From the NCBI RefSeq assembly GCF_001432305.1, contig NZ_KQ483358.1:3066087-3130086 (forward strand): a DNA stretch of 64,000 nucleotides, given 5' to 3'. The stretch comes from Curvibacter sp. PAE-UM. Its GTDB lineage: Bacteria; Pseudomonadota; Gammaproteobacteria; Burkholderiales; Burkholderiaceae_C. Both the position numbers and the translations under genes were made by a program. The notes below the pieces were generated by a model. That model had not been told where the DNA came from. It was given only the letters and a program-made list of their open reading frames with translations, and did not search any database. The first letter of the stretch is position 1. Each line of letters begins with the position of its first letter. This document shows positions 1 through 64,000 of the stretch, in pieces.

Positions 1-191
1 CTGCAAGGTTTACGGCCGCCGGCTTTAGACAGCCCAACAGACTTGAGACGAAACAGCCCGCAGGCATTAGCGCTCGCCATTAGATAGCCCCCTGCACAGG
101 GGGATATGCCCCACGCGCGCGGATTGCAGCGCCTATCCACCAACTGTTGCCCGCCTCTTCTCGACCGTATGTCATACGAGACACCGATCAA

Positions 192-440
192 TCAGATCGA
201 CAGGAGCAGATCAGCCCGCTTCGCATGCAGGCGTCCCACCAGCTCTCGGATCTCGGCCTCGGACCTTCCGGCGATGCGGGCCGCACAGATTGCCCGCACC
301 TCCACGTCAGGCCAGCCCACCGACCTCTGGCCGATCAGCACCGGCTTGGTGAACAGCCCGTCCCGGATTGCGTTGTAGATGCTCGCATGCGAGCGGTGCC
401 CAGTTTCAGCCTTGACGGCTGGCATCCTCAAAATAGCCAT
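192..440 (-). CDS. AlpA-family (prophage CP4-57 type) HTH transcriptional regulator
   Basis: An 82-residue protein of the AlpA / phage excisionase-activator family. These small winged-helix proteins bind DNA and switch on excision of the element that carries them. The sequence opens with MAILRMPAV and then has the characteristic SHASIYNAIRDGLFTKPV helix-turn-helix and the VGWPDVEVRAI strand-turn. An upstream in-frame start at 629 would add 63 non-homologous residues. I prefer the ATG at 440, which has an AAGGA sequence about ten bases upstream. It lies two genes downstream of the integrase on the same strand, which fits a regulator of the island's own mobility. Confidence 0.75.
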   Translation of the reverse strand: MAILRMPAVKAETGHRSHASIYNAIRDGLFTKPVLIGQRSVGWPDVEVRAICAARIAGRSEAEIRELVGRLHAKRADLLLSI

Positions 441-559
441 AGTTGCCCATCCTTGACCGGCTTTATCTGCCGTTGTTTCGATGGGTTGAACTATTCCTGT
501 TTGCGATCTTCTTCGGAAGTACCTGTGCGCTGCAGCGGCGCGCCGCTGCAATGCATCGG

Positions 560-1072
560 CTAGCTGGGATTTGGTGCTCCTCGTAAAGCTCTGCGTGCTG
601 AAGAAAAAGACATTTCTAGGCCTGCACACTCTTGCTCAGCACAAAGATCCTTGCTTGAATATTTCCCTGATGACCAGACGGCCCGGATCTTCTCTCTCTT
701 TTCGCGGCTTCCGCCGGGCTGCCCATGTCGTTTTTCGGCTGCCTTTTTCGCTCGCCTGGTGGCCTGCAATTGCATGTCGGCTCTCTGGCGGACGTTACGT
801 TCCGCCATGACCAACGCTGCTACGGCAGCGTCTGCTAGATCATTGACTTTTCTTTCTTGGTCCTTGGCAAATTCTTGGACCGCTTCAACGCTTGACCTAG
901 CAGAACGTCTCCGCTCGTGAGCATCCAGGATGTAGTTCGCGAGAATGCTTACAGCCTCCTCTTGCGACAACAGGTCTTTCAACTTGTTCACGACCGCAGC
1001 ATGCCTCTCCGAGGGCGCCGTCGACTCAATCAACTCCCCGAACAGACCCCCATGTGATTCAGACACATTCAT
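560..1072 (-). CDS. Hypothetical island protein with coiled coil and C-terminal HTH-like segment
   Basis: A 170-residue protein that I do not recognise. The start codon at 1072 overlaps the integrase stop by four bases (ATGA), so the two are probably translationally coupled. An upstream start at 1144 lies inside the integrase. The middle (about residues 65-125) is rich in Ala, Arg, Glu and Lys and looks like a long helical coiled coil. The last 45 residues contain an EKIRAVWSSGKYSSKDLCAE segment that resembles a resolvase-like helix-turn-helix. The reading frame is open and its context is an island, so a DNA-binding or mobilisation role is possible but unproven. Confidence 0.55.
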   Translation of the reverse strand: MNVSESHGGLFGELIESTAPSERHAAVVNKLKDLLSQEEAVSILANYILDAHERRRSARSSVEAVQEFAKDQERKVNDLADAAVAALVMAERNVRQRADMQLQATRRAKKAAEKRHGQPGGSREKREKIRAVWSSGKYSSKDLCAEQECAGLEMSFSSARRALRGAPNPS

Positions 1073-2319
1073 CTCCCCGCTCCAGTGGCACGAAGCGGTA
1101 CGACTTCCGCGCCCGCCGCCAGCTTGTCCAAGTAGTCTGCCCACCGCTGCATCATGTCGGTACGCTGCTTTAGATAGGTGGTGCGGTTGTAGGCCCGTCC
1201 GTTGGCGTCTTTCACGGAATGAGCCAGCTGCGCCTCAATGACCAAAGGATCTAACTCCAGCTGCTCAGCGAGCATCGTGCGCGCTGTCGCCCTGAATCCA
1301 TGCCATGTCTGGATCTCAGGGGTGTAGCCCATGGAAATCAGGGCAGTGCGCACCGAGTTGTCGGAGATCGGTCGATTGCGGCTGCGCTCCCCGGGGAAGA
1401 CGTGCACAAGGTTGCCGGTGTAGCCCTTCAAGCCCTTCAGAATCTCGACCGCCTGCCTGGGCAGGGGGACCAGGTGCGGGTCACCGTTTTCCTTGCCATC
1501 CTTGGTGCGCTTCATCCTGGCAGAAGGAATCGTCCATAACGCAGCCTCTAGGTCGATCTCTGACCACTCGGCAGCACGCAGCTCCCCAGGACGCTGGAGC
1601 AACATGGGGGCCAGTTGCAACGCTGCACGAACAATCGGGCCACCTCTGTAAATCCGGATCGCTCTGATCAGAGCCCCCAACTTCACCGGTTCAGTAATGG
1701 CTGCAAAGTGTTTTCCCCGGTAGGGCGTCAGCGCCCCTTTCAGGTCGGCCGTGATGTCCCGAGCTACCCGCCCTGAGGCCACGCCGTATCGCCACACCTG
1801 GCGGGCCAACATCAGATCTCGATCGGCCGTTTCAACAGCGCCTCGTTCTTCCACTTTGCGTAGCGTGACCAGCAGTTCCACCGGCTCGATGTCCGCCAGC
1901 CGTCGATCACCGATCCAGGGGAAGAGGTCACGCTCCAGTTGCCGCTTGGCCCTGACAGCATGGGCCTCGCTCCACTGGGATTCTTGCTTCTCGTACCACT
2001 CCAGCGCCACCACCTTGAAGGTGTCGCCAGCGGGATTGGTCGCCTTGAGTTTCTGCAGCTTTCGGGCCTGCACTGGATCGACACCGGCGGCCTTCTGCTG
2101 CTTCGCTGCGTCTCGTGCCCTGCGTGCCGCCGTCAGACTCACCGCGGGGTAGCTGCCCAGCGCCAGCTGCTTTTCCTTGCCGCTCACCCTGTACTTCAGG
2201 AACCAGCGCTTTGAACCACTGGCACCGACCTGGAGGTACATCCCCCCGGAGTCGGAAAACCGGACCTGCTTCTTATCCGCCGGGCAGACGGCATTTCGGC
2301 ACTGAGCATCTGTCAACAT
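1069..2319 (-). CDS. int: P4-type tyrosine site-specific integrase
   Basis: A 416-residue integrase that catalyses recombination between the island and the ssrA attachment site. Residues 1-90 form the arm-type DUF4102 domain (LTDAQCRNAVCPADKKQVRF, then SKRWFLKYRVSGKEKQLALG). The core-binding domain follows, then the catalytic domain with the first Arg in QRPGELRAAEW, the His-x-x-Arg box in WHGFRATARTML, a further His in AQLAHSVKD, and the nucleophilic Tyr in YNRTTYL. All catalytic positions appear intact. The ATG at 2319 gives the usual N-terminus; an extension to 2358 adds 13 unrelated residues. The gene points away from ssrA, as in CP4-57-like islands. Confidence 0.92.
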   Translation of the reverse strand: MLTDAQCRNAVCPADKKQVRFSDSGGMYLQVGASGSKRWFLKYRVSGKEKQLALGSYPAVSLTAARRARDAAKQQKAAGVDPVQARKLQKLKATNPAGDTFKVVALEWYEKQESQWSEAHAVRAKRQLERDLFPWIGDRRLADIEPVELLVTLRKVEERGAVETADRDLMLARQVWRYGVASGRVARDITADLKGALTPYRGKHFAAITEPVKLGALIRAIRIYRGGPIVRAALQLAPMLLQRPGELRAAEWSEIDLEAALWTIPSARMKRTKDGKENGDPHLVPLPRQAVEILKGLKGYTGNLVHVFPGERSRNRPISDNSVRTALISMGYTPEIQTWHGFRATARTMLAEQLELDPLVIEAQLAHSVKDANGRAYNRTTYLKQRTDMMQRWADYLDKLAAGAEVVPLRATGAGR

Positions 2320-2505
2320 TGGATGACCTCCCCACCAAGTCAATACTTGTCGCCACACACATCGGGGGTACAGCCGGCTTCAGCCCGTACCCCCAACACT
2401 ACGAAAAAGTGAGATTGCACCCCCGCTTGCACCCCCACCCTGCGCTGGCAGTCAGTATATCCCCCTGTACACCAATGCAACCTAAGCCATTGATTTTCAA
2501 AAGAA

Positions 2506-2540
2506 AAAGGCCGCTAACTGTATGTCGTTAGCGGCCTTTA
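2506..2540 (-). terminator. Rho-independent terminator of ssrA
   Basis: Read on the minus strand, a perfect GGCCGCTAAC stem with an 8-base loop is followed by TTTTTC. It starts 11 bases after the CCA end of tmRNA. It lies between ssrA and the integrase, so it is presumably regenerated or retained on island insertion. Confidence 0.8.
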
Positions 2541-2550
2541 TCGGGTCGTA

Positions 2551-2925
2551 TGGTGGAGCTGGGGGGATTTGAACCCCCGTCCGCAAGCCTTGTTCGAGCA
2601 GATCTACATGTTTAGCGGTCTGATTTGGATCTCGCTACTGGCATCGCGCAGTCGCACGCTATGCCAGCCGCCAGCACCCTATTTTCTCGTCCGTTGCTAA
2701 GGTACCCAGCCCCGGACCAGCCGATGAAATTATCTTTACAGCCGGGAGGCTTGCGCCCCCTTGCCCAGCCCATCGGCCTGCTGTTGTAAAGCTCACTGGC
2801 AATTAAGCAGCGAGTGCGAAACGTTCGTCGTTTGCAGTTAGGTTTTTTGAATCAGTTTTACGAGCACATTCAGCTCGACATGCACCACATCGCGTCCGAA
2901 CCCACGTCGAAACCAATGCAGCCCC
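2551..2925 (-). ncRNA. ssrA: Transfer-messenger RNA (tmRNA), one-piece
   Basis: A 375-nt tmRNA that rescues stalled ribosomes together with SmpB. The 5' end reads GGGGCTGCATTGGTTTCGAC, which is the conserved acceptor/D-arm half. The 3' end reads GGGTTCAAATCCCCCCAGC followed by TCCACCA, which is the T-arm and encoded CCA. The tag reading frame occupies 2803-2835 and encodes ANDERFALAA followed by TAA, a typical proteolysis tag ending in the ClpXP-recognised LAA-like residues. Because both halves are in natural order, this is not a permuted two-piece tmRNA. The 3' part is the probable island attachment site. Confidence 0.96.
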
Positions 2926-2934
2926 AAGGTTTCT

Positions 2935-2963
2935 ATTTTAGGCCTGTTCGAGCAATTGCAAGA
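2935..2963 (-). promoter_or_regulatory. Probable sigma-70 promoter of ssrA
   Basis: On the minus strand TCTTGC and TAAAAT are separated by 17 bases, and the mature tmRNA 5' end lies 9 bases after the -10. The -10 overlaps the stop codon of gph. Inferred by eye only. Confidence 0.5.
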
Positions 2964-3612
2964 GCTCGCCCGGAGAATTGATCAAAGCGTGGGCGCCCCA
3001 GCTGGCCACATCGGATTTCTGGCCCAGGTAGCCGTAGGTGGCGGCCACCGTGCCCATGCCGGCCGCCAGGCCCGCCACGATATCGCGCTCGTCGTCGCCC
3101 ACGTACAGGCAACGCTGCGGGTCCAGGTCCAGGCGGCGCGCAGCCTCGAACAAAGGCGCCGGGTGCGGTTTGGGGTGCGGCGTGGTGTCGCCGCCAATGA
3201 TGGCCCGTGCGCTGGCAAACAGGGGCATGGCGCCCGTCAGCGGCAGGGCAAAGCGCTCGATCTTGTTGGTCACCACGCCCCAGGCCAGTTCTCGCTGCAA
3301 CAGCGCCTCGATCAACTCGGCCACGCCGGCAAAAGCGTAGGTACGCACCGTCATGCAGCGCTCATAGTTGGCCATGAACTCCTCGCGCAGGTCGTTGTAG
3401 CCCGGATCTTCCGGCGTCAGGCCGAAGGCCACGCCGATCATGCCGCGCGCGCCGGCGCCGGCCATCGGCCGGTACATCTCGGCCGGCAGCGACGGCAGGC
3501 CACGGGTGGTGCGCATCTGGTCGGCAGCGGCGCCCAGGTCAGGCGCGCTATCGATCAGGGTGCCGTCCAGGTCAAAAAAGACGGCCTCGATGCCGGCAAA
3601 AGACCTCATCAC
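2938..3612 (-). CDS. gph: Phosphoglycolate phosphatase (HAD superfamily)
   Basis: A 224-residue haloacid-dehalogenase-type phosphatase that removes phosphate from 2-phosphoglycolate formed by Rubisco oxygenation or DNA repair. Motif I is [15 protein letters not shown] near residue 12, with the nucleophilic Asp and the general-acid Asp. The motif II Thr lies in VVTNK, a Lys in HPKPHPAPL, and motif IV in YVGDDERDI. The start overlaps the ubiG stop, and the same ubiG-gph pair is common in beta- and gammaproteobacteria. The substrate assignment rests on this context; related HAD phosphatases could act on other phosphates. Confidence 0.88.
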
Positions 3613-4322
3613 AGTTCAGGCTTGCGGGTGGCCAGCAGGTAGTTGACGCTGGTGTCGGCGCTGAGCCAGTAGCGCCGGGTCAGCGGGTTGTATTCCATGC
3701 CGCGCGTGGGCCCCAGTTCCAGGCTGGCCTGGCGGCAAAAACGGGCCAGTTCGCTGGGGCGGATCATCTTGGCGTACTCGTGGGTGCCACGCGGCAGCAG
3801 CTTGAGGATGTACTCGGCGCCGACGATGGCAAACAGGAAAGACTTGGGGTTGCGGTTGATGGTGGAGAAAAACACCCAGCCACCGGGCTTGACCAGCGTG
3901 GCGCAGGCCTGGACCACGGACGCCGGGTCCGGCACGTGCTCCAGCATCTCCATGCAGGTCACCACATCAAAACTGCCGGGCTGCTCGACCGCCAGTGCCT
4001 CGGCACTGATCTCTCGGTAGTTCACATTGGGTGTACCGGCTTCCAGGGCATGCAGCTGTGCCACCTTGAGGGCCTTGGTCGACAGGTCGATGCCCGTGAC
4101 CTGCGCGCCCTTGCGCGCCATGGAATCGGACAGGATGCCGCCGCCACAGCCAATATCGAGCACCTGCTGGTCGGCCAGCGGCACCAGGCCGTTGATCCAG
4201 TCCAGGCGCAGCGGGTTGATCTGGTGCAGGGGGCGGAATTCGCTCTCGGGGTCCCACCAGCGGTGGGCCAGCTCGGAAAACTTGGCAAGTTCGGCCGGAT
4301 CGGCATTCACGGTAATCGTCAT
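3609..4322 (-). CDS. ubiG: Ubiquinone biosynthesis O-methyltransferase
   Basis: A 237-residue SAM-dependent methyltransferase that performs both O-methylation steps of ubiquinone biosynthesis. The SAM-binding motif I is [16 protein letters not shown]. The MLEHVPDP post-motif and the [12 protein letters not shown] and [14 protein letters not shown] stretches are typical of UbiG. I start at the ATG at 4322 ([15 protein letters not shown]), which matches family N-termini; the in-frame ATG at 4355 adds 11 residues. The gene overlaps gph by four bases and is preceded by a terminator that isolates it from the ompA-type gene. Confidence 0.93.
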
Positions 4323-4365
4323 GGGTCGATTATCCGACAGCTCGCAAAGATCCATGCTCCAGAAA

Positions 4366-4393
4366 CGACAAACCCCGCCGAAGCGGGGTTTGT
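4366..4393 (-). terminator. Terminator downstream of the ompA-type gene
   Basis: A perfect 11-bp stem (ACAAACCCCGC / GCGGGGTTTGT) with a CGAA/TTCG tetraloop lies 18 bases after the lipoprotein stop codon. The TTTGT arm supplies the U-rich end. The symmetry would allow some bidirectional function. Confidence 0.8.
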
Positions 4394-4410
4394 TTCAAGT
4401 CATCAGCAGA

Positions 4411-4959
4411 TTACTTGTTGGCGCGGGTGCCGACCACTTCGATTTCCACGCGACGGTTCTTGGCGCGGCCTTCGGTCGTGCGGTTGTCGGCCACGGGCTG
4501 CTTCTCGCCTTTGCCTTCGGTGTAGACGCGGTTCTTGTCGATGCCCTTGGAGGTCAGATAGGCCTTCACGGCTTCGGCGCGACGCACCGACAGCTTCTGG
4601 TTGTACTCGTCGGTACCGATGGAGTCGGCGTGACCCACAGCGATGATGACTTCCAGGTTGATGCCCTTGACCTTCTCGGCCAGATCATCCAGCTTGGCCT
4701 TGGCGTCAGCCTTGATGACGGACTTGTCGAAGTCGAAGAAGGTGTCGGCGGCGTAGGTCACCTTGACGGCAGCGGCGGGCGGCGGGGCAGCCGGACGCGG
4801 AGCAGCAGCCGGAGCGGGTGCCGGAGCAGGGGCCGGAGCGGGTGCCGGAGCAGCCGGGGCAGCCTGCGGTGCCGGGGTGGGTTCGGGGGTGGAAGCACAA
4901 CCGGCCATCACCAGTGCGACTGCAGCGAACAGGGCTGCCACGGAATTCAGTTTTTTCAT
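4411..4959 (-). CDS. OmpA-family outer-membrane lipoprotein
   Basis: A 182-residue peptidoglycan-anchoring lipoprotein. Residues 1-20 form a signal peptide ending in the lipobox LVMAGC, with the lipidated Cys at 21. Residues 25-65 are a Pro/Ala-rich linker made of tandem PA repeats. The C-terminal OmpA/MotB domain has TFFDFDKSVIKADAKAKL, GHADSIGTDEYNQKLSVRRA and NRRVEIEV, which contact diaminopimelate in peptidoglycan. It sits upstream of gyrA in divergent orientation, as in many Burkholderiales. The encoded N-terminal half lacks a beta-barrel, so it resembles the short OmpA-like lipoproteins and not full-length OmpA. Confidence 0.9.
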   Translation of the reverse strand: MKKLNSVAALFAAVALVMAGCASTPEPTPAPQAAPAAPAPAPAPAPAPAPAAAPRPAAPPPAAAVKVTYAADTFFDFDKSVIKADAKAKLDDLAEKVKGINLEVIIAVGHADSIGTDEYNQKLSVRRAEAVKAYLTSKGIDKNRVYTEGKGEKQPVADNRTTEGRAKNRRVEIEVVGTRANK

Positions 4960-5048
4960 GGTTCTCCTCTAACGGATTGGGGCCTGAGCGGCACGGCGGT
5001 TAAATGGAAGGCATTCACTGTGATGAGCGCCACCCGACTGTCTTGTGC

Positions 5049-5076
5049 ATTGTGCCATATCAAACCCGGTGGTCAA
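5049..5076 (-). promoter_or_regulatory. Probable sigma-70 promoter of the OmpA-type lipoprotein
   Basis: On the minus strand TTGACC and CACAAT are spaced by 16 bases, roughly 90 bases upstream of the lipoprotein start, within the 234-bp divergent spacer with gyrA. On the other strand TTTAGAAT at 5153-5160 could be the gyrA -10. Both were judged by eye. Confidence 0.4.
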
Positions 5077-5193
5077 CCGGCGAGACGCGACGCGGGCGCA
5101 TGCCTGCTGGGCTTGCCGATGGTCTGTTGCAGCAATGCGACATGGCCGGCACTTTAGAATCCTGGATTGCCCACGCCCGAGCTCATCTCTCCC

Positions 5194-7829
<2,636 letters not shown>

Positions 7830-7830
<1 letters not shown>

Positions 7831-8921
7831 TGCAGCGCCCCTACAACTTCTCGGCCGGCCCGGCCACCATCGCGCCCGAGGTGCTGCAGCAGGCCGCCAG
7901 CGAAATGCTGGACTGGCACGGCAGCGGCATGGGCGTGATGGAGATGAGCCACCGCGGCAAGGAGTTCATCAGCATCTATGAGCAGGCCCAGGCCGACCTG
8001 CGTGAGTTGCTGGCCGTCCCGAAGAACTTCCACATCCTCTTCATGCAGGGCGGCGGCCTGGCCGAAAACGCCATCGTGCCGCTCAACCTCTCGCGCGGCG
8101 GCACGGTCGATTTCGTGCTCACCGGCACCTGGAGCCAGAAGTCCATCAAGGAAGCACGCAAATACTGCAAGGTGAACGTGGCGGCCACCGACGAGGCCAA
8201 CGGGTTCACCCACCTGCCCGCTCCGGCCAGCTGGAAATTGAGCCCGGATGCCAGCTACGTGCACCTCTGCTCCAACGAGACCATCCACGGCGTCGAATTC
8301 CACGAGCTGCCCGACCTGAAGGCGCTGGGCTCGAAGGCGCCGCTGGTGATCGACTTCTCCTCCCAGGTCGCCTCGCGCCCGGTGGACTGGTCGCGCGTGG
8401 GCCTGGCCTTTGGCGGCGCGCAGAAAAACATCGGCCCGGCCGGCCTGACCCTGGTCATCGTGCGCGAGGACCTGCTGGGCCACGCCCAACCGGCTTGCCC
8501 CAGCGCCTTCGACTACAAGACCGTGGCCGACAACGAGTCCATGTTCAACACCCCGCCGACCTACGCCATCTACATGGCCGGCCTGATCTTCCAGTGGCTG
8601 AAAAAGCTGGGTGGCGTGCCGGCCATCGAGGCGCGCAACATGACCAAGGCACGGCTGCTTTACGAGGCGATCGACAGCTCGCAGTTCTACGTGAACCGGG
8701 TGGCGAAAGACTGCCGCTCGCGCATGAACGTGCCCTTTTTCCTGCGCGACGAGTCGCGCAACGACGCTTTTCTCGCCGGCGCCAAGGCCGCCGGCCTCTT
8801 GCAGCTCAAGGGCCACAAGTCGGTCGGCGGCATGCGCGCCAGCATCTACAACGCCATGCCGCTCGAGGGCGTGCAGACCCTGGTCGAGTACATGCGAGAA
8901 TTTGAGCGCACGCAAAGCTGA
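7830..8921 (+). CDS. serC: Phosphoserine aminotransferase
   Basis: A 363-residue PLP-dependent aminotransferase that converts 3-phosphohydroxypyruvate and glutamate to O-phosphoserine, and acts likewise in pyridoxal phosphate synthesis. The N-terminus [15 protein letters not shown] and the [17 protein letters not shown] loop are diagnostic. The PLP lysine is in [35 protein letters not shown] segment closes the active site. The start is fused to the gyrA stop (TGATG) and pheA follows after two bases. The gyrA-serC-pheA-tyrA-aroA order is conserved in Burkholderiales. Confidence 0.97.
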
Positions 8922-8923
8922 CC

Positions 8924-10006
8924 ATGGCCAAGACACTCCCCGAACTGCGCACCCAGATCGACGCCCTGGACCAGGAGCTGCTCGCCCTGCTGAACCGGCG
9001 CGCCGCCCTGGCCCATGAAGTGGGCGAGATCAAGAAGGTCGAAGGCTCGCCCGTCTTTCGCCCCGAGCGCGAAACCCAGGTCATCACCAGCCTGCAGGCC
9101 GGCAACCCGGGGCCGCTCAAGCGCGACAGCGTGGCCACCATCTGGCGCGAGATCATGTCGGCCTGCCGCGCCCTGGAAGCACCGCAGCGCGTGGCCTACC
9201 TCGGCCCGGCCGGCACCTTCAGCGAACAGGCGGCCGAGCAGTTCTTCGGCTCCAGCATCGAACGCATGCCCTGTGGCAGCATCGACGAGGTCTTCCGCGC
9301 CACGGCCGCCGGCAGTGCCCAGTTCGGTGTGGTGCCCATGGAGAACTCCACCGAGGGCATGGTGTCGCGCTCGCTCGACCTCTTCCTGGCCTCGCCCCTG
9401 CACGTGATCGGCGAGACCAGCCTGCTGGTACGCCACAACCTGCTGCGCCAGAGTGATACGCTCGAAGGCATTACAGCGGTCTACGCCCATCCGCAGGCCC
9501 TGGCCCAGTGCCAGAACTGGCTCAACACCCATCTGCCCCATGCCGAGCGCCACGCCGCGGCCAGCAACGCCGAAGGCGCGCGCCTGGCCACAACCAACCC
9601 GGCCTGGGCCGGCATCGCCAGCGAACGCGCAGGCAGCGAGTTCGGCCTGCACGTGGTGGCCCACGCCATCCAGGACGACGCCTACAACCGCACCCGTTTT
9701 GCCGTGGTCTGCCTGCCGCAGACCCTGCCCACGCCGGAAGCCTCGGGCAAGGACTGCGTGAGCCTGATCGTCTCGGTCCCCAACCGCCCGGGTGCAGTGC
9801 ACGATTTGCTGGTTCCCTTGAAAAAACACGGCGTGTCCATGACGCGCTTCGAGTCGCGTCCGGCGCGCTCCGGCCAATGGGAATACTATTTCTACATCGA
9901 CATCCAGGGCCACACCTCGCAGCCCCATGTCGTCGCCGCTTTGCAGGAACTGCAGGCCCTCTGCGCTTTCTACAAAGTCCTTGGCACCTACCCGGTATCT
10001 GAATAA
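8924..10006 (+). CDS. pheA: Bifunctional chorismate mutase / prephenate dehydratase
   Basis: A 360-residue fusion enzyme that converts chorismate to prephenate and then phenylpyruvate in phenylalanine synthesis. Residues 1-85 are the AroQ chorismate mutase helix bundle (LPELRTQIDALDQELLALLN). Residues 92-270 form the dehydratase domain (VAYLGPAGTFSEQAA, VPMENSTEGMV, and NRTRFAVV with the catalytic Thr-Arg-Phe). The last 80 residues are an ACT domain with the GAVHDLL and ESRP motifs, the phenylalanine feedback site. An interspersed repeat element starts immediately after its stop. Confidence 0.96.
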   Translation: MAKTLPELRTQIDALDQELLALLNRRAALAHEVGEIKKVEGSPVFRPERETQVITSLQAGNPGPLKRDSVATIWREIMSACRALEAPQRVAYLGPAGTFSEQAAEQFFGSSIERMPCGSIDEVFRATAAGSAQFGVVPMENSTEGMVSRSLDLFLASPLHVIGETSLLVRHNLLRQSDTLEGITAVYAHPQALAQCQNWLNTHLPHAERHAAASNAEGARLATTNPAWAGIASERAGSEFGLHVVAHAIQDDAYNRTRFAVVCLPQTLPTPEASGKDCVSLIVSVPNRPGAVHDLLVPLKKHGVSMTRFESRPARSGQWEYYFYIDIQGHTSQPHVVAALQELQALCAFYKVLGTYPVSE

Positions 10007-10007
10007 T

Positions 10008-10082
10008 GAGCCCCCACGTTCATCACTTCGTGTATTCACTGCCCCCCGAGGGGGCGCAAGCCTCCCTTGGGGCGGCCCTGCG
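10008..10082 (+). repeat. Interspersed GC-rich repeat, copy 1 (intergenic)
   Basis: A 75-bp element filling the pheA-tyrA gap. It shares the blocks GAGCCCCCACG, CTGCCCCCCGAGGGGGC and TTGGGGCGGCCC with a second copy inside aroA at 11548. The centre GCCCCCCGAGGGGGC is an imperfect palindrome. It is a candidate mobile or REP-like repeat of this lineage; only two copies are seen here. Confidence 0.8.
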
Positions 10083-10090
10083 AGAGTCTT

Positions 10091-10963
10091 ATGTTTGAAC
10101 AGTTGGGTCTGATCGGTTGCGGCCTCATGGGCGGTTCCTTTGCACTGGCGCTGAAACGCGCCGGCCTGGTCAAGCGCGTGGTCGGCTACAGCAAGTCGCC
10201 CTCCACCACTGAGCGCGCCCGCAGCCTGGGCGTCATCGACGTTGAAGCCCCCTCGGCCCTGCTGGCCGTCTCGGGCGCCGACATCGTGCTGATCGCCGTG
10301 CCGGTCTCGGCCACCGAGGCCACCTTCAAGGCCATCAAGCACCTGGTCACGCCGCAGATGCTCATCATGGACGTGGGCTCGACCAAACGCGACGTGGTCG
10401 ATGCCGCGCGCCGCGCGCTGCGTGAACAGATCGGCTCTTTCGTGCCGGCCCATCCCATCGCCGGCAAGGAAGTCTCGGGCGTCGAGCATGCCGACCCCGA
10501 CCTGTACTCCGGCAAGCAGATCATCCTGACCCCCATCGAGCGCACCCACGCCCCCCAGGTGCAGCAGGCCATCGACGTCTGGTCCGCCCTGGGCTGCAAT
10601 GTGCTCAAGATGACGCCCGAGTCGCACGATGCAGCCTTTGCCTCGGTGAGCCACCTGCCGCACCTGATCGCCTTCGCGCTGATGAACTCCATCACCGGCC
10701 AGAACCAGGGCAAGGACTTCCTGTCCCTGGCCGGTCCGGGCTTCCGCGACTTCACGCGCATCGCTGCCAGCGACCCGCACATGTGGCGCGACATCATGAT
10801 CTCCAACCGCGAGGAATTGCTGACCCAGTCCAAGCTCTTCCAGCGCAATCTGCAGGCGCTCGAACTCATGATCTCCAACGGCAACGCCGACGCGCTCGAA
10901 GAGCTGATCGGCCAGGCCAGCCAGGCCCGCGCCAACTGGAGCATGAACAAGAACCGCCGCTGA
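10091..10963 (+). CDS. tyrA: Prephenate dehydrogenase
   Basis: A 290-residue NAD(P)-dependent enzyme that oxidatively decarboxylates prephenate (or arogenate) in tyrosine synthesis. The Rossmann motif is [17 protein letters not shown]. The [10 protein letters not shown] and [12 protein letters not shown] segments carry conserved nucleotide- and substrate-contacting residues including the catalytic His. The in-frame start at 10067 lies inside the repeat element, so I prefer the ATG at 10091 ([11 protein letters not shown]). It lacks a fused chorismate mutase or ACT domain. The next gene, aroA-cmk, follows after 19 bases. Confidence 0.94.
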
Positions 10964-10982
10964 GACGCCCTCCTCCGCGCCG

Positions 10983-13064
10983 ATGTATTCCACCGCCTTT
11001 CTCGACCTGCCGCCGCTGACGGGCGCGCACGGCCGGGTGCTACTGCCCGGCTCCAAGAGCATTTCCAACCGCGTGCTGCTGCTCTCGGCCCTGTGCCGCG
11101 GCCGCACCACCCTGCACGACCTGCTCGACTCCGACGACACCCGCGTCATGCTGGCCGCCCTGCGCCAGCTGGGTTGCGGGGTGCAGCAGGACGGCAGCAC
11201 GGTCGTCATCGACGGCCTGGACGGCAAGCTGCCCGCCACCGCCCTGAAGTTCTTCATGGGCAATGCCGGCACCGCCATGCGCCCGCTCACCGCTGCGCTG
11301 GCCGTGCTGGGCGGTGACTTCGAACTCTCGGGCGTGCCGCGCATGCACGAGCGGCCTATCGGCGACCTGGTCGACGCGCTGCGCCCGCTGGGCTGCGTCA
11401 TCGATTACCTCGGCAACGAAGGCTACCCGCCGCTGCGCATCGGCCACCCAAGTCTCCAGCTCGATGCCCCGATCAAGGTGCGCGGCGACGTTTCCAGCCA
11501 GTTCCTCACCGCCCTGCTGATGGCCCTGCCGCTGGTGGCCATGGATCGAGCCCCCACGCTCGGCACTAACGTGTCCTCGCTGCCCCCCGAGGGGGCTGTC
11601 CAGTCTTGGGGCGGCCCGGCGGCTGGACGGGACATCGTGATCGAGGTCGTCGGCGAACTGATCTCCAAGCCCTATATCGAGATCACGCTCAACCTCCTCT
11701 CGCGCTATGGCATCACCGTCCAGCGCGAGGGCTGGCAGCGCTTCACCATCCCCGCCGGCAGCCGCTACCTGTCGCCCGGCGTACTGCACGTGGAGGCCGA
11801 CGCCTCCTCGGCCAGTTATTTCATCGCCCTGGGCGCCATCGCCGCCGATGCAGCCACGCCGGTGCGCATCGAAGGTGTGGGTGAGAGCTCCATCCAGGGC
11901 GACATCAGGTTCGTCGACGCTGCCCGCCTGATGGGCGCGCGCGTGACGGGTGGCCCCAACTGGCTCGAAATCTCCAGAGGCGACTGGCCCCTCAAGGCCA
12001 TCGACCTCGACTGCAACCACATCCCCGACGCCGCCATGACCCTGGCCGTGATGGCGCTGTATGCCGACGGCCCCAGCACCCTGCGCAACATTGCGAGCTG
12101 GCGCGTCAAGGAAACCGACCGCATCGCCGCCATGGCCACCGAGCTGCGCAAGCTCGGCGCCACCGTGGAAGAAGGCACGGACTTCATCCGCATCACGCCC
12201 CTGGTGAGATCCGGCTGGAAACCGGCCAGCATCCACACCTACGACGACCACCGGGTCGCCATGTGCTTCTCCCTGGCCGCTTTCAACCCAGCCGGGCTGC
12301 CGGTGCGCATCCTGGACCCCAAGTGCGTGGCCAAGACTTTCCCGGACTATTTCGAAGCCCTGTTCTCGGTCACCACCCCCGCGGCCGGCGCCGTGCCGGT
12401 GCTCTGCGTGGACGGCCCCACGGCCTCGGGCAAGGGCACGCTGGCGGCGCTGCTGGCCGAGCGCCTGGGCTACCACCTGCTGGACTCCGGCGCCCTCTAC
12501 CGCGTGACCGCGCAAGCCGCCCTGCGCGCCGGGCTGGCGCTGGAGCCGGAGAACGAAGTTGCCATCGCCGCCCTGGCCCAGCGCCTGCCGGTGCGCTTCG
12601 AAGGTGAGCGCGTGCTCCTGGACGGAGAAGACGTCAGCGCCATCATCCGCAGCGAACAAGGCGGCATGAACGCCTCCAGGGTCTCGGCCCTGCCGGCCGT
12701 GCGCACGGCCCTGGTGGCCCTGCAGCACAGCTTTGCCCGCCTGCCCGGCCTGGTGGCCGACGGCCGCGACATGGGCACAATCATCTTCCCGGACGCCCCC
12801 TTGAAGGTGTTTTTGACCGCCAGCGCCGCAAAACGGGCCGAACGGCGTCATAAGCAGTTGATTTCAAAGGGAATTTCGACTACAATTGAAACCCTTCGTG
12901 CCGATCTGGAAGCGCGTGATGCCCGGGACATGTCCCGCAGCGTCGCACCTCTCGAACCGGCGCAGGACGCCCGGTTGCTGGACAACTCGGATCTGTCGAT
13001 AAAAGAGTCGGTGGATCTCGTGCTGGACTGGTGGCAGGGCAAACAGCCGTTCGGACCCGTCTGA
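10983..13064 (+). CDS. aroA-cmk: Fused 3-phosphoshikimate 1-carboxyvinyltransferase / cytidylate kinase
   Basis: A 693-residue natural fusion. Residues 1 to about 460 are EPSP synthase ([65 protein letters not shown]), which joins phosphoenolpyruvate to shikimate-3-phosphate. From about residue 470 to the end it is cytidylate kinase, with the P-loop [16 protein letters not shown], the [12 protein letters not shown] loop and the RRHKQL lid, phosphorylating CMP and dCMP. aroA and cmk are separate neighbouring genes in many bacteria; the fusion occurs in Comamonadaceae. Residues of about 189-216 come from an in-frame repeat insertion between PLVA and DIVIEVVG and have no counterpart in normal EPSP synthases. 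Confidence 0.95.
11548..11621 (+). repeat. Interspersed GC-rich repeat, copy 2 (in frame inside aroA)
   Basis: A 74-bp element matching the intergenic copy at 10008 in the same orientation: GAGCCCCCACG, GTGTCCTC, CTGCCCCCCGAGGGGGC and TTGGGGCGGCCC. It lies inside the aroA reading frame, contributes about 25 residues ([17 protein letters not shown] and following) and leaves the frame open. Flanking protein matches the EPSP synthase family on both sides. Confidence 0.85.
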
Positions 13065-13245
13065 GCGACTGAGAGGCCCGCCCGGCTCCCCTCGCGCAGC
13101 AAGCGCTTCGGCCGAGTGGTTCAACAACGCAACCCCGCGGATCATCCGCAAAAATCGCCGTCGAAAGCTACCCCCCAGTCGCAATGGTGCGGCTGTCACG
13201 CCATGGCCTTCAAGCCATGGACGCCCAGATGGTCTAGGAACTTAC
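13065..13245 (+). promoter_or_regulatory. rpsA leader region
   Basis: A 181-bp gap between cmk and rpsA with no open reading frame of note. It includes a perfect CCATGGC / GCCATGG hairpin at 13201-13220, shortly before the rpsA start. In E. coli ribosomal protein S1 represses its own translation through a structured leader; a similar role here is inferred from position only. Confidence 0.35.
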
Positions 13246-14931
13246 ATGTCTGAATCTTTTGCCGCCCTGTTTGAAGAATCCCTGACACGCACCGAAATGC
13301 GTCCGGGCGAAGTGATCACCGCTGAAGTCGTTCGTCTCGAACACGGCTTCGTCGTCGTGAATGCCGGCCTCAAGTCCGAAGCCTACGTGCCGATCGAGGA
13401 ATTCAAGAACGACCAGGGCGTGCTCGAAGTCCAAGTGGGCGACTTCGTGTCGGTGGCCATCGGCTCCATCGAAAACGGCTACGGCGACACCATCCTGTCG
13501 CGTGACACCGCCAAGCGTCTGGCTTCCTGGATGAGCCTGGAAAAGGCCCTGGAAACCGGCGAATTCGTCACCGGCACCACCAGCGGCAAGGTCAAGGGCG
13601 GCCTGACCGTTCTGGTCAACGGCATCCGTGCCTTCCTGCCGGGTTCGCTGGTCGACACCCGTCCGACCAAGGATCTGACCCCCTACGAGAACAAGACCCT
13701 GGAATTCAAGGTCATCAAGCTCGACCGCAAGCGCAACAACGTGGTGCTGAGCCGCCGTGCCGTGGTGGAAGCCTCCATGGGCGAAGAGCGCGCCAAGCTC
13801 ATGCAGAACCTGAAAGAAGGTTCCGTGGTGCAGGGCGTGGTCAAGAACATCACCGAATACGGTGCCTTCGTGGACCTGGGCGGCATCGACGGCCTGCTGC
13901 ACATCACCGACATGGCTTGGCGCCGTGTGCGTCACCCCTCCGAAGTGGTGACCGCTGGCCAGGAAATCACCGCCAAGATCCTCAAGTTCGACACCGAGAA
14001 GAACCGCGTGTCCCTGGGTCTGAAGCAGATGGGCGACGACCCGTGGATGGGCGTTTCGCGCCGCTACCCCACCGCCACCCGCCTGTTCGGCAAGATCACC
14101 AACATCGCCGACTACGGCGCGTTCGTGGAACTCGAGCCGGGCATCGAAGGTCTGGTGCACGTCTCCGAAATGGACTGGACCAACAAGAACGTGGCCCCGT
14201 CCAAGATCGTGTCGCTGGGTGACGAAGTCGAAGTCATGGTCCTCGAGATCGACGAAGACAAGCGCCGCATCAGCCTGGGCATGAAGCAGTGCAAGGCCAA
14301 CCCCTGGCAGGAATTCGCGCAGAACACCAAGCGCGGCGACCGCGTCAAGGGCCCGATCAAGTCGATCACCGACTTCGGCGTGTTCGTCGGCCTGGCTGCC
14401 GGCATCGACGGCCTGGTGCACCTGTCCGACCTGTCCTGGAACGAGCCGGGCGAAGCCGCCGTGCGCAACTACAAGAAGGGCCAGGAAGTGGAAGCACTCG
14501 TGCTGGCCGTCGACGTGGACCGCGAGCGCATCTCCCTGGGCATCAAACAGCTCGACCAGGACCCCTTCACCACCTTCGTGTCGGTGAACGACAAGGGCGC
14601 CTCCGTGACCGGCAAGGTCAAGACTGTCGACGCCCGTGGCGCCGAGATCGACCTGGGCCAGGACATCCTGGGTTACCTGCGCGCCAGCGAAATCTCGCGT
14701 GATCGCGTGGAAGACGCCCGCAACGTCCTGAAGGAAGGCGACGAAGTCACCGCCGTGGTGGTCAATGTGGATCGCAAGACCCGCAACATCCAGCTGTCGA
14801 TCAAGGCCAAGGACCTGGCCGACGAGCAGGGTGCCATGGCCAACCTGAACCAGCAGTCGGCTCGCGAAAGCGCCGGCACCACCAGCCTGGGCGCCCTGCT
14901 GCGCGCCAAGCTGGACACGTCCGAGAAGTGA
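13246..14931 (+). CDS. rpsA: 30S ribosomal protein S1
   Basis: A 561-residue ribosomal protein that captures mRNA for translation initiation. It carries six tandem S1 (OB-fold) repeats. The first two bind the ribosome ([38 protein letters not shown]). Repeats three to six carry the [51 protein letters not shown] and related motifs for RNA binding. The length is that of typical proteobacterial S1. It follows cmk and precedes ihfB, a widely conserved order. Confidence 0.98.
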
Positions 14932-14938
14932 TGTGCAT

Positions 14939-14971
14939 GGGGCACGCCGCTGCTGAGCGGCGGCGTGCCCC
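14939..14971 (+). other. Strong hairpin between rpsA and ihfB
   Basis: A perfect 12-bp stem (GGGGCACGCCGC / GCGGCGTGCCCC) lies 7 bases after the rpsA stop, without a T-tract. It is more likely an mRNA-stabilising or attenuating element than a full terminator. Confidence 0.6.
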
Positions 14972-14998
14972 TGCCAAACACGCGAACGTCACCCTGAC

Positions 14999-15313
14999 AT
15001 GACCCGCTCCGACCTGGTTGAAGAACTGGCGGCCCGTTTCGGGCAGCTGACCCACCGCGACGCCGAGTTCGCGGTCAAGGCCATCCTGGACGCGATGAAC
15101 GATGCGCTGGTGCGTGGGCACCGCATCGAGATCCGCGGCTTCGGCAGCTTCTCCATCAACCGCCGGCCACCGCGCATGGGGCGCAACCCCCGCAGCGGCG
15201 AAAGCGTGGCCATTCCCGAAAAGCGCGTCCCCCACTTCAAGCCGGGCAAGGCCCTGCGCGAAGCGGTGGACCAGCGCACCAGCGAAATGCAGGCGAACGA
15301 ACCCAAAAGTTGA
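14999..15313 (+). CDS. ihfB: Integration host factor subunit beta
   Basis: A 104-residue DNA-bending protein of the HU/IHF family that pairs with IhfA to make sharp bends at promoters and recombination sites. The N-terminal helices ([30 protein letters not shown], here described in two parts) precede the [20 protein letters not shown] beta arm, whose Pro intercalates [18 protein letters not shown] tail closes the domain. It sits between rpsA and lapA, its normal place in beta- and gammaproteobacteria. Confidence 0.96.
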
Positions 15314-15353
15314 ACGCGCTACTCGCTAGAATGCCCTCACCCGGGGGACATCG

Positions 15354-15653
15354 ATGAAACAACTGACATGGCTGCTGAAGTGGATACTGAGGGCAGCCAT
15401 TTTTTTTGCCCTGCTCGCCTTTGCTCTGAACAATCAGCAGAACATCAGCGTGCACCTCTTCTTCGGCCACGTCTGGCAGTCACCGCTGGTGCTGGTACTG
15501 CTGGCCGCCTTTGCCCTGGGCCTGGCCGCCGGCGTGCTGGCCATGCTGCCGCGCTGGCTCAAGCAGCGTCGCGCCGCACGGCAGTTGCGCCGCCAGGCGC
15601 TTGCCGACAGCGAACTCGCCCTCACCACCATTCAACCGCCCCATGAATCTTGA
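15354..15653 (+). CDS. lapA: LapA-family inner-membrane protein (DUF1049)
   Basis: A 99-residue protein with two transmembrane helices (about residues 8-26 and 43-65) and a basic cytoplasmic tail (LKQRRAARQLRRQALAD). The ALNNQQNISVHLFF segment between them is typical of LapA. In E. coli LapA is co-transcribed with LapB, which regulates LpxC proteolysis and thus lipopolysaccharide amount. Here it overlaps lapB by 11 bases. Confidence 0.88.
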   Translation: MKQLTWLLKWILRAAIFFALLAFALNNQQNISVHLFFGHVWQSPLVLVLLAAFALGLAAGVLAMLPRWLKQRRAARQLRRQALADSELALTTIQPPHES

Positions 15654-16800
15654 TCTGAGCTGGATCCTGCTCGGCCTGCCCGCCGCCTTCATCCTGGGCT
15701 GGCTGGCCTCGCGGCTAGACCTGCGCCAGTTGCGTATCGAGAACCGGCGCAACCCCAAGGCCTATTTCCGCGGCCTGAACTTCCTGCTCAACGAGCAGCA
15801 GGACCAGGCCATCGACGCCTTCATCGAGGCCGTGCAGCAGGACCCCGACACCTCCGAGCTGCACTTCGCGCTGGGCAACCTGTTCCGCCGCCGCGGCGAA
15901 TACGAGCGCGCGGTGCGCGTGCACGAGCACCTGCTCTCGCGTGGCGACCTGTCCGAGGCCGATCGCCAGCGTGCCCAGCATGCCCTGGCGCTGGACTATC
16001 TCAAGGCCGGCCTGCTGGACCGCGCCGAGGATGCCCTCATCAAGCTCGAAGGCACGCCCTTCGAGGCCCAGGCCCGCCTGGCGCGCCTGGCCAACTACGA
16101 ACGCTCGCGCGACTGGCCGCAGGCCGCCGAGATCGCCCGCCGGCTCGAAGACGCCGAGCACGGCAGCTTCAGCAGCCGCCTGGCCCACTACCTCTGCGAG
16201 CAGGCCGCCGCCCACCTGGCGCGTGGCGAAGTCGCTGCCGCACAGGAGGTGCTGGTCCAGGCCATCGATACCGCCCCCAGCGCCCCGCGCGCGCGCATCG
16301 AGCTGGCCCACCTCCAGATGGGACAGGGCCAGGCCACCTTGGCCTGCGTCACGCTGGAAGCCGCCCTGTCCGCCTGTCCGCCTGCCACGCCGCTGATCGC
16401 TGCCCCGCTGGCCCAGGCCGCCGTGGCCAGCGGCCGCACCGTGACCGTGCTGGCCAGGCTGCAGGAGATCTACGAGCAGACGCCTTCGCTGGACGTGCTC
16501 GAAGCCCTGGTGACGCTGCAAGCGGCTGCCGGGAGCAGCAACACCAGCACACGTGACTGGTACGTGCACCACCTCGAGCGCGAACCCTCGCTGGTCGCCG
16601 CCGCCAAGTGGATCGCCGGCGAGAAGCTGGAGCACGAACAGTTCCACCCCCAGGTGCAGCGCGCACTGGATCACGCCGTCAAGCCGCTCACGCGCTACCG
16701 CTGCGCCGCCTGCGGCTTCGAGGCCAAGCAGCATTTCTGGCAATGCCCGGGCTGCCAGACCTGGGACAGCTATCCCGCGCGCCGCGTCGAAGAGCTCTGA
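15643..16800 (+). CDS. lapB: LapB, lipopolysaccharide assembly regulator (TPR protein)
   Basis: A 385-residue membrane-anchored TPR protein that couples LpxC degradation by FtsH to lipopolysaccharide demand. One N-terminal transmembrane helix (LSWILLGLPAAFILGWLAS) is followed by a series of TPR helices beginning at YFRGLNFLLNEQQDQAIDAF. The C-terminus is a rubredoxin-like metal knuckle with two Cys-x2-Cys pairs (YRCAACGFEAKQHFWQCPGC). The start at 15643 overlaps lapA; a longer frame from 15511 is only the shadow of lapA. Confidence 0.93.
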   Translation: MNLDLSWILLGLPAAFILGWLASRLDLRQLRIENRRNPKAYFRGLNFLLNEQQDQAIDAFIEAVQQDPDTSELHFALGNLFRRRGEYERAVRVHEHLLSRGDLSEADRQRAQHALALDYLKAGLLDRAEDALIKLEGTPFEAQARLARLANYERSRDWPQAAEIARRLEDAEHGSFSSRLAHYLCEQAAAHLARGEVAAAQEVLVQAIDTAPSAPRARIELAHLQMGQGQATLACVTLEAALSACPPATPLIAAPLAQAAVASGRTVTVLARLQEIYEQTPSLDVLEALVTLQAAAGSSNTSTRDWYVHHLEREPSLVAAAKWIAGEKLEHEQFHPQVQRALDHAVKPLTRYRCAACGFEAKQHFWQCPGCQTWDSYPARRVEEL

Positions 16801-16811
16801 AAAAAACGACC

Positions 16812-17750
16812 ATGACGACCATCACCAAACAACAACTCGCCAAGTCCCGCGTGCTCGTGGTGGGCGACGCCATGATCGACCGCTACTGGTACGGCGCGGT
16901 CGACCGCATCAGCCCCGAGGCCCCGGTGCCCGTGGTGCGCGTCACGCGTGAGGAAATGCGCATCGGCGGCGCGGCCAACGTGGCCAGCAACGTCGTCTCG
17001 CTCGGCGCCAAGGCCACGCTGCTGACCGTGGTGGGCGACGACGACGCCAGCCACACGCTGGAGAAACTGGTGGCCCAGACCGGCATCACCCCGCACTTCG
17101 GACGTGATGCGGCCCTGCAGACCACCGTCAAGCTGCGCGTCATCGGCCGCCAGCAGCAGCTCATCCGCCTCGATTTCGAAAACAGCCCCAAGGGCGAAGT
17201 GCTGGCCTCGCAGACCGCCGACTTCATCAAGCTGCTGCCTTCGCACGACGCCGTGCTGTTCTCCGACTACGGCAAGGGCGGCCTGGACCACGTGCACCAC
17301 ATGATCGAGCACGCGCAGGCCGCCGGCAAACCGGTGCTGATCGATCCCAAGGGCTCGGACTACTCGCGCTACAGCGGCGCCACCGTCATCACCCCCAACC
17401 GCGCCGAACTGCAGCAGGTGGTGGGCTCGTGGAGCAGCGAAGAAGACCTGCGCGCCAGGTCACGCGCCCTGCTGGAGAAGCTCGGCCTGCAGGCCCTGTT
17501 GCTCACGCGCAGCGAGGAAGGCATGACCTTGTATGACGCCGCAGGCGAGATCAGCGTGGCCGCCCAGGCGCGCGAAGTGTTCGACGTCACCGGCGCGGGC
17601 GACACCGTCATCGCCACCCTGGCCGCCCTGGTGGGCGCGGGCCTGCCGCTGCGCGATGCCATGCCCCTGGCCAACAAGGCCGGCGGCATCGTCGTGGGCA
17701 AGTTCGGCACCGCCACCGTCAGCTACGACGAGCTGTTCGGCACACATTGA
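16812..17750 (+). CDS. rfaE1: D-glycero-beta-D-manno-heptose-7-phosphate kinase (HldE domain I)
   Basis: A 312-residue PfkB-family sugar kinase that makes heptose-1,7-bisphosphate for the LPS inner core. The N-terminal VLVVGDAMIDRYWYGAVDRI and MRIGGAANVASNVVSLGA are substrate-binding motifs. The FDVTGAGDTVIATLAALVGA PfkB signature holds the catalytic Asp. The protein stops after the kinase domain, so the cytidylyltransferase (domain II) must be encoded elsewhere, as is usual in betaproteobacteria. rfaD follows after 18 bases. Confidence 0.93.
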   Translation: MTTITKQQLAKSRVLVVGDAMIDRYWYGAVDRISPEAPVPVVRVTREEMRIGGAANVASNVVSLGAKATLLTVVGDDDASHTLEKLVAQTGITPHFGRDAALQTTVKLRVIGRQQQLIRLDFENSPKGEVLASQTADFIKLLPSHDAVLFSDYGKGGLDHVHHMIEHAQAAGKPVLIDPKGSDYSRYSGATVITPNRAELQQVVGSWSSEEDLRARSRALLEKLGLQALLLTRSEEGMTLYDAAGEISVAAQAREVFDVTGAGDTVIATLAALVGAGLPLRDAMPLANKAGGIVVGKFGTATVSYDELFGTH

Positions 17751-17768
17751 AATTCTGAGGACAGAACC

Positions 17769-18776
17769 ATGACACGCGTAGTAGTCACCGGGGCCGCCGG
17801 GTTTATCGGCGCCAACATCGTCAAGGGCCTGAATGCCCGCGGCATCGACGACATCATCGTCGTCGACGACCTGAGCCAGGGCGACAAGTTCCGCAACTTC
17901 GCCGACCTCAGGATCGCCGACTACGTGGACATGGACGACTTCTATCCCAACTTCGACGAAGGCCACTACGGCCAGGTCGAGGCCGTGTTCCACGAAGGTG
18001 CCTGCAGCGACACCATGGAGCAGGACGGCAAGTACATGATGGACAACAACTACACGCTGTCGTGCGAGTTGTTCCAGTCCTGCCAGGCGCAGGGCACACG
18101 CCTGCTCTACGCCTCCTCCGCCGCCACCTATGGCAATTCCGAGACTTTCCGCGAGGTGCCCGAGTTCGAGGCCCCGCTCAACGTCTACGGCTACTCCAAG
18201 CTGCTGTTCGACCAGCGCATGCGCCGCGAGCTGGGCACGAACTTCGAGAAGGCCAAGACCCAGGTGGCGGGTTTCCGTTATTTCAACGTCTACGGCCCGC
18301 GCGAACAGCACAAGGGCCGCATGGCCAGCGTGGCCTTCCACCAGTTCAACCAGTTCCGCGCGGAAGGCAAGGTCAAACTGTTCGGCGAGTACGGCGGTTA
18401 CAGCCCGGGTCAGCAAATGCGTGACTTCGTTTTCGTCGACGACGTGGTAGCCGTCAACCTCTGGTTCTTCGACCACCCGGGCAAGAGCGGTGTGTTCAAC
18501 CTCGGCTCCGGCCGTGCCCAGCCCTTCAACGACGTGGCCGTGGGCGTGGTCAACACCCTGCGCGGGCTCAAGGGCGAAGCCGCCCTGCCGCTGGAGCAGA
18601 TCGCGGCCCAGGGCCTGATCGAGTACATCCCCTTCCCCGACGCGCTGCGCGGCAAGTACCAGTCGTTCACGCAAGCGGATCTGGCCAAGCTGCGCGCTGC
18701 CGGCTGCGATCACAATTTCGCCGACGTCCAGACCGGCGTGGCCCAGTACGTGAAGTGGCTGGCCGGTCGGGTCTGA
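17769..18776 (+). CDS. rfaD: ADP-L-glycero-D-manno-heptose 6-epimerase
   Basis: A 335-residue extended short-chain dehydrogenase that epimerises ADP-heptose for LPS core assembly. The nucleotide-binding motif is [18 protein letters not shown]. The family signature [17 protein letters not shown], an ASSAATYG segment and the catalytic [10 protein letters not shown] (Tyr-x3-Lys) are all present. It is the last gene of the plus-strand run and is closed by a strong terminator. Confidence 0.96.
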
Positions 18777-18786
18777 TCGTCCTCTT

Positions 18787-18827
18787 CCATGAAAAAAGCC
18801 GGCGGGACCCGCCGGCTTTTTTCATGG
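18787..18827. terminator. Bidirectional terminator between rfaD and the DUF4156 lipoprotein gene
   Basis: A long stem, CCATGAAAAAAGCCGGCGGG against its complement CCCGCCGGCTTTTTTCATGG, with T-tracts on both strands. It serves the converging rfaD (+) and lipoprotein (-) genes. Confidence 0.88.
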
Positions 18828-18841
18828 GCGCGTTCAGCACC

Positions 18842-19177
18842 TCATTTGCACTTGAAGACTTCGTAGGAGCGCTTGCCGTATTCGAGGGAGTTGCCCTTGA
18901 CCACGGTATCGCCGCCCTTGTCGATGGCCTCGTTGCGCGCCATCTGCAGCAGGTTCTCTTCCACCGCCTCGGCGCTGCGTGTGATGGGCCCCAGGGACGA
19001 CAACACGCTGAGCGTGGAACGCCCCAGCGACTTGCACTTGGTCACTTCCGTGTCCTTGGCCAGCACAACCTGGTCCGCGCCGACACGCTCGCCGATCATC
19101 GAGCTGGCACAGCCCGTCAGGCCGGCGGCCACCAGCCCCAGGGCCACGAGGCCCGTCATCTTTTTCGAAAACTGCAT
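18842..19177 (-). CDS. DUF4156-type lipoprotein
   Basis: A 111-residue small lipoprotein. Residues 1-21 form a signal peptide ending in GLTGC, the lipobox. The mature part keeps the pattern of DUF4156 proteins: VTKCKSLGRSTLSVLSSL, then LLQMARNEAIDKGGDTVV and a C-terminal VFKCK. The function is unknown; an envelope location is inferred from the lipobox. I start at the ATG at 19177 because it places the signal sequence correctly; the frame extends to 19246. Confidence 0.78.
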   Translation of the reverse strand: MQFSKKMTGLVALGLVAAGLTGCASSMIGERVGADQVVLAKDTEVTKCKSLGRSTLSVLSSLGPITRSAEAVEENLLQMARNEAIDKGGDTVVKGNSLEYGKRSYEVFKCK

Positions 19178-19255
19178 AGCTACTCCAATCAAAAGCAGAA
19201 AACCGGATGCCTTGAGTCTAGCGTCTCTGCGTGTATCCAAATGCAAAAAACGGGA

Positions 19256-19861
19256 TCAGACGCCCGTGAGCTTGCGATAGGCCTCGCGCGTCGCGGGCGA
19301 CACCGCGGCAAGCACCTGCGCGTGGCTGGTCTGGTGGCGGGCCTGCAGGCGCGCGGAGGCGACGGCCCTGGAGCGGCAGAACCAGTGGCAGCTGTGCTGC
19401 ATGAGGAAAAGCTCGGCCGACATCGTGAACGCCTTGTCGCGCAACGGGAGCTGGCCGCGATTCTCGGCCGCCGCCGCGATGCCCTCGGCATGGATGGCCA
19501 GCGCGTGGCGCATGTCGAAGGACTGACGTGGAAGGAGCTTGTCGGCGTAGGGGAAGGCAAAGCCCAGGGTGCTGACCTGCGTCTGCCCGTTCCAGACCTT
19601 GGAGAAATCGGTGACGAAACGCTGGAACTGGCTGTTCAGCTCGGTCTCGGCCGTGCCCAGCATGCCCCAGATCTGCGCGCGGCGCTCCTCATTGTCCTCA
19701 CCGAGCGCACGCAGATACCCCTCGGTGACGTTCTCCATCAGCTTCTCGATCTGGTATTGGCTCAGGTAGCCACCCAGCAGGTAGATACGGCGGCGTTGCT
19801 CACGCGCCTTGAGAAACTGGTAGCCCGCAATGGGCGCCAGCAGCAGGATCAGATACTCCAT
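19256..19861 (-). CDS. Conserved hypothetical protein with N-terminal membrane helix
   Basis: A 201-residue protein that I do not recognise. Residues 1-14 (MEYLILLLAPIAGY) form a short hydrophobic anchor, followed by a basic stretch KAREQRRRIYLLGGYLSQYQ and long amphipathic helices. A C-terminal MQHSCHWFCRSRAVA segment has two cysteines. The longer frame up to 20137 overlaps the next gene out of frame and is rejected. The DUF2339 gene starts 55 bases upstream, so the pair may be co-transcribed. Confidence 0.6.
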   Translation of the reverse strand: MEYLILLLAPIAGYQFLKAREQRRRIYLLGGYLSQYQIEKLMENVTEGYLRALGEDNEERRAQIWGMLGTAETELNSQFQRFVTDFSKVWNGQTQVSTLGFAFPYADKLLPRQSFDMRHALAIHAEGIAAAAENRGQLPLRDKAFTMSAELFLMQHSCHWFCRSRAVASARLQARHQTSHAQVLAAVSPATREAYRKLTGV

Positions 19862-19916
19862 GGATAACCCGGAAAAAACAAAGAGGCCAGTGTAGTGGCT
19901 GGGCCTGGTGCTCTGT

Positions 19917-21614
19917 TCAGCGCTCCAGTGCCACCACCCGCTTGTAGAGCAAGCCTCCCGCGTAGAGCGAAAGCCCCACCACCACCAGGCTGCCGATGCG
20001 CAGCAGCGGTGCCGCACCGGCCAGGTCATGGAGGATGACCTTGACCAGCGAAGCCGCGAAGATGAAGAGCGAAGACTTGCCCAGGTCCTGGTCGCGGGTG
20101 CGGAAGGCCAGCAACAGCGAAGCCAGGGCCAGCGCACCCCAGGCCAGCGAGACCAGCAGCGCGTTGTCGAAGTTGCGCAGCACCACGCCCATCAGGCCGA
20201 TGTGCGCGGCATAGAGGGCAAAAACAATCCACTGCCGCAACGCCGCATGGCCGCGCCCGAGGAACCAGGCAGCATAGAGTTCGGCCGTGTACAGCAGCGA
20301 CAGCAAGGTGGTCTGGCCCACGCCGCCGGTGTCATCCAGCAGCACCACACGCACATAGTTCAGGGCCAGCAGACCGCCCAGCAGCAGCTTGAAGGGCAGC
20401 ATGAGCTGCGCGTCAGCCGCCGGTCGCGTGACGAACAGGGCCGCCGGCGGCAGCACCAGCAGCACGGCCCAGGACGCCCAGCGGTCGGGCAGCAGCTCCA
20501 GGTAGACGGCGTGAAACAGCACCAGCGCGCAGTAGGCGCCGACGATAAAGCCGCCGGCTGCCAGCGAGACACCCAGCGCGCGCCGCGCCACCCCGTAAGC
20601 CAGCAGCAGCACGGCCGCGCTGCCCAGCGCCACCCAGGGCGCCAGCGCGGGCAGGTGCCGACTCAGGATGGCGTACTGCAGCGCGTAGAACAGCAGCAGC
20701 AGGGGCAGGTGCGCCACGCCCTCGGCCTGTGTCATGGGCCGCTCGTGGCGTACCGAGAAAGTGATGGCCGCACTCAGGAAGACCGCGAACTGCAGGGTCT
20801 GGAACACCAGGGCCACACCCCACTGGCTGCGTGCCAGCTGCTCCCAGAGCACCTGGAAGGCAACCAGGGCCATGTAGCCGGCCAGCAGATAGGGCCGGCG
20901 GTTCCCGATGGCCAGCGCGTAAAGGCAGAACACCACGCTCCAGGCCGTGAAGTAGATGACCAGATCCACCACCGAACCGCTCATGGCCCGCAACAGCAGC
21001 GGCGCGGAGTAGGAACCCACCACCGCGAACAGGCCGTAGATCTCGCTGCCGAAGATGCGGCCCAGCCAGAGCGCCAGCAGGCAGTTGCAGATCACCGCCG
21101 TGGTGGCAACACCCATCCCGATCAGGTGGTAATAAAGATGGGCACCGTAGATGGCCAAAAAGAACACCACCAGGCCGCCGGCCGGCAGCAGGCTGGCGTA
21201 GTTGCTGTCCAGGCGCCGCAGCCTCAAGCCCGCCACGATGAGCCCGACGCCGCCCAGCACGGCCAGGCCCAGCTGGCGCGGCGGCGTCAGCCAGCCCGCG
21301 TCGTAGACCAGGCGGATCAGGTAGACCGCGGCCAGCACCAGCAGCGTGGCGCCGGTCCAACCCATGACCTGCGTGACCGTGAGTTCGCTCGCGTCCACCG
21401 ACTTCTCGAAGAAAGGTGAGGCCGGCGCCAGTTTGGCCTGTGGCTGCGCCGTCGCGGCAGCGTAGGGCTGGGGCTCGGTGTTGCGGAAATGCGGGTCGTC
21501 CTCGTCCCGCACCGGGGCAGCGACCGGCACACGCGGCGACAGGTTCAGCACCGCCTCTTCCAGCCGGGCCAGGCGCAGATTCAGCGCACGCAACTGCTCT
21601 TCGACATCAGCCAT
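19917..21614 (-). CDS. DUF2339-type polytopic membrane protein
   Basis: A 565-residue inner-membrane protein. The first 25 residues are a helical EEQLRALNLRLARLEEAV coiled coil typical of DUF2339, then a Pro/Ala linker, then about 15 hydrophobic segments from residue 85 to the end. The WTGATLLVLAAVYLIRLVYD helix opens the membrane region. Members of this family are widespread and of unknown function; a cell-envelope role is only a guess. Confidence 0.75.
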   Translation of the reverse strand: MADVEEQLRALNLRLARLEEAVLNLSPRVPVAAPVRDEDDPHFRNTEPQPYAAATAQPQAKLAPASPFFEKSVDASELTVTQVMGWTGATLLVLAAVYLIRLVYDAGWLTPPRQLGLAVLGGVGLIVAGLRLRRLDSNYASLLPAGGLVVFFLAIYGAHLYYHLIGMGVATTAVICNCLLALWLGRIFGSEIYGLFAVVGSYSAPLLLRAMSGSVVDLVIYFTAWSVVFCLYALAIGNRRPYLLAGYMALVAFQVLWEQLARSQWGVALVFQTLQFAVFLSAAITFSVRHERPMTQAEGVAHLPLLLLFYALQYAILSRHLPALAPWVALGSAAVLLLAYGVARRALGVSLAAGGFIVGAYCALVLFHAVYLELLPDRWASWAVLLVLPPAALFVTRPAADAQLMLPFKLLLGGLLALNYVRVVLLDDTGGVGQTTLLSLLYTAELYAAWFLGRGHAALRQWIVFALYAAHIGLMGVVLRNFDNALLVSLAWGALALASLLLAFRTRDQDLGKSSLFIFAASLVKVILHDLAGAAPLLRIGSLVVVGLSLYAGGLLYKRVVALER

Positions 21615-21666
21615 GGTTCCCCCCGCTTCGTGATGACAGCCGCATGCTAACCGCTCGTCCCGGGGG

Positions 21667-25299
<3,633 letters not shown>

Positions 25300-25406
25300 G
25301 GTGAACCCGATGGTAGTGGGTGCCGGCCTCGGGGTATGCCCGAAGCTTGCGAGGCTGATTTGGGCTTATGCTAATTCCACTTTCCCTCAACCCTCCCGGA
25401 GTCGCC

Positions 25407-26372
25407 ATGAAATTCAAGCTTTCCCTGGCCTGCGCCGCGCTCGCCCTGTCCGTTTCCGCCCTGGCCCAGACCAAATGGGACCTGGCCGCCGCCTACCCGG
25501 CCAGCAACTTCCACAGCGAGAACATGGCCCAGTTCGCCACCGAGGTGGACCAGGCCACCGGCGGCAAGCTCAAGATCACGCTGCATGCGGGCGCCTCCCT
25601 GTTCAAGGCACCCGAGATCAAGCGCGCCGTGCAGGGCGGCCAGGCCCAGGCCGGCGAAATCCTGTTGGCCAACTTCCAGAACGAGTGGCAGATCTACGGC
25701 GCCGACGGCCTGCCCTTCCTGGCCGACAGCTACGACGCGGCCATGAAGCTCTACAAGGCCCAGCGCCCGATGATCGAGAAGAAGCTGGCCGAGCAAGGCC
25801 TGGTGCTGCTGTATTCGGTGGCGTGGCCGCCGCAGGGCATCTACACCAAGAAGCCCATCAACAGCGCGGCCGACCTCAAGGGCGTGAAATGGCGCGCCTA
25901 CAGCCCGGCCACCGCACGCATAGCCGACCTGGTGGGCGCCCAGCCCGTCACCGTGCAGGCCGCCGAGCTGCAGCAGGCCCTGGCCACCGGCGTGGTGGAG
26001 TCCACCATGACCTCGGGCGCCACCGGCGTGGACAGCAAGCTCTACGAGAACCTCAAGTACTACTACGACACCCAGGCCTGGCTGCCCAAGAACATGGTGA
26101 TCGTGAACAAGAAGGCCTTCGACGCGCTGGACAAGCCCAGCCAGGACGCCGTGCTCAAGGCCGCCGCAACGGCTGAGGCCCGCGGCCTGGCCGCCAGCCA
26201 GCGCGTCAACACCGAGACCCTGGCCAAGCTCAAGGCCAACGGCATGCAGGTGCTGGCCCCCTCGGCTCAACTCAAGGCCGACCTCAAGAAGGTGGGCGAC
26301 ACCATGCTCAAGGAATGGCTGGAAAAAGCCGGCCCCGAAGGCAAGGCCCTGGTGGACAGCTACCAGCGCTGA
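25407..26372 (+). CDS. dctP: TRAP transporter solute-binding subunit (DctP type)
   Basis: A 321-residue periplasmic binding protein of a tripartite ATP-independent transporter. The ATG at 25407 gives a clean Sec signal peptide (MKFKLSLACAALALSVSALA, cleaved before QTKWDL). The VKWRAYSPATARIADLVGAQ region contains the Arg that pairs with a substrate carboxylate in DctP proteins. dctQ and dctM follow directly. The ligand is unknown; the divergent 5-oxoprolinase makes 5-oxoproline or another small carboxylate a reasonable guess. Confidence 0.9.
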   Translation: MKFKLSLACAALALSVSALAQTKWDLAAAYPASNFHSENMAQFATEVDQATGGKLKITLHAGASLFKAPEIKRAVQGGQAQAGEILLANFQNEWQIYGADGLPFLADSYDAAMKLYKAQRPMIEKKLAEQGLVLLYSVAWPPQGIYTKKPINSAADLKGVKWRAYSPATARIADLVGAQPVTVQAAELQQALATGVVESTMTSGATGVDSKLYENLKYYYDTQAWLPKNMVIVNKKAFDALDKPSQDAVLKAAATAEARGLAASQRVNTETLAKLKANGMQVLAPSAQLKADLKKVGDTMLKEWLEKAGPEGKALVDSYQR

Positions 26373-26381
26373 TCCCCCGCC

Positions 26382-26939
26382 ATGCCTGACACCCGCCCGG
26401 GCGCCGTGCGCCGTTCGCTTGACGGCCTCTACGCCTTCGGCGGTGTCCTGGCCGCGCTGTGCGTGCTGGCCATCCTGCTGCTGATGATCGGCGCCTCGGT
26501 GGGGCGCATGGCGAACTGGCGCGTGTCCTGGATCAACGACGTGGTGGCCTGGCTCTGCGCCGCGGCCGCCTTCCTGGGCATGGCCTACAGCTTTCGCAAC
26601 GGCGACTTCGTACGCGTCACGCTGCTGCTGGAATCGGTGACACCCGCCGTGCGGCGCTGGCTGGAGATCCTCTCGCTCGGCATCGCCTCGGTGGCCATCG
26701 CCTACCTGGGCTGGTGGGCCGCGCGTTTCACCTACGACAGCTGGCGGTTCAATGACATCGCCGGCAATATGGTGGCCATCCCCATCTGGATTCCGCAAAT
26801 GAGCTTCGTGGTCGGCTCCGCCATCCTGGTCATCGCCGTGGTCGATGAATGCGTGGGCGTGCTGCGCGGAGCCAAGCCCAGTTATGTGGCGCGTGTGGAA
26901 GAGCGCCACGCCCGCGGTGATTTCTCCGAGGAATTGTGA
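26382..26939 (+). CDS. dctQ: TRAP transporter small membrane subunit (DctQ type)
   Basis: A 185-residue membrane protein with four predicted helices (about residues 18-40, 55-75, 95-118 and 137-160). It joins the large permease to form the transport channel. The WINDVVAWLCAAAAFLGMAY segment with an aromatic/acidic pair is typical. It starts nine bases after dctP and its end is followed by dctM at nearly no distance. Confidence 0.88.
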   Translation: MPDTRPGAVRRSLDGLYAFGGVLAALCVLAILLLMIGASVGRMANWRVSWINDVVAWLCAAAAFLGMAYSFRNGDFVRVTLLLESVTPAVRRWLEILSLGIASVAIAYLGWWAARFTYDSWRFNDIAGNMVAIPIWIPQMSFVVGSAILVIAVVDECVGVLRGAKPSYVARVEERHARGDFSEEL

Positions 26940-26941
26940 AC

Positions 26942-28252
26942 ATGGGCCTGCTTGAAATCGGGGCCCTGCTGCTCTTCCTCATGCTGCTGATGCTGGCCGG
27001 CGGCGTCTGGATCGCCATGACCCTGGCCATCGTGGGCTGGGTGGGCCAGGCCTTCTTCACGAGCACCCAGCCGGGGATGAACCTGTTCTCCTCCTTCTGG
27101 GAGACGGCCGCCAGCTGGGAACTGGCCGCCCTGCCGCTGTTCATCTGGATGGGCGAGATCCTTTATCGCACCAAACTCTCGGAGCAGATGTTCGACGGCC
27201 TCTCGCCCTGGCTCTCGCGCGTGCCCGGCCGCCTGATGCACACCACCGTGCTGGGCTGCGGCATCTTCGGCTCGGTCTCGGGTTCTTCCGCCGCCACCTG
27301 CGCCACCATCGCCAAGGTGGCCCTGCCCGAGCTGGAACGCCGCGGTTACGACCGCAACCTCGCGCTGGGCTCGCTGGCCGCGGCCGGCGGCCTGGGCATC
27401 CTGATCCCGCCGTCCATCACCATGGTGGTCTACGCCGTGGCGGCCGACGCCTCGGTCATCCGCCTCTTTCTCGCCGGTTTCCTGCCGGGTTTCCTGCTCA
27501 TGGCCCTGTTCTCGGGTTACATCATGTGGTGGAGCCTGCGTTACCCGGCCAAGGTGCCACCGGCCGAAGCGCCGACCAGCTTCATGGCCAAGCTGCGCCG
27601 CTCGGGCAGCCTCATCCCCTGCGGCCTGCTGATCGTCTTCATCGTCTGGGTGCTGGTGGCCGGCATCGCCACCGCCACCGAATGCGCGGCCTGGGGCGTG
27701 GTGGGCTCACTCGCCATCGCCGCGGCCAGCCGCACGCTCACGCTGCGCAATTTCTGGGACGGCCTGGCCGGCGCCACGCGCGTGAGCTGCATGATCATGT
27801 TCATCCTGGCCGGCGCCGCCTTCCTCACCAAGACCATGGCCTTCACCGGCATCCCGCGCGAGCTGGCCGAGTTCGTGCACAGCATGAACCTCTCGGCCTA
27901 CGGCCTGATCGCCGTGCTGGTGGTGGTCTACCTGGTGCTGGGCACCGCGCTCGACGGCATCTCCATGATCGTGCTGACCAGCGCCGTGGTGTTGCCCATG
28001 GTGCAGAAGGCGGGTTTCGACCTGGTGTGGTTCGGCATCTTCATCATCATGCTGATCGAGATCGCCGAGATCACGCCGCCCGTGGGCTTCAACCTTTTCG
28101 TGTTGCAGAACATGACCGGCGTGGACAGCAACCGCATCGCCCGCGTCACCCTGCCCTTCTTCGCCTGCATGGTCCTGGCCATCGTTCTGATCACCGTCTT
28201 CCCGTCCATCGTCACCAGCGTGCCGAACTGGCTGATGGGGGTGGAGCGCTAG
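26942..28252 (+). CDS. dctM: TRAP transporter large membrane subunit (DctM type)
   Basis: A 436-residue polytopic permease that drives uptake with a sodium gradient. The GSVSGSSAATCATIAKVALP and GGLGILIPPSITMVVYAVAA segments are DctM hallmarks, repeated in the second half as LDGISMIVLTSAVVLPMV and EITPPVGFNLFVLQNMTG. I choose the ATG at 26942 because an AGGA ribosome-binding site lies nine bases upstream. A GTG at 26936 overlapping dctQ is possible but too close to that site. Confidence 0.9.
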   Translation: MGLLEIGALLLFLMLLMLAGGVWIAMTLAIVGWVGQAFFTSTQPGMNLFSSFWETAASWELAALPLFIWMGEILYRTKLSEQMFDGLSPWLSRVPGRLMHTTVLGCGIFGSVSGSSAATCATIAKVALPELERRGYDRNLALGSLAAAGGLGILIPPSITMVVYAVAADASVIRLFLAGFLPGFLLMALFSGYIMWWSLRYPAKVPPAEAPTSFMAKLRRSGSLIPCGLLIVFIVWVLVAGIATATECAAWGVVGSLAIAAASRTLTLRNFWDGLAGATRVSCMIMFILAGAAFLTKTMAFTGIPRELAEFVHSMNLSAYGLIAVLVVVYLVLGTALDGISMIVLTSAVVLPMVQKAGFDLVWFGIFIIMLIEIAEITPPVGFNLFVLQNMTGVDSNRIARVTLPFFACMVLAIVLITVFPSIVTSVPNWLMGVER

Positions 28253-28262
28253 GGCGAGCCGA

Positions 28263-28598
28263 CTACGACGGCTTGTGCAGGGCGATGGTCACCAGGGCCG
28301 AGGCGTCCTCGATCGCCGTCACGCCATGCAAGGCCCCGCCCGTCAGGAAAAGCAGTTGCCCGGCGCGCAGCACGTGGCTTCGGCCATCGAGGGTGACGTC
28401 GAGCACCCCTTCGATGCACTGGATGGTGATTTCACCCGCCACCTGGTGCGGCGGCAGCGACTTGCCGGCCGGCAGCACCAGGCGCATGACTTCCAGCTCC
28501 TGCGCCTTGAACAGCGCCACCGTCTTCGCACCCGCCAGGCGCTCGCCCAGGGGTTGGACATCGATGGATTGACCGGCGGAGGCGTGCGGGAGTGCCAT
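28263..28598 (-). CDS. Small cupin-domain protein
   Basis: A 111-residue single-domain cupin. The metal-binding motif 1 is reduced (LPPHQVAGEITIQCIEG, one His and one Glu) and motif 2 is GQLLFLTGGALHGVTA with a single His. Such proteins are often sensors or small enzymes; the function is not known. It converges on dctM (10-bp gap) and diverges from crcB. Confidence 0.7.
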   Translation of the reverse strand: MALPHASAGQSIDVQPLGERLAGAKTVALFKAQELEVMRLVLPAGKSLPPHQVAGEITIQCIEGVLDVTLDGRSHVLRAGQLLFLTGGALHGVTAIEDASALVTIALHKPS

Positions 28599-28673
28599 GC
28601 GGAAGATTATGGGCCGCTGGTGACGACAACGATGCCTGTGAGGTCATGCCAGCCGGGGCGATAAACTCCCCCC

Positions 28674-29054
28674 ATGCTCCCCGTCCTCGCCATCTGCCTC
28701 GGCGCCTGCGCCGGTGCTCTTCTGCGCTGGCGCCTGGGCCTGTGGCTCAGCACACCCGGCGCCCTGCTGCCCTGGGGCACGCTGACCGCCAACCTGGTCG
28801 GCGGCTACCTCATCGGCGTGTGCGTGGCCGTGTTCCAGGCCCTGCCGCAGCTGGACCCGGCCTGGCGCCTCATGCTGGTCACCGGCTTCCTGGGCGCACT
28901 GACCACCTTCTCCAGTTTCTCGGCCGAGGTGGTGGCCATGCTGCAGCAGGCGCGTTATGCGCTGGCGCTGGGCACGGCCGGTCTGCACCTCTTCGGCTCC
29001 CTGCTGCTCACCGTGGTGGGCATCAAGAGCGTGGAGCTGGTGCTGGCGCGCTGA
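28674..29054 (+). CDS. crcB: CrcB/Fluc fluoride ion channel
   Basis: A 126-residue dual-topology membrane protein that exports fluoride as an antiparallel dimer. Four helices are visible. The hallmark GTLTANLVGGYLIGV segment lines the pore with its Asn, and the GFLGALTTFSSFSAEV motif contains the Phe box and the Na+-site Thr/Ser residues. The 75 bases upstream do not show a convincing fluoride riboswitch. Confidence 0.92.
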   Translation: MLPVLAICLGACAGALLRWRLGLWLSTPGALLPWGTLTANLVGGYLIGVCVAVFQALPQLDPAWRLMLVTGFLGALTTFSSFSAEVVAMLQQARYALALGTAGLHLFGSLLLTVVGIKSVELVLAR

Positions 29055-29073
29055 CGCTGCGCCCGCAGGCCCC

Positions 29074-30126
29074 TCAAGCCTGCCGGGTGGCGGGCGATTC
29101 CAGCAGCGTTCGAATGTATGGCTGCGCCGCCGCGCCATGCGCGCGGTACAGGGTCAGCACCTGTTCACACACGGACTGCCAATGCGCGGCACCCTGGCCG
29201 CAGGCCGATGCCAGCGCCTGACCGCCATCACCCGCGCCATATGCCGTGTAGGCCCGCTCCAGCCCGGGCGCCAGTTCGGCGCGCAGGCCTTCGAGGTTGG
29301 CGAACCAGAAGTGCAGCGAGGCCCCGTGCTGGCGCTGCAGCAGCGTGGGCAGGGTGACGCGGCAGTCGGCCAGCAGGTCGCGCACGGCGCGCACGTAAAG
29401 TTCGGTGCGGCGATCGTTCAGGGCCTGGCGCATGGCGGCCCAGTCGGAGCCCAGCAGGGCGGCCGCCTGGGCTTCGCCCAGTTCGTGCAGGATCAGCGTT
29501 TCGGCCTGCAACTGCACCATGCGCGTCACCGCCTGTTCCCCATCAGCCGCATAGCCGTGGGCGTCGAGTGCGCGCTTGAAGGACCCTTCGGAGCGGCGCA
29601 GGGTCCAGGCCTCGTATTTTTCCCAGAGCCAGCGCTGCAGCGATTCCTGGCGCAGGTAGATGGTGCCGTCCTGCAGCGCGGCCGGTGGCGAGCTCAGGCC
29701 GCGCGCGTACTCATGCCCGCTGGTGCGCACCAGCACGCCATCGCGCGGCTGCGCCGATTCCAGCGCAGCGAGGAAAAAGCTGGCGCGCCCCGGGGCCGTG
29801 TAACCGGCGCCATAGACCAGGCCCTGCGGCAGCAGCGCGGCGTTGATGGGCTCCACATCGAAAGGGTCGATGCTGCCGCCGGCCAGCGGCAGTGCGCGCC
29901 AGGCCTGGCCCTCCAGGCCGTCCCACAAGGCCTCGCGTGCACTGAGCCAGGCGCCCACGGCTTCGCGCGCCATGGGCTGCAAGGGGGCGATGCCCTGTTC
30001 CCAGCGGTAGAACTCGCGCATCTGCAGCAGGTAGATGCACAGCGTCATGTCGGCCGCATGCGCCGCATCGGCGATGTGGCAGTTGGTCTGCACGGCCTCG
30101 ATCAGGGCGCGGTCCGGGGCATTCAT
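29074..30126 (-). CDS. Unrecognised protein, last gene of the ten-gene operon
   Basis: A 350-residue soluble, mainly helical protein with no signal peptide. I do not recognise a catalytic motif. Notable segments are CHIADAAHAADMTLCIYLLQ near the start, MREFYRWEQGIAPL and LLQRQHGASLHFWFANLEGL. It overlaps the preceding 148-residue gene by four bases and is therefore part of the minus-strand operon that diverges from dsrA. Allochromatium DsrS is also a soluble protein of similar size with unknown role, but I see no sequence reason to equate the two. Confidence 0.65.
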   Translation of the reverse strand: MNAPDRALIEAVQTNCHIADAAHAADMTLCIYLLQMREFYRWEQGIAPLQPMAREAVGAWLSAREALWDGLEGQAWRALPLAGGSIDPFDVEPINAALLPQGLVYGAGYTAPGRASFFLAALESAQPRDGVLVRTSGHEYARGLSSPPAALQDGTIYLRQESLQRWLWEKYEAWTLRRSEGSFKRALDAHGYAADGEQAVTRMVQLQAETLILHELGEAQAAALLGSDWAAMRQALNDRRTELYVRAVRDLLADCRVTLPTLLQRQHGASLHFWFANLEGLRAELAPGLERAYTAYGAGDGGQALASACGQGAAHWQSVCEQVLTLYRAHGAAAQPYIRTLLESPATRQA

Positions 30127-30569
30127 GGCTGGGGCCCCTGCGGGGTCCGGCGGCGGGGCTGCCAGGCCACGATCTGCGCCACGATGTCGGGCCAGGGCAG
30201 ATCGGTCAGGCTGCCATGCGCATCCCGGGCCTGGCCGATCAGGCGGTGCACATCGACGTGATCGGCCTGCAGCGCCTGCTGCAGGCCGCGCAGGCCGCCG
30301 CAGTGCAGGCGCATGACGGTGGCGTGCGTGAGCGGCGTGCCCGGGTGCAGCTTGAGCGGGAAGGTGGCGCGCTCCAGGAAGAGGCGCTCCAGCGTCTCGC
30401 AGTTCAGGTGGGCCGGCGCGCTGGGGCAGGCCAGGGTTTCACGCTCGGCCAGCGAGCTGCGCTGCACCAGCTCGCACACGGCGTGGCGGGCCAGCAGCGC
30501 GCCCTGGAAGACGCAGGGCAAGGGGCTGCTCTGTGTGCGCATCTCCCGGAAGGCCGTTTCGTCGACCAT
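30123..30569 (-). CDS. Unrecognised cysteine-motif protein
   Basis: A 148-residue protein with five spaced cysteines: PCVFQGALLARHAVCEL (two, 14 apart), ETLACPSAPAHLNCETL (two, ten apart) and RLHCGGLRGLQQ. The spacing is not that of a classical ferredoxin, but the pattern would suit a metal or iron-sulfur site. The rest is helical and soluble. It overlaps the 350-residue gene downstream and follows the 72-residue gene by four bases. Metal binding is inferred from the cysteines alone. Confidence 0.62.
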   Translation of the reverse strand: MVDETAFREMRTQSSPLPCVFQGALLARHAVCELVQRSSLAERETLACPSAPAHLNCETLERLFLERATFPLKLHPGTPLTHATVMRLHCGGLRGLQQALQADHVDVHRLIGQARDAHGSLTDLPWPDIVAQIVAWQPRRRTPQGPQP

Positions 30570-30573
30570 GCCA

Positions 30574-30792
30574 TCACTCTTCGCCGGGCGGGCCGGGTTC
30601 GCGCACCTGGCACAGCAGGTCTTCGGCCATGAGCTCGTTGTCGGCGAAGATGACCTTGATCTTGTCGCGGGTCTTCACGTCCAGGCCCGTGCGCAGGATC
30701 TTGGCCTGGGCCGAAGCGGGCGCAAAAGCGCCGTGCTCAGCCAGCTTTTCCAGGCCGGCAAAGGACTTGACGCGGTAGATGTAATAAGGCAC
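30574..30792 (-). CDS. Small conserved hypothetical protein
   Basis: A 72-residue acidic protein (MPYYIYRVKSFAGLEKLAEH start, EDLLCQVREPGPPGEE end). The predicted fold is a short alpha/beta unit. It lies nine bases after the S24-like gene and four bases before the cysteine-motif gene. Its spacing and codon use fit a real gene of the operon. No function can be assigned. Confidence 0.6.
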   Translation of the reverse strand: MPYYIYRVKSFAGLEKLAEHGAFAPASAQAKILRTGLDVKTRDKIKVIFADNELMAEDLLCQVREPGPPGEE

Positions 30793-30801
30793 TTGGGTTC
30801 C

Positions 30802-31143
30802 TCAAACGTAACGCTTGCTGGCTTTGCGGCGGCCCGGCAGCGCCTTCTGGATGATGACGCCGCGCACGGTGGCGAGGTCGGGCAGCGACAGATCGGGGAA
30901 GGCCGGGTTCAGCGCATGCAACTGCCAGGCCTCTCCTCTCTTGCACAGCTGGCGGAAGATCCACTCGCCCTCGTGTTGCGCCAGCACGTAACTGCCATCG
31001 CGCAGCGCGCCCTCGGGTTCGATGACGATGATCTCGCCCTCGTTGAACTCGGGCTCCATGCTGGTGCCCAGCACGCGCAACGCGAAAGCCTCGCTGCCGC
31101 TACAGGCAGATTCTTCCATCACGGGTTCGCCGGACATCGTCAT
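30802..31143 (-). CDS. Degenerate S24 (LexA/UmuD-type) peptidase-fold protein without HTH
   Basis: A 113-residue protein containing only the LexA/UmuD C-terminal fold. The nucleophile motif VLGTSMEPEFNEGEIIVIEP is intact (Ser-Met). In the second motif, where LexA has the general-base Lys (TVKRLKKQG), this protein has WIFRQLCKRG, so Lys is replaced by Arg. No N-terminal DNA-binding domain is present. The start overlaps the stop of the ferredoxin-reductase gene (ATGA). It may be a non-proteolytic sensor or partner protein; loss of activity is inferred from alignment by eye. Confidence 0.78.
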   Translation of the reverse strand: MTMSGEPVMEESACSGSEAFALRVLGTSMEPEFNEGEIIVIEPEGALRDGSYVLAQHEGEWIFRQLCKRGEAWQLHALNPAFPDLSLPDLATVRGVIIQKALPGRRKASKRYV

Positions 31144-32639
31144 GCCGTCTCCCCCACCGGCTCCAGCAGCACGTTGCAGTGGATCTGCGCGGTGGGCACG
31201 CCGGAAGCACGCAGCTCGGCCTGCAGGGCGGTCACGAACACTTCGGGGCCGGCCAGGTAGAAGTCGCACTCGATGTCAAAGAGGTCGGCGCGCATGGCGC
31301 GCGCCAGCTGCGCCGCACCGAAGCTGACGTCGGGCTCGGCCAGCAACTCGTATTCGAAGGGGTCCAGCGCCTCACCCCAGGCACGGCACTGGTTCTCCAG
31401 GAAGTGGCCGTCGGGTTTGGTGGACAGCCAGAACAGCGAGAGCGAGGGGGCGGCGTCCAGCGCCAGCGCGTGCTCGATCAGGCTCTTGATCGGGGCGAAG
31501 CCCGCGTCGCAGGCGGCAAAGACCAGCGGACGCTGGCTGTCTTCCAGCACGAATTCACCCACCGGCCCCCAGACCGTGACCGCGTCGCCGGGCTTGATGC
31601 CATCGGCGAACAGCTGCAAGGCGAAGGGGTCGAGCGGATGGCGCTCGATGAAGAAATGCAGGTTGCGGTCGTCGCAGGGGCAACTGGCCACGGGGTAGAG
31701 CGCGTGCACGTCGCTGCCGTCGGGACGGTTCACGCCCAAGGTGACGGACTGTCCCGCCAGGAAGCGCAGGCGGTGGCTGCGCGGCGTCTGCAGATGGAGC
31801 AGCCGCGTGCCGGGTGCCAGCTGGGTGACGGCGCGCACGGTGGTGACGATCTGCTGCTGCGGAATGTCCTGCGGGCCGCTGGCCTCCAGCAGCTCCAGCG
31901 TGAGTTCGCTGCTGCCCGCGGTATGCGCGCACATCAGCGTGTAGCCCTGGGCTTTTTCGGCTTCGGACATGGGGTAGTCGCAGGGCTGGGTACGCACCAC
32001 CTGGCCGGAGATCACGCGCACCTTGCACATGCCGCAGGTGCCGTTGCCGCAACCGTAGTTGAGCTTGAGGCCGGCGCGCAGGCCGGCCTGCAGCAGCGTG
32101 TCGTGGCCCTCGACGATGAATTCGTGGCCGCTGGGGCGCACCGTCACCTGTGCAGACATGACCTTGAGCATATCGTCCATCACCGTCAGCAAATCGGCCT
32201 GTTCGGTCGCCAGCGCCCTGGCCAGACCCTGGTCGACGAAATCCTGCAGCTCGGCCAGCGCCAGGGGCGAGGCACCCTTGCCCTGCAGGGCCTGGATGCG
32301 TTCCTGCAGGGCCACCACCAGTTCGTGGTAACGCTGCAGGTAACGACGCACGTCGGCCAGCTCCTGCGTCTGGCTGAACAGGCGCTGCGCCAGCACTTCC
32401 TGGCTGGGCAGCAGGCGTTCGCGCAGGCGCCGGCCAAAGGCCTCGTCGCGTATGGTGATGACGCGCTCCAGGATGCCGGTGTCTTCGAGACGGGTCGTGG
32501 GGTACAGGCGCAGCAGCTGGTCGGTGGACACCAGGCCTTCGGTGAGGACCAGCGAGCCATCGCGTACCTGTTGCTGCAGCACGCCGCGCGAGACGCCCAC
32601 GAGCTGGGCGGCGCGCCAGACAGTCAACCAGTGGGTCAT
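31140..32639 (-). CDS. HTH - 2Fe-2S ferredoxin - FNR-type reductase fusion
   Basis: A 499-residue three-part protein. Residues 1-45 form a MerR/excisionase-like helix-turn-helix (WRAAQLVGVSRGVLQQQV). Residues 60-140 are predicted coiled coil. Residues 170-265 form a plant-type 2Fe-2S ferredoxin with the CGNGTCGMC cluster loop and a distal Cys in LMCAHTAG. Residues 270-495 form an FAD/NAD(P) reductase (LRFLAGQSVTLGV, GPVGEFVL, ACDAGFAPIKSL, FYLAGPEVFV). A redox enzyme carrying a DNA-binding head suggests a flavin/iron-sulfur redox switch or a docking domain. The start at 32639 overlaps the dioxygenase stop; the frame extends upstream to 32882 without homology. Confidence 0.85.
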   Translation of the reverse strand: MTHWLTVWRAAQLVGVSRGVLQQQVRDGSLVLTEGLVSTDQLLRLYPTTRLEDTGILERVITIRDEAFGRRLRERLLPSQEVLAQRLFSQTQELADVRRYLQRYHELVVALQERIQALQGKGASPLALAELQDFVDQGLARALATEQADLLTVMDDMLKVMSAQVTVRPSGHEFIVEGHDTLLQAGLRAGLKLNYGCGNGTCGMCKVRVISGQVVRTQPCDYPMSEAEKAQGYTLMCAHTAGSSELTLELLEASGPQDIPQQQIVTTVRAVTQLAPGTRLLHLQTPRSHRLRFLAGQSVTLGVNRPDGSDVHALYPVASCPCDDRNLHFFIERHPLDPFALQLFADGIKPGDAVTVWGPVGEFVLEDSQRPLVFAACDAGFAPIKSLIEHALALDAAPSLSLFWLSTKPDGHFLENQCRAWGEALDPFEYELLAEPDVSFGAAQLARAMRADLFDIECDFYLAGPEVFVTALQAELRASGVPTAQIHCNVLLEPVGETA

Positions 32640-33562
32640 ACGGCCACCTCCTCTTGCGGCTGCGCCACGTGTTCGTCGCGCACATGGTCCAGATAGCGCG
32701 CGCGGTACAGCAGGCGCGGCTGCTGCGGATCGTCGCTGAAGCCGCTGCGCTCGTGCGGCACGTTGTTGGCCACGATGCCCATGCCCGGCTGCAGGAGCAG
32801 GCGGAAGATCCAGGGCTGCTCGCCGGCCAGCAGCTGTTCGATGCCGGCCACCGCCGCGCGCGTCGTGGGGTCGTCCTTCCACTCGATGCTGCGCGTGCGT
32901 GCGGTGTAGCGCATCTGCAAGCCGCCATCGGGGCGCAGGTAGAACACCGGGCCGCTCTGCGCCGGGCGCGCCACGCCGTTCTCGTCAGCGCGCTCGGGAA
33001 TGGTCATGGCGTCCGGCGCCATGAGGGCGCGCACCCACCCGGGGTTGGCGTCGCGCAGGGCCAGGTAGACCCTCTCGTGATCCACCAGGCCGCTCACACC
33101 GCCCTCGCCGGCGTTGCGCACGCAGTGCAGGATCATGCCCTCGATGCGGCGCGCCTGCGGGTGGTAATAACCATCGGTGTGCCACTTGATGGGCTTGTTG
33201 GTGTAGGGGATGAACTCGCCTTTCGGGGCGCCCTCTTCCTCCTGCGCGACTGCAATCGACGAGATGCCGTCCTCGTCGGCCAGCCAGTTGGCATCCAGCT
33301 GATGCAGGCCCAGCTGCGCCCCCAGCAGGCGCGGCAATTCCTTGTCTTCCACCGTCACCGGGCTGCGGTAGACCACCATGTTGGCGCGCCCGCAGCGATC
33401 CAGCAGCGCGGCACGCTCGGCCGAGGTGAGCCGGCGTGGATCGCCCACGTCGACGATCAGGTCCTCCACGCGCCTGGGGTGTGTGGCCAGCTTGGCGGCG
33501 CGCCAGCGCGCGTAGGCTTCGGGCTGATCGAGATCGAAGGGACTGGCGACACGCATATTCAT
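32636..33562 (-). CDS. TauD/TfdA-type Fe(II)/2-oxoglutarate dioxygenase
   Basis: A 308-residue dioxygenase. The iron ligands are the His and Asp of KWHTDGYYHP and the distal His of NNVPHERSGF; the 2-oxoglutarate Arg is in LLYRARYLDHV. Family members hydroxylate taurine, sulfonates, aryloxyacetates or carnitine precursors. The placement in an operon next to dsr suggests a sulfur compound, possibly a sulfonate releasing sulfite, but the substrate is unknown. It overlaps both neighbours by four bases. I start at the ATG at 33562 because upstream sequence to 33862 overlaps the preceding gene. Confidence 0.85.
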   Translation of the reverse strand: MNMRVASPFDLDQPEAYARWRAAKLATHPRRVEDLIVDVGDPRRLTSAERAALLDRCGRANMVVYRSPVTVEDKELPRLLGAQLGLHQLDANWLADEDGISSIAVAQEEEGAPKGEFIPYTNKPIKWHTDGYYHPQARRIEGMILHCVRNAGEGGVSGLVDHERVYLALRDANPGWVRALMAPDAMTIPERADENGVARPAQSGPVFYLRPDGGLQMRYTARTRSIEWKDDPTTRAAVAGIEQLLAGEQPWIFRLLLQPGMGIVANNVPHERSGFSDDPQQPRLLYRARYLDHVRDEHVAQPQEEVAV

Positions 33563-34167
33563 TCTCCGGACATGGAGGCACGGCGCTTGGGGCGCGGCTC
33601 GGTGGACAGCACACCGTCCAGGCCGCGCTTGACCATCTCCAGCGCCTCGGGCACCTCGTAAGCCATCACCTGGTCCTTGACCCAGTGGCGGTCCTTCCCG
33701 GGCAGGACCGACTCCAGCCGGCTGCCGAGGTAGCGCACGAAGCCGAAGTCCGGGCCCTCGGGGCCATGGCCGAACTCGGCATAACCTTCGGCCAGCTCGT
33801 TGGACTGGTCGATGAACTGGTTGCGCCAGCTCTCCTGGCCGGCCGCCGGCTCGCCCAGCCACTCCTGCTCGCTCTCCTCCAGGATCTCGGCCACGCGCAC
33901 GACCAGGGCGCTGGTGAACTCGGTGCGCTGCTCACCCGGCATGCGCTCGAAGGCCATGCGATCGACCACCTGGCACAGGAAGACCAGCACCTCGCGCATG
34001 AAGGCGAAGTACTGCGGCCCGACGTCGATGTCGAACTTCGCCTCGCGCATCTGCTTGACCATGTTCTGCGTCACGCGCCAGGTGATGAAGGCCATGGCGC
34101 TGGCGTTCTCCCGCGGCGTCTTGGGGACACCGGACTGGAACCACTGGTTCTTGATGCGCAGGGCCAT
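33559..34167 (-). CDS. Unrecognised helical protein of the ten-gene operon
   Basis: A 202-residue soluble, helix-rich protein (WRVTQNMVKQMREAKFDIDV, YFAFMREVLVFLCQVVDRM). It has one Cys in the FLCQVVDRM helix and a basic, Ser/Arg-rich C-terminus ending MSGE. I do not recognise the family. It starts 22 bases after the cysteine-free DsrC homologue and overlaps the dioxygenase by four bases, so it is presumably co-produced with both. Confidence 0.65.
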   Translation of the reverse strand: MALRIKNQWFQSGVPKTPRENASAMAFITWRVTQNMVKQMREAKFDIDVGPQYFAFMREVLVFLCQVVDRMAFERMPGEQRTEFTSALVVRVAEILEESEQEWLGEPAAGQESWRNQFIDQSNELAEGYAEFGHGPEGPDFGFVRYLGSRLESVLPGKDRHWVKDQVMAYEVPEALEMVKRGLDGVLSTEPRPKRRASMSGE

Positions 34168-34189
34168 GGTCTCTTTCTTCAGGCGGACT

Positions 34190-34519
34190 TCAGTACCCGC
34201 CTTTGCCCAGCGGCTGCGGCAGCCCCGCCACCTTGGCCGCCTGCTTGGCCGGACCGAGGGGAAAGAGGTCGTACAGGTACTTGCTGTCCACGCCCTCGCG
34301 GATCTCGCCGAAGCCCTTGAGCATGTTGCGGAAGTTGGGCGTATGGCCGTTTTCCTTGTACTCGTCGCGCAGGTAGTTGATGACTTCCCAGTGCGCGTCG
34401 GTCAGCTTGATGCCTTCGGCTTCGGCAATCACCTGCACCACTTCCTCGCTGTAGTCCGGTTCGAGCAGATAGCCCTCTTTGTCGGTTTCGAGTTCCGCGC
34501 CGTTCACGCTGTAGCCCAT
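34190..34519 (-). CDS. Cysteine-free DsrC/TusE-family protein (RspA-like)
   Basis: A 109-residue DsrC homologue (NGAELETDKEGYLLEP, LTDAHWEVINYLRDEYKENG, KYLYDLFPLGPAKQAAKVAG). It lacks both redox cysteines: Ala replaces the first (KQAAKVAG against KQACKIAG in DsrC) and the C-terminus ends LGKGGY where DsrC ends TGCV. Sulfur-carrier or trisulfide chemistry is therefore excluded. Cysteine-free DsrC proteins have been grouped as RspA and suggested to be regulatory. The DsrC fold has a helix-turn-helix-like part that might bind DNA or partner proteins. It is the third gene of the minus-strand operon. Confidence 0.85.
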   Translation of the reverse strand: MGYSVNGAELETDKEGYLLEPDYSEEVVQVIAEAEGIKLTDAHWEVINYLRDEYKENGHTPNFRNMLKGFGEIREGVDSKYLYDLFPLGPAKQAAKVAGLPQPLGKGGY

Positions 34520-34551
34520 TCTTGTGTCTCCTCGATTTGTTGCACAAAAAA

Positions 34552-35181
34552 CTATTCGCCCACCGCCGCCGCCGACTTGTGGGGCACGAAAACGCCGCAG
34601 CCCAGCTGCCGGTGCGGCCCCAGGCCCTGCTCCTGCACGCGCAACGAGTCCGCCCGACTGAGGGCGTGCAGCATCAGGCTGAAGGTGGTGAGGGTCTGCC
34701 CCTCATGGGGACGGCCGCCACGTTTGCCGCAGACCGTGTGCGTGCGCACCCCCAGGGCCTGCAGCTCGCCGGCCACGGTCTGCATGAAAACCACCTCGTC
34801 CTCGCCCGCGGCGGCCACGGCGTAGGCGTAGAGCGTGGCATGCGCCAGCAGCTCACGCTCGTGCGGTTCGCCCAGCTGCACGGGGTGCTCACCGATCAGG
34901 AGCGTGCGCCCGGCCAGGAGGCGGGCATCACCCACGCGTGCACGCGGCAGCCGCAACAGCAGACGGGTGCGCTGTGACAACAGGCTCACCGGGCCGGCGC
35001 TGGCGCCCTGCACGAGCTTGAGGGGGTGGATGCCGGCACCTGACTCCTGCGCCAGCCAGGGCAACTCCTGCTGCAGCGCAGCATGCAGCGCCTGCATGTA
35101 GTCGCGCGGGACAGCCCGGCCCGCCAGCGGGAAGGCCAAGTCGACGACGCTGGCCGGTGGCAGGTCGTCTTCAAAGCTCAT
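34552..35181 (-). CDS. Orphan Cas6-like protein (MYXAN / Cmx6 type)
   Basis: A 209-residue protein resembling Cas6 of the myxococcal CRISPR subtype, an RNA endonuclease of the RAMP fold. The VVDLAFPLAGRAVPRDYMQA start, the RTRLLLRLPRARV strand and the C-terminal glycine-rich loop GLGPHRQLGCGVFVPHK are the visible matches. The loop is the usual RNA-binding element. No CRISPR array or other cas gene is present anywhere in the window. It overlaps the 75-residue gene upstream by four bases. It may have been recruited to process or bind a cellular RNA; that role is speculative. Confidence 0.72.
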   Translation of the reverse strand: MSFEDDLPPASVVDLAFPLAGRAVPRDYMQALHAALQQELPWLAQESGAGIHPLKLVQGASAGPVSLLSQRTRLLLRLPRARVGDARLLAGRTLLIGEHPVQLGEPHERELLAHATLYAYAVAAAGEDEVVFMQTVAGELQALGVRTHTVCGKRGGRPHEGQTLTTFSLMLHALSRADSLRVQEQGLGPHRQLGCGVFVPHKSAAAVGE

Positions 35182-35405
35182 GGCGTCTCCGTGTCGCGCG
35201 GCTGTTTGTCGGCCCAGGCCAGCAGCGCCCGGCCCCAGGCCTCGGCCGTGTCGGGGTCGATGTCGAAGATGGTGAAGCGGGATTTCTCCCGGATGCGCGT
35301 GCGCAGGAAACTCATGCCGCCGGTGTCGAAGTCCACCTGTTGCAGCTCGATTTCCTGACCGCCGAGCGGCACCCTGAATTTGTCCAGCGGGGTGATCTGG
35401 GTCAT
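35178..35405 (-). CDS. Small conserved hypothetical protein, first gene of the ten-gene operon
   Basis: A 75-residue protein (MTQITPLDKFRVPLGGQEIE, later FLRTRIREKSRFTIFDIDPD and WGRALLAWAD). The pattern suggests an alpha/beta fold without membrane segments. I start at the ATG at 35405; the frame stays open to 35513, but that part overlaps the predicted regulatory region. It overlaps the Cas6-like gene by four bases. No function can be assigned. The gene is the first downstream of the dsr divergent promoter region. Confidence 0.65.
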   Translation of the reverse strand: MTQITPLDKFRVPLGGQEIELQQVDFDTGGMSFLRTRIREKSRFTIFDIDPDTAEAWGRALLAWADKQPRDTETP

Positions 35406-35485
35406 GTCTCCGTCTTTGTTCTGGACCGGACCGCCTGCTGGGCCGCCCCGTCTGTAAGTGCTATTGACGCAATTCCGGGCCGGAC

Positions 35486-35556
35486 CGTCTATAGCCGGGA
35501 CGGGTGGCGCCATATAACCCTTTTGGGTAGTCCCGCCTACTCAACGAGGGGGATAG
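35486..35556. promoter_or_regulatory. Divergent control region between the ten-gene operon and dsrA
   Basis: The 297-bp spacer contains a central 12-bp inverted repeat ACCC-TTTT-GGGT at 35517-35528. On the minus side, ACCCGT..CGG..ATAGACG occupies 35505-35486, 11 bases from the repeat. On the plus side a GATAGC stretch lies at about the same distance (ATAG at 35553). The same two blocks in the same order occur upstream of soeA and tusA. I interpret the 12-mer as an activator site and the ATAG block as the promoter -10. Bases 35557-35690 show only an AGGAGACAAGA ribosome-binding site before dsrA. Confidence 0.6.
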
Positions 35557-35702
35557 CTAAGGCACCACCCCCGCCCCTAGGATGCACCCGAGAGGCACAA
35601 AAAGAGACCCCAAGAGTCCGGACCCTGCCCGCAGCGTGTGACCGCCGTCGTCAAACACGGCATCCAGGACTTGCGACAAGTTCTAAGACAGGAGACAAGA
35701 TC

Positions 35703-37001
35703 ATGGCGAAAAAAATGCACGCCACCCCGATGCTCGACGAGCTCGAGGGCGGCCCGTGGCCCAGTTTCGTGACCGGCCTCAAGCGCCTGGCCAAGGACAA
35801 GGACTACATGGTGGACCTCATGGGCCAGCTGGAGACGTCCTACCAGACCCGCAAGGGCTACTGGAAGGGCGGCACGGTCGGCGTGTTCGGTTATGGCGGC
35901 GGCGTGATCCCGCGCTTCACCGAACTGAAGGACGAGAGCGGCAAGCCGCAGTTTCCTGACGCGGCCGAGTTCCACACCCTGCGCGTGCAGCCGCCCCCCG
36001 GCATGCACTACAACACCGACATCCTGCGCAAGTTCTGCGACATCTGGGAAGAGCACGGCTCGGGCCTGATCGCCTTCCACGGCCAGTCGGGCGACATCAT
36101 GTTCCAGGGCGCCAAGACCGACAAGGTGCAGGATGCCTTCGACGCGATCAACGAACTGGGTTTCGACCTGGGTGGCGCCGGCCCGGCCGTGCGTACCTCC
36201 ATGTCCTGCGTGGGTGCCGCGCGCTGCGAGCAGTCCTGCTTCGACGAGGCGCGCGCGCACCGCCAGGTGCTCAACACCTTCACCGACGACATCCACCGTC
36301 CGGCCCTGCCCTACAAGTTCAAGTTCAAGTTCTCGGGCTGTTCCAACGACTGCATGAACTCGATCCAGCGCTCGGACATGGCGGTGATCGGCACCTGGCG
36401 CGACAACATGCGCACCGACGAGGCGCTGGCACGCAAGTGGTTCGCCAAGCACGGCATGAACGAGCTGGTGAACGACGTCATCAGCCGCTGCCCGACCAAG
36501 ACCATCATGCTCAAGGAAGTCAAGGACGTCGCCAAGGGCGACAAGATTTCCAGCGTGAAGATCAACGACACCCAGTGCCTGGAGATCGACAACAGCAACT
36601 GCGTGCGCTGCATGCACTGCGTCAACGTCATGACCGGCGCACTGGCCCACGGCACCGACACCGGCGCCACCATCCTGGTGGGCGGCAAGCGCACGCTCAA
36701 GATCGGCGACCTGATGGGCACCGTGGTGGTGCCCTTCATGCCGCTCAAGACCGATGCCGACTATCAGCAGCTGGTCGAGCTGGGCCAGAAGGTCATCGAC
36801 TTCTTCGCCGAGAACGCACTGGAGCACGAGCGCACCGGCGAGATGATCGAACGCATCGGCCTGGTCAACTTCCTCGAAGGCATCGGCCTGGAGGTCGACG
36901 CCAACATGGTCTCCACCCCGCGCACCAACCCCTATGTGCGCGCCGACGGCTGGGACGATGAAGTGGCCAAGATCAACGCGCGCAAGCAGGCGGCCGGCTG
37001 A
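35703..37001 (+). CDS. dsrA: Dissimilatory sulfite reductase subunit alpha (reverse type)
   Basis: A 432-residue subunit of the alpha2beta2 siroheme enzyme. In sulfur oxidisers it oxidises DsrC-bound sulfur to sulfite in the cytoplasm. The siroheme/4Fe-4S ligands are Cys169, Cys175, Cys213 and Cys217 (CVGAARC, then CSNDC). A ferredoxin insertion follows with SNCVRCMHCVNVMTG. The ATG at 35703 has a perfect AGGAG site; the open frame from 35157 is antisense to the operon. Co-occurrence with dsrEFH and dsrL, and absence of dsrD, indicate the oxidative direction. Confidence 0.96.
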   Translation: MAKKMHATPMLDELEGGPWPSFVTGLKRLAKDKDYMVDLMGQLETSYQTRKGYWKGGTVGVFGYGGGVIPRFTELKDESGKPQFPDAAEFHTLRVQPPPGMHYNTDILRKFCDIWEEHGSGLIAFHGQSGDIMFQGAKTDKVQDAFDAINELGFDLGGAGPAVRTSMSCVGAARCEQSCFDEARAHRQVLNTFTDDIHRPALPYKFKFKFSGCSNDCMNSIQRSDMAVIGTWRDNMRTDEALARKWFAKHGMNELVNDVISRCPTKTIMLKEVKDVAKGDKISSVKINDTQCLEIDNSNCVRCMHCVNVMTGALAHGTDTGATILVGGKRTLKIGDLMGTVVVPFMPLKTDADYQQLVELGQKVIDFFAENALEHERTGEMIERIGLVNFLEGIGLEVDANMVSTPRTNPYVRADGWDDEVAKINARKQAAG

Positions 37002-37053
37002 GCGCCGCCCCCTTTCATTCATCACCTGAACGAACGATCACGGGAAGACCCAC

Positions 37054-38124
37054 ATGGCCCAAATGCGTACCCCCATCGAAAGCGGCGTGCCGGACAACAA
37101 GCCCTACCTGCACCCGACCCTGCTGAAGAACTACGGCAACTGGAAATACCACGACCGGCCGCGTCCCGGCGTGCTGCACCACGTCTCGCACAGCGGCGAC
37201 GAGGTCTGGTCGGTGCGTGCCGGCACCCAGCGCCAGATGGACGTCTACACCATCCGCAAGCTCTGCGACATCGCCGACACCTATGCCGAAGGCCATGTGC
37301 GCTTCACCATCCGCTCCAACATCGAGTTCATGGTGTCTGACCCGAACAAGGTGGCGCCGCTGATCAATGCGCTGGAGGAAAGCGGTTTCCCCGTGGGCGG
37401 CACCGGCAACTCGGTCTCCATGATCGCCCACACCCAGGGCTGGCTGCACTGCGACATCCCGGGCACCGACGCCTCGGGCGTGGTCAAGGCGCTGATGGAC
37501 GAGCTCTACGACGAGTTCAAGCGCGAGGACATGCCCAACCGCGTGCACCTCTCGACCAGCTGCTGCGAGATCAACTGCGGCGGCCAGGCCGACATCGCCA
37601 TCATCGTGCAGCACACCAAGCCGCCCAAGATCAACCACGACCTGGTGGCCAACGCCTGCGAGCGCCCGGCCGTGGTGGCCCGCTGCCCGGTGGCCGCCAT
37701 CCGCCCGGCCCTGGTCAACGGCAAGCCCTCGCTGGAAGTGGACGAGAAGAAATGCATCTGCTGCGGCGCCTGCTACCCGCCCTGCCCGCCCATGCAGATC
37801 AACGACCCGGAGCACTCCAAGCTGGCCATCTGGGTCGGCGGCAAGAACTCCAATGCGCGCGGCAAGCCCACCTTCATGAAGATGGTGGCGTCTGGCCTGC
37901 CCAACAACGCGCCGCGCTGGCCCGAGGTGTCGGAGATGGTCAAGAAGATCCTCTACACCTACAAGGCCGACGCCCGCCCCTGGGAGCGCCTGTCGGACTG
38001 GGTGGAGCGCATCGGCTGGCCGCGTTTCTTCGAGAAGTGCGACCTGCCCTTCACCAAGTACCTGATCGACGACTGGCGTGGTTCGCGCGCCAACCTCAAC
38101 GCGTCGACCCACATCCGCTTCTGA
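37054..38124 (+). CDS. dsrB: Dissimilatory sulfite reductase subunit beta (reverse type)
   Basis: A 356-residue partner of DsrA. The siroheme-domain cysteines appear as STSCCEINCGGQ. The ferredoxin domain follows with KKCICCGACYPPCPPM and the HCDIP segment lies earlier. N-terminal residues (DRPRPGVLHHVSHSGDEVWS) match DsrB. It starts 52 bases after dsrA and is followed closely by dsrEFH. The DsrAB pair with DsrC is the core of reverse sulfite reduction. Confidence 0.96.
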   Translation: MAQMRTPIESGVPDNKPYLHPTLLKNYGNWKYHDRPRPGVLHHVSHSGDEVWSVRAGTQRQMDVYTIRKLCDIADTYAEGHVRFTIRSNIEFMVSDPNKVAPLINALEESGFPVGGTGNSVSMIAHTQGWLHCDIPGTDASGVVKALMDELYDEFKREDMPNRVHLSTSCCEINCGGQADIAIIVQHTKPPKINHDLVANACERPAVVARCPVAAIRPALVNGKPSLEVDEKKCICCGACYPPCPPMQINDPEHSKLAIWVGGKNSNARGKPTFMKMVASGLPNNAPRWPEVSEMVKKILYTYKADARPWERLSDWVERIGWPRFFEKCDLPFTKYLIDDWRGSRANLNASTHIRF

Positions 38125-38148
38125 GCACCACTGCCAAACGATCACGAC

Positions 38149-38508
38149 ATGAAATTCGGATTACTCGTCAGCGAAGGGCCCTACACCCACCAGGCCAGCG
38201 ACAGCGCCTACCAGTTCTGCGTCGCAGCCCTGGCCAGGGGCCATGAAGTCCAGCGCGTCTTTTTCTACCACGATGGCGTGAACAACGCCACGCGGCTGAC
38301 AGAGCCGCCGCAGGACGACCGCCACATCGTCAACCGCTGGTCCGAGCTGGCGGAGAAGCACAAGGTGGACCTGGTGGTCTGCGTGGCCGCGGCCCTGCGC
38401 CGCGGCATCAAGCAGGAGGTGCTGGCCCCGGGCTTTCGCATCTCGGGCCTGGGCCAGCTGGTGGACAGCGGCATCAAGGCCGACCGCCTGGTGACTTTTG
38501 GCGACTGA
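38149..38508 (+). CDS. dsrE: Sulfur relay protein DsrE (TusD homologue)
   Basis: A 119-residue subunit of the DsrE2F2H2 hexamer that receives persulfide sulfur (from TusA) and hands it to DsrC. The active-site cysteine is residue 78 in DLVVCVAAALRRG. The GLLVSEGPYTHQASDSAYQF start is the typical DsrE fold. It is found with dsrF and dsrH only 13 and 10 bases apart. Confidence 0.94.
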   Translation: MKFGLLVSEGPYTHQASDSAYQFCVAALARGHEVQRVFFYHDGVNNATRLTEPPQDDRHIVNRWSELAEKHKVDLVVCVAAALRRGIKQEVLAPGFRISGLGQLVDSGIKADRLVTFGD

Positions 38509-38521
38509 CGGGAAAAACAAA

Positions 38522-38878
38522 ATGAAGAAATTCATGTTCATCAACCGCAAGGCCCCCTACGGCACGATCTACGCGCTGGAGAGCCTGGAAGTGGTGCTGA
38601 TCACCGCCACCTTCGACCAGGACGTGAGCCTGGTCTTCATGGACGACGGCGTCTACGAACTGGCCAAGGGCCAGCAGACCAAGGACATCGGCATCAAGAA
38701 CTTCTCGCCCAGCTACCGCGCGCTCGAAGGCTACGACGTGGAAAAACTCTATGTCGACGCCGACTCGCTGAAGGCACGCGGCCTGAGCGAGAAGGACCTG
38801 CTGGTGCCGGTGGAAGTGCTGGAGACCGCGCAGATGGCCGAGCTGATGGCGCAACAGGACGTGGTCCTGAGTTTTTGA
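38522..38878 (+). CDS. dsrF: Sulfur relay protein DsrF (TusC homologue)
   Basis: A 118-residue DsrE-fold subunit of DsrEFH. The family start MKKFMFINRKAPYGTIYALE is clear. It has no cysteine at all, consistent with a structural role in the hexamer. I start at the ATG at 38522 rather than the frame beginning at 38498, which overlaps dsrE. Confidence 0.92.
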   Translation: MKKFMFINRKAPYGTIYALESLEVVLITATFDQDVSLVFMDDGVYELAKGQQTKDIGIKNFSPSYRALEGYDVEKLYVDADSLKARGLSEKDLLVPVEVLETAQMAELMAQQDVVLSF

Positions 38879-38888
38879 GGAACAGACC

Positions 38889-39188
38889 ATGCTGCACATC
38901 GTGAACAAATCCCCCACCGCCGCCCGCTCGCTGGAGAGCTGCCTGCGCATGGCCCTGCCCGGCCATGCCGTGCTGCTGATCGAGGACGGCGTCTACGCCG
39001 CCACCGCCGGCAACAGCAGCGAAGCGCAGGTGCGCGCCGCCGCCGGCAAGGTCAAGTTCTTTGCACTCAAACCCGACCTGGAAGCGCGCGGCATGACCAC
39101 GCGCGCCCTGGACAACGTGACGCTGGTGGACTACGGCGGCTTCGTCGACCTGGTGGCCGAGCACGGCACCTCGAATTCCTGGCTGTGA
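38889..39188 (+). CDS. dsrH: Sulfur relay protein DsrH (TusB homologue)
   Basis: A 99-residue third subunit of DsrEFH. The conserved DsrH pattern is MLHIVNKSP, then LLIEDGVYAAT and VKFFALKPDLEARGM. A cysteine occurs at residue 18 (ESCLRMALPG). It is followed by dsrC after 45 bases. Confidence 0.92.
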   Translation: MLHIVNKSPTAARSLESCLRMALPGHAVLLIEDGVYAATAGNSSEAQVRAAAGKVKFFALKPDLEARGMTTRALDNVTLVDYGGFVDLVAEHGTSNSWL

Positions 39189-39233
39189 ACGCCAGACCTG
39201 TAACGACAGTTTTGACAACCTGAGGAGAACAAG

Positions 39234-39566
39234 ATGGGCATCGAAGTCAACGGCAGCACCTACGAGACCGACGAGGAAGGCTACCTGATCAACCTGGCGG
39301 ACTGGAACAAGGACATCGCCGAGTACATCGCCGTCGAGGAAAAGGTGGCCCTCACCGACAACCACTGGGAAGTCATCAACTTCCTGCGTGACTACTACAA
39401 CGAGTACCAGATCGCCCCGGCCGTGCGCGTGCTGACCAAGGCCATCGGCAAGCAGTTCGGCGAGGAGAAGGGCAACAGCAAGTACCTGTACGACCTGTTC
39501 CCCTACGGCCCCGCCAAACAGGCCTGCAAGATCGCCGGCCTGCCCAAGCCCACCGGCTGCGTCTAA
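39234..39566 (+). CDS. dsrC: DsrC sulfur carrier protein
   Basis: A 110-residue protein that carries sulfur as persulfide or trisulfide between DsrEFH, DsrAB and the DsrMKJOP complex. The C-terminal arm has both redox cysteines (Cys98 in KQACKIAG and penultimate Cys109 in PTGCV). The body (LTDNHWEVINFLRDYYNEYQ) matches DsrC. It is the only complete DsrC of the three family members in this window. Two hairpins follow it before dsrM. Confidence 0.97.
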   Translation: MGIEVNGSTYETDEEGYLINLADWNKDIAEYIAVEEKVALTDNHWEVINFLRDYYNEYQIAPAVRVLTKAIGKQFGEEKGNSKYLYDLFPYGPAKQACKIAGLPKPTGCV

Positions 39567-39577
39567 GACGCACCGAT

Positions 39578-39627
39578 CCTTCTGCTGTGCGCAGCAGGAC
39601 CGCGTCTGACAGGCCCCCTGCAGACGC
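39578..39627 (+). other. Two hairpins between dsrC and dsrM
   Basis: CCT-CTGCTG/CAGCAGG at 39578-39598 and GCGTCTG/CAGACGC at 39602-39627. They lie in the 122-bp spacer after dsrC, the longest gap in the operon. They may partly terminate or protect the dsrC message, as this carrier is needed in excess. No T-tract follows. Confidence 0.5.
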
Positions 39628-39688
39628 TGGTCTTGTGCACCCTGAACAAAACCGATCCGTCCCAGCCACCTGACCACAGAACCCTGCG

Positions 39689-40417
39689 ATGAGCGCTCTC
39701 TCGATCTTCTACGCCGTGCTGTTCTACTTCGCCACCGCCGTGCTGGTGCTGGGTCTGGCGCGCAAGATCCGGCAGTACGCGCGCACCCCGGCGCCGCTGA
39801 AGATCGCCCTCACACCCGCGCCCATCACCCCGGCCGGTGTGCCCTGGCGCCTGGCACGCGAGGTCGTGTTCTTCGAAAGCCTGTTCCGCGCCAGCAAATG
39901 GACCTGGATCTTCGGCTGGCTGTTCCACGCCGCCCTGCTGCTGGTGCTGCTGCGCCACGTGCGCTATTTCCAGGAACCGGTCTGGACCGTCATCACCCTG
40001 ATCCAGCCCTTCGGTACCTACGCCGGTTTTGCCATGGTGGCGGGCCTGGCCGGCCTGTGGGCGCGGCGTTTCCTGGTGGACCGGGTGCGCTACATCTCCA
40101 CCCCGTCGGACCACCTGATGCTGGTCCTGCTCATCGCCATCGGCCTGAGCGGCCTGGCCATGCGCTTCGTGCGCCACACCGACATCGTCGCCGTCAAGGC
40201 CTTCATGCTCGGCCTGATGCGTTTCGACATCCAGCCGCTGCCGGCCGATCCGGTGCTGCTGGTGCACCTGGGCCTGGTGGCGCTGCTGATGATCATCTTC
40301 CCCATCAGCAAGCTGCTGCACGCGCCCGGCCTGTTCTTCAGCCCCACGCGCAACATGGCTGACAACCCGCGCGAAGCGCGCCACGTGGCTGCCTGGGCCA
40401 GCGCGCTGGACAAGTAA
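39689..40417 (+). CDS. dsrM: DsrM, diheme cytochrome b-type membrane subunit
   Basis: A 242-residue integral membrane protein with about five helices. It resembles the NarI-type heme-b subunit and exchanges electrons between DsrK and the quinone pool. The FGWLFHAALLLVLLRHVRYF helix has the His ligand pair, and VLLVHLGLVALLMIIFPISK the second set. It precedes dsrK by 22 bases. Confidence 0.92.
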   Translation: MSALSIFYAVLFYFATAVLVLGLARKIRQYARTPAPLKIALTPAPITPAGVPWRLAREVVFFESLFRASKWTWIFGWLFHAALLLVLLRHVRYFQEPVWTVITLIQPFGTYAGFAMVAGLAGLWARRFLVDRVRYISTPSDHLMLVLLIAIGLSGLAMRFVRHTDIVAVKAFMLGLMRFDIQPLPADPVLLVHLGLVALLMIIFPISKLLHAPGLFFSPTRNMADNPREARHVAAWASALDK

Positions 40418-40439
40418 GAGTACGGAGCACCCATCCACC

Positions 40440-41969
40440 ATGGCCACCGCCGCCTTCGATACCCCGAAGCTCAAGGAATACCCGGTCATCCCGCTGATCC
40501 AGGTGGGCGCGACCTCGCACCTCAAGCCTTTCGTTGCCAACGAAGCCATCCAGAAGAACCTGGGTTTCCCCGGCGAGCTGGTGGAGGACTGGCAGGCCAA
40601 GGCCATCGCCAAGATGGGCGAGCTGCTGGGCAAGTACCGCTCGCTGCAGGTCTATATGGACGCCTGCGTGCACTGCGGCGCCTGCTCCGACAAGTGCCAC
40701 TACTTCCTCGGCACCAAAGACCCCAAGAACATGCCGGTGGCGCGCCAGGACCTGCTGCGCCAGGTCTACCGCCGTTACTTCACCCTGGCCGGCAAGTATT
40801 TCCCCTGGCTGGTCGGCGCGAAGGACCTCACCAAGGACGTGCTGGACGACTGGTACAGCTACTACTACCAGTGCTCGGAATGCCGGCGCTGCTCGGTGTT
40901 CTGCCCCTACGGCATCGACACCGCCGAAGTCACCATGGCCGCGCGCGAGATCATGGACTCCATCGGCATGGGCCAGAAGTACTCCAACGAGATCATCGGC
41001 AAGGTGCACCGCATCGGCAACAACCTGGGCATCCCCGGCCCCGCGCTGGAAGACACGCTGGAAGGCCTGGAGGAAGACACCAAGGACGAGACCGGCGTGG
41101 ACGTGCGCTTCCCGCTGGACGTGAAAGGTGCCGAGGTGCTGCTGGTCACGCCCTCGGCCGATTTCTTCAGTGAACCGCACGTGGACAGCCTGATCGGCTA
41201 CGCCAAGGTCTTCCACGCCGCCGGCGTGAGCTGGACGCTGTCGACCAAGGCCAGCGAGGCCGGCAACTTCGGCATGTTCATCGGCAACTACGAGCAGCTG
41301 CGCAAGATCGCGCTGCGCATCCGCGAAGCCGCGCTGGAGCTGGGTGTCAAGCGCATCGTGGTCGGCGAGTGCGGCCATGCCTGGCGCGTGGCCTACAGCT
41401 TCTGGAACACGCTGGTGGGCATAGGTGCCGGCGGCAAGGACCCGTTCGCCATTGAACTGCAGAACCAGCTGGACCACCGCTACAAGCAGCCCATGCACAT
41501 CTGCGAGTTCACCTACGACCTGATCCAGCGCGGCGCGCTCACCTTCGACAAGGAAAAGAACGACAGCCGCATCATCACCTTCCACGACTCGTGCAACGTG
41601 GCGCGCGCCTCGCGCATGGGCGACTTCGCCGGCGGCCAGTTCGTCATCCCGCGCGAGATCATCAAGGCGGTGGCCAACAACTTCCACGACATGGCCCCGG
41701 ACACCATCTTCGAGTCCACCTTCTGCTGCGGCGGTGGCGGCGGCCTGCTGACCGACGACCTGCTGGAGCTGCGCGTCAAGGGCGCCCTGCCGCGCATGGA
41801 AGCGCTCAAGAACGTGGTCGACGAGCACAACGTGAACTTCATGGCCACCATCTGCGCGATCTGCAAGGCGCAGTTCACCAAGGTGCTGCCGCAGTACGGC
41901 TTCGACATGAGCATGGTGGGCGGCGTCCACCAGCTGGTGAGCAAGGCCATCCGCCTCGGCGACAAATAA
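40440..41969 (+). CDS. dsrK: DsrK, HdrD-like iron-sulfur subunit
   Basis: A 509-residue cytoplasmic catalytic subunit that reacts with DsrC. Two 4Fe-4S motifs lie near residues 75 and 145 (CVHCGACSDKCHYFLG and CSECRRCSVFCPYG). Two CCG domains follow (GECGHAW with FHDSCNVARAS, and FESTFCCGGGGGLL with CAICKAQF) for a noncubane cluster as in heterodisulfide reductase. It shares membrane context with DsrM. Confidence 0.95.
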   Translation: MATAAFDTPKLKEYPVIPLIQVGATSHLKPFVANEAIQKNLGFPGELVEDWQAKAIAKMGELLGKYRSLQVYMDACVHCGACSDKCHYFLGTKDPKNMPVARQDLLRQVYRRYFTLAGKYFPWLVGAKDLTKDVLDDWYSYYYQCSECRRCSVFCPYGIDTAEVTMAAREIMDSIGMGQKYSNEIIGKVHRIGNNLGIPGPALEDTLEGLEEDTKDETGVDVRFPLDVKGAEVLLVTPSADFFSEPHVDSLIGYAKVFHAAGVSWTLSTKASEAGNFGMFIGNYEQLRKIALRIREAALELGVKRIVVGECGHAWRVAYSFWNTLVGIGAGGKDPFAIELQNQLDHRYKQPMHICEFTYDLIQRGALTFDKEKNDSRIITFHDSCNVARASRMGDFAGGQFVIPREIIKAVANNFHDMAPDTIFESTFCCGGGGGLLTDDLLELRVKGALPRMEALKNVVDEHNVNFMATICAICKAQFTKVLPQYGFDMSMVGGVHQLVSKAIRLGDK

Positions 41970-42008
41970 CGGTTAACGCGTCCACGCAACGACACCAGGA
42001 GACAAGAC

Positions 42009-43967
42009 ATGTCAGCCAACCCCGAATCCGTCAGCGTCAAGCCCCTCACCTTCCGGCGCTACAAGGACGGCGACGCCACGCCGCGTCCCTGGCAGCAGCA
42101 GATCTTCAACGCCGACCACTCGCACAAGTGCCCGACCTACATCCAGAGCACGCCGCCCTGCCAGGGCAGTTGCCCCTCGGGCGAGGACATCCGCGGCTAC
42201 CTGAACATCGTGCGCGGCGTCGAGAAGCCGCCGGCCGGCATGAAGTGGCAGGAATACGCCTTCCGCCGCCTGACCGAGGCCAACCCCTTCCCCTCCGTCA
42301 TGGGCCGCGTCTGCCCGGCGCCCTGTGAATCGGGCTGCAACCGCAACCAGGTGGAAGATTTCGTCGGCATCAACTCGGTCGAGCACTTCCTCGGCGAGTA
42401 CGCCATCACCAACAAGCTGGCCTTCACCGCACCCGACTTCACCACCGGCAAGAAGGTGGCCGTCATCGGCGGCGGCCCGGCCGGCCTGTCCGTGGCCTAC
42501 CAGCTCGCCCTCAAGGGCCACGCGGTCACCATCTTCGACGAACGCGAAGAACTCGGCGGCATGATGCGCTACGGCATCCCGGGCTTCCGCACGCCGCGCC
42601 ACATCCTGGACGCCGAGATCCAGCGCATCCTGGACCTGGGCGTGACCGCGAAAATGAAAACGCGCATCGGCACCGACATCACCATGGAGCAGATCCACAA
42701 GGATTTCGACGCGGTGTTCCTGGGCATGGGCGCCCAGTCCGGCCGCCCCCTGCCCGTGGAAGGCGCCGAGGCACCCAACTGCGTGACGGCCACTTCCTTC
42801 CTCAAGGCTTTCAACGACGGCCGCCTGCGCCACGTGGGCAAGCGCGTGGTGGTGGTCGGCGGCGGTGACACCTCCATCGACGTGGCCACCGTGGCCCGCC
42901 GCCTGGGCCACATCGACAAGATCAACCCCAGCGACCGCCCCGAGCACGCCATCGCCGGCCACGTGGCGCACGACGTCGCATCGGTCTCGGCCAAGCAGGG
43001 CGCCGACGTGACGCTGACCTCCATCTTCGCCGTCGACAAGATGCAGGCCTCCAGACACGAGGTCGAGCATGCCCTCTCCGAAGGCATCGCCATCCGCGGC
43101 GGCTACGCGCCGGTGTCCGTGGTGCGCGGCCCCGATGGCCGCGCCACCGCCCTGCGCGTGATCCGCTGCGAGGCCAAGGTCGTGGGTGGCAAGCTGGAGA
43201 TCAAGAACATCGAGGGCTCGGAGGAAGACATTCCGGCCGACCTCATCGTCTCGGCCATCGGCCAGGCGGTGGACTTCACCGGCCTGGAGATGTTCAACAA
43301 CGGCAAGGGCGCGGTGCCGGCCGACAAGAACTACCAGGTGCAGGGCCATGCCGGCGTGTTTGCCGGCGGCGACATCATTCGCCCGCACCTGCTGACCACG
43401 GCCATCGGCCACGGCGCGATTGCCGCCGACGGCATCGACCGCTTCCTCGGCGGCGAGGCGCTGGGGAAGCGCCCCAAGATCGACGTGCACGCCTTCGACC
43501 TCAAGCGCAAGATGGTCGAGAAGGGCCTGACCCTCAGCGATGTGCACGAGCCCATCCGCGGCACCGACAGCAGCAACGTGGCCATCCACAACTACGACAA
43601 CCGCTCCGACCGCTACGTCATCTCGCACAAGGAGCTCTTCCTCGGCCACTTCCCGTTCACGCCACGCAACAAGCGCACCATCACCAACCTCACGGCCGAG
43701 GAGGCGCTGGGCAACTTCGACGAACGCCTGCAGGCCCTGGTGGAAGCCCAGGCCCAGTCCGAGGCCAAGCGCTGCATGAGCTGCGGCCAGTGCTTCGAGT
43801 GCGACAACTGCGTGGTCTACTGCCCGCAAGTCGCCGTGTTCAAGGTGAAGAAGAACCAGTCCACCACCGGCCGTTATGTGGACACCGATTACGACAAGTG
43901 CATCGGTTGCCACATCTGCCACGACGTCTGCCCCACGGGCTACATCCAGATGGGACTGGGTGAATGA
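42009..43967 (+). CDS. dsrL: DsrL, iron-sulfur flavoprotein NAD(P)H oxidoreductase
   Basis: A 652-residue protein related to the glutamate synthase small subunit. It is essential in sulfur oxidation and couples DsrAB to NAD(P). Cysteine clusters are near the N-terminus (CPTYIQSTPPCQGSCPSG, GRVCPAPCESGCNRN). FAD binding is VIGGGPAGLSVAYQ, NADPH binding is VVVGGGDTSIDVAT. The C-terminus has two 4Fe-4S motifs (CMSCGQCFECDNC and CIGCHICHDVCPTG). Presence of DsrL marks the oxidative type of Dsr system. It overlaps dsrJ by four bases. Confidence 0.95.
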   Translation: MSANPESVSVKPLTFRRYKDGDATPRPWQQQIFNADHSHKCPTYIQSTPPCQGSCPSGEDIRGYLNIVRGVEKPPAGMKWQEYAFRRLTEANPFPSVMGRVCPAPCESGCNRNQVEDFVGINSVEHFLGEYAITNKLAFTAPDFTTGKKVAVIGGGPAGLSVAYQLALKGHAVTIFDEREELGGMMRYGIPGFRTPRHILDAEIQRILDLGVTAKMKTRIGTDITMEQIHKDFDAVFLGMGAQSGRPLPVEGAEAPNCVTATSFLKAFNDGRLRHVGKRVVVVGGGDTSIDVATVARRLGHIDKINPSDRPEHAIAGHVAHDVASVSAKQGADVTLTSIFAVDKMQASRHEVEHALSEGIAIRGGYAPVSVVRGPDGRATALRVIRCEAKVVGGKLEIKNIEGSEEDIPADLIVSAIGQAVDFTGLEMFNNGKGAVPADKNYQVQGHAGVFAGGDIIRPHLLTTAIGHGAIAADGIDRFLGGEALGKRPKIDVHAFDLKRKMVEKGLTLSDVHEPIRGTDSSNVAIHNYDNRSDRYVISHKELFLGHFPFTPRNKRTITNLTAEEALGNFDERLQALVEAQAQSEAKRCMSCGQCFECDNCVVYCPQVAVFKVKKNQSTTGRYVDTDYDKCIGCHICHDVCPTGYIQMGLGE

Positions 43968-44431
43968 AGCTGCGCGTCCTGGCCCTTTTGCTGCTGGCGT
44001 GCGGCCTGTCGGCCCAGGCTGCCGACGAGCCCGGCAAGTCCTCGCGCGTGCCCAGGCCCGTCATCGAGGCGGCGAAAGGCGGCCAGTGCGTGGAACCGGC
44101 CGACGACATGCGGCGCAACCACATGGCCTACCTCAAGCACCAGCGTGACGACACCATGCACGGCGGCATCCGCGGCGCCAAGTACAGCCTCAAGGCCTGC
44201 ATCGAGTGCCACGCCAGCCCGGCCACCAACAGCGTGACGGCGGCGCCCACCAACTTCTGCATCAGCTGCCACAGCTACGCCGCGGTCAAGGTGGACTGCT
44301 TCGAATGCCACGCCACCCAGCCGGGCAAGGCCACCTCTTCCTTCCACCCGCTGGTCCATCCCACCGGCGCCACCGCCGCACTGAGCCGGCAAGTGCGCCA
44401 GCTCGCGACCCAACCTGCCACCAAGCCATGA
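43964..44431 (+). CDS. dsrJ: DsrJ, periplasmic triheme cytochrome c
   Basis: A 155-residue cytochrome. The N-terminal hydrophobic signal/anchor (LRVLALLLLACGLSAQA) is followed by three CxxCH motifs: CIECHASP, CISCHSYA and CFECHATQ. A further Cys in GGQCVEPADDM may be the distal ligand of the unusual His/Cys-ligated heme described for Allochromatium DsrJ. It overlaps dsrO by four bases. Confidence 0.94.
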   Translation: MKLRVLALLLLACGLSAQAADEPGKSSRVPRPVIEAAKGGQCVEPADDMRRNHMAYLKHQRDDTMHGGIRGAKYSLKACIECHASPATNSVTAAPTNFCISCHSYAAVKVDCFECHATQPGKATSSFHPLVHPTGATAALSRQVRQLATQPATKP

Positions 44432-45222
44432 AACCGGAGCCCTCCTCCCCCTGTTCCTGCGGCTCAGGCGTCGCCTGCCAGGATGAGACCCAGAAGGCGC
44501 GCCGCGGCTTCCTGGGCGTGGCCGCCGCCGGCCTGGCCGGCATCCTGCTCGCGCCCGGCGTGCGCCTGATCGAGGTGGCCCAGGCCGCCACGCCCGCCGG
44601 GGCCACGGCCGGCGCCAGCCCCAAGGTGCGCTGGGGCATGCTGGTCGACACCACGAAATGCACCCCCGGCTGCAACGCCTGCGTCACCGCCTGCCAGACC
44701 GAAAACGGCCTGCCCACCCAGCCCGGGCCGACCGACGCGCAGTGGATCCGCAAGATCGAGATCAAGGAGATCAAGACCGGCAAGGCGCACTCGCTGCCCG
44801 TGATGTGCCAGCACTGCGCCGAGCCGCCCTGCGTGGACGTCTGCCCCACCGGCGCCTCCTTCAAGCGCGCCGACGGCATCGTGCTGGTGGACAAGCACAT
44901 CTGCATCGGCTGCCGCTACTGCGTGATGGCCTGCCCCTACAAGGCGCGCTCCTTCGTGCACGAGCCGCAGACCAACCAGAAACCCGACGTGCCGCGCGGC
45001 ATGGGCACGGTGGAAGGCTGCACGCTGTGCGTGCACAAGGTGGACAAGGGTGAAAGCCCCGCCTGCGTGCAGGCCTGCGCCGCCGCCGGTTATGGCGCCA
45101 TCGCCTTCGGCGACCTCAACGACCCCAACAGCGAGATCTCCAAACGCGTGGCGCAGTACAGCACGCGCCAGCTGCGCGAGGACCTGAGCCTCAATACCGG
45201 TGTACGTTACCAGGGCCTCTGA
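44428..45222 (+). CDS. dsrO: DsrO, periplasmic ferredoxin-like iron-sulfur subunit
   Basis: A 264-residue protein with a Tat signal (KARRGFLGVAAAGLAG) near residue 25. It carries four 4Fe-4S motifs including CTPGCNACVTACQT, CQHCAEPPCVDVCPTG, CIGCRYCVMACPY and CTLCVHKVDKGESPACVQAC. It passes electrons between DsrJ and DsrP. The start is the ATG at 44428, which overlaps the dsrJ stop; the longer frame from 44206 lies within dsrJ. Confidence 0.93.
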   Translation: MKPEPSSPCSCGSGVACQDETQKARRGFLGVAAAGLAGILLAPGVRLIEVAQAATPAGATAGASPKVRWGMLVDTTKCTPGCNACVTACQTENGLPTQPGPTDAQWIRKIEIKEIKTGKAHSLPVMCQHCAEPPCVDVCPTGASFKRADGIVLVDKHICIGCRYCVMACPYKARSFVHEPQTNQKPDVPRGMGTVEGCTLCVHKVDKGESPACVQACAAAGYGAIAFGDLNDPNSEISKRVAQYSTRQLREDLSLNTGVRYQGL

Positions 45223-45234
45223 GGACGAATCAAC

Positions 45235-46446
45235 ATGAAGATCGCACTCCGTCAACTCGAAGGCCGCAGCCCCGGCTACTGGGCCCTCGTGGCCGTGCTG
45301 GCCGTGGTCAGCGGCATCGGCCTGCTCGCCGCCTGGACCATGGAACACCACGGCCACATCATCACCGGCATGAACAACCAGATCGTCTGGGGCATTCCGC
45401 ACGTCTTCGCCGTGTTTCTGGTGGTGGCCGCCTCGGGCGCGCTCAACGTCGCCTCCATGGCCTCGGTCTTCGGCAAGACAGCCTACAAGCCGCTGGCCCC
45501 GCTCTCGGCCCTGCTGGCCATCGCCCTGCTGGCCGGTGGCCTGGCCGTGCTCATGCTGGACCTGGGCCGGCCCGATCGCCTGATCGTGGCCATGACCTAC
45601 TACAACTTCAAGTCCATCTTCGCCTGGAACGTGGTGCTCTACTCGGGCTTCATGGGCATCGTCGTGGCCTACCTCTGGACCATGATGGAGCACCGCATGA
45701 ACGCGTACTCCACGTACGCCGGCCTGTCCGCCTTCGTCTGGCGCCTGGCTCTCACCACCGGTACCGGCTCCATCTTCGGCTTCCTGATCGGCCGCCAGGC
45801 CTTCGGCTCGGCGCTCATGGGGCCCATGTTCATCGTCTACTCCCTGTCCTACGGCCTGGCCATCTTCCTGCTGGTGCTGCTGGCCGTCAGCCGCTGGACG
45901 GAGCGCCCGCTGGAAGCCGCCATGCAGGCGCGCCTGACGCGCCTGCTCGCCGTCTTCGTGGCCTGTGCCGCCTACTTCGTGCTGGTCTACCACCTGACCA
46001 ACCTCTACTTCGCCAAACAGCACGGGCTGGAGCGTTTCCTGCTGCTCGACGGCGGCCTCTACACCCGCTTGTTCTGGCTGGGCCAGCTGGGCCTGGGCAG
46101 CCTGCTGCCGCTGGTACTGCTGCTCGCACCCCGCACGCGCAACTCGCGCGCCATGCTGGTGCTGGCCGCGCTCGCCGTCATCGCCGGCGGCCTGGCCCAG
46201 ATGTACGTCACCATCATCGGCAGCCAGGCCTGGCCGCTGCAGATCTTCCCCGGTTACGAGGTGAGCAGCAGCTTCTACGACGGCGTGGTCGGCAGCTACA
46301 CCCCCAGCCTGCCCGAGTGGCTGCTGGGCATCGGCGGCATCGGCATGACCGGCATCATCGTCGTGCTGGCGCTCAAGTGGCTGGCCTTCCTGCCCCAGCG
46401 GCTGGACCAGTTCCCGCCCGATGCTGTCGCCGGCAACGCCCACTAG
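45235..46446 (+). CDS. dsrP: DsrP, NrfD-type membrane subunit
   Basis: A 403-residue polytopic protein (about ten helices) of the NrfD/PsrC family that interacts with quinones in the DsrMKJOP complex. The GIPHVFAVFLVVAASGALNV and DLGRPDRLIVAMTYYNFKS segments are hallmark features. It starts 12 bases after dsrO and is followed 16 bases later by dsrN. Confidence 0.93.
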   Translation: MKIALRQLEGRSPGYWALVAVLAVVSGIGLLAAWTMEHHGHIITGMNNQIVWGIPHVFAVFLVVAASGALNVASMASVFGKTAYKPLAPLSALLAIALLAGGLAVLMLDLGRPDRLIVAMTYYNFKSIFAWNVVLYSGFMGIVVAYLWTMMEHRMNAYSTYAGLSAFVWRLALTTGTGSIFGFLIGRQAFGSALMGPMFIVYSLSYGLAIFLLVLLAVSRWTERPLEAAMQARLTRLLAVFVACAAYFVLVYHLTNLYFAKQHGLERFLLLDGGLYTRLFWLGQLGLGSLLPLVLLLAPRTRNSRAMLVLAALAVIAGGLAQMYVTIIGSQAWPLQIFPGYEVSSSFYDGVVGSYTPSLPEWLLGIGGIGMTGIIVVLALKWLAFLPQRLDQFPPDAVAGNAH

Positions 46447-46462
46447 GCATCAGGGTCGCACC

Positions 46463-47914
46463 ATGAACCGCCTGCTCGTCTCGGCTGCACACAAGTCGTC
46501 GGGCAAGACCACGGTCACCCTGGGCCTGTGCGCCGCGCTCAGCGCGCAGGACCAGCGCGTGCAGCCCTTCAAGAAGGGGCCGGATTACATCGACCCCATG
46601 TGGCTGGCCCAGGCCAGCGGCCGGCCCTGCTACAACCTCGACCCCTACCTGATGACGGGCGCGCAGATCCGCGCCCTGTTCGGCCAGCACGCGCAGCACG
46701 CCGACCTCAGCATCGTCGAAGGCAACAAGGGCCTGTACGACGGCCTGGCCCTGGACGGCAGCAACAGCAACGCCGCCCTGGCCCATATGCTGGACCTGCC
46801 GGTGCTGCTGGTGATCGACGCACGCGGCATGACACGCGGCATCGCGCCGCTGATCCTGGGCTACCAGGCTTTCGACCGGAACCTGCGCATCGCCGGTGTC
46901 ATCCTCAACCGCCTGGGCGGCAGCCGCCACGAAGCCAAGCTGCGCGCCGTGATCGAGCATTACACCGACGTGCCGGTGCTGGGCGCCATTGCCGAAGACC
47001 CGGAGCTGGCCGTGGCCGAGCGCCACCTCGGCCTGATGCCCAGCAACGAACACGCCCAGGCCGCGCAGCAGGTGCAGCGCATCGGTGCGCGCATCGCCGC
47101 CCAGGTCGACCTGCAGCGGGTACGCGAACTGGCCGCCAGCGCGCCCCGCTTCCAGCCCGAGCCCGTGGATAACTCCGTTCGCCCTGAGCTTGTCGAAGGG
47201 CTTCGACAGGCTCAGGGCGAACGGAAGGACATCGTGCGCATCGCCCTGGCGCGCGACCAGGCTTTCGGTTTCTACTACCCCGACGACCTGCAGGCCCTGG
47301 AAGCGGCCGGTGCCGAACTGCTGCCCTTCGACACCCTGCGCGACACCACCCTGCCGCCCGACCTGGACGGCCTGTTCATCGGCGGCGGTTTCCCAGAGCT
47401 CTTCCTGCCGCAGTTGCAGGCCAATGCCGCGCTGCGCGCGCAGATCGCCGACGCCATCGAGGCCGGCCTGCCCGTCTACGCCGAATGCGGCGGCCTCATG
47501 TACCTGGCGCGTTCCATCACCTGGCAGGGCCAGACCGGCCGCATGGTCGGCGCCCTCCCCGGCGACGTGACCCTGCACACCAAACCGGTGGGCCGCGGCT
47601 ACGTCAGCCTGGCCGCCAGCGCCGCCATGCCCTGGCCCGGCCTGCAGGGCCGGGAGCTGCGTGGCCACGAATTCCATTACTCCGCCATCGAGGGCCTGCC
47701 GGCCGACAGCCTCTACGCCTGGCGGGTGACGCGCGGCCACGGCGTGGACGGCAAAGTTGACGGCCTGGTGCATCGCAACGTGCTGGCCGGCTACGCCCAC
47801 CTGCGCAGCCTGGGCCCGGAGGGCTGGGCGCCGGCCTTCGTCGATTTCGTGCGCCGCTGCCGCGACGCTGCCGACACGGCTGCCCAGCCGGAAACCGCAG
47901 GAGTTGCCCCATGA
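46463..47914 (+). CDS. dsrN: DsrN, siroheme amidase (CobB/CbiA-type)
   Basis: A 483-residue glutamine-dependent amidotransferase that amidates siroheme for DsrAB. The N-terminal P-loop is SAAHKSSGKTTVTLGLCAAL. The C-terminal class I glutaminase domain contains GLPVYAECGGLMYLA with the nucleophilic Cys. The central segment of about 18 residues (residues ~237-254, DNSVRPELVEGLRQAQGE) is encoded by an interspersed palindrome and has no counterpart in the family. The ATG at 46463 gives the correct N-terminus. It overlaps the next gene by four bases. Confidence 0.93.
   Translation: MNRLLVSAAHKSSGKTTVTLGLCAALSAQDQRVQPFKKGPDYIDPMWLAQASGRPCYNLDPYLMTGAQIRALFGQHAQHADLSIVEGNKGLYDGLALDGSNSNAALAHMLDLPVLLVIDARGMTRGIAPLILGYQAFDRNLRIAGVILNRLGGSRHEAKLRAVIEHYTDVPVLGAIAEDPELAVAERHLGLMPSNEHAQAAQQVQRIGARIAAQVDLQRVRELAASAPRFQPEPVDNSVRPELVEGLRQAQGERKDIVRIALARDQAFGFYYPDDLQALEAAGAELLPFDTLRDTTLPPDLDGLFIGGGFPELFLPQLQANAALRAQIADAIEAGLPVYAECGGLMYLARSITWQGQTGRMVGALPGDVTLHTKPVGRGYVSLAASAAMPWPGLQGRELRGHEFHYSAIEGLPADSLYAWRVTRGHGVDGKVDGLVHRNVLAGYAHLRSLGPEGWAPAFVDFVRRCRDAADTAAQPETAGVAP
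47175..47224 (+). repeat. Palindromic interspersed repeat in frame inside dsrN
   Basis: A 50-bp imperfect palindrome with 24-bp arms (CCGTTCGCCCTGAGC.TGTCGAAG, one mismatch) around a GG centre. The sequence belongs to a repeat family that is common in proteobacterial intergenic DNA. Here it is read through as part of dsrN. Confidence 0.9.
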
Positions 47915-48288
47915 CTGAAACGCCCGACCCCATCGCGAAAGATGTTTTCACCCGCGAACTGCTGGTCAAGGGCCGGCCCGTGCTGACCGACTCCGAAGGT
48001 TATCTGCGCAACCTGGGCGACTGGTCCGAGGACTTCGTGCGCGCCCTGGCCGCCCACGAGGAGCTGAAACTGGGCGACGAGCACTGGGCCATCATCCGCT
48101 ACCTGCGCGAGTACTATGCTGAACATGGTGTCCAGGCCCAGGTGCGCGTCATGATCAAGCATTTCACCGAACTCTGGGGCCCGGAGCGCGGCAACAACCA
48201 TTACCTGCATGAACTGTTCCCGCGCGGCGGTCCGCAGAAACAGGGCAACCGGCTGGCCGGCCTGTTGCGGACCAAGGGCGAACACTAA
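47911..48288 (+). CDS. DsrC/TusE-family protein lacking the C-terminal cysteines
   Basis: A 125-residue second DsrC-like protein of the dsr operon. The DsrC core is visible ([60 protein letters not shown]). The C-terminus ends LLRTKGEH, so neither redox cysteine exists. It has an extended N-terminus of about 20 residues ([18 protein letters not shown]). It cannot carry sulfur as DsrC does. A regulatory or scaffold role is inferred. Confidence 0.85.
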
Positions 48289-48308
48289 GCTAACGAGGAG
48301 CCAACACC

Positions 48309-48704
48309 ATGTTCACACTGACCAGCGCCGCAGCGCAACAGATCACACAAGCCGCCCAGGACAGCGGCGCCCAGGCCGCGGTGCTGCGCGTGGCCGCCCG
48401 GCGCGAGGCCGACGGCTCCATCGGCTACGGCATGGGCTTCGACGACGTCGGCGACGGCGACACGCGCCTGCAGATCCAGGACGTGCACATCGTCATCGCC
48501 CCGCACCATGTGGCGCTGCTGGAGGACACGACCCTCGACTTCGTCGAACTCGAACCCGGCCAGTACAACTTCATCTTCGTCCAGCAGGAGGCGGAGACGG
48601 CAGGCAGCAGCGCTGGCGGCTGCGGCACCGGGGGCGGAGGCGGTTGTGGCAGCGGCGGCTGCGGCACGGGGGGCGGTTGCGGCAGCAAGGGAGGTGCCCA
48701 TTGA
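48309..48704 (+). CDS. dsrR: DsrR, A-type scaffold-like protein with Gly/Cys tail
   Basis: A 131-residue member of the IscA/HesB family ([60 protein letters not shown]). The usual internal Cys of iron-sulfur scaffolds is absent. Allochromatium DsrR also lacks these cysteines and affects dsr expression post-transcriptionally. The C-terminal 33 residues are almost pure Gly, Ser, Thr with four Cys (for example [17 protein letters not shown]). Their role is unknown; metal binding is possible. Confidence 0.88.
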
Positions 48705-49543
48705 AAACCAAACACATCACCGGCGCCGCGCGCGGCCGGGTCTATCTGGTGGGCGCCGGCCCCGGCGACCCCGAGTTGCTGACGCTCAAGGCCGTGCGCC
48801 TGCTGGAGCGCGCCGACGCCATCGTCTATGACCACCTGGTCTCCAGCGGCGTGCTGGACTTTGCCCGCGCCGACGCGCAGCGCATCTACGCCGGCAAGCG
48901 CCGCAACGAACACACCATGCGCCAGGAGCAGATCAACGCCCTGCTGGTGCAGCTGGCCCGCGAAGGCAAGCAGGTGGTGCGCCTCAAGGGCGGCGACCCC
49001 TTCGTCTTCGGCCGCGGCGGCGAGGAAATGCAGGAACTGGCCGCCCACGGCGTGGACTTCGAGGTCGTGCCCGGCATCACCGCAGCCTGCGGCGTGGCCA
49101 GCTACGCCGGCATCCCGCTCACGCACCGCGACCACGCCCAGGTGGCCATGTTCGTCACCGGCCACCTGAAAGAAGGCAGCGTCGCCGACCTCGACTGGGC
49201 CGCCCTGGTGCGCCCGAAGCAGACTGTGGTGATCTACATGGGCCTCAACGCCCTGCCCGACATCTGCCGCCAGCTCATGGCGCATGGCGCTCCGGCATCG
49301 CGCCCGATCGCCGCCGTGCAGCACGGCACCCTGGCCACGCAGCAGGTGCTCACCGGCACCCTGGCCGACCTGCCGGCCAAGGTGGCCGCGAGCAACTTCA
49401 CTTCACCCAGCCTGCTGATCGTGGGCGACGTGGTCAAGCTGCACGGCACCCTGCACTGGTTCGACCCGGCCACGGGTGACACCAGCAAGCTCTCGCACAA
49501 CGTGCCGGTGCAGTTGCCGATCAATCCGGCGGCGGCGAACTGA
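48701..49543 (+). CDS. cobA: Uroporphyrinogen-III C-methyltransferase
   Basis: A 280-residue SUMT enzyme that makes precorrin-2 for siroheme, the DsrAB cofactor. Motifs are [38 protein letters not shown], and [20 protein letters not shown]. The start is a TTG at 48701 that overlaps the dsrR stop (TTGA); GAGGTG upstream could serve as ribosome-binding site. It is the last gene of the dsr operon. A cassette array begins four bases after its stop. Confidence 0.92.
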
Positions 49544-49547
49544 GTCG

Positions 49548-49607
49548 CTTCAACGTCTGCGGTAAGCGGACGCCGCAGGCGATCCGCGCTTGACTAAATT
49601 GTTAGAA
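49548..49607 (-). other. attC-like recombination site A (60 bp)
   Basis: On the minus strand it starts TTCTAAC and ends GTTGAAG, with partly complementary inner arms (GTC..GCGG / CCGC..GAC). The stop codon of the upstream cassette gene lies inside the TTCTAAC box, as is usual for gene cassettes. It is next to the cobA stop codon. Confidence 0.65.
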
Positions 49608-50105
49608 GTCAATTGAAAACTCCGCTTCACCCGAAGACACCGAAACATATGGCGCCACCTGTTTAAAGGGAGTACGGACCTCTACAGTTTCTCTGTCGTT
49701 AACTTTAATACTGGCAATGCCATTCTTGAAGCGGATATCGATCCGCATAGAGGAGTCCACTGGCACATTGACCAACGATTCAACCTTTACTTCTTTACCG
49801 CCAACAACCAGGCGGTAGCCAATCACAAGATAGTCATCCGTTGGCCTGTTGCGGATGGCCAGTACTTGAACGCTGTCGTTGCGATCTGTACCTTGATGAA
49901 TACCGATATACGAGGCAGCAGGCCACTGAGGCGAACTGTTGAAGGCTAGCAATCTCGCCGTACCGCGAAAGGAAACGTCGCCTGTGGGAGCCGCAAGGGT
50001 CTTCGCATTGAACTTTCCAGGCTCGGCGGAGAGACGAAGTGACCCAGCAAATGCCGGTGCACTCGCCAAGACCAGAGACAAAACCAACGAACCCAAGAAA
50101 CGCAT
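49602..50105 (-). CDS. Exported hypothetical protein (cassette gene A)
   Basis: A 167-residue protein with a Sec signal (MRFLGSLVLSLVLASAPAFA). The mature part is beta-rich and contains two aligned DRNDSVQVLAIRNRPTDDYL and VSSGEAEFSIDF segments. I do not recognise the family. The ATG at 50105 lies eight bases after the GTTAGAG box of site B, and the TAA stop lies inside site A. The region is clearly lower in GC than its neighbours, which fits horizontal acquisition. The frame extends to 50162 but that part is attC. Confidence 0.7.
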   Translation of the reverse strand: MRFLGSLVLSLVLASAPAFAGSLRLSAEPGKFNAKTLAAPTGDVSFRGTARLLAFNSSPQWPAASYIGIHQGTDRNDSVQVLAIRNRPTDDYLVIGYRLVVGGKEVKVESLVNVPVDSSMRIDIRFKNGIASIKVNDRETVEVRTPFKQVAPYVSVSSGEAEFSIDF

Positions 50106-50113
50106 GAATTGAC

Positions 50114-50200
50114 CTCTAACGTCAAAGCTGCCCGGCATGCAGCCAGCGCCGCGAAGCGGCATTCTGCGGCTGCGTGTCCGCGCCGAGCGAAATGTTAGGC
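50114..50200 (-). other. attC-like recombination site B (87 bp)
   Basis: On the minus strand it starts GCCTAAC and ends GTTAGAG. The interior forms a strong hairpin with nested GCAGCC/GGCTGC and GCCGC/GCGGC stems. The stop codon of cassette gene B lies in the GCCTAAC box. This is the best-formed attC of the array. Confidence 0.8.
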
Positions 50201-50662
50201 ATTTTGGTCATTCTTTTCTACATTTGAACAGCCCTTTACAAGAGCTGCTCTCCACTCAAAAAACAAGCCTTGTGTTACGCCCACAGCGATAACGACCACT
50301 GGCACAAGCAAGAGGAAGCCGTACCATTCAGGTGGACGGTCAAGGCGATAGCTGGAGCTGGACAGTATGACGACAGGCGTGAGAAGGATGTAGACGAGCA
50401 ACAAGTACAACCCGCGTTTTATCCATTTCGGACCCTGAGTTATTAATGCCGCATGATCGCCAACGCGTAGTACGCGCAAGGTGGCGATTGCGATTACGAA
50501 GCCGATTCCGACATTTACTGCGAAATGGACCCAACTATTGATGCTGAAGACTGGCGGCGCACTGATGGCTGTTGCGAATGCCTTGCCAGGCGACCATCCG
50601 ACGATCGACCAAGGAAGAAATGTTGCCAAGAGTACGGCGATGCCGAGGCTAAGTAAGCGCAT
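50195..50662 (-). CDS. Hypothetical membrane protein (cassette gene B)
   Basis: A 155-residue polytopic protein with about four hydrophobic segments (LLSLGIAVLLATFLPWSIVG, FAVNVGIGFVIAIATLRVL, GLYLLLVYILLTPVVILS, FLLLVPVVVIAVGVTQGLFF). No family assigned. The ATG at 50662 is six bases after a GTTAGGC box, and the TAA stop is in site B. A start at 50701 would lie in the attC. Compared with the surrounding dsr genes it is AT-richer. Confidence 0.68.
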   Translation of the reverse strand: MRLLSLGIAVLLATFLPWSIVGWSPGKAFATAISAPPVFSINSWVHFAVNVGIGFVIAIATLRVLRVGDHAALITQGPKWIKRGLYLLLVYILLTPVVILSSSSYRLDRPPEWYGFLLLVPVVVIAVGVTQGLFFEWRAALVKGCSNVEKNDQNA

Positions 50663-50668
50663 ATTGAT

Positions 50669-50753
50669 GCCTAACGTTGGACTTGACCGGCGCACGGGCA
50701 AGGCGCGACCGAAGGGAGCAGACGAGCTTGTACGTCCGTGTCGAATGATGGGA
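50669..50753 (-). other. attC-like site C, R' half, interrupted by the IS
   Basis: On the minus strand the sequence ends GTCAAGTCCAACGTTAGGC at 50669 just before cassette gene B. The other half (CTCTAAC box) is at 52194-52210, beyond the insertion sequence. The two halves together would give an attC of about 100 bases. Confidence 0.65.
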
Positions 50754-50838
50754 TGGACTCCCCCGTTTGTTTGCGCGAGAGTTGCGCACTGGTCTTCATT
50801 GGCGTGGGGATCAGGTCTTCAAACGAAAGGAGTCCGAC

Positions 50839-51921
50839 ATGCATGCTACTACCGTTGCCGTTGATCTTGCAAAGTCCGTCTTTCAACTCGTTGTAGCGGA
50901 CGAACACTGGCGCATCACCGAGACCCAGCGCCTCACGCGCACCCAGTTCGAACGCTGGTTCGTGAACCGTTCGGTCGGCCTGGTCGTCATGGAATCCTGC
51001 GGCTCGGCCCACCATTGGGCACGCTGGCTCAATTCCCTGGGCATCGAGGTGCGCCTGCTGCCGGCCCAGTACACCCGCGCCTATGTGCGGCGCAACAAGA
51101 CCGATGCCACCGACGCTGCCGCCCTGCTGGAGGCGGCCCGCGCCGCCGATATCCGTCCGGTACGCGTCAAGTCGGTCGAACAGCAGGCCCTGCAGGGCCT
51201 GCACCGTATCCGTTCCCTCTGGATGGGCACACGCACTTCACGCATCAACGCCCTGCGCGGCTTCTTGCGTGAATTCGGCATCGCCATCCCCGTGGGGGCT
51301 CGCACCGGGGTCGAAGCCATCAGCCGGGTGCTGGCCGACCCCAATACCGCTGTGCCCGAGCTGATCCGGGGTTCGGCCAGGCTGCTGGTGGAGGAGATTC
51401 GTCTGCTGGAGGCGCGCATCGCCCAGGTGGAGCGGGAGCTGGCAGCAGCGGCCCGACTGAGCCCGGCCTGCACCACGCTGCTCTCCATTCCTGGCATCGG
51501 CCTCTTGACGGCTACTGCGCTGGTGGCGGCGACTTCGGGCGATGTGAGCCACTTCCAGGATGCGCGGCACTTCGCCAGCTGGTTCGGCCTGACGCCCAGG
51601 GAGTTCAGCTCGGGCAACAGTCGTTACCTGGGGCGTATCTCCAAGAAGGGGGATCGCTACTTGCGCATGCTGCTCACGCACGGCGCCAGGAGCGTGTTGC
51701 GCGCGGCCAAGATGGCCGAGGGCGCGGGCAAGGAGGTGTGCGGGGTACGCCGCTGGGCGCTGGAGGTACAGGGCCGAACCAATCACAACAAGGCTGCTTG
51801 CGCGCTGGCCAACAAGCTGGCGCGCATCTGCTATGCCACGCTGCGTGACAAGTCGGCATTCGATGAAAACAGCCGGCTCAGCAAGAAGATGAACCGCCAA
51901 GCCTTTGTGATGCCGGCTTGA
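50839..51921 (+). CDS. tnp: IS110-family (IS1111 group) transposase
   Basis: A 360-residue DEDD-type transposase with a C-terminal Transposase_20 domain. The N-terminal catalytic acids are visible in VAVDLAKSVFQ, LVVMESCGSAHHW and KTDATDAAALLEA. The C-terminal SIPGIGLLTATALVAATSGD and RHFASWFGLTPREFSSGNSR segments contain the conserved Ser-rich region that supplies the nucleophile. The ATG at 50839 has an AAAGGAG site. These enzymes are guided by a structured RNA from the element's own noncoding end. Confidence 0.94.
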   Translation: MHATTVAVDLAKSVFQLVVADEHWRITETQRLTRTQFERWFVNRSVGLVVMESCGSAHHWARWLNSLGIEVRLLPAQYTRAYVRRNKTDATDAAALLEAARAADIRPVRVKSVEQQALQGLHRIRSLWMGTRTSRINALRGFLREFGIAIPVGARTGVEAISRVLADPNTAVPELIRGSARLLVEEIRLLEARIAQVERELAAAARLSPACTTLLSIPGIGLLTATALVAATSGDVSHFQDARHFASWFGLTPREFSSGNSRYLGRISKKGDRYLRMLLTHGARSVLRAAKMAEGAGKEVCGVRRWALEVQGRTNHNKAACALANKLARICYATLRDKSAFDENSRLSKKMNRQAFVMPA

Positions 51922-52181
51922 TCCACACACGAGAGAGTTGAAGTTCCCCTGTCTGCCTTTGCGACGAGATTGATCGACCATCATGGCCAACCGGGTTCCT
52001 CCCACACCGTCAGACGCCGATAACTCTTCCGGCTCTCATGCAGCCGCTTGTATTGATTGGCGCACCGGTGACGCAGATTCCATGTCGGCACGGGACTACA
52101 CAGATCCCACAACAGATGCCGGATATACGACTGCAGGCGCTTTACCCGTCGGTCCCCAATCGGTCAGTTTCTTGCACTTGA
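51922..52181 (+). ncRNA. Candidate guide RNA (seekRNA/bridge RNA) region of the IS
   Basis: 260 bases between the transposase stop and the right inverted repeat carry no credible gene. In the IS1111 group the target-selecting guide RNA is produced from this downstream region. I cannot fold it here; the location is the only evidence. Confidence 0.45.
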
Positions 52182-52193
52182 GGGGGAGTCCAT

Positions 52194-52210
52194 ATATGCC
52201 ATGTTAGAGC
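52194..52210 (-). other. attC-like site C, R'' half
   Basis: On the minus strand GCTCTAAC at 52210-52203 contains the stop codon of cassette gene C and is immediately followed, a few bases later, by the right end of the IS. Confidence 0.6.
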
Positions 52211-52524
52211 TCGAACGCACCGGTGTGGTCCTTCGGCCAGACGACAACGTACCGCTCGGACTTAAGGCGCTTCACGAGGAGCGCCTCCTTCAATACACCT
52301 CGGAGCTTAAGGACTGCCTCAACGCGATCAAGCACCGGCTGCCAGGTACCCAATGGCTTTATGAAGATGTTGAATCGGCCTTGACCCGCGTCGTGCCCAT
52401 CGACCGCAGCGAATGGGTTCCGTTGAGCGAAGGCCAGAACCAGACTTTCTTCGACTGCGACGAGGCGGTCGTAGTCACTGGCTCGCACGAAAGGCAGTTG
52501 TACGATCAGCTGAGCGTCGGCCAT
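52204..52524 (-). CDS. Hypothetical protein (cassette gene C)
   Basis: A 106-residue soluble alpha/beta protein (MADAQLIVQLPFVRASDYDR, DGHDAGQGRFNIFIKPLGTW, ALLVKRLKSERYVVVWPKDH). No function known. The ATG lies four bases after a GTTAGAG box and the TAA stop lies inside another CTCTAAC box, so it has the form of a gene cassette. An overlapping plus-strand frame (52201-52527) is longer but lacks protein-like composition and is rejected. Confidence 0.72.
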   Translation of the reverse strand: MADAQLIVQLPFVRASDYDRLVAVEESLVLAFAQRNPFAAVDGHDAGQGRFNIFIKPLGTWQPVLDRVEAVLKLRGVLKEALLVKRLKSERYVVVWPKDHTGAFEL

Positions 52525-52528
52525 TGAG

Positions 52529-52697
52529 CTCTAACTTGATATAGGCCGCAAATCTGTCGGCATAACAAAGTTCATGGTTCCTCCCGTTTATTGATTTAAG
52601 TGCCTGAAATATATCGGTTTTCCACCCGTTTTGCCCCATCGGAATAGCCATGAACAAAACCACGAAACCCCGCAAACCTGTCGGATGAACAAAGTCC
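52529..52697 (-). other. attI-like start of the cassette array with direct repeats
   Basis: On the minus strand CCTATATCAAGTTAGAGC resembles the CCCTAAAACAAAGTTAGGC end of attI1, and a GTTA lies about 30 bases upstream as in attI sites. A near-direct repeat (CCGCAAA.CTGTCGG..A.AACAAAGT.C) occurs at 52546-52575 and 52670-52697. A short frame with a GGGAGGAACC site (MNFVMPTDLRPISS) ends at the boundary. No integrase gene accompanies it. Confidence 0.45.
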
Positions 52698-52923
52698 GCT
52701 GCTTATGAACAAGGTCTGCACTGCCCGCGCAAGCTGTTGATTTTCATGGGCTTTCCGGTGATCTGTTGGTTATGTGCAGCATGAACAAAACCGGCAAACC
52801 CTGCAGGTCCGGAAGCGAGGGACGGTTTTGCGTCTCTTTGCCAAACGGGAAACAGACAAGTCGCCAAGAGGGTCGGCGCCGCGCCCGGGAGCGGCGACAG
52901 GGACGCGCTGTGTGCAGAGCGGC
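52536..52923. other. Gene-free 388-bp spacer with ATGAACAAA repeats
   Basis: No supportable gene lies between cassette gene C and the response regulator. ATGAACAA(A/G) occurs at 52650, 52685, 52705 and 52781, two of them followed by similar sequence (ACC.C..AACCC.GC). Purpose unknown. Confidence 0.5.
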
Positions 52924-53613
52924 TTACTTGCGCGTCTCGCCGCCCGCCGCCGTGCCGCCCTCGCCCGACGTGCGGTGCTCGAACGCAAACACCGCCGCCT
53001 CCACCCGTGAACCGAGATCGAGCTTGGCCATGATGTGGCGCACGTGCAGCTTCACGGTGTTGTGGCTGATCTCCAGGGCCTGGGCGATGACCTTGTTGCT
53101 TTTGCCGCGGGCCACGTGCTCCAGCACCTCGCGCTCGCGCTCGGTCAGGCTGTCCACCAGGTCGCGCTTGACCGAGCCCTTCTGGCCCTGCTGCCACATC
53201 TGCGCCAGCTTGAGGGCCATGCTGGGGGCCACCACCAGCTCGCCGCGGGCGGCGCGCTGGATGGATTCGATCACGTCGTCGGGCTCCATGTCCTTGAGCA
53301 GGTAACCACGCACGCCGGCGCGCAGCGCGCCGGCCAGGTCTTCCTCGGCGGTGCACATGGTGAGGATGACCACCGGGGTCTCGATGCCTTCGGCGCGCAG
53401 CGTGCGCAGCACGCTCAGGCCGTCGATGGGCCCCAGTCTCAGATCCAGCAGCACCAGGTCGGGCTGGTGCTGGCGCACCAGGGCCACGGCCTCGTCCGGC
53501 TTGCCGGTGTCGCCCAGCACGTCCATGCCGCCACGGCCGCGCAGCAGGTCGGCCAGGCCGCTGCGCAGCACGGCATGGTCATCCACCAGCACCAGGCGCA
53601 CCACTTGGGTCAC
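52924..53613 (-). CDS. NarL/FixJ-type response regulator
   Basis: A 229-residue regulator. The receiver domain has VLVDDHAVLRSGLADLLRGR with the acidic pair, the phospho-acceptor Asp in LVLLDLRLGP, and a Lys in YLLKDMEPDD. The C-terminal LuxR-type HTH is LTEREREVLEHVARGKSNKV. The start is the GTG at 53613 with GGAGG seven bases upstream; a TTG at 53646 is less likely. The kinase gene is 58 bases upstream on the same strand. It is the obvious candidate to bind the shared ACCC-type sites at soeA, dsrA and tusA. Confidence 0.93.
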   Translation of the reverse strand: MTQVVRLVLVDDHAVLRSGLADLLRGRGGMDVLGDTGKPDEAVALVRQHQPDLVLLDLRLGPIDGLSVLRTLRAEGIETPVVILTMCTAEEDLAGALRAGVRGYLLKDMEPDDVIESIQRAARGELVVAPSMALKLAQMWQQGQKGSVKRDLVDSLTEREREVLEHVARGKSNKVIAQALEISHNTVKLHVRHIMAKLDLGSRVEAAVFAFEHRTSGEGGTAAGGETRK

Positions 53614-53671
53614 GACGCAGCCTCCACGCCGGGCACTGCGGTCCAAGCGCCTTCGGACGGCCGTGCGGCGT

Positions 53672-54871
53672 TCATGCGCTCCCCACGTGCGCCGTCGGGA
53701 ACGGCACCGTCAGGCGCACCCGGGTACCGCCGCCCTCGCGCGGGCCGATCTCCACCACGCCGCCCAGGCGCTGGGCGCGCTCGTTCATGATGTCCAGCCC
53801 GAAATGCGCACGGCCGTCGGCCTGCAGGGCGGCCACGCCGCGGCCGTCATCCTCGACACGCACATCGAGATGGCTGCCGCGATGGCTCAGCGTCAGCCAG
53901 GCCTGTTTTGCCTGGGCGTGGCGGCCGACGTTGGCCAGCGCCTCCTGAATGATGTGGAAAACCTGCACTTCCTGCTCGCTCGTGAGACCGAGGTCGGGCG
54001 CTTCGTGCTGCACCTGCAGCGGGATGCCCGCGCGCTGGCGGAATTCGGCGGCCAGGACCTGCACCGCGTGCAACAGGCCCTGCGGGTCCATGGTGACGCG
54101 GAAGTTGGTCAGGATCTCGCGCAGGTTGCACTGGATGCTACCCATGGCCTGCTCGACGTCGGCAAAATATTTCTCCGAGAGGCGGTCGTCGTGCGCCTGC
54201 ATGGCGTCCTGCAACAGGGGCAGGCGCATGTTCACGAAAGCCAGGCTCTGGGCGATGCTGTCGTGCACCTCGCTGGCCAGGAACTTGCGCTCGGTCATCA
54301 CGGTGCTGGCCAGGGTCTCGCGCTCCAGCCGGGCGTTGTGCAAGGCCAGGCCGAGCAGCTCGCCGATGGAACGCAGCACGGTCTGCACGTCGGCGCCGAG
54401 CTCGGCCTCGCTGCAGAAGAACAGGTTGTACAGGCCCAGCAGGCGGCCGCGATGCCGCAGCGGCACGGCCAGCATGCGCTGGCAGTCCCGGTAGAAGCGT
54501 GCCTCCGACGGGTGATGACGGGCGCAGGAGCTCATGTCGGCCGTCCAGGCCGGGGCATCGCTGTCGGCGGCCACGCCGCAGGTGCCGCAATGCCGGTCCA
54601 CCAGGAGTTCGGCGATGCGCACCTCGGGCGGCAGGCCCACGTCGCCCACCATGCGCATGTGCTCACCGTCTTCGGAGAGGATGCGCACCACACCGGCCTG
54701 GGCACCGGCCAGGCGCACGATCGGTCCCAGGAACTGCCCCAGCAGGGTTTCCAGTTCCCGGCCCTTGCTCAGTCCGGAAGTGATCTCCGCCAGCAGACTG
54801 GCCACCGGCGGCGCATCGACCGCGGTGAGATCCACGGACAGGCCGCCCGCCTGAGGCGCAAGCCTCAGCAT
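53672..54871 (-). CDS. Soluble NarX-type histidine kinase with Cys-rich GAF domain
   Basis: A 399-residue cytoplasmic kinase without membrane segments. Residues 25-185 form a GAF-like sensor with cysteines in HCGTCGVAADS, MSSCARHHPS and YRDCQRML. The HisKA_3 phospho-acceptor is in ASEVHDSIAQSLAFVNMRLP, followed by the ATPase (QEALANVGRHAQA, VEDDGRGV, GLDIMNERAQRLGG). NarX has a similar cysteine cluster between its membrane and kinase parts. The cysteines suggest redox or iron-sulfur sensing. A GGGAGG site supports the ATG at 54871. Confidence 0.92.
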   Translation of the reverse strand: MLRLAPQAGGLSVDLTAVDAPPVASLLAEITSGLSKGRELETLLGQFLGPIVRLAGAQAGVVRILSEDGEHMRMVGDVGLPPEVRIAELLVDRHCGTCGVAADSDAPAWTADMSSCARHHPSEARFYRDCQRMLAVPLRHRGRLLGLYNLFFCSEAELGADVQTVLRSIGELLGLALHNARLERETLASTVMTERKFLASEVHDSIAQSLAFVNMRLPLLQDAMQAHDDRLSEKYFADVEQAMGSIQCNLREILTNFRVTMDPQGLLHAVQVLAAEFRQRAGIPLQVQHEAPDLGLTSEQEVQVFHIIQEALANVGRHAQAKQAWLTLSHRGSHLDVRVEDDGRGVAALQADGRAHFGLDIMNERAQRLGGVVEIGPREGGGTRVRLTVPFPTAHVGSA

Positions 54872-55073
54872 GGCGCCCTCCCGGCCGGACGGCTGCTCGT
54901 TTTCATCAGGTCTCTCTCTGCACCATGCTGGAGCACGGTATATGGTTATATATTCAGCAATCAGTATATTTACGAATACCCCCGGGGGGAAGGGCTATTG
55001 CTGCCTTTGGACCTCAGGTTTTCCCTGACTTGCCGGGGCCGTTTCGCCGTTTCACCCCCGGGCATACCCCATA

Positions 55074-55117
55074 ACCCATTTGGGTGAGGTGTCAATTACC
55101 CGTGTCGGTAATAGACG
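55074..55117 (+). promoter_or_regulatory. soeA promoter with shared regulatory blocks
   Basis: ACCCA-TT-TGGGT (12 bp, 55074-55085) is followed after 12 bases by ACCCGTGTCGGTAATAGACG (55098-55117), 30 bases before the soeA start. The same order and nearly the same spacing occur in the dsr spacer and upstream of tusA. The TAATAG hexamer is a probable -10; the 12-mer would be centred near -40, a usual activator position. The remaining spacer (54872-55073) contains an AT-rich stretch near 54940-54985. Confidence 0.6.
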
Positions 55118-55146
55118 TTTAACCCCGGACTTGAGGTAATCCGGGG

Positions 55147-58053
55147 ATGGCATCCATCCCCCTGCACGACCCGTTAGCCCCCCCGCTGGCCGGGGCCACC
55201 ACCGAAACCCGCAACACCACTTGCTATATGTGCGCCTGCCGCTGCGGCATCAAGGTGCACCTGCGCAACGGCGAGGTGCGTTACATCGAAGGCAACCCCG
55301 ACCACCCCCTGAACAAAGGCGCGATCTGCGCCAAGGGCTCCTCGGGCATCATGAAGCAGTACTCCCCGGCGCGCCTGACCAAGCCGCTCAGGCGCAAGGC
55401 CGGGTCGGAGCGCGGTGCCGGCGAGTTCGAGGAAATCTCCTGGGAAGAAGCCTTCAGCACGCTGGAAGAACGCCTGCGCCACCTGCGCGCCACCGACCCC
55501 AAGAAGTTCGCCCTCTTCACCGGGCGCGACCAGATGCAGGCCCTCACCGGCCTGTTCGCGCGCCAGTTCGGCACGCCCAACTACGCGGCGCACGGCGGCT
55601 TCTGCTCGGTCAACATGGCCGCGGGCATGATCTACACCATCGGCGGCTCCTTCTGGGAGTTCGGCGGCCCGGACCTGGACCGCTCCAAACTCTTCATCAT
55701 GTTCGGCACCGCGGAGGACCACCACTCCAACCCGATGAAGACGGCGCTCTCGAAGTTCAAGCGCAACGGTGGGCGCTTCATCTCGGTCAACCCGGTGCGC
55801 ACCGGCTACTCGGCCATTGCCGACGAGTGGGTGCCCATCAAGCCCGGCACCGACGGCGCGATGCTGCTGGCGCTGATCCATGAACTGATTGCCCTGGGCC
55901 TGTACGACCGCGAGTTCCTGGCGCGCTACACCAACGCCGGCCAGCTGGTGAACCAGGACGCGAAAGGCGACGAGTTCGGCATGTTCCTGCGCAAGGAAGA
56001 CGGCGACAAGGTCAACCCGCTGCGCCCGGCCAACTTCTGGTGGTGGGACCGCCACACCAGCAAGCCCGTGGCCGACCACGCCGAAGGCGCCGATCCGGCC
56101 CTGCTGGGCCAGTTCGCCATGCCCGACGGCACGCCCGCCGTGCCGGCCTTCCAGCTGCTGGCCGACCGCGTCAAGCCCTACACCGCCGAATGGGCCGCCG
56201 GCATCACCGGCGTGCCGGCCGAGACCATCCGCCGCATGGCGCACGAGATGGGCATCACCGCGCGTGACCAGAAGATCGAGCTGCCCATCGCCTGGACCGA
56301 CAGCTGGGGCAAGAAACACGAATCGGTCAAGGGCAACCCGGTGTCCTTCCACGCCATGCGCGGCCTGGCCGCGCACAGCAACGGCTTCCAGACCATCCGC
56401 GCGCTGGCCATCCTGATGAGCCTGCTGGGCACCATCGACCGCCCCGGCGGCTTCCGCCACAAGGCGCCCTACCCGCGCGCCGTGCCGCCCAATGCGCGGC
56501 CACCGAAGGGCCCGCAGGCCGTCAAACCCAACACGCCGCTGGACGGCGCGCCGCTGGGCTGGCCCGAGAGCCCGGACGACCTCTTCGTGGACGACAAGGG
56601 CGAGCCGGTGCGCCTGGACAAGGGCTTCTCCTGGGAGCACCCGCTGTCGGCCCACGGGCTGATGCACAACGCCATCACCAATGCCTGGCGCGGCGACCCC
56701 TACCCCATCGACACCCTGCTGATCTTCATGGCGAACATGGCGTGGAACTCCACCATGAACACCAGCGAAGTGCGCAAGATGCTCAACGACAAGCGCGAGG
56801 ACGGGGAGTACAAGATCCCCTTCCTCGTGGTCTGCGACGCCTTCCAGTCCGAGATGACGGCCTTCGCCGACCTGGTGCTGCCCGACACCACCTACCTGGA
56901 GCGGCACGACGTGATGTCCTTCCTGGACCGCCCGATCTCCGAGTTCGACGGCCCGGTGGATTCGGTGCGCATCCCGGTGGTGTCCCCGAAGGGCGAGTGC
57001 AAACCCTTCCAGGAAGTGCTGGTGGAACTGGCCAGCCGCCTCAAGTTCCCGGCCTTCACCACGCCCGAGGGCGGGCGCAAGTTCCGCGACTACCCGGACT
57101 TCATCGTCAACTACGAAACGGCGCCCGGCTCGGGCATCGGCTTCCTGGCCGGCTGGCGCGGCAAGGGCGGCGAGAAATCCATGCGCGGCGAACCCAACCC
57201 GCGCCAGTGGGAGATGTACGCGCAGAACAACTGCGTCTTCCACTACGAGATGCCGGCCAACATCCAGTACATGCGCAACTGGAACCGCGACTACATGCAG
57301 TGGGCGCAGTCCATGGGCCTGCGCCGTGACGCCGACCCCATCGTGATCCACATCTACTCCGAGTTCCTGCAGGGCTTCCGCCGCGCGGCGCAAGGCAAGC
57401 GCCCCGGCAAGCAGCCGCCGGACCACCTGCGCAAGCGCGTCGAGACCTACTTCGACCCGCTGCCCTTCTACTACACGCCGCTCGAGTCGCAGGCCACCGA
57501 CACCGCCGCCTTCCCGCTCAACGCGATCACGCAGCGCCCCATGGCCATGTACCACGCCTGGGATTCGCAGAACGCCTGGCTGCGCCAGATCCACACCTAC
57601 AACTTCCTGTTCGTGAACCCGGTCACCGCGCGGGCGCAGCAGATCGAGGACGGCGGCTGGATGTGGGTCGAATCGCAATGGGGCAAGGTGCGCTGCCTGT
57701 GCCGTTACTCCGAAGCGGTGGAGCCCGGCACGGTCTGGACCTGGAACGCCATCGGCAAGGCCCCGGGTGCCTGGCGCCTGGCGCCGGACGCCAACGAGTC
57801 GCGCCAGGGTTTCCTGCTCAACCACCTGATCAGCGAAGAGCTGCCCGGCCCCAAGGCGGGCAGCACGGTCTCCAACTCCGACCCCATCACCGGCCAGGCC
57901 GGCTGGTACGACGTGCGCGTGCGCATCCGCAAGGCCGAGCCGGGTGAAGCGGAAGAAAGCTGGCCGCGCTTCGACGCGGTGCCGGCCGCACCGGGCACCG
58001 GCGCCACACCGGATACCCAGTCCTACTTTGCCGGAACGGGAGAGTGGAAATGA
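55147..58053 (+). CDS. soeA: SoeA, molybdopterin subunit of cytoplasmic sulfite dehydrogenase
   Basis: A 968-residue DMSO-reductase-family molybdoenzyme that oxidises sulfite to sulfate. A 4Fe-4S site lies near residue 26 (CYMCACRC, with a further Cys in AICAKGSSG). The molybdopterin-binding FALFTGRDQMQALTGLFARQ and FGTAEDHHSNPMKTAL segments follow. There is no Tat signal, in agreement with a cytoplasmic site, unlike periplasmic relatives. soeB and soeC overlap downstream. Identity among CISM enzymes rests on length, subunit layout and the sulfur context. Confidence 0.9.
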   Translation: MASIPLHDPLAPPLAGATTETRNTTCYMCACRCGIKVHLRNGEVRYIEGNPDHPLNKGAICAKGSSGIMKQYSPARLTKPLRRKAGSERGAGEFEEISWEEAFSTLEERLRHLRATDPKKFALFTGRDQMQALTGLFARQFGTPNYAAHGGFCSVNMAAGMIYTIGGSFWEFGGPDLDRSKLFIMFGTAEDHHSNPMKTALSKFKRNGGRFISVNPVRTGYSAIADEWVPIKPGTDGAMLLALIHELIALGLYDREFLARYTNAGQLVNQDAKGDEFGMFLRKEDGDKVNPLRPANFWWWDRHTSKPVADHAEGADPALLGQFAMPDGTPAVPAFQLLADRVKPYTAEWAAGITGVPAETIRRMAHEMGITARDQKIELPIAWTDSWGKKHESVKGNPVSFHAMRGLAAHSNGFQTIRALAILMSLLGTIDRPGGFRHKAPYPRAVPPNARPPKGPQAVKPNTPLDGAPLGWPESPDDLFVDDKGEPVRLDKGFSWEHPLSAHGLMHNAITNAWRGDPYPIDTLLIFMANMAWNSTMNTSEVRKMLNDKREDGEYKIPFLVVCDAFQSEMTAFADLVLPDTTYLERHDVMSFLDRPISEFDGPVDSVRIPVVSPKGECKPFQEVLVELASRLKFPAFTTPEGGRKFRDYPDFIVNYETAPGSGIGFLAGWRGKGGEKSMRGEPNPRQWEMYAQNNCVFHYEMPANIQYMRNWNRDYMQWAQSMGLRRDADPIVIHIYSEFLQGFRRAAQGKRPGKQPPDHLRKRVETYFDPLPFYYTPLESQATDTAAFPLNAITQRPMAMYHAWDSQNAWLRQIHTYNFLFVNPVTARAQQIEDGGWMWVESQWGKVRCLCRYSEAVEPGTVWTWNAIGKAPGAWRLAPDANESRQGFLLNHLISEELPGPKAGSTVSNSDPITGQAGWYDVRVRIRKAEPGEAEESWPRFDAVPAAPGTGATPDTQSYFAGTGEWK

Positions 58054-58778
58054 CACAGCTCGCCCTGGTCATCGACCTCAACGTCTGCGTCGGCTGCCAC
58101 GCCTGCGTGACCAGCTGCAAGCAGTGGAACACCTCCGGCACGGCCGGCGCGCTGGCCGACCTGAACCCCTACGCGTCCGAGCCCAACGGCACCTTCTTCA
58201 ACCGCGTGCAGACCTTCGAGGTCGGCGAGTTCCCCAACACGCAGACGGTGCACTTCCCCAAGAGCTGCCTGCACTGCGAAGACCCGCCCTGCGTGCCGGT
58301 CTGTCCCACGGGCGCGAGCTACAAGCGCGAGAGCGACGGCATCGTGCTGGTGGACTACGACAAGTGCATCGGCTGCAAGTACTGCTCCTGGGCCTGCCCC
58401 TACGGCGCGCGCGAGTTCGACGAGGAGCGCAAGGTGATGACCAAGTGCACGCTGTGCGTGGACCGCATCTATGACCAGGCCATCCCCGAGCCACAGCGCA
58501 AGCCCTCCTGCGTGATCGCCTGCCCGTCCAATGCACGCCTGTTCGGCGACATCCACGACCCCGCGTCCGAGGTCTCGGTCGCCATCCAGGAGCGCGCCGG
58601 CTACCAGCTCATGCCGGAGTGGGGCACGAACCCGGCCAACCACTACCTGCCGCGGCGCAAGACCGAGATGAAGATCTACTCCGAGGACCTGGAGCGCGTG
58701 GACAACCCGCTCAAGATCGACGGGCAGCAGCCCGAACACGCCCATCGCACGCCCGGCCGCGAGGACCATTCGACATGA
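58050..58778 (+). CDS. soeB: SoeB, iron-sulfur subunit
   Basis: A 242-residue electron-transfer subunit with four 4Fe-4S motifs: CVGCHACVTSCKQW, CLHCEDPPCVPVCPTG, CIGCKYCSWACPYG and CTLCVDRIYDQ with a distal CVIACPS. It links SoeA to the membrane subunit SoeC. The ATG at 58050 overlaps the soeA stop and has GGGAG seven bases upstream. A GTG at 58044 in the same frame is too close to that site. Confidence 0.92.
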   Translation: MTQLALVIDLNVCVGCHACVTSCKQWNTSGTAGALADLNPYASEPNGTFFNRVQTFEVGEFPNTQTVHFPKSCLHCEDPPCVPVCPTGASYKRESDGIVLVDYDKCIGCKYCSWACPYGAREFDEERKVMTKCTLCVDRIYDQAIPEPQRKPSCVIACPSNARLFGDIHDPASEVSVAIQERAGYQLMPEWGTNPANHYLPRRKTEMKIYSEDLERVDNPLKIDGQQPEHAHRTPGREDHST

Positions 58779-59704
58779 AACCAGCTTTTTCGGTCATCTT
58801 CCTCACCACCCTCATCGGTGCCGGCCAGGGCCTGTTCCTGGCCCTGTTCGCCACCGAAATGTTGCTGCCGCCCGCGCCGGAGTTGCGCGCCTACCTCGTC
58901 GCCGGCGACATCGTGGTGCTGGGCTTCTGCGGCCTGGGCCTGCTGGCTTCCTTCTTCCACCTGGGCCGGCCCGAGCGCGCCTGGCGCACCGCCACCATGT
59001 GGCGCACCTCCTGGCTCTCGCGCGAAGTCATCATCCTGCCGGCCTTCATGGGCGGCGTCTTCCTGCACGGCCTGAGCCACTACCTCGGCCAGGGCCCGGC
59101 CGCGCTGGTCGGTCTGGCCACGGCCCTGATCGGCCTGGCGCTGTATGTCTGCACGGCCATGATCTACGCCTCGATCCGCTTCCTGCAGGAATGGGCCAGC
59201 CCGCTGACCGTGGCCAACTACACGCTGCTGGGCCTGGCCTCGGGTTTCACCCTGGCCACGCTGCTGGCCGGTGTGCTGGCCCCCGAACTGGCCGCGGCCT
59301 ACGCGCTGGGCGCCACCGTGTTCACACTGGCCGGCTTCATCAGCCGTGGCGCCTCGCTGCTGCGCAATGCGCGCCTGCGCCCCGTCTCCACCCTGCAGAC
59401 CGCCATCGGCATCAAGCACCCGCGCATCGTCCAGAAATCGCAGGGTTTCATGGGCGGCTCCTTCAACACCCGTGAGTTCTTCCATGGCAAGACCGCCGCC
59501 ATGCTGCGCAGCGTGAAGTGGAGCTTCCTGCTGCTGGTGTTCCCGGCGCCCTTGCTGTTCCTCGTGGCCGGGCTCAAGGGCGACTCGCTGCCCTATCTGG
59601 CCGCAGCCTTCGCACTGCAGTACCTCGGCCTGCTGGCCGAACGCTGGTACTTCTTCGCGCAGGCCAACCACCCGCAGAACCTGTACTACCAGACCGTCGC
59701 CTGA
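58775..59704 (+). CDS. soeC: SoeC, DmsC-like membrane anchor
   Basis: A 309-residue protein with about eight helices that anchors SoeAB and passes electrons to quinone. The LLASFFHLGRPERAWRTATM and SWLSREVIILPAFMGGVFLH segments are typical of DmsC/SoeC subunits. It overlaps soeB by four bases; tauE starts at the base after its stop. Confidence 0.9.
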   Translation: MKPAFSVIFLTTLIGAGQGLFLALFATEMLLPPAPELRAYLVAGDIVVLGFCGLGLLASFFHLGRPERAWRTATMWRTSWLSREVIILPAFMGGVFLHGLSHYLGQGPAALVGLATALIGLALYVCTAMIYASIRFLQEWASPLTVANYTLLGLASGFTLATLLAGVLAPELAAAYALGATVFTLAGFISRGASLLRNARLRPVSTLQTAIGIKHPRIVQKSQGFMGGSFNTREFFHGKTAAMLRSVKWSFLLLVFPAPLLFLVAGLKGDSLPYLAAAFALQYLGLLAERWYFFAQANHPQNLYYQTVA

Positions 59705-60658
59705 ATGTCCGCCCGTCCCCACAGCCTCTTGCGCCGGCAGCTGCCGGCGCTGCTCTTCCTGCTCATGGTGCTGCCGGCCCACGCGGCCGAGACGCTTCAG
59801 GCTGTCTCCACCATGCCCTGGTGGTTCTGGCCGCTGGCGCTGTTCGTCACCTGCTTCCTGATCGGCATCGTCGCGGTGCCCGCCGGCATCGGCGGGGGGG
59901 GGGCGGTCGTGCCCATCGTGGGCGGCTTCTTCCCCTTTCACCTGGACTTCGTGCGCGGCGCCGGCCTGCTGGTGGCGCTGGCCAGCGCGCTGGCCGCCGG
60001 GCCCATGCTGCTGCGCGGCGGCCTGGCCAATCTGCGCCTGGCCCTGCCGCTGGCGCTGCTGGCCTCGATCAGTTCCATCGCCGGCGCCATGCTCGGCCTG
60101 GCGCTGCCGTCCAACGTCATCCAGATCGCGCTGGGCGTGATCGTGCTGGGCATCGTGGCGCTGATGCTATCGGTCAGGAAGTCGGAATTTCCGGTCGTGA
60201 CGCAGCCGGACCGGCTGTCCTCGGTCCTCGGCATCCATGGCGTTTTCATCGACGGCGCATCGGGCCGCTCGTTCGACTGGCAGGTGCATCGCACGCCGAT
60301 GGGGCTGTTTCTGTTCCTGCTGATCGGCATCATGGCCGGCATGTTCGGCATCGGCGCGGGCTGGGCCAATGTGCCGGCACTCAACCTGCTCATGGGCGTG
60401 CCGCTCAAGGTCTCGGCCGGCACCTCGGGCCTGGTGCTCTCGCTGGTCGATTCGGCGGCGGCCTGGGTCTACATGAACCGTGGCGCCGTGCTGCCGATGA
60501 TTGCGGTACCGTCCATCGTCGGCATGATGCTGGGCGCGCGCATCGGCGCACGCCTGCTCAACGTGCTGCCGGGCTCGGTCATCCGCAGGCTGGTGATCGC
60601 CCTGCTGCTGTTTGCCGGCCTTCGCGCATTCATGAAAGGGACCGGGTTATGGGTGTGA
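59705..60658 (+). CDS. tauE: TauE/SafE-family sulfite or sulfonate exporter
   Basis: A 317-residue membrane protein with about eight helices and an N-terminal signal-like helix. The repeated signature is GIVAVPAGIGGGGAVVPIVG and later GIMAGMFGIGAGWANVPALN. The family exports anions such as sulfite, sulfonates and sulfoacetate. The position directly after soeC suggests it handles sulfite or sulfate. A loop of about 40 residues between the halves contains VHRTPMGLF. Confidence 0.85.
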   Translation: MSARPHSLLRRQLPALLFLLMVLPAHAAETLQAVSTMPWWFWPLALFVTCFLIGIVAVPAGIGGGGAVVPIVGGFFPFHLDFVRGAGLLVALASALAAGPMLLRGGLANLRLALPLALLASISSIAGAMLGLALPSNVIQIALGVIVLGIVALMLSVRKSEFPVVTQPDRLSSVLGIHGVFIDGASGRSFDWQVHRTPMGLFLFLLIGIMAGMFGIGAGWANVPALNLLMGVPLKVSAGTSGLVLSLVDSAAAWVYMNRGAVLPMIAVPSIVGMMLGARIGARLLNVLPGSVIRRLVIALLLFAGLRAFMKGTGLWV

Positions 60659-61071
60659 AAGAACCCTTGCCGCAGCTGGCCGACGCCCAGCGTTATGCCT
60701 TGTTGCTCGGGTGGGGCACACGTGTCGGGCTGGTGCTGCTGGTGCTGAGCTTCACCGCCTACGTGACAGGCTGGCTCACACCCCACGTGCCGCTGGAGCG
60801 CCTGCCCAGCCTGTGGGGCCTGCCGGTGGACACCTACCACGAGGTCACCCGCACACCGGAAGTTTTTGACTGGATGGCCCTGATCCGGCATGGCGACCGC
60901 ATCAACATGATCGGCATTGCCGTGCTCGCGGGCTGCTCGCTGCCGCCCCTGCTGGCCTTGATCCCATTGTTCCTGAAGCAGCGCAATGGCATCATCTATG
61001 CTGTCATCTGCGGACTGGAGGCTGTCGTGCTGCTGCTGGCCGCCTCCGGCCTGCTGAGCGCCGGGCACTGA
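60649..61071 (+). CDS. Small membrane protein coupled to TauE
   Basis: A 140-residue protein with about three hydrophobic segments (VGLVLLVLSFTAYVTGWL, MIGIAVLAGCSLPPLLALIP, AVICGLEAVVLLLAASGLL). It overlaps tauE by ten bases. Proteins of this type are often found next to TauE-type exporters; I do not assign a name. The ATG at 60649 is used because the longer frame (from 59518) runs inside soeC and tauE. Confidence 0.65.
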   Translation: MGVKEPLPQLADAQRYALLLGWGTRVGLVLLVLSFTAYVTGWLTPHVPLERLPSLWGLPVDTYHEVTRTPEVFDWMALIRHGDRINMIGIAVLAGCSLPPLLALIPLFLKQRNGIIYAVICGLEAVVLLLAASGLLSAGH

Positions 61072-61119
61072 GGCACGCCGCGACCCGCCGAACCCAGACC
61101 TGCACAGGACGCACACCGC

Positions 61120-61941
61120 ATGGCCACCGTCTTCCAACACCTGCTGCTGGCCACCGAGCACAGCGAATTCGACAGTGGCGCCGAAGCCCTGGCCATGGCC
61201 CTGGCGCGCCGCTGCCAGCTGCCCCTGGCCGGCGTGCTGCCCATCGTCAGCAACCCCGAGTTCGAAGCCGCGGCACCCGCGCTGGCCACGCGCGCCGACC
61301 AGCAGGCCGCCGCGCGCATCGCCGAACTGCACGAGCTGGCCCAGGCCCAGGGCGTCTCGCTGGCCATGCAGGCGCGCCGCGGCCCCGAGCCGCACGAAGA
61401 GATCGTCGACGAGGCGCGCGCGCGCGGCAGCGACCTGATCGTGATCCGCCGCCGCGGCAAGCGCGGCTTCCTGGCCAACCTGCTGCTGGGCGAGATGGTG
61501 TCGCGCGTGGTGGCGCACGCCCCCTGCAGCGTGCTGATCGTGCCGCGCGGCGCCGCCATGTGGCGCCAGCGCGTGCTGGTGGCCGCCGAGCCCGGCGCCC
61601 AGGGCCAGCGGCTGGTCGACCTGGCGGGGGCCGTCGCGGTCGAATGCCAGTTGCCGGTCACCGTGGTCTGCGTGGCCGAACCGTCGCGCCAGGCCGAAGC
61701 CCGTGCTTTCGTGAATGACAGCGTGCAAGGGCTGCAGCAGCGTGGCCTCACGGCCCAGGGCCAGGTGCTGGCCGGCAAGCCCTACGAGCAGATCCTGCAG
61801 GCCGGCCGCGACAACGGGGCCGACCTGATCGTCATCGGCAGCCGCGGCGAGGTGCCGCTGGCGCGCGCCGTGATCGGCGGCGTGGCGCAGAAGGTGATCG
61901 GCCTGTCCGAACACCCGGTGCTGGTGGCGCATACTCCCTAG
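61120..61941 (+). CDS. Universal stress protein with two Usp domains
   Basis: A 273-residue protein with tandem Usp folds. The first ends with DLIVIRRRGKRGFLANLLLG and SVLIVPRG, the second with DLIVIGSRGEVPLARAVIGG and HPVLVAHTP. The G-2x-G-9x-G-S/T ATP-binding signature is partly kept in the second domain only. Cytoplasmic. It ends at the edge of a long inverted repeat. Confidence 0.88.
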   Translation: MATVFQHLLLATEHSEFDSGAEALAMALARRCQLPLAGVLPIVSNPEFEAAAPALATRADQQAAARIAELHELAQAQGVSLAMQARRGPEPHEEIVDEARARGSDLIVIRRRGKRGFLANLLLGEMVSRVVAHAPCSVLIVPRGAAMWRQRVLVAAEPGAQGQRLVDLAGAVAVECQLPVTVVCVAEPSRQAEARAFVNDSVQGLQQRGLTAQGQVLAGKPYEQILQAGRDNGADLIVIGSRGEVPLARAVIGGVAQKVIGLSEHPVLVAHTP

Positions 61942-62101
61942 TACTGCGACCCGGAAATATCGGAACATGAAAGCGCGTCTTCGCACACATGGCGGCGTTG
62001 CAAATCCTCGCCATAGCAAGGACTATGGCTGTGGTTTGCGCCTTGCCCTGCGCACGAATCCATCACTTTCATTTTGTTCCTCTACTTCCGGGTCGCAGTA
62101 C
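61941..62101. repeat. 161-bp long imperfect inverted repeat (MITE/ERIC-like)
   Basis: The ends are inverted copies of GTACTGCGACCCGGAANTA (19 bp, one difference; 61941-61959 and 62083-62101). The centre carries CCATAG-CAAGGA-CTATGG, and the arms in between (GGCG..TTGCAAATCC.CGCCATAG against its complement) also pair partly. The whole element would fold into one long hairpin. It fills the gap between the Usp and CMD-Rieske genes and carries no gene. Confidence 0.85.
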
Positions 62102-62124
62102 CAGTCAACAAGGAGAAGGCAGAG

Positions 62125-62754
62125 ATGAGCGACGCGTTGAACTACCTGGTCCAGGCCCGGCCCGAGGCCATGGGCCACTACTTCAAGTTCCTCAAGGAAA
62201 CCGGCAAGCACCTGGACCCCAAGACGCGCAACCTGATCTCCGTCATCACCAAGGTGCACGCGCAGACCGAGCGCGGCTTTCGCCAGTACCTCAGCCGTGC
62301 GCTGCGCGAGGGCTGCTCCCCGATGGAGGTGCTGGACGCGCTGCTGATGGCCTTCCCCGCCCTGGGCCTGGCCAAGATCGTCTGGGCCACCGACATCATC
62401 CTGGCCATGAACATCCCGGGCTTCGAGCCCGAAGCCCTGCGCGGCGAGCCGCCGAAGTGGCGCGATGTCATGGCCGCTGCCGACGTGCCCGATGGCGAGG
62501 TGGCGCGCCTGACGTGCGAGGGCCGTGGCCTCTTCATCTACCGCGAAAAAAAGACCTACCAGGTCTACGACAGCCGCTGCCCGCACCAGAGCACCGACAT
62601 CCCCCATCTGGCGCTCAAGGGCAGCACCCTGACCTGCCCCAAACACGAATGGGCCTTCGACGTGAAGAGCGGCGACTGCATCAAGAAGGGCAACACCCCG
62701 CTCACCCGCATCGAGTCCAAGGTGCTCAAGGGCCGCCTCATGGCCCGCTGGTGA
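62125..62754 (+). CDS. CMD (AhpD-like) domain fused to a Rieske 2Fe-2S domain
   Basis: A 209-residue fusion. Residues 20-95 form a carboxymuconolactone-decarboxylase/AhpD-like helical domain (DPKTRNLISVITKVHAQTER, SRALREGCSPMEVLDALL). It has a single Cys in the region where AhpD carries the Cys-x2-Cys pair. Residues 125-209 form a Rieske domain (SRCPHQSTDI and LTCPKHEWAFDVKSG, Cys-x-His and Cys-x2-His ligands). The function is unknown. The ATG at 62125 has AAGGAGAAGG upstream. It lies between soe and tus genes. Confidence 0.85.
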   Translation: MSDALNYLVQARPEAMGHYFKFLKETGKHLDPKTRNLISVITKVHAQTERGFRQYLSRALREGCSPMEVLDALLMAFPALGLAKIVWATDIILAMNIPGFEPEALRGEPPKWRDVMAAADVPDGEVARLTCEGRGLFIYREKKTYQVYDSRCPHQSTDIPHLALKGSTLTCPKHEWAFDVKSGDCIKKGNTPLTRIESKVLKGRLMARW

Positions 62755-62778
62755 CCGGTGGCGCCGCCGTCCCCGAAC

Positions 62779-62800
62779 AGCCCGCGCATGCGGGCTTTTT
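62779..62800 (+). terminator. Terminator of the CMD-Rieske gene
   Basis: A 7-bp stem AGCCCGC/GCGGGCT with GCAT loop is followed by a T-tract, 25 bases after the stop codon. Confidence 0.85.
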
Positions 62801-62826
62801 CATGCCCTGGCGGCCGGGCCATGCTA

Positions 62827-62877
62827 ACCCTATTACCCACATGGATTACACCCCCCCACCCGTTGCGGTAATAGACG
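62827..62877 (+). promoter_or_regulatory. tusA promoter with shared regulatory blocks
   Basis: ACCC-TATT-ACCC (62827-62838) is followed after 19 bases by ACCCGTTGCGGTAATAGACG (62858-62877). The second block matches the soeA block at 17 of 20 positions or better. The second ACCC is in direct and not inverted orientation and the spacing is seven bases longer than at soeA, so this is the weakest of the three sites. Confidence 0.5.
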
Positions 62878-62983
62878 CCGCAGGGGGCACACCCAAGAAT
62901 GGTTACAGGCAGCCTTCCTGCGGGAGTGGCATGCCAGCGGTACCCGACAAACGATGCTGCAACGGCAGCGAATGGAGACAAGG

Positions 62984-63211
62984 ATGAACTTCGACAAGGA
63001 ATACGACGCTTCCGGCCTGGCCTGCCCGCTGCCCATCGTCAAGACCAAAAAAGCACTGGCCGACATGACTTCCGGCACCGTCCTCAAGGTCATGGCCACC
63101 GACCCCGGTTCCGTCTGCGACATGGCAGCCTTTGCCGAGCAGACCGGCAATGCCCTGCTGGAGCAGGGGGAGGAAGGCGGCAAGTACGTCTTTTTCCTCA
63201 AGAAGGCCTGA
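62984..63211 (+). CDS. tusA: TusA sulfur carrier protein
   Basis: A 75-residue protein with the TusA signature YDASGLACPLPIVKTKKAL, where the Cys of CPxP carries persulfide sulfur. It receives sulfur from rhodaneses and passes it to DsrE2 and DsrEFH. The GGAGACAAGG ribosome-binding site resembles those of dsrA and dsrL. dsrE2 follows 39 bases later. The longer frame from 62954 adds ten unrelated residues. Confidence 0.95.
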   Translation: MNFDKEYDASGLACPLPIVKTKKALADMTSGTVLKVMATDPGSVCDMAAFAEQTGNALLEQGEEGGKYVFFLKKA

Positions 63212-63250
63212 GCACCGGACCGAGACATAACATAAAGAGGAGACGAGACT

Positions 63251-63718
63251 ATGGCTAAGAAAATGGCGCTGATCGCCACCAAGGGCACGCTGGACATGGC
63301 CTACCCGCCCTTCATCCTGGGCTCCACCGCCGCGGCGCTGGGCTGGGACGTGCAGATCTTCTTCACCTTCTACGGCCTGCAGCTGCTGCGCAAGGACCTG
63401 AGCGACGTCAAGATCAGCCCGCTGGGCAACCCCGCGATGCCCATGCCCATCCCCATGCCCGTCATGGTGCAGATGCTGCCGGGCATGGAATCCATGGCCA
63501 CCATGATGATGAAGCAGAAGATGAAGTCCAAGGGCGTGGCCTCGCTGGAAGAGCTGCGCGACCTCTGCCTGGAGGCCGACGTCAAGTTCGTCGCCTGCCA
63601 GATGACGGTGGACCTCTTCGAGTTCAAGAAGAGCGACTTCATCGACAACATCGAGTACGGCGGCGCTGCGACCTTCATGAAGTTCGCCGGCGAATCCGAC
63701 GTCTGCCTCTTCATCTGA
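63251..63718 (+). CDS. dsrE2: DsrE2-family sulfur relay protein
   Basis: A 155-residue DsrE-fold protein, often encoded next to tusA in sulfur oxidisers. The AKKMALIATKGTLDMAYPPF start and a Met/Pro-rich loop (MPMPIPMPVMVQMLPGMESM) are typical. The conserved active-site Cys is in VKFVACQMTVDLF. It exchanges sulfur with TusA. Two hydrophobic stretches suggest membrane association, as in related proteins. Confidence 0.92.
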   Translation: MAKKMALIATKGTLDMAYPPFILGSTAAALGWDVQIFFTFYGLQLLRKDLSDVKISPLGNPAMPMPIPMPVMVQMLPGMESMATMMMKQKMKSKGVASLEELRDLCLEADVKFVACQMTVDLFEFKKSDFIDNIEYGGAATFMKFAGESDVCLFI

Positions 63719-63832
63719 AGCTGCCAAGGCCGGCCTGCCCGCGGGCACCGGCCGCTCTCGGGCGGCACGCCGCCACCGGTACGCGGCCGGTCAGCTCCGT
63801 GCTCTCGTGGTCGTACTGAACAAGGGATCGTC

Positions 63833-64000
63833 ATGAAACCTCTCATGAAGCGTTTTTTCCTGTGTCTCGTCCTCCTGATGGCCGCCCCGGCCTGCATGGC
63901 CCTGGCGCCTTATGTGCGCGGTGCCAAGCTGCCCGCGGCCGAACTGTCGGCCCAGGTCGCCGCAGTCGAACAAAAACTGCAGGCCGCCGGCTTCACGGTC
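63833..64000 (+). CDS. Exported protein, truncated by the window end
   Basis: Only the first 56 residues are present. A signal peptide (MKPLMKRFFLCLVLLMAAPA) is followed by LAPYVRGAKLPAAEL. The frame is open to base 64000 with an AAGGGATCGTC region before the ATG. The family cannot be named from so little sequence. Its place after dsrE2 suggests the same sulfur gene group. Confidence 0.6.
   Translation, partial: MKPLMKRFFLCLVLLMAAPACMALAPYVRGAKLPAAELSAQVAAVEQKLQAAGFTV

What the first reader, a model, noticed from the sequence alone, without database searches (positions are those of the whole stretch)
29074..35405. Ten-gene operon of mostly unknown proteins divergent from dsrA: candidate undescribed sulfur-linked system
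Ten minus-strand genes, six junctions overlapping by four bases and the rest within about 30 bases, form one transcription unit that starts in the dsrA divergent spacer. It combines an orphan Cas6-like RNA endonuclease fold, a cysteine-free DsrC homologue, a 2OG-dioxygenase, an HTH-ferredoxin-reductase fusion, a degenerate S24 protein, a multi-cysteine protein and four proteins that I cannot name. Tight coupling of RNA-, redox- and DsrC-related proteins suggests a regulatory or assembly system, not a simple pathway.
Basis: partly seen in the sequence, partly recalled or inferred. Interest (0 to 1): 0.88.

Follow-up and report, generated by a model that had tools for sequence, protein, structure and literature searches.

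The report
Cas6-family protein wedded to sulfur oxidation
Beside the genes with which many bacteria oxidise stored sulfur sits a conserved, unexplained gene set that includes a relative of the CRISPR enzyme Cas6; it follows the sulfur genes rather than any CRISPR system, so it probably has an undescribed job in sulfur oxidation.

Summary
The ten minus-strand genes are real and tightly packed (five four-base overlaps, not six). All ten recur together in 8 of 17 dsr-positive relatives, own genome included. They are two modules. The core is much wider than the operon: a Cas6-family protein (g2), a 2OG dioxygenase (g5) and a DsrC paralogue (g3) whose cysteine tail is replaced by KGGY. In 369 class-level genomes 118 have dsrA, 118 this Cas6, 111 both; of 84 with both on one contig, 82 lie within 10 kb, all divergent from dsrA. 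Among 100 relatives the 17 Cas6 carriers are the 17 dsr carriers. The own genome has no Cas1, and 41 of 80 Cas6 carriers tested lack it. So a protein that databases call 'type I-MYXAN CRISPR-associated Cas6' is here in effect a dsr-locus protein. Fold and Gly-rich loop are intact; the presumed catalytic His is kept in 89 of 100 sequences but is Tyr in the window. Best guess: CRISPR-independent action on RNA in the service of the Dsr machinery (0.4); an assembly role is the main rival.

The parts
35178..35405 (-). g1, DUF6967 protein (75 aa), first gene of the unit
   Evidence: PF22295 109.5 bits; in 7 of 369 class genomes
34552..35181 (-). g2, Cas6-family protein (209 aa), Y28 in place of the presumed catalytic His
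34190..34519 (-). g3, cysteine-free DsrC paralogue ending GLPQPLGKGGY
33559..34167 (-). g4, unnamed all-helical protein (202 aa)
   Evidence: no family; AlphaFold2 model pLDDT 87.2; no PDB match at E<=0.001
32636..33562 (-). g5, TauD-type 2OG-Fe(II) dioxygenase with its metal motif
   Evidence: PF02668 65.9 bits; motif consensus of 50 sequences
31140..32639 (-). g6, 2Fe-2S ferredoxin-reductase protein (499 aa)
   Evidence: Fer2 and FAD_binding_6
30802..31143 (-). g7, S24/LexA-C-like protein, Ser kept, Lys position Arg
   Evidence: PF00717 68.2 bits
30574..30792 (-). g8, unnamed small protein (72 aa)
   Evidence: no family; orthologues
30123..30569 (-). g9, unnamed protein with 5 Cys (148 aa)
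   Evidence: no family; homologue after dsrN in L191
29074..30126 (-). g10, DUF6866 / Sfum_1244 family protein (350 aa)
   Evidence: NF045620 412 bits, cut-off 150
35406..35703 (.). spacer between the divergent g1 and dsrA starts; no sigma-70-like promoter found by a simple scan
35704..37001 (+). dsrA, the constant neighbour; head of the dsr operon
   Evidence: TIGR02064 509.6 bits
39234..39566 (+). dsrC proper, with the TGCV cysteine tail that g3 lacks
   Evidence: PF04358
39591..39640 (+). strong RNA hairpin in the dsrC-dsrM spacer; considered as a Cas6 target, not supported as an obligatory one

Best explanation
It is an accessory system dedicated to the Dsr machinery, not a CRISPR remnant. 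Shown: one branch of the Cas6 family, usually with a 2OG dioxygenase and a DsrC paralogue whose cysteine tail is replaced by KGGY, is encoded divergently from dsrA across dsr-carrying genomes of this class; g4, a rhodanese, DUF6967 and the g6-g10 module join it in some lineages. Inferred: the Cas6-fold protein binds RNA, and in most lineages can cut it, and so sets the amount or processing of Dsr components after transcription. The KGGY paralogue would dock on the partners of true DsrC (DsrAB, DsrEFH or DsrK) with an inert arm and so sense or compete; the dioxygenase would report oxygen or 2-oxoglutarate. In the window's genus the His-to-Tyr change would leave a binder that no longer cuts. The system part I hold at about 0.95; the figure below is for the RNA-level mechanism.
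For: Co-occurrence: 118 dsrA and 118 Cas6 carriers in 369 genomes, 111 both, about 38 expected by chance; 17 of 17 in 100 relatives, including 7 of 26 genomes of one genus. Position: 82 of 84 same-contig pairs within 10 kb, all 82 divergent. No Cas1 in 41 of 80 Cas6 carriers tested, among them the own genome and five genomes of about 1 Mb that keep the Cas6, dioxygenase and DsrC-like genes. Fold: model pLDDT 92.2, nearest PDB chain a type I-B CAST Cas6, TM 0.85. Gly-rich loop 97-100 of 100, presumed catalytic His 89 of 100. Of 51 DsrC-like genes in the divergent arms of 58 loci, 49 end KGGY. Unequal amounts within one dsr transcript: a passage of PMC3397948 reports dsrEFH and dsrC transcripts well above dsrA on sulfide in A. 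vinosum; RNA processing would be one way to get that.
Against: No RNA target was found: the hairpin after dsrC, strong in 30 of 52 spacers, is missing in all five ~1-Mb genomes that keep the Cas6. His is Tyr in 11 of 100 sequences, the window's included, so cutting cannot be needed everywhere. No RNA binding was tested. In A. vinosum none of the four further DsrC genes named in PMC3368242 has a locus number next to dsrA (passage). The p value (5e-76) ignores relatedness. Exceptions: Cas6 and dsrA far apart in G423 and G208, G310 with dsrA and no Cas6, G398 with Cas6 and no dsr seen.
Confidence: 0.4

Rival explanations
1. Assembly or maturation system. The Cas6 fold is used as a protein scaffold, the KGGY DsrC paralogue caps the DsrAB channel while cofactors are put in, and g6, g9 and g10 supply electrons or handle iron-sulfur clusters or sirohaem.
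For: Ferredoxin-reductase (g6) and Cys-rich g9 in the unit; a g9 homologue after dsrN and a dsrR-like gene in L191; MoxR-type AAA and VWA proteins between g6 and g7 in L089; retention in ~1-Mb genomes, which suggests a direct need.
Against: The Gly-rich loop and the His of Cas6 are kept in most sequences, which a mere scaffold would not need; g6 and g10 are not universal (g10 in 48 of 80).
Confidence: 0.25
2. RNA modification. A TusE-like DsrC paralogue, an RNA-binding Cas6 fold and a 2OG dioxygenase together modify tRNA or rRNA in step with the sulfur supply.
For: TusE, the DsrC relative of E. coli, serves tRNA thiolation (recalled); g3 matches the TusE/DsrC/DsvC subfamily model; g5 keeps the dioxygenase motif.
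Against: g3 lacks the cysteine that carries sulfur; no substrate known; nothing explains the tie to dsrA rather than to mnmA.
Confidence: 0.15
3. CRISPR remnant or chance neighbour: an ordinary Cas6 left beside dsrA.
For: It scores over the NCBI cut-off for type I-MYXAN Cas6.
Against: no regularly spaced exact 11-mers in the window (a crude test).
Confidence: 0.02

Closest known systems
Cas6/Cmx6 of type I-MYXAN CRISPR and Cas6 of type I-B CAST (PF09559, TIGR02807; 8fcj_B)
   Same: Family score, whole fold (TM 0.85), Gly-rich loop, conserved Arg (R77), and in 89 of 100 the His
   Different: Own clade (support 0.959 against seven plasmid sequences); own residues R71, H52, H201, K202; Tyr for His in the window; partner is dsrA, not cas genes
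DsrC / TusE / DsvC (PF04358, TIGR03342)
   Same: g3 matches both (123 and 106 bits)
   Different: No C-terminal cysteine; conserved KGGY end
Known dsr accessory genes dsrR, dsrS, dsrT
   Same: Genes at the dsr locus outside the catalytic set; named as further dsr genes in PMC11406059 (passage)
   Different: The trio is divergent from dsrA, not in the operon; no match to it was found under these names. A DsrS label that I first gave to a neighbour in L089 was from memory and not borne out
NCBIfam Sfum_1244 family / DUF6866
   Same: g10 is a member (412 bits, cut-off 150)
   Different: No function is given; found in 48 of 80 Cas6 carriers, so not part of the core

Membership tests
Cas6 protein family (PF09559) | score over curated cut-off | tested here: met
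   175.3 bits, cut-off 26.7; TIGR02807 134.5, cut-off 98.85
Cas6 protein family (PF09559) | double ferredoxin-like Cas6 fold | tested here: met
   model pLDDT 92.2; 8fcj_B TM 0.85
Cas6 protein family (PF09559) | catalytic His (position recalled) | tested here: not met
   Tyr28 in the window; His in 89 of 100 dsr-linked and 7 of 7 plasmid sequences
CRISPR-Cas system, type I-MYXAN | cas genes and array beside cas6 | tested here: not met
   no cas-like gene among the neighbours and no regularly spaced repeats in the window
CRISPR-Cas system, type I-MYXAN | Cas1 in the genome | tested here: not met
   0 in G000; 39 of 80 other-and-own Cas6 carriers have one
DsrC sulfur carrier | C-terminal cysteine(s) | tested here: not met
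   g3 has no Cys; ends GKGGY in 15 of 15 dsrA-divergent relatives aligned
DsrC-like family (PF04358) | score over curated cut-off | tested here: met
   123 bits, cut-off 24.9
TauD-type 2OG-Fe(II) dioxygenase | HxD...H metal motif and distal Arg (motif recalled) | tested here: met
   WHTDGYY, NNxxH and RxxxRxR in the consensus of 50 sequences at >95% for the key letters
Self-cleaving S24 peptidase | Ser-Lys pair | tested here: not met
   Ser kept, Lys position Arg in 10 of 10
dsr-locus accessory gene of dsr-carrying bacteria | co-occurs with dsrA and lies beside it | tested here: met
   111 of 118 and 82 of 84; 17 of 17
dsr-locus accessory gene of dsr-carrying bacteria | needed for sulfur oxidation | not testable with these tools
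   needs deletion strains

The most novel reading that the evidence does not exclude
A CRISPR ribonuclease family was taken over once by oxidative Dsr metabolism and has since been a near-obligate part of it. With a 2OG dioxygenase and an inert KGGY DsrC decoy it forms a sulfur- and oxygen-responsive control acting on RNA, a kind of metabolic control not described in what I could search. Many public proteins named Cas6/Cmx6 in these bacteria would then be misnamed sulfur-metabolism proteins.
Probability: 0.33. Interest if true: 0.93.

Novelty: new variant of a known kind. Interest (0 to 1): 0.85.

Why it matters
Reverse Dsr is a main route of bacterial sulfur oxidation, and its locus has long been studied. 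A partner nearly as constant as dsrA itself, with a fold whose nearest solved relatives are all CRISPR Cas6 proteins, means that a part of the pathway or of its control has been overlooked, perhaps because annotation files it under CRISPR. It makes an open question testable: how one dsr transcript gives unequal amounts of Dsr components. It also offers a CRISPR-free setting in which to see how a Cas6 changes its use.

Tried and rejected
CRISPR remnant: rejected.

A hairpin after dsrC as the obligatory Cas6 target: 59 dsrC-dsrM spacers (57 distinct; some genomes appear twice under two loci), 52 of at least 30 bases scored, mean z -2.5, 30 of 52 below -2. Its sequence is not conserved, and it is absent in the five ~1-Mb genomes, whose dsr spacers hold no stable hairpin; their region upstream of dsrA folds at best at -6 to -10 kcal/mol. 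Other spacers: dsrH-dsrC mean z -0.1 (49 scored), last 200 bases before dsrA -0.4 (69), dsrK-dsrL -0.5 (44), dsrA-dsrB -1.4 (48, 19 below -2), dsrB-dsrE -1.9 (19 of 60 long enough, 7 below -2); the last two were not followed. A three-sequence alignment of the hairpin was too small to count compensatory changes. Rfam: nothing at window 26-50 kb.

DsrS: a ~353-aa neighbour in L089 was first labelled so from memory; it matches nothing after dsrN/dsrR in L187-L189, so the label was dropped.

g4: no Foldseek match in PDB at E<=0.001. Phylum sample: Cas6 in 5 of 398 genomes, all of the window's own order; dsrA was not searched there; the two new ones, G691 and G664, have dsrA beside it. Alphaproteobacteria with dsr, Chlorobiota and sulfate reducers were not reached by a targeted search.

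Papers: ten searches (two searches listed 20 of 157 and 20 of 255). None of the listings or of the ten papers looked into by word search (none read whole, no supplements) links Cas6 with dsr; DUF6866, DUF6967, PF21739, PF22295 and Sfum_1244 occur in no held paper.

Rows dropped: 116 Cas6 frames became 100 after those under 150 aa and those with an identical core were dropped; the eighth plasmid hit (62% covered) was not fetched.
Full report
Observation. Ten minus-strand genes, g1 (35405) to g10 (29074), are there, with five four-base overlaps and gaps of 32, 22, 9 and 4 bases; the spacer to dsrA is 298 bases. Families: DUF6967, Cas6, DsrC, none, TauD, Fer2 + FAD_binding_6, S24, none, none, DUF6866. 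NCBIfam names g2 'type I-MYXAN CRISPR-associated protein Cas6/Cmx6' (134.5 bits, cut-off 98.85).

Conservation of the ten. The window lies in G000, a 3.6-Mb genome; its same-genus relatives include MAGs labelled Hylemonella and Curvibacter. Among 100 relatives, own genome included, g10 (NF045620) is in 13. dsrA is over cut-off in 15; G073 has dsrA in pieces on two contigs and G011 only a weaker dsrAB-type hit near a contig end. All 13 are among these 17. The ten genes stand together in 8 of the 17 (window and L038-L044); in G011 the contig starts just before g1, so dsrA is not seen there. L273, outside this sample, also has all ten. In 13 of the 80 all ten families are present (order not checked; six of the 13 appear to be relatives already seen), 33 have g7-g10, and 17 have dsrA or dsrB in the held flank; 17 of these 17 have the Cas6. 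The other relatives have g1-g4 or g1-g5 at dsrA (L050-L054, L056, L057, L183, L184), with g10 elsewhere or absent. So there are two modules: g1-g5 at dsrA, and g6-g10, which moves.

The core is wider than the operon. In a class-level sample of 369 genomes, DUF6967 (g1) is in 7; 5 of them have dsrA, and the 2 without (G205, G322) show g1 with no other module gene in 20 kb. Cas6 is in 118 and dsrA in 118 (E<=1e-40; 112 over cut-off); 111 have both, where about 38 would be expected. The hypergeometric p, 5e-76, ignores relatedness. But within the window's genus 7 of 26 genomes have dsr and the same 7 have Cas6, so the two come and go together. Of the 111, 84 have both on one contig; 82 lie within 10 kb (median 1.7 kb) and all 82 are divergent; G423 (517 kb) and G208 (41 kb) are apart; 27 have them on different contigs.

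Exceptions. Of 7 Cas6-only genomes, G166 has a dsrB fragment, G417 a dsrA fragment at the contig edge, G416 dsrN beside the trio; in G192, G226 and G285 the contig ends just past g5, where dsrA would lie, which may be a break of assembly, though G226 is rated 100% complete; G398 shows no dsr. Of 7 dsrA-only genomes six have dsrA within 1.9 kb of the upstream contig end (G169, G178, G209, G222, G306, G453; in G222 g5 is still seen). G310 has nearly 14 kb of upstream sequence without Cas6 and is a true exception as far as its draft goes.

Gene order. I read 58 loci, all chosen because both genes are on the stretch (L178-L180, L185-L191, L228, L236-L261, L273-L292, window). The divergent arm has g2 in 58, g5 in 50, g3 in 49 (DsrC-type hits counted as g3), g4 in 19, g1 in 6, SseA-like rhodanese in 5; in 40 it reads g5-g2-g3 outward from dsrA. 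In the window's order the arm reads g1-g2-g3-(SseA)-g4-g5 instead. Five genomes of about 1 Mb keep g5, g2 and a DsrC-like gene there (L236-L240) and have no Cas1; that they are symbionts is a guess from size.

Not CRISPR. Cas1 is absent from the own genome and from 41 of 80 genomes tested, all 80 carrying both Cas6 and dsrA. No regularly spaced exact 11-mers occur in the window (a crude test). I fetched 7 of 8 plasmid-borne cyanobacterial Cas6 hits; six lie beside cas3 and one, in Gloeobacter, does not. Rooted on these, the dsr-linked sequences form one clade (FastTree support 0.959) with residues of their own: R71 in 100 of 100 against 1 of 7, H52 in 91 against 0, H201 in 90 and K202 in 92 against 0 (numbering of the window protein).

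Fold and active site. The AlphaFold2 model (19 sequences) has pLDDT 92.2 and pTM 0.87; the nearest PDB chains are Cas6 of a type I-B CAST (8fcj_B, TM 0.85, E 3e-17), then other Cas6 and Cse3 proteins; by sequence that Cas6 is the only PDB match. The Gly-rich loop is kept in 97-100 of 100. The His that I take, from recall, as catalytic is kept in 89 of 100 and is Tyr in 11; the 11 fall in a group of 23 betaproteobacterial sequences (node support only 0.24) that holds both forms. So the window's protein may bind without cutting.

Partners. Of 51 DsrC-like genes in the divergent arms, 49 end in KGGY. In the 58 loci 50 DsrC-type sequences end KGGY, 45 of them without any Cys; of 57 others 54 end TGCV or TGCI like true DsrC. 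Among the relatives aligned, 15 of 15 dsrA-divergent g3 end GKGGY. g5 keeps the dioxygenase motif in a 50-sequence consensus. g10 is in 48 of 80 (46 over cut-off). In L191 a g9 homologue follows dsrN and a gene that I take for dsrR.

Mechanism. Shown: family, fold, co-occurrence, position, kept loop, lost cysteine. Inferred: RNA as the ligand, Dsr RNA as the target, sensing by g3 and g5. The one candidate target found, a hairpin after dsrC (strong in 30 of 52 spacers), is missing in the ~1-Mb genomes and so is not obligatory. An assembly role is the main rival; RNA modification is a third.

Known work. None of ten paper searches, by their listings, nor any of ten papers looked into by word search, links Cas6 with dsr. 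PMC11406059 (passage) names dsrR, dsrS and dsrT as further dsr genes and holds no 'Cas6'. PMC5944118 (passages) and PMC5728499, PMC8889020, PMC7540712 and PMC10952691 (passages) use Cas6 only for CRISPR. PMC3368242 (passage) names four further DsrC genes of A. vinosum with locus numbers not next to dsrA, so the adjacency of g3 may not hold there. Most subscription papers are not held, so an earlier report cannot be excluded.

Rating. As a system the Cas6-dsr pair has no precedent in what I could search, but its parts belong to known families and its mechanism is unproven, so I rate it a new variant of a known kind and keep the bolder reading in the section on the most novel reading.

Noticed in passing
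window 47911-48288 (+): A third DsrC paralogue of this locus, downstream of dsrN, also without any Cys and ending LRTKGEH rather than KGGY or TGCV.
   Followed up: partly
L267 1474-2265: A Gloeobacter plasmid carries a Cas6 of this family with no cas gene in the 3.6-kb stretch and a PAPS-reductase-family gene close by: perhaps another CRISPR-free use of Cas6.
   Followed up: no
L112 11947-12519; L224 6644-7243; L276 2229-2837: A second 2OG-Fe(II) oxygenase follows g10: PF13640 in L112, similar by eye in L224 and L276; MsrB-like and PKHD-hydroxylase-like genes lie near in L276 and L138 (by eye).
   Followed up: no
L089 3730-8609: Between g6 and g7 lie a MoxR-type AAA protein, a DUF2201 metallopeptidase/VWA-like protein and a ~353-aa protein of no family; L224 has the first two beside g4 and g10.
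   Followed up: partly
L191 17385-18104: dsrN, a dsrR-like gene and a g9 homologue stand in a row, an independent tie of g9 to dsr.
   Followed up: no
L054 9314-10640 and L055 9527-10881 (G073): Both dsrA copies of G073 match in two pieces with a short gap and a change of frame.
   Followed up: no
L176 9847-10158 and L177 9755-10018 (G205, G322): DUF6967 alone in two genomes of one family without dsrA, so this small protein has a life outside the module.
   Followed up: partly
window 52924-54871 (-); L187-L189: A response-regulator-like and a sensor-kinase-like gene lie between the dsr operon and a molybdopterin-enzyme operon in the window; sensor-kinase-like genes also lie near dsrN in L187-L189 (by eye).
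   Followed up: no
L050 11412-12389; L054 6597-7454: A 3-mercaptopyruvate-sulfurtransferase-like rhodanese sits between g3 and g4 in some lineages (L054: 149.7 bits, below the cut-off of 250).
   Followed up: partly
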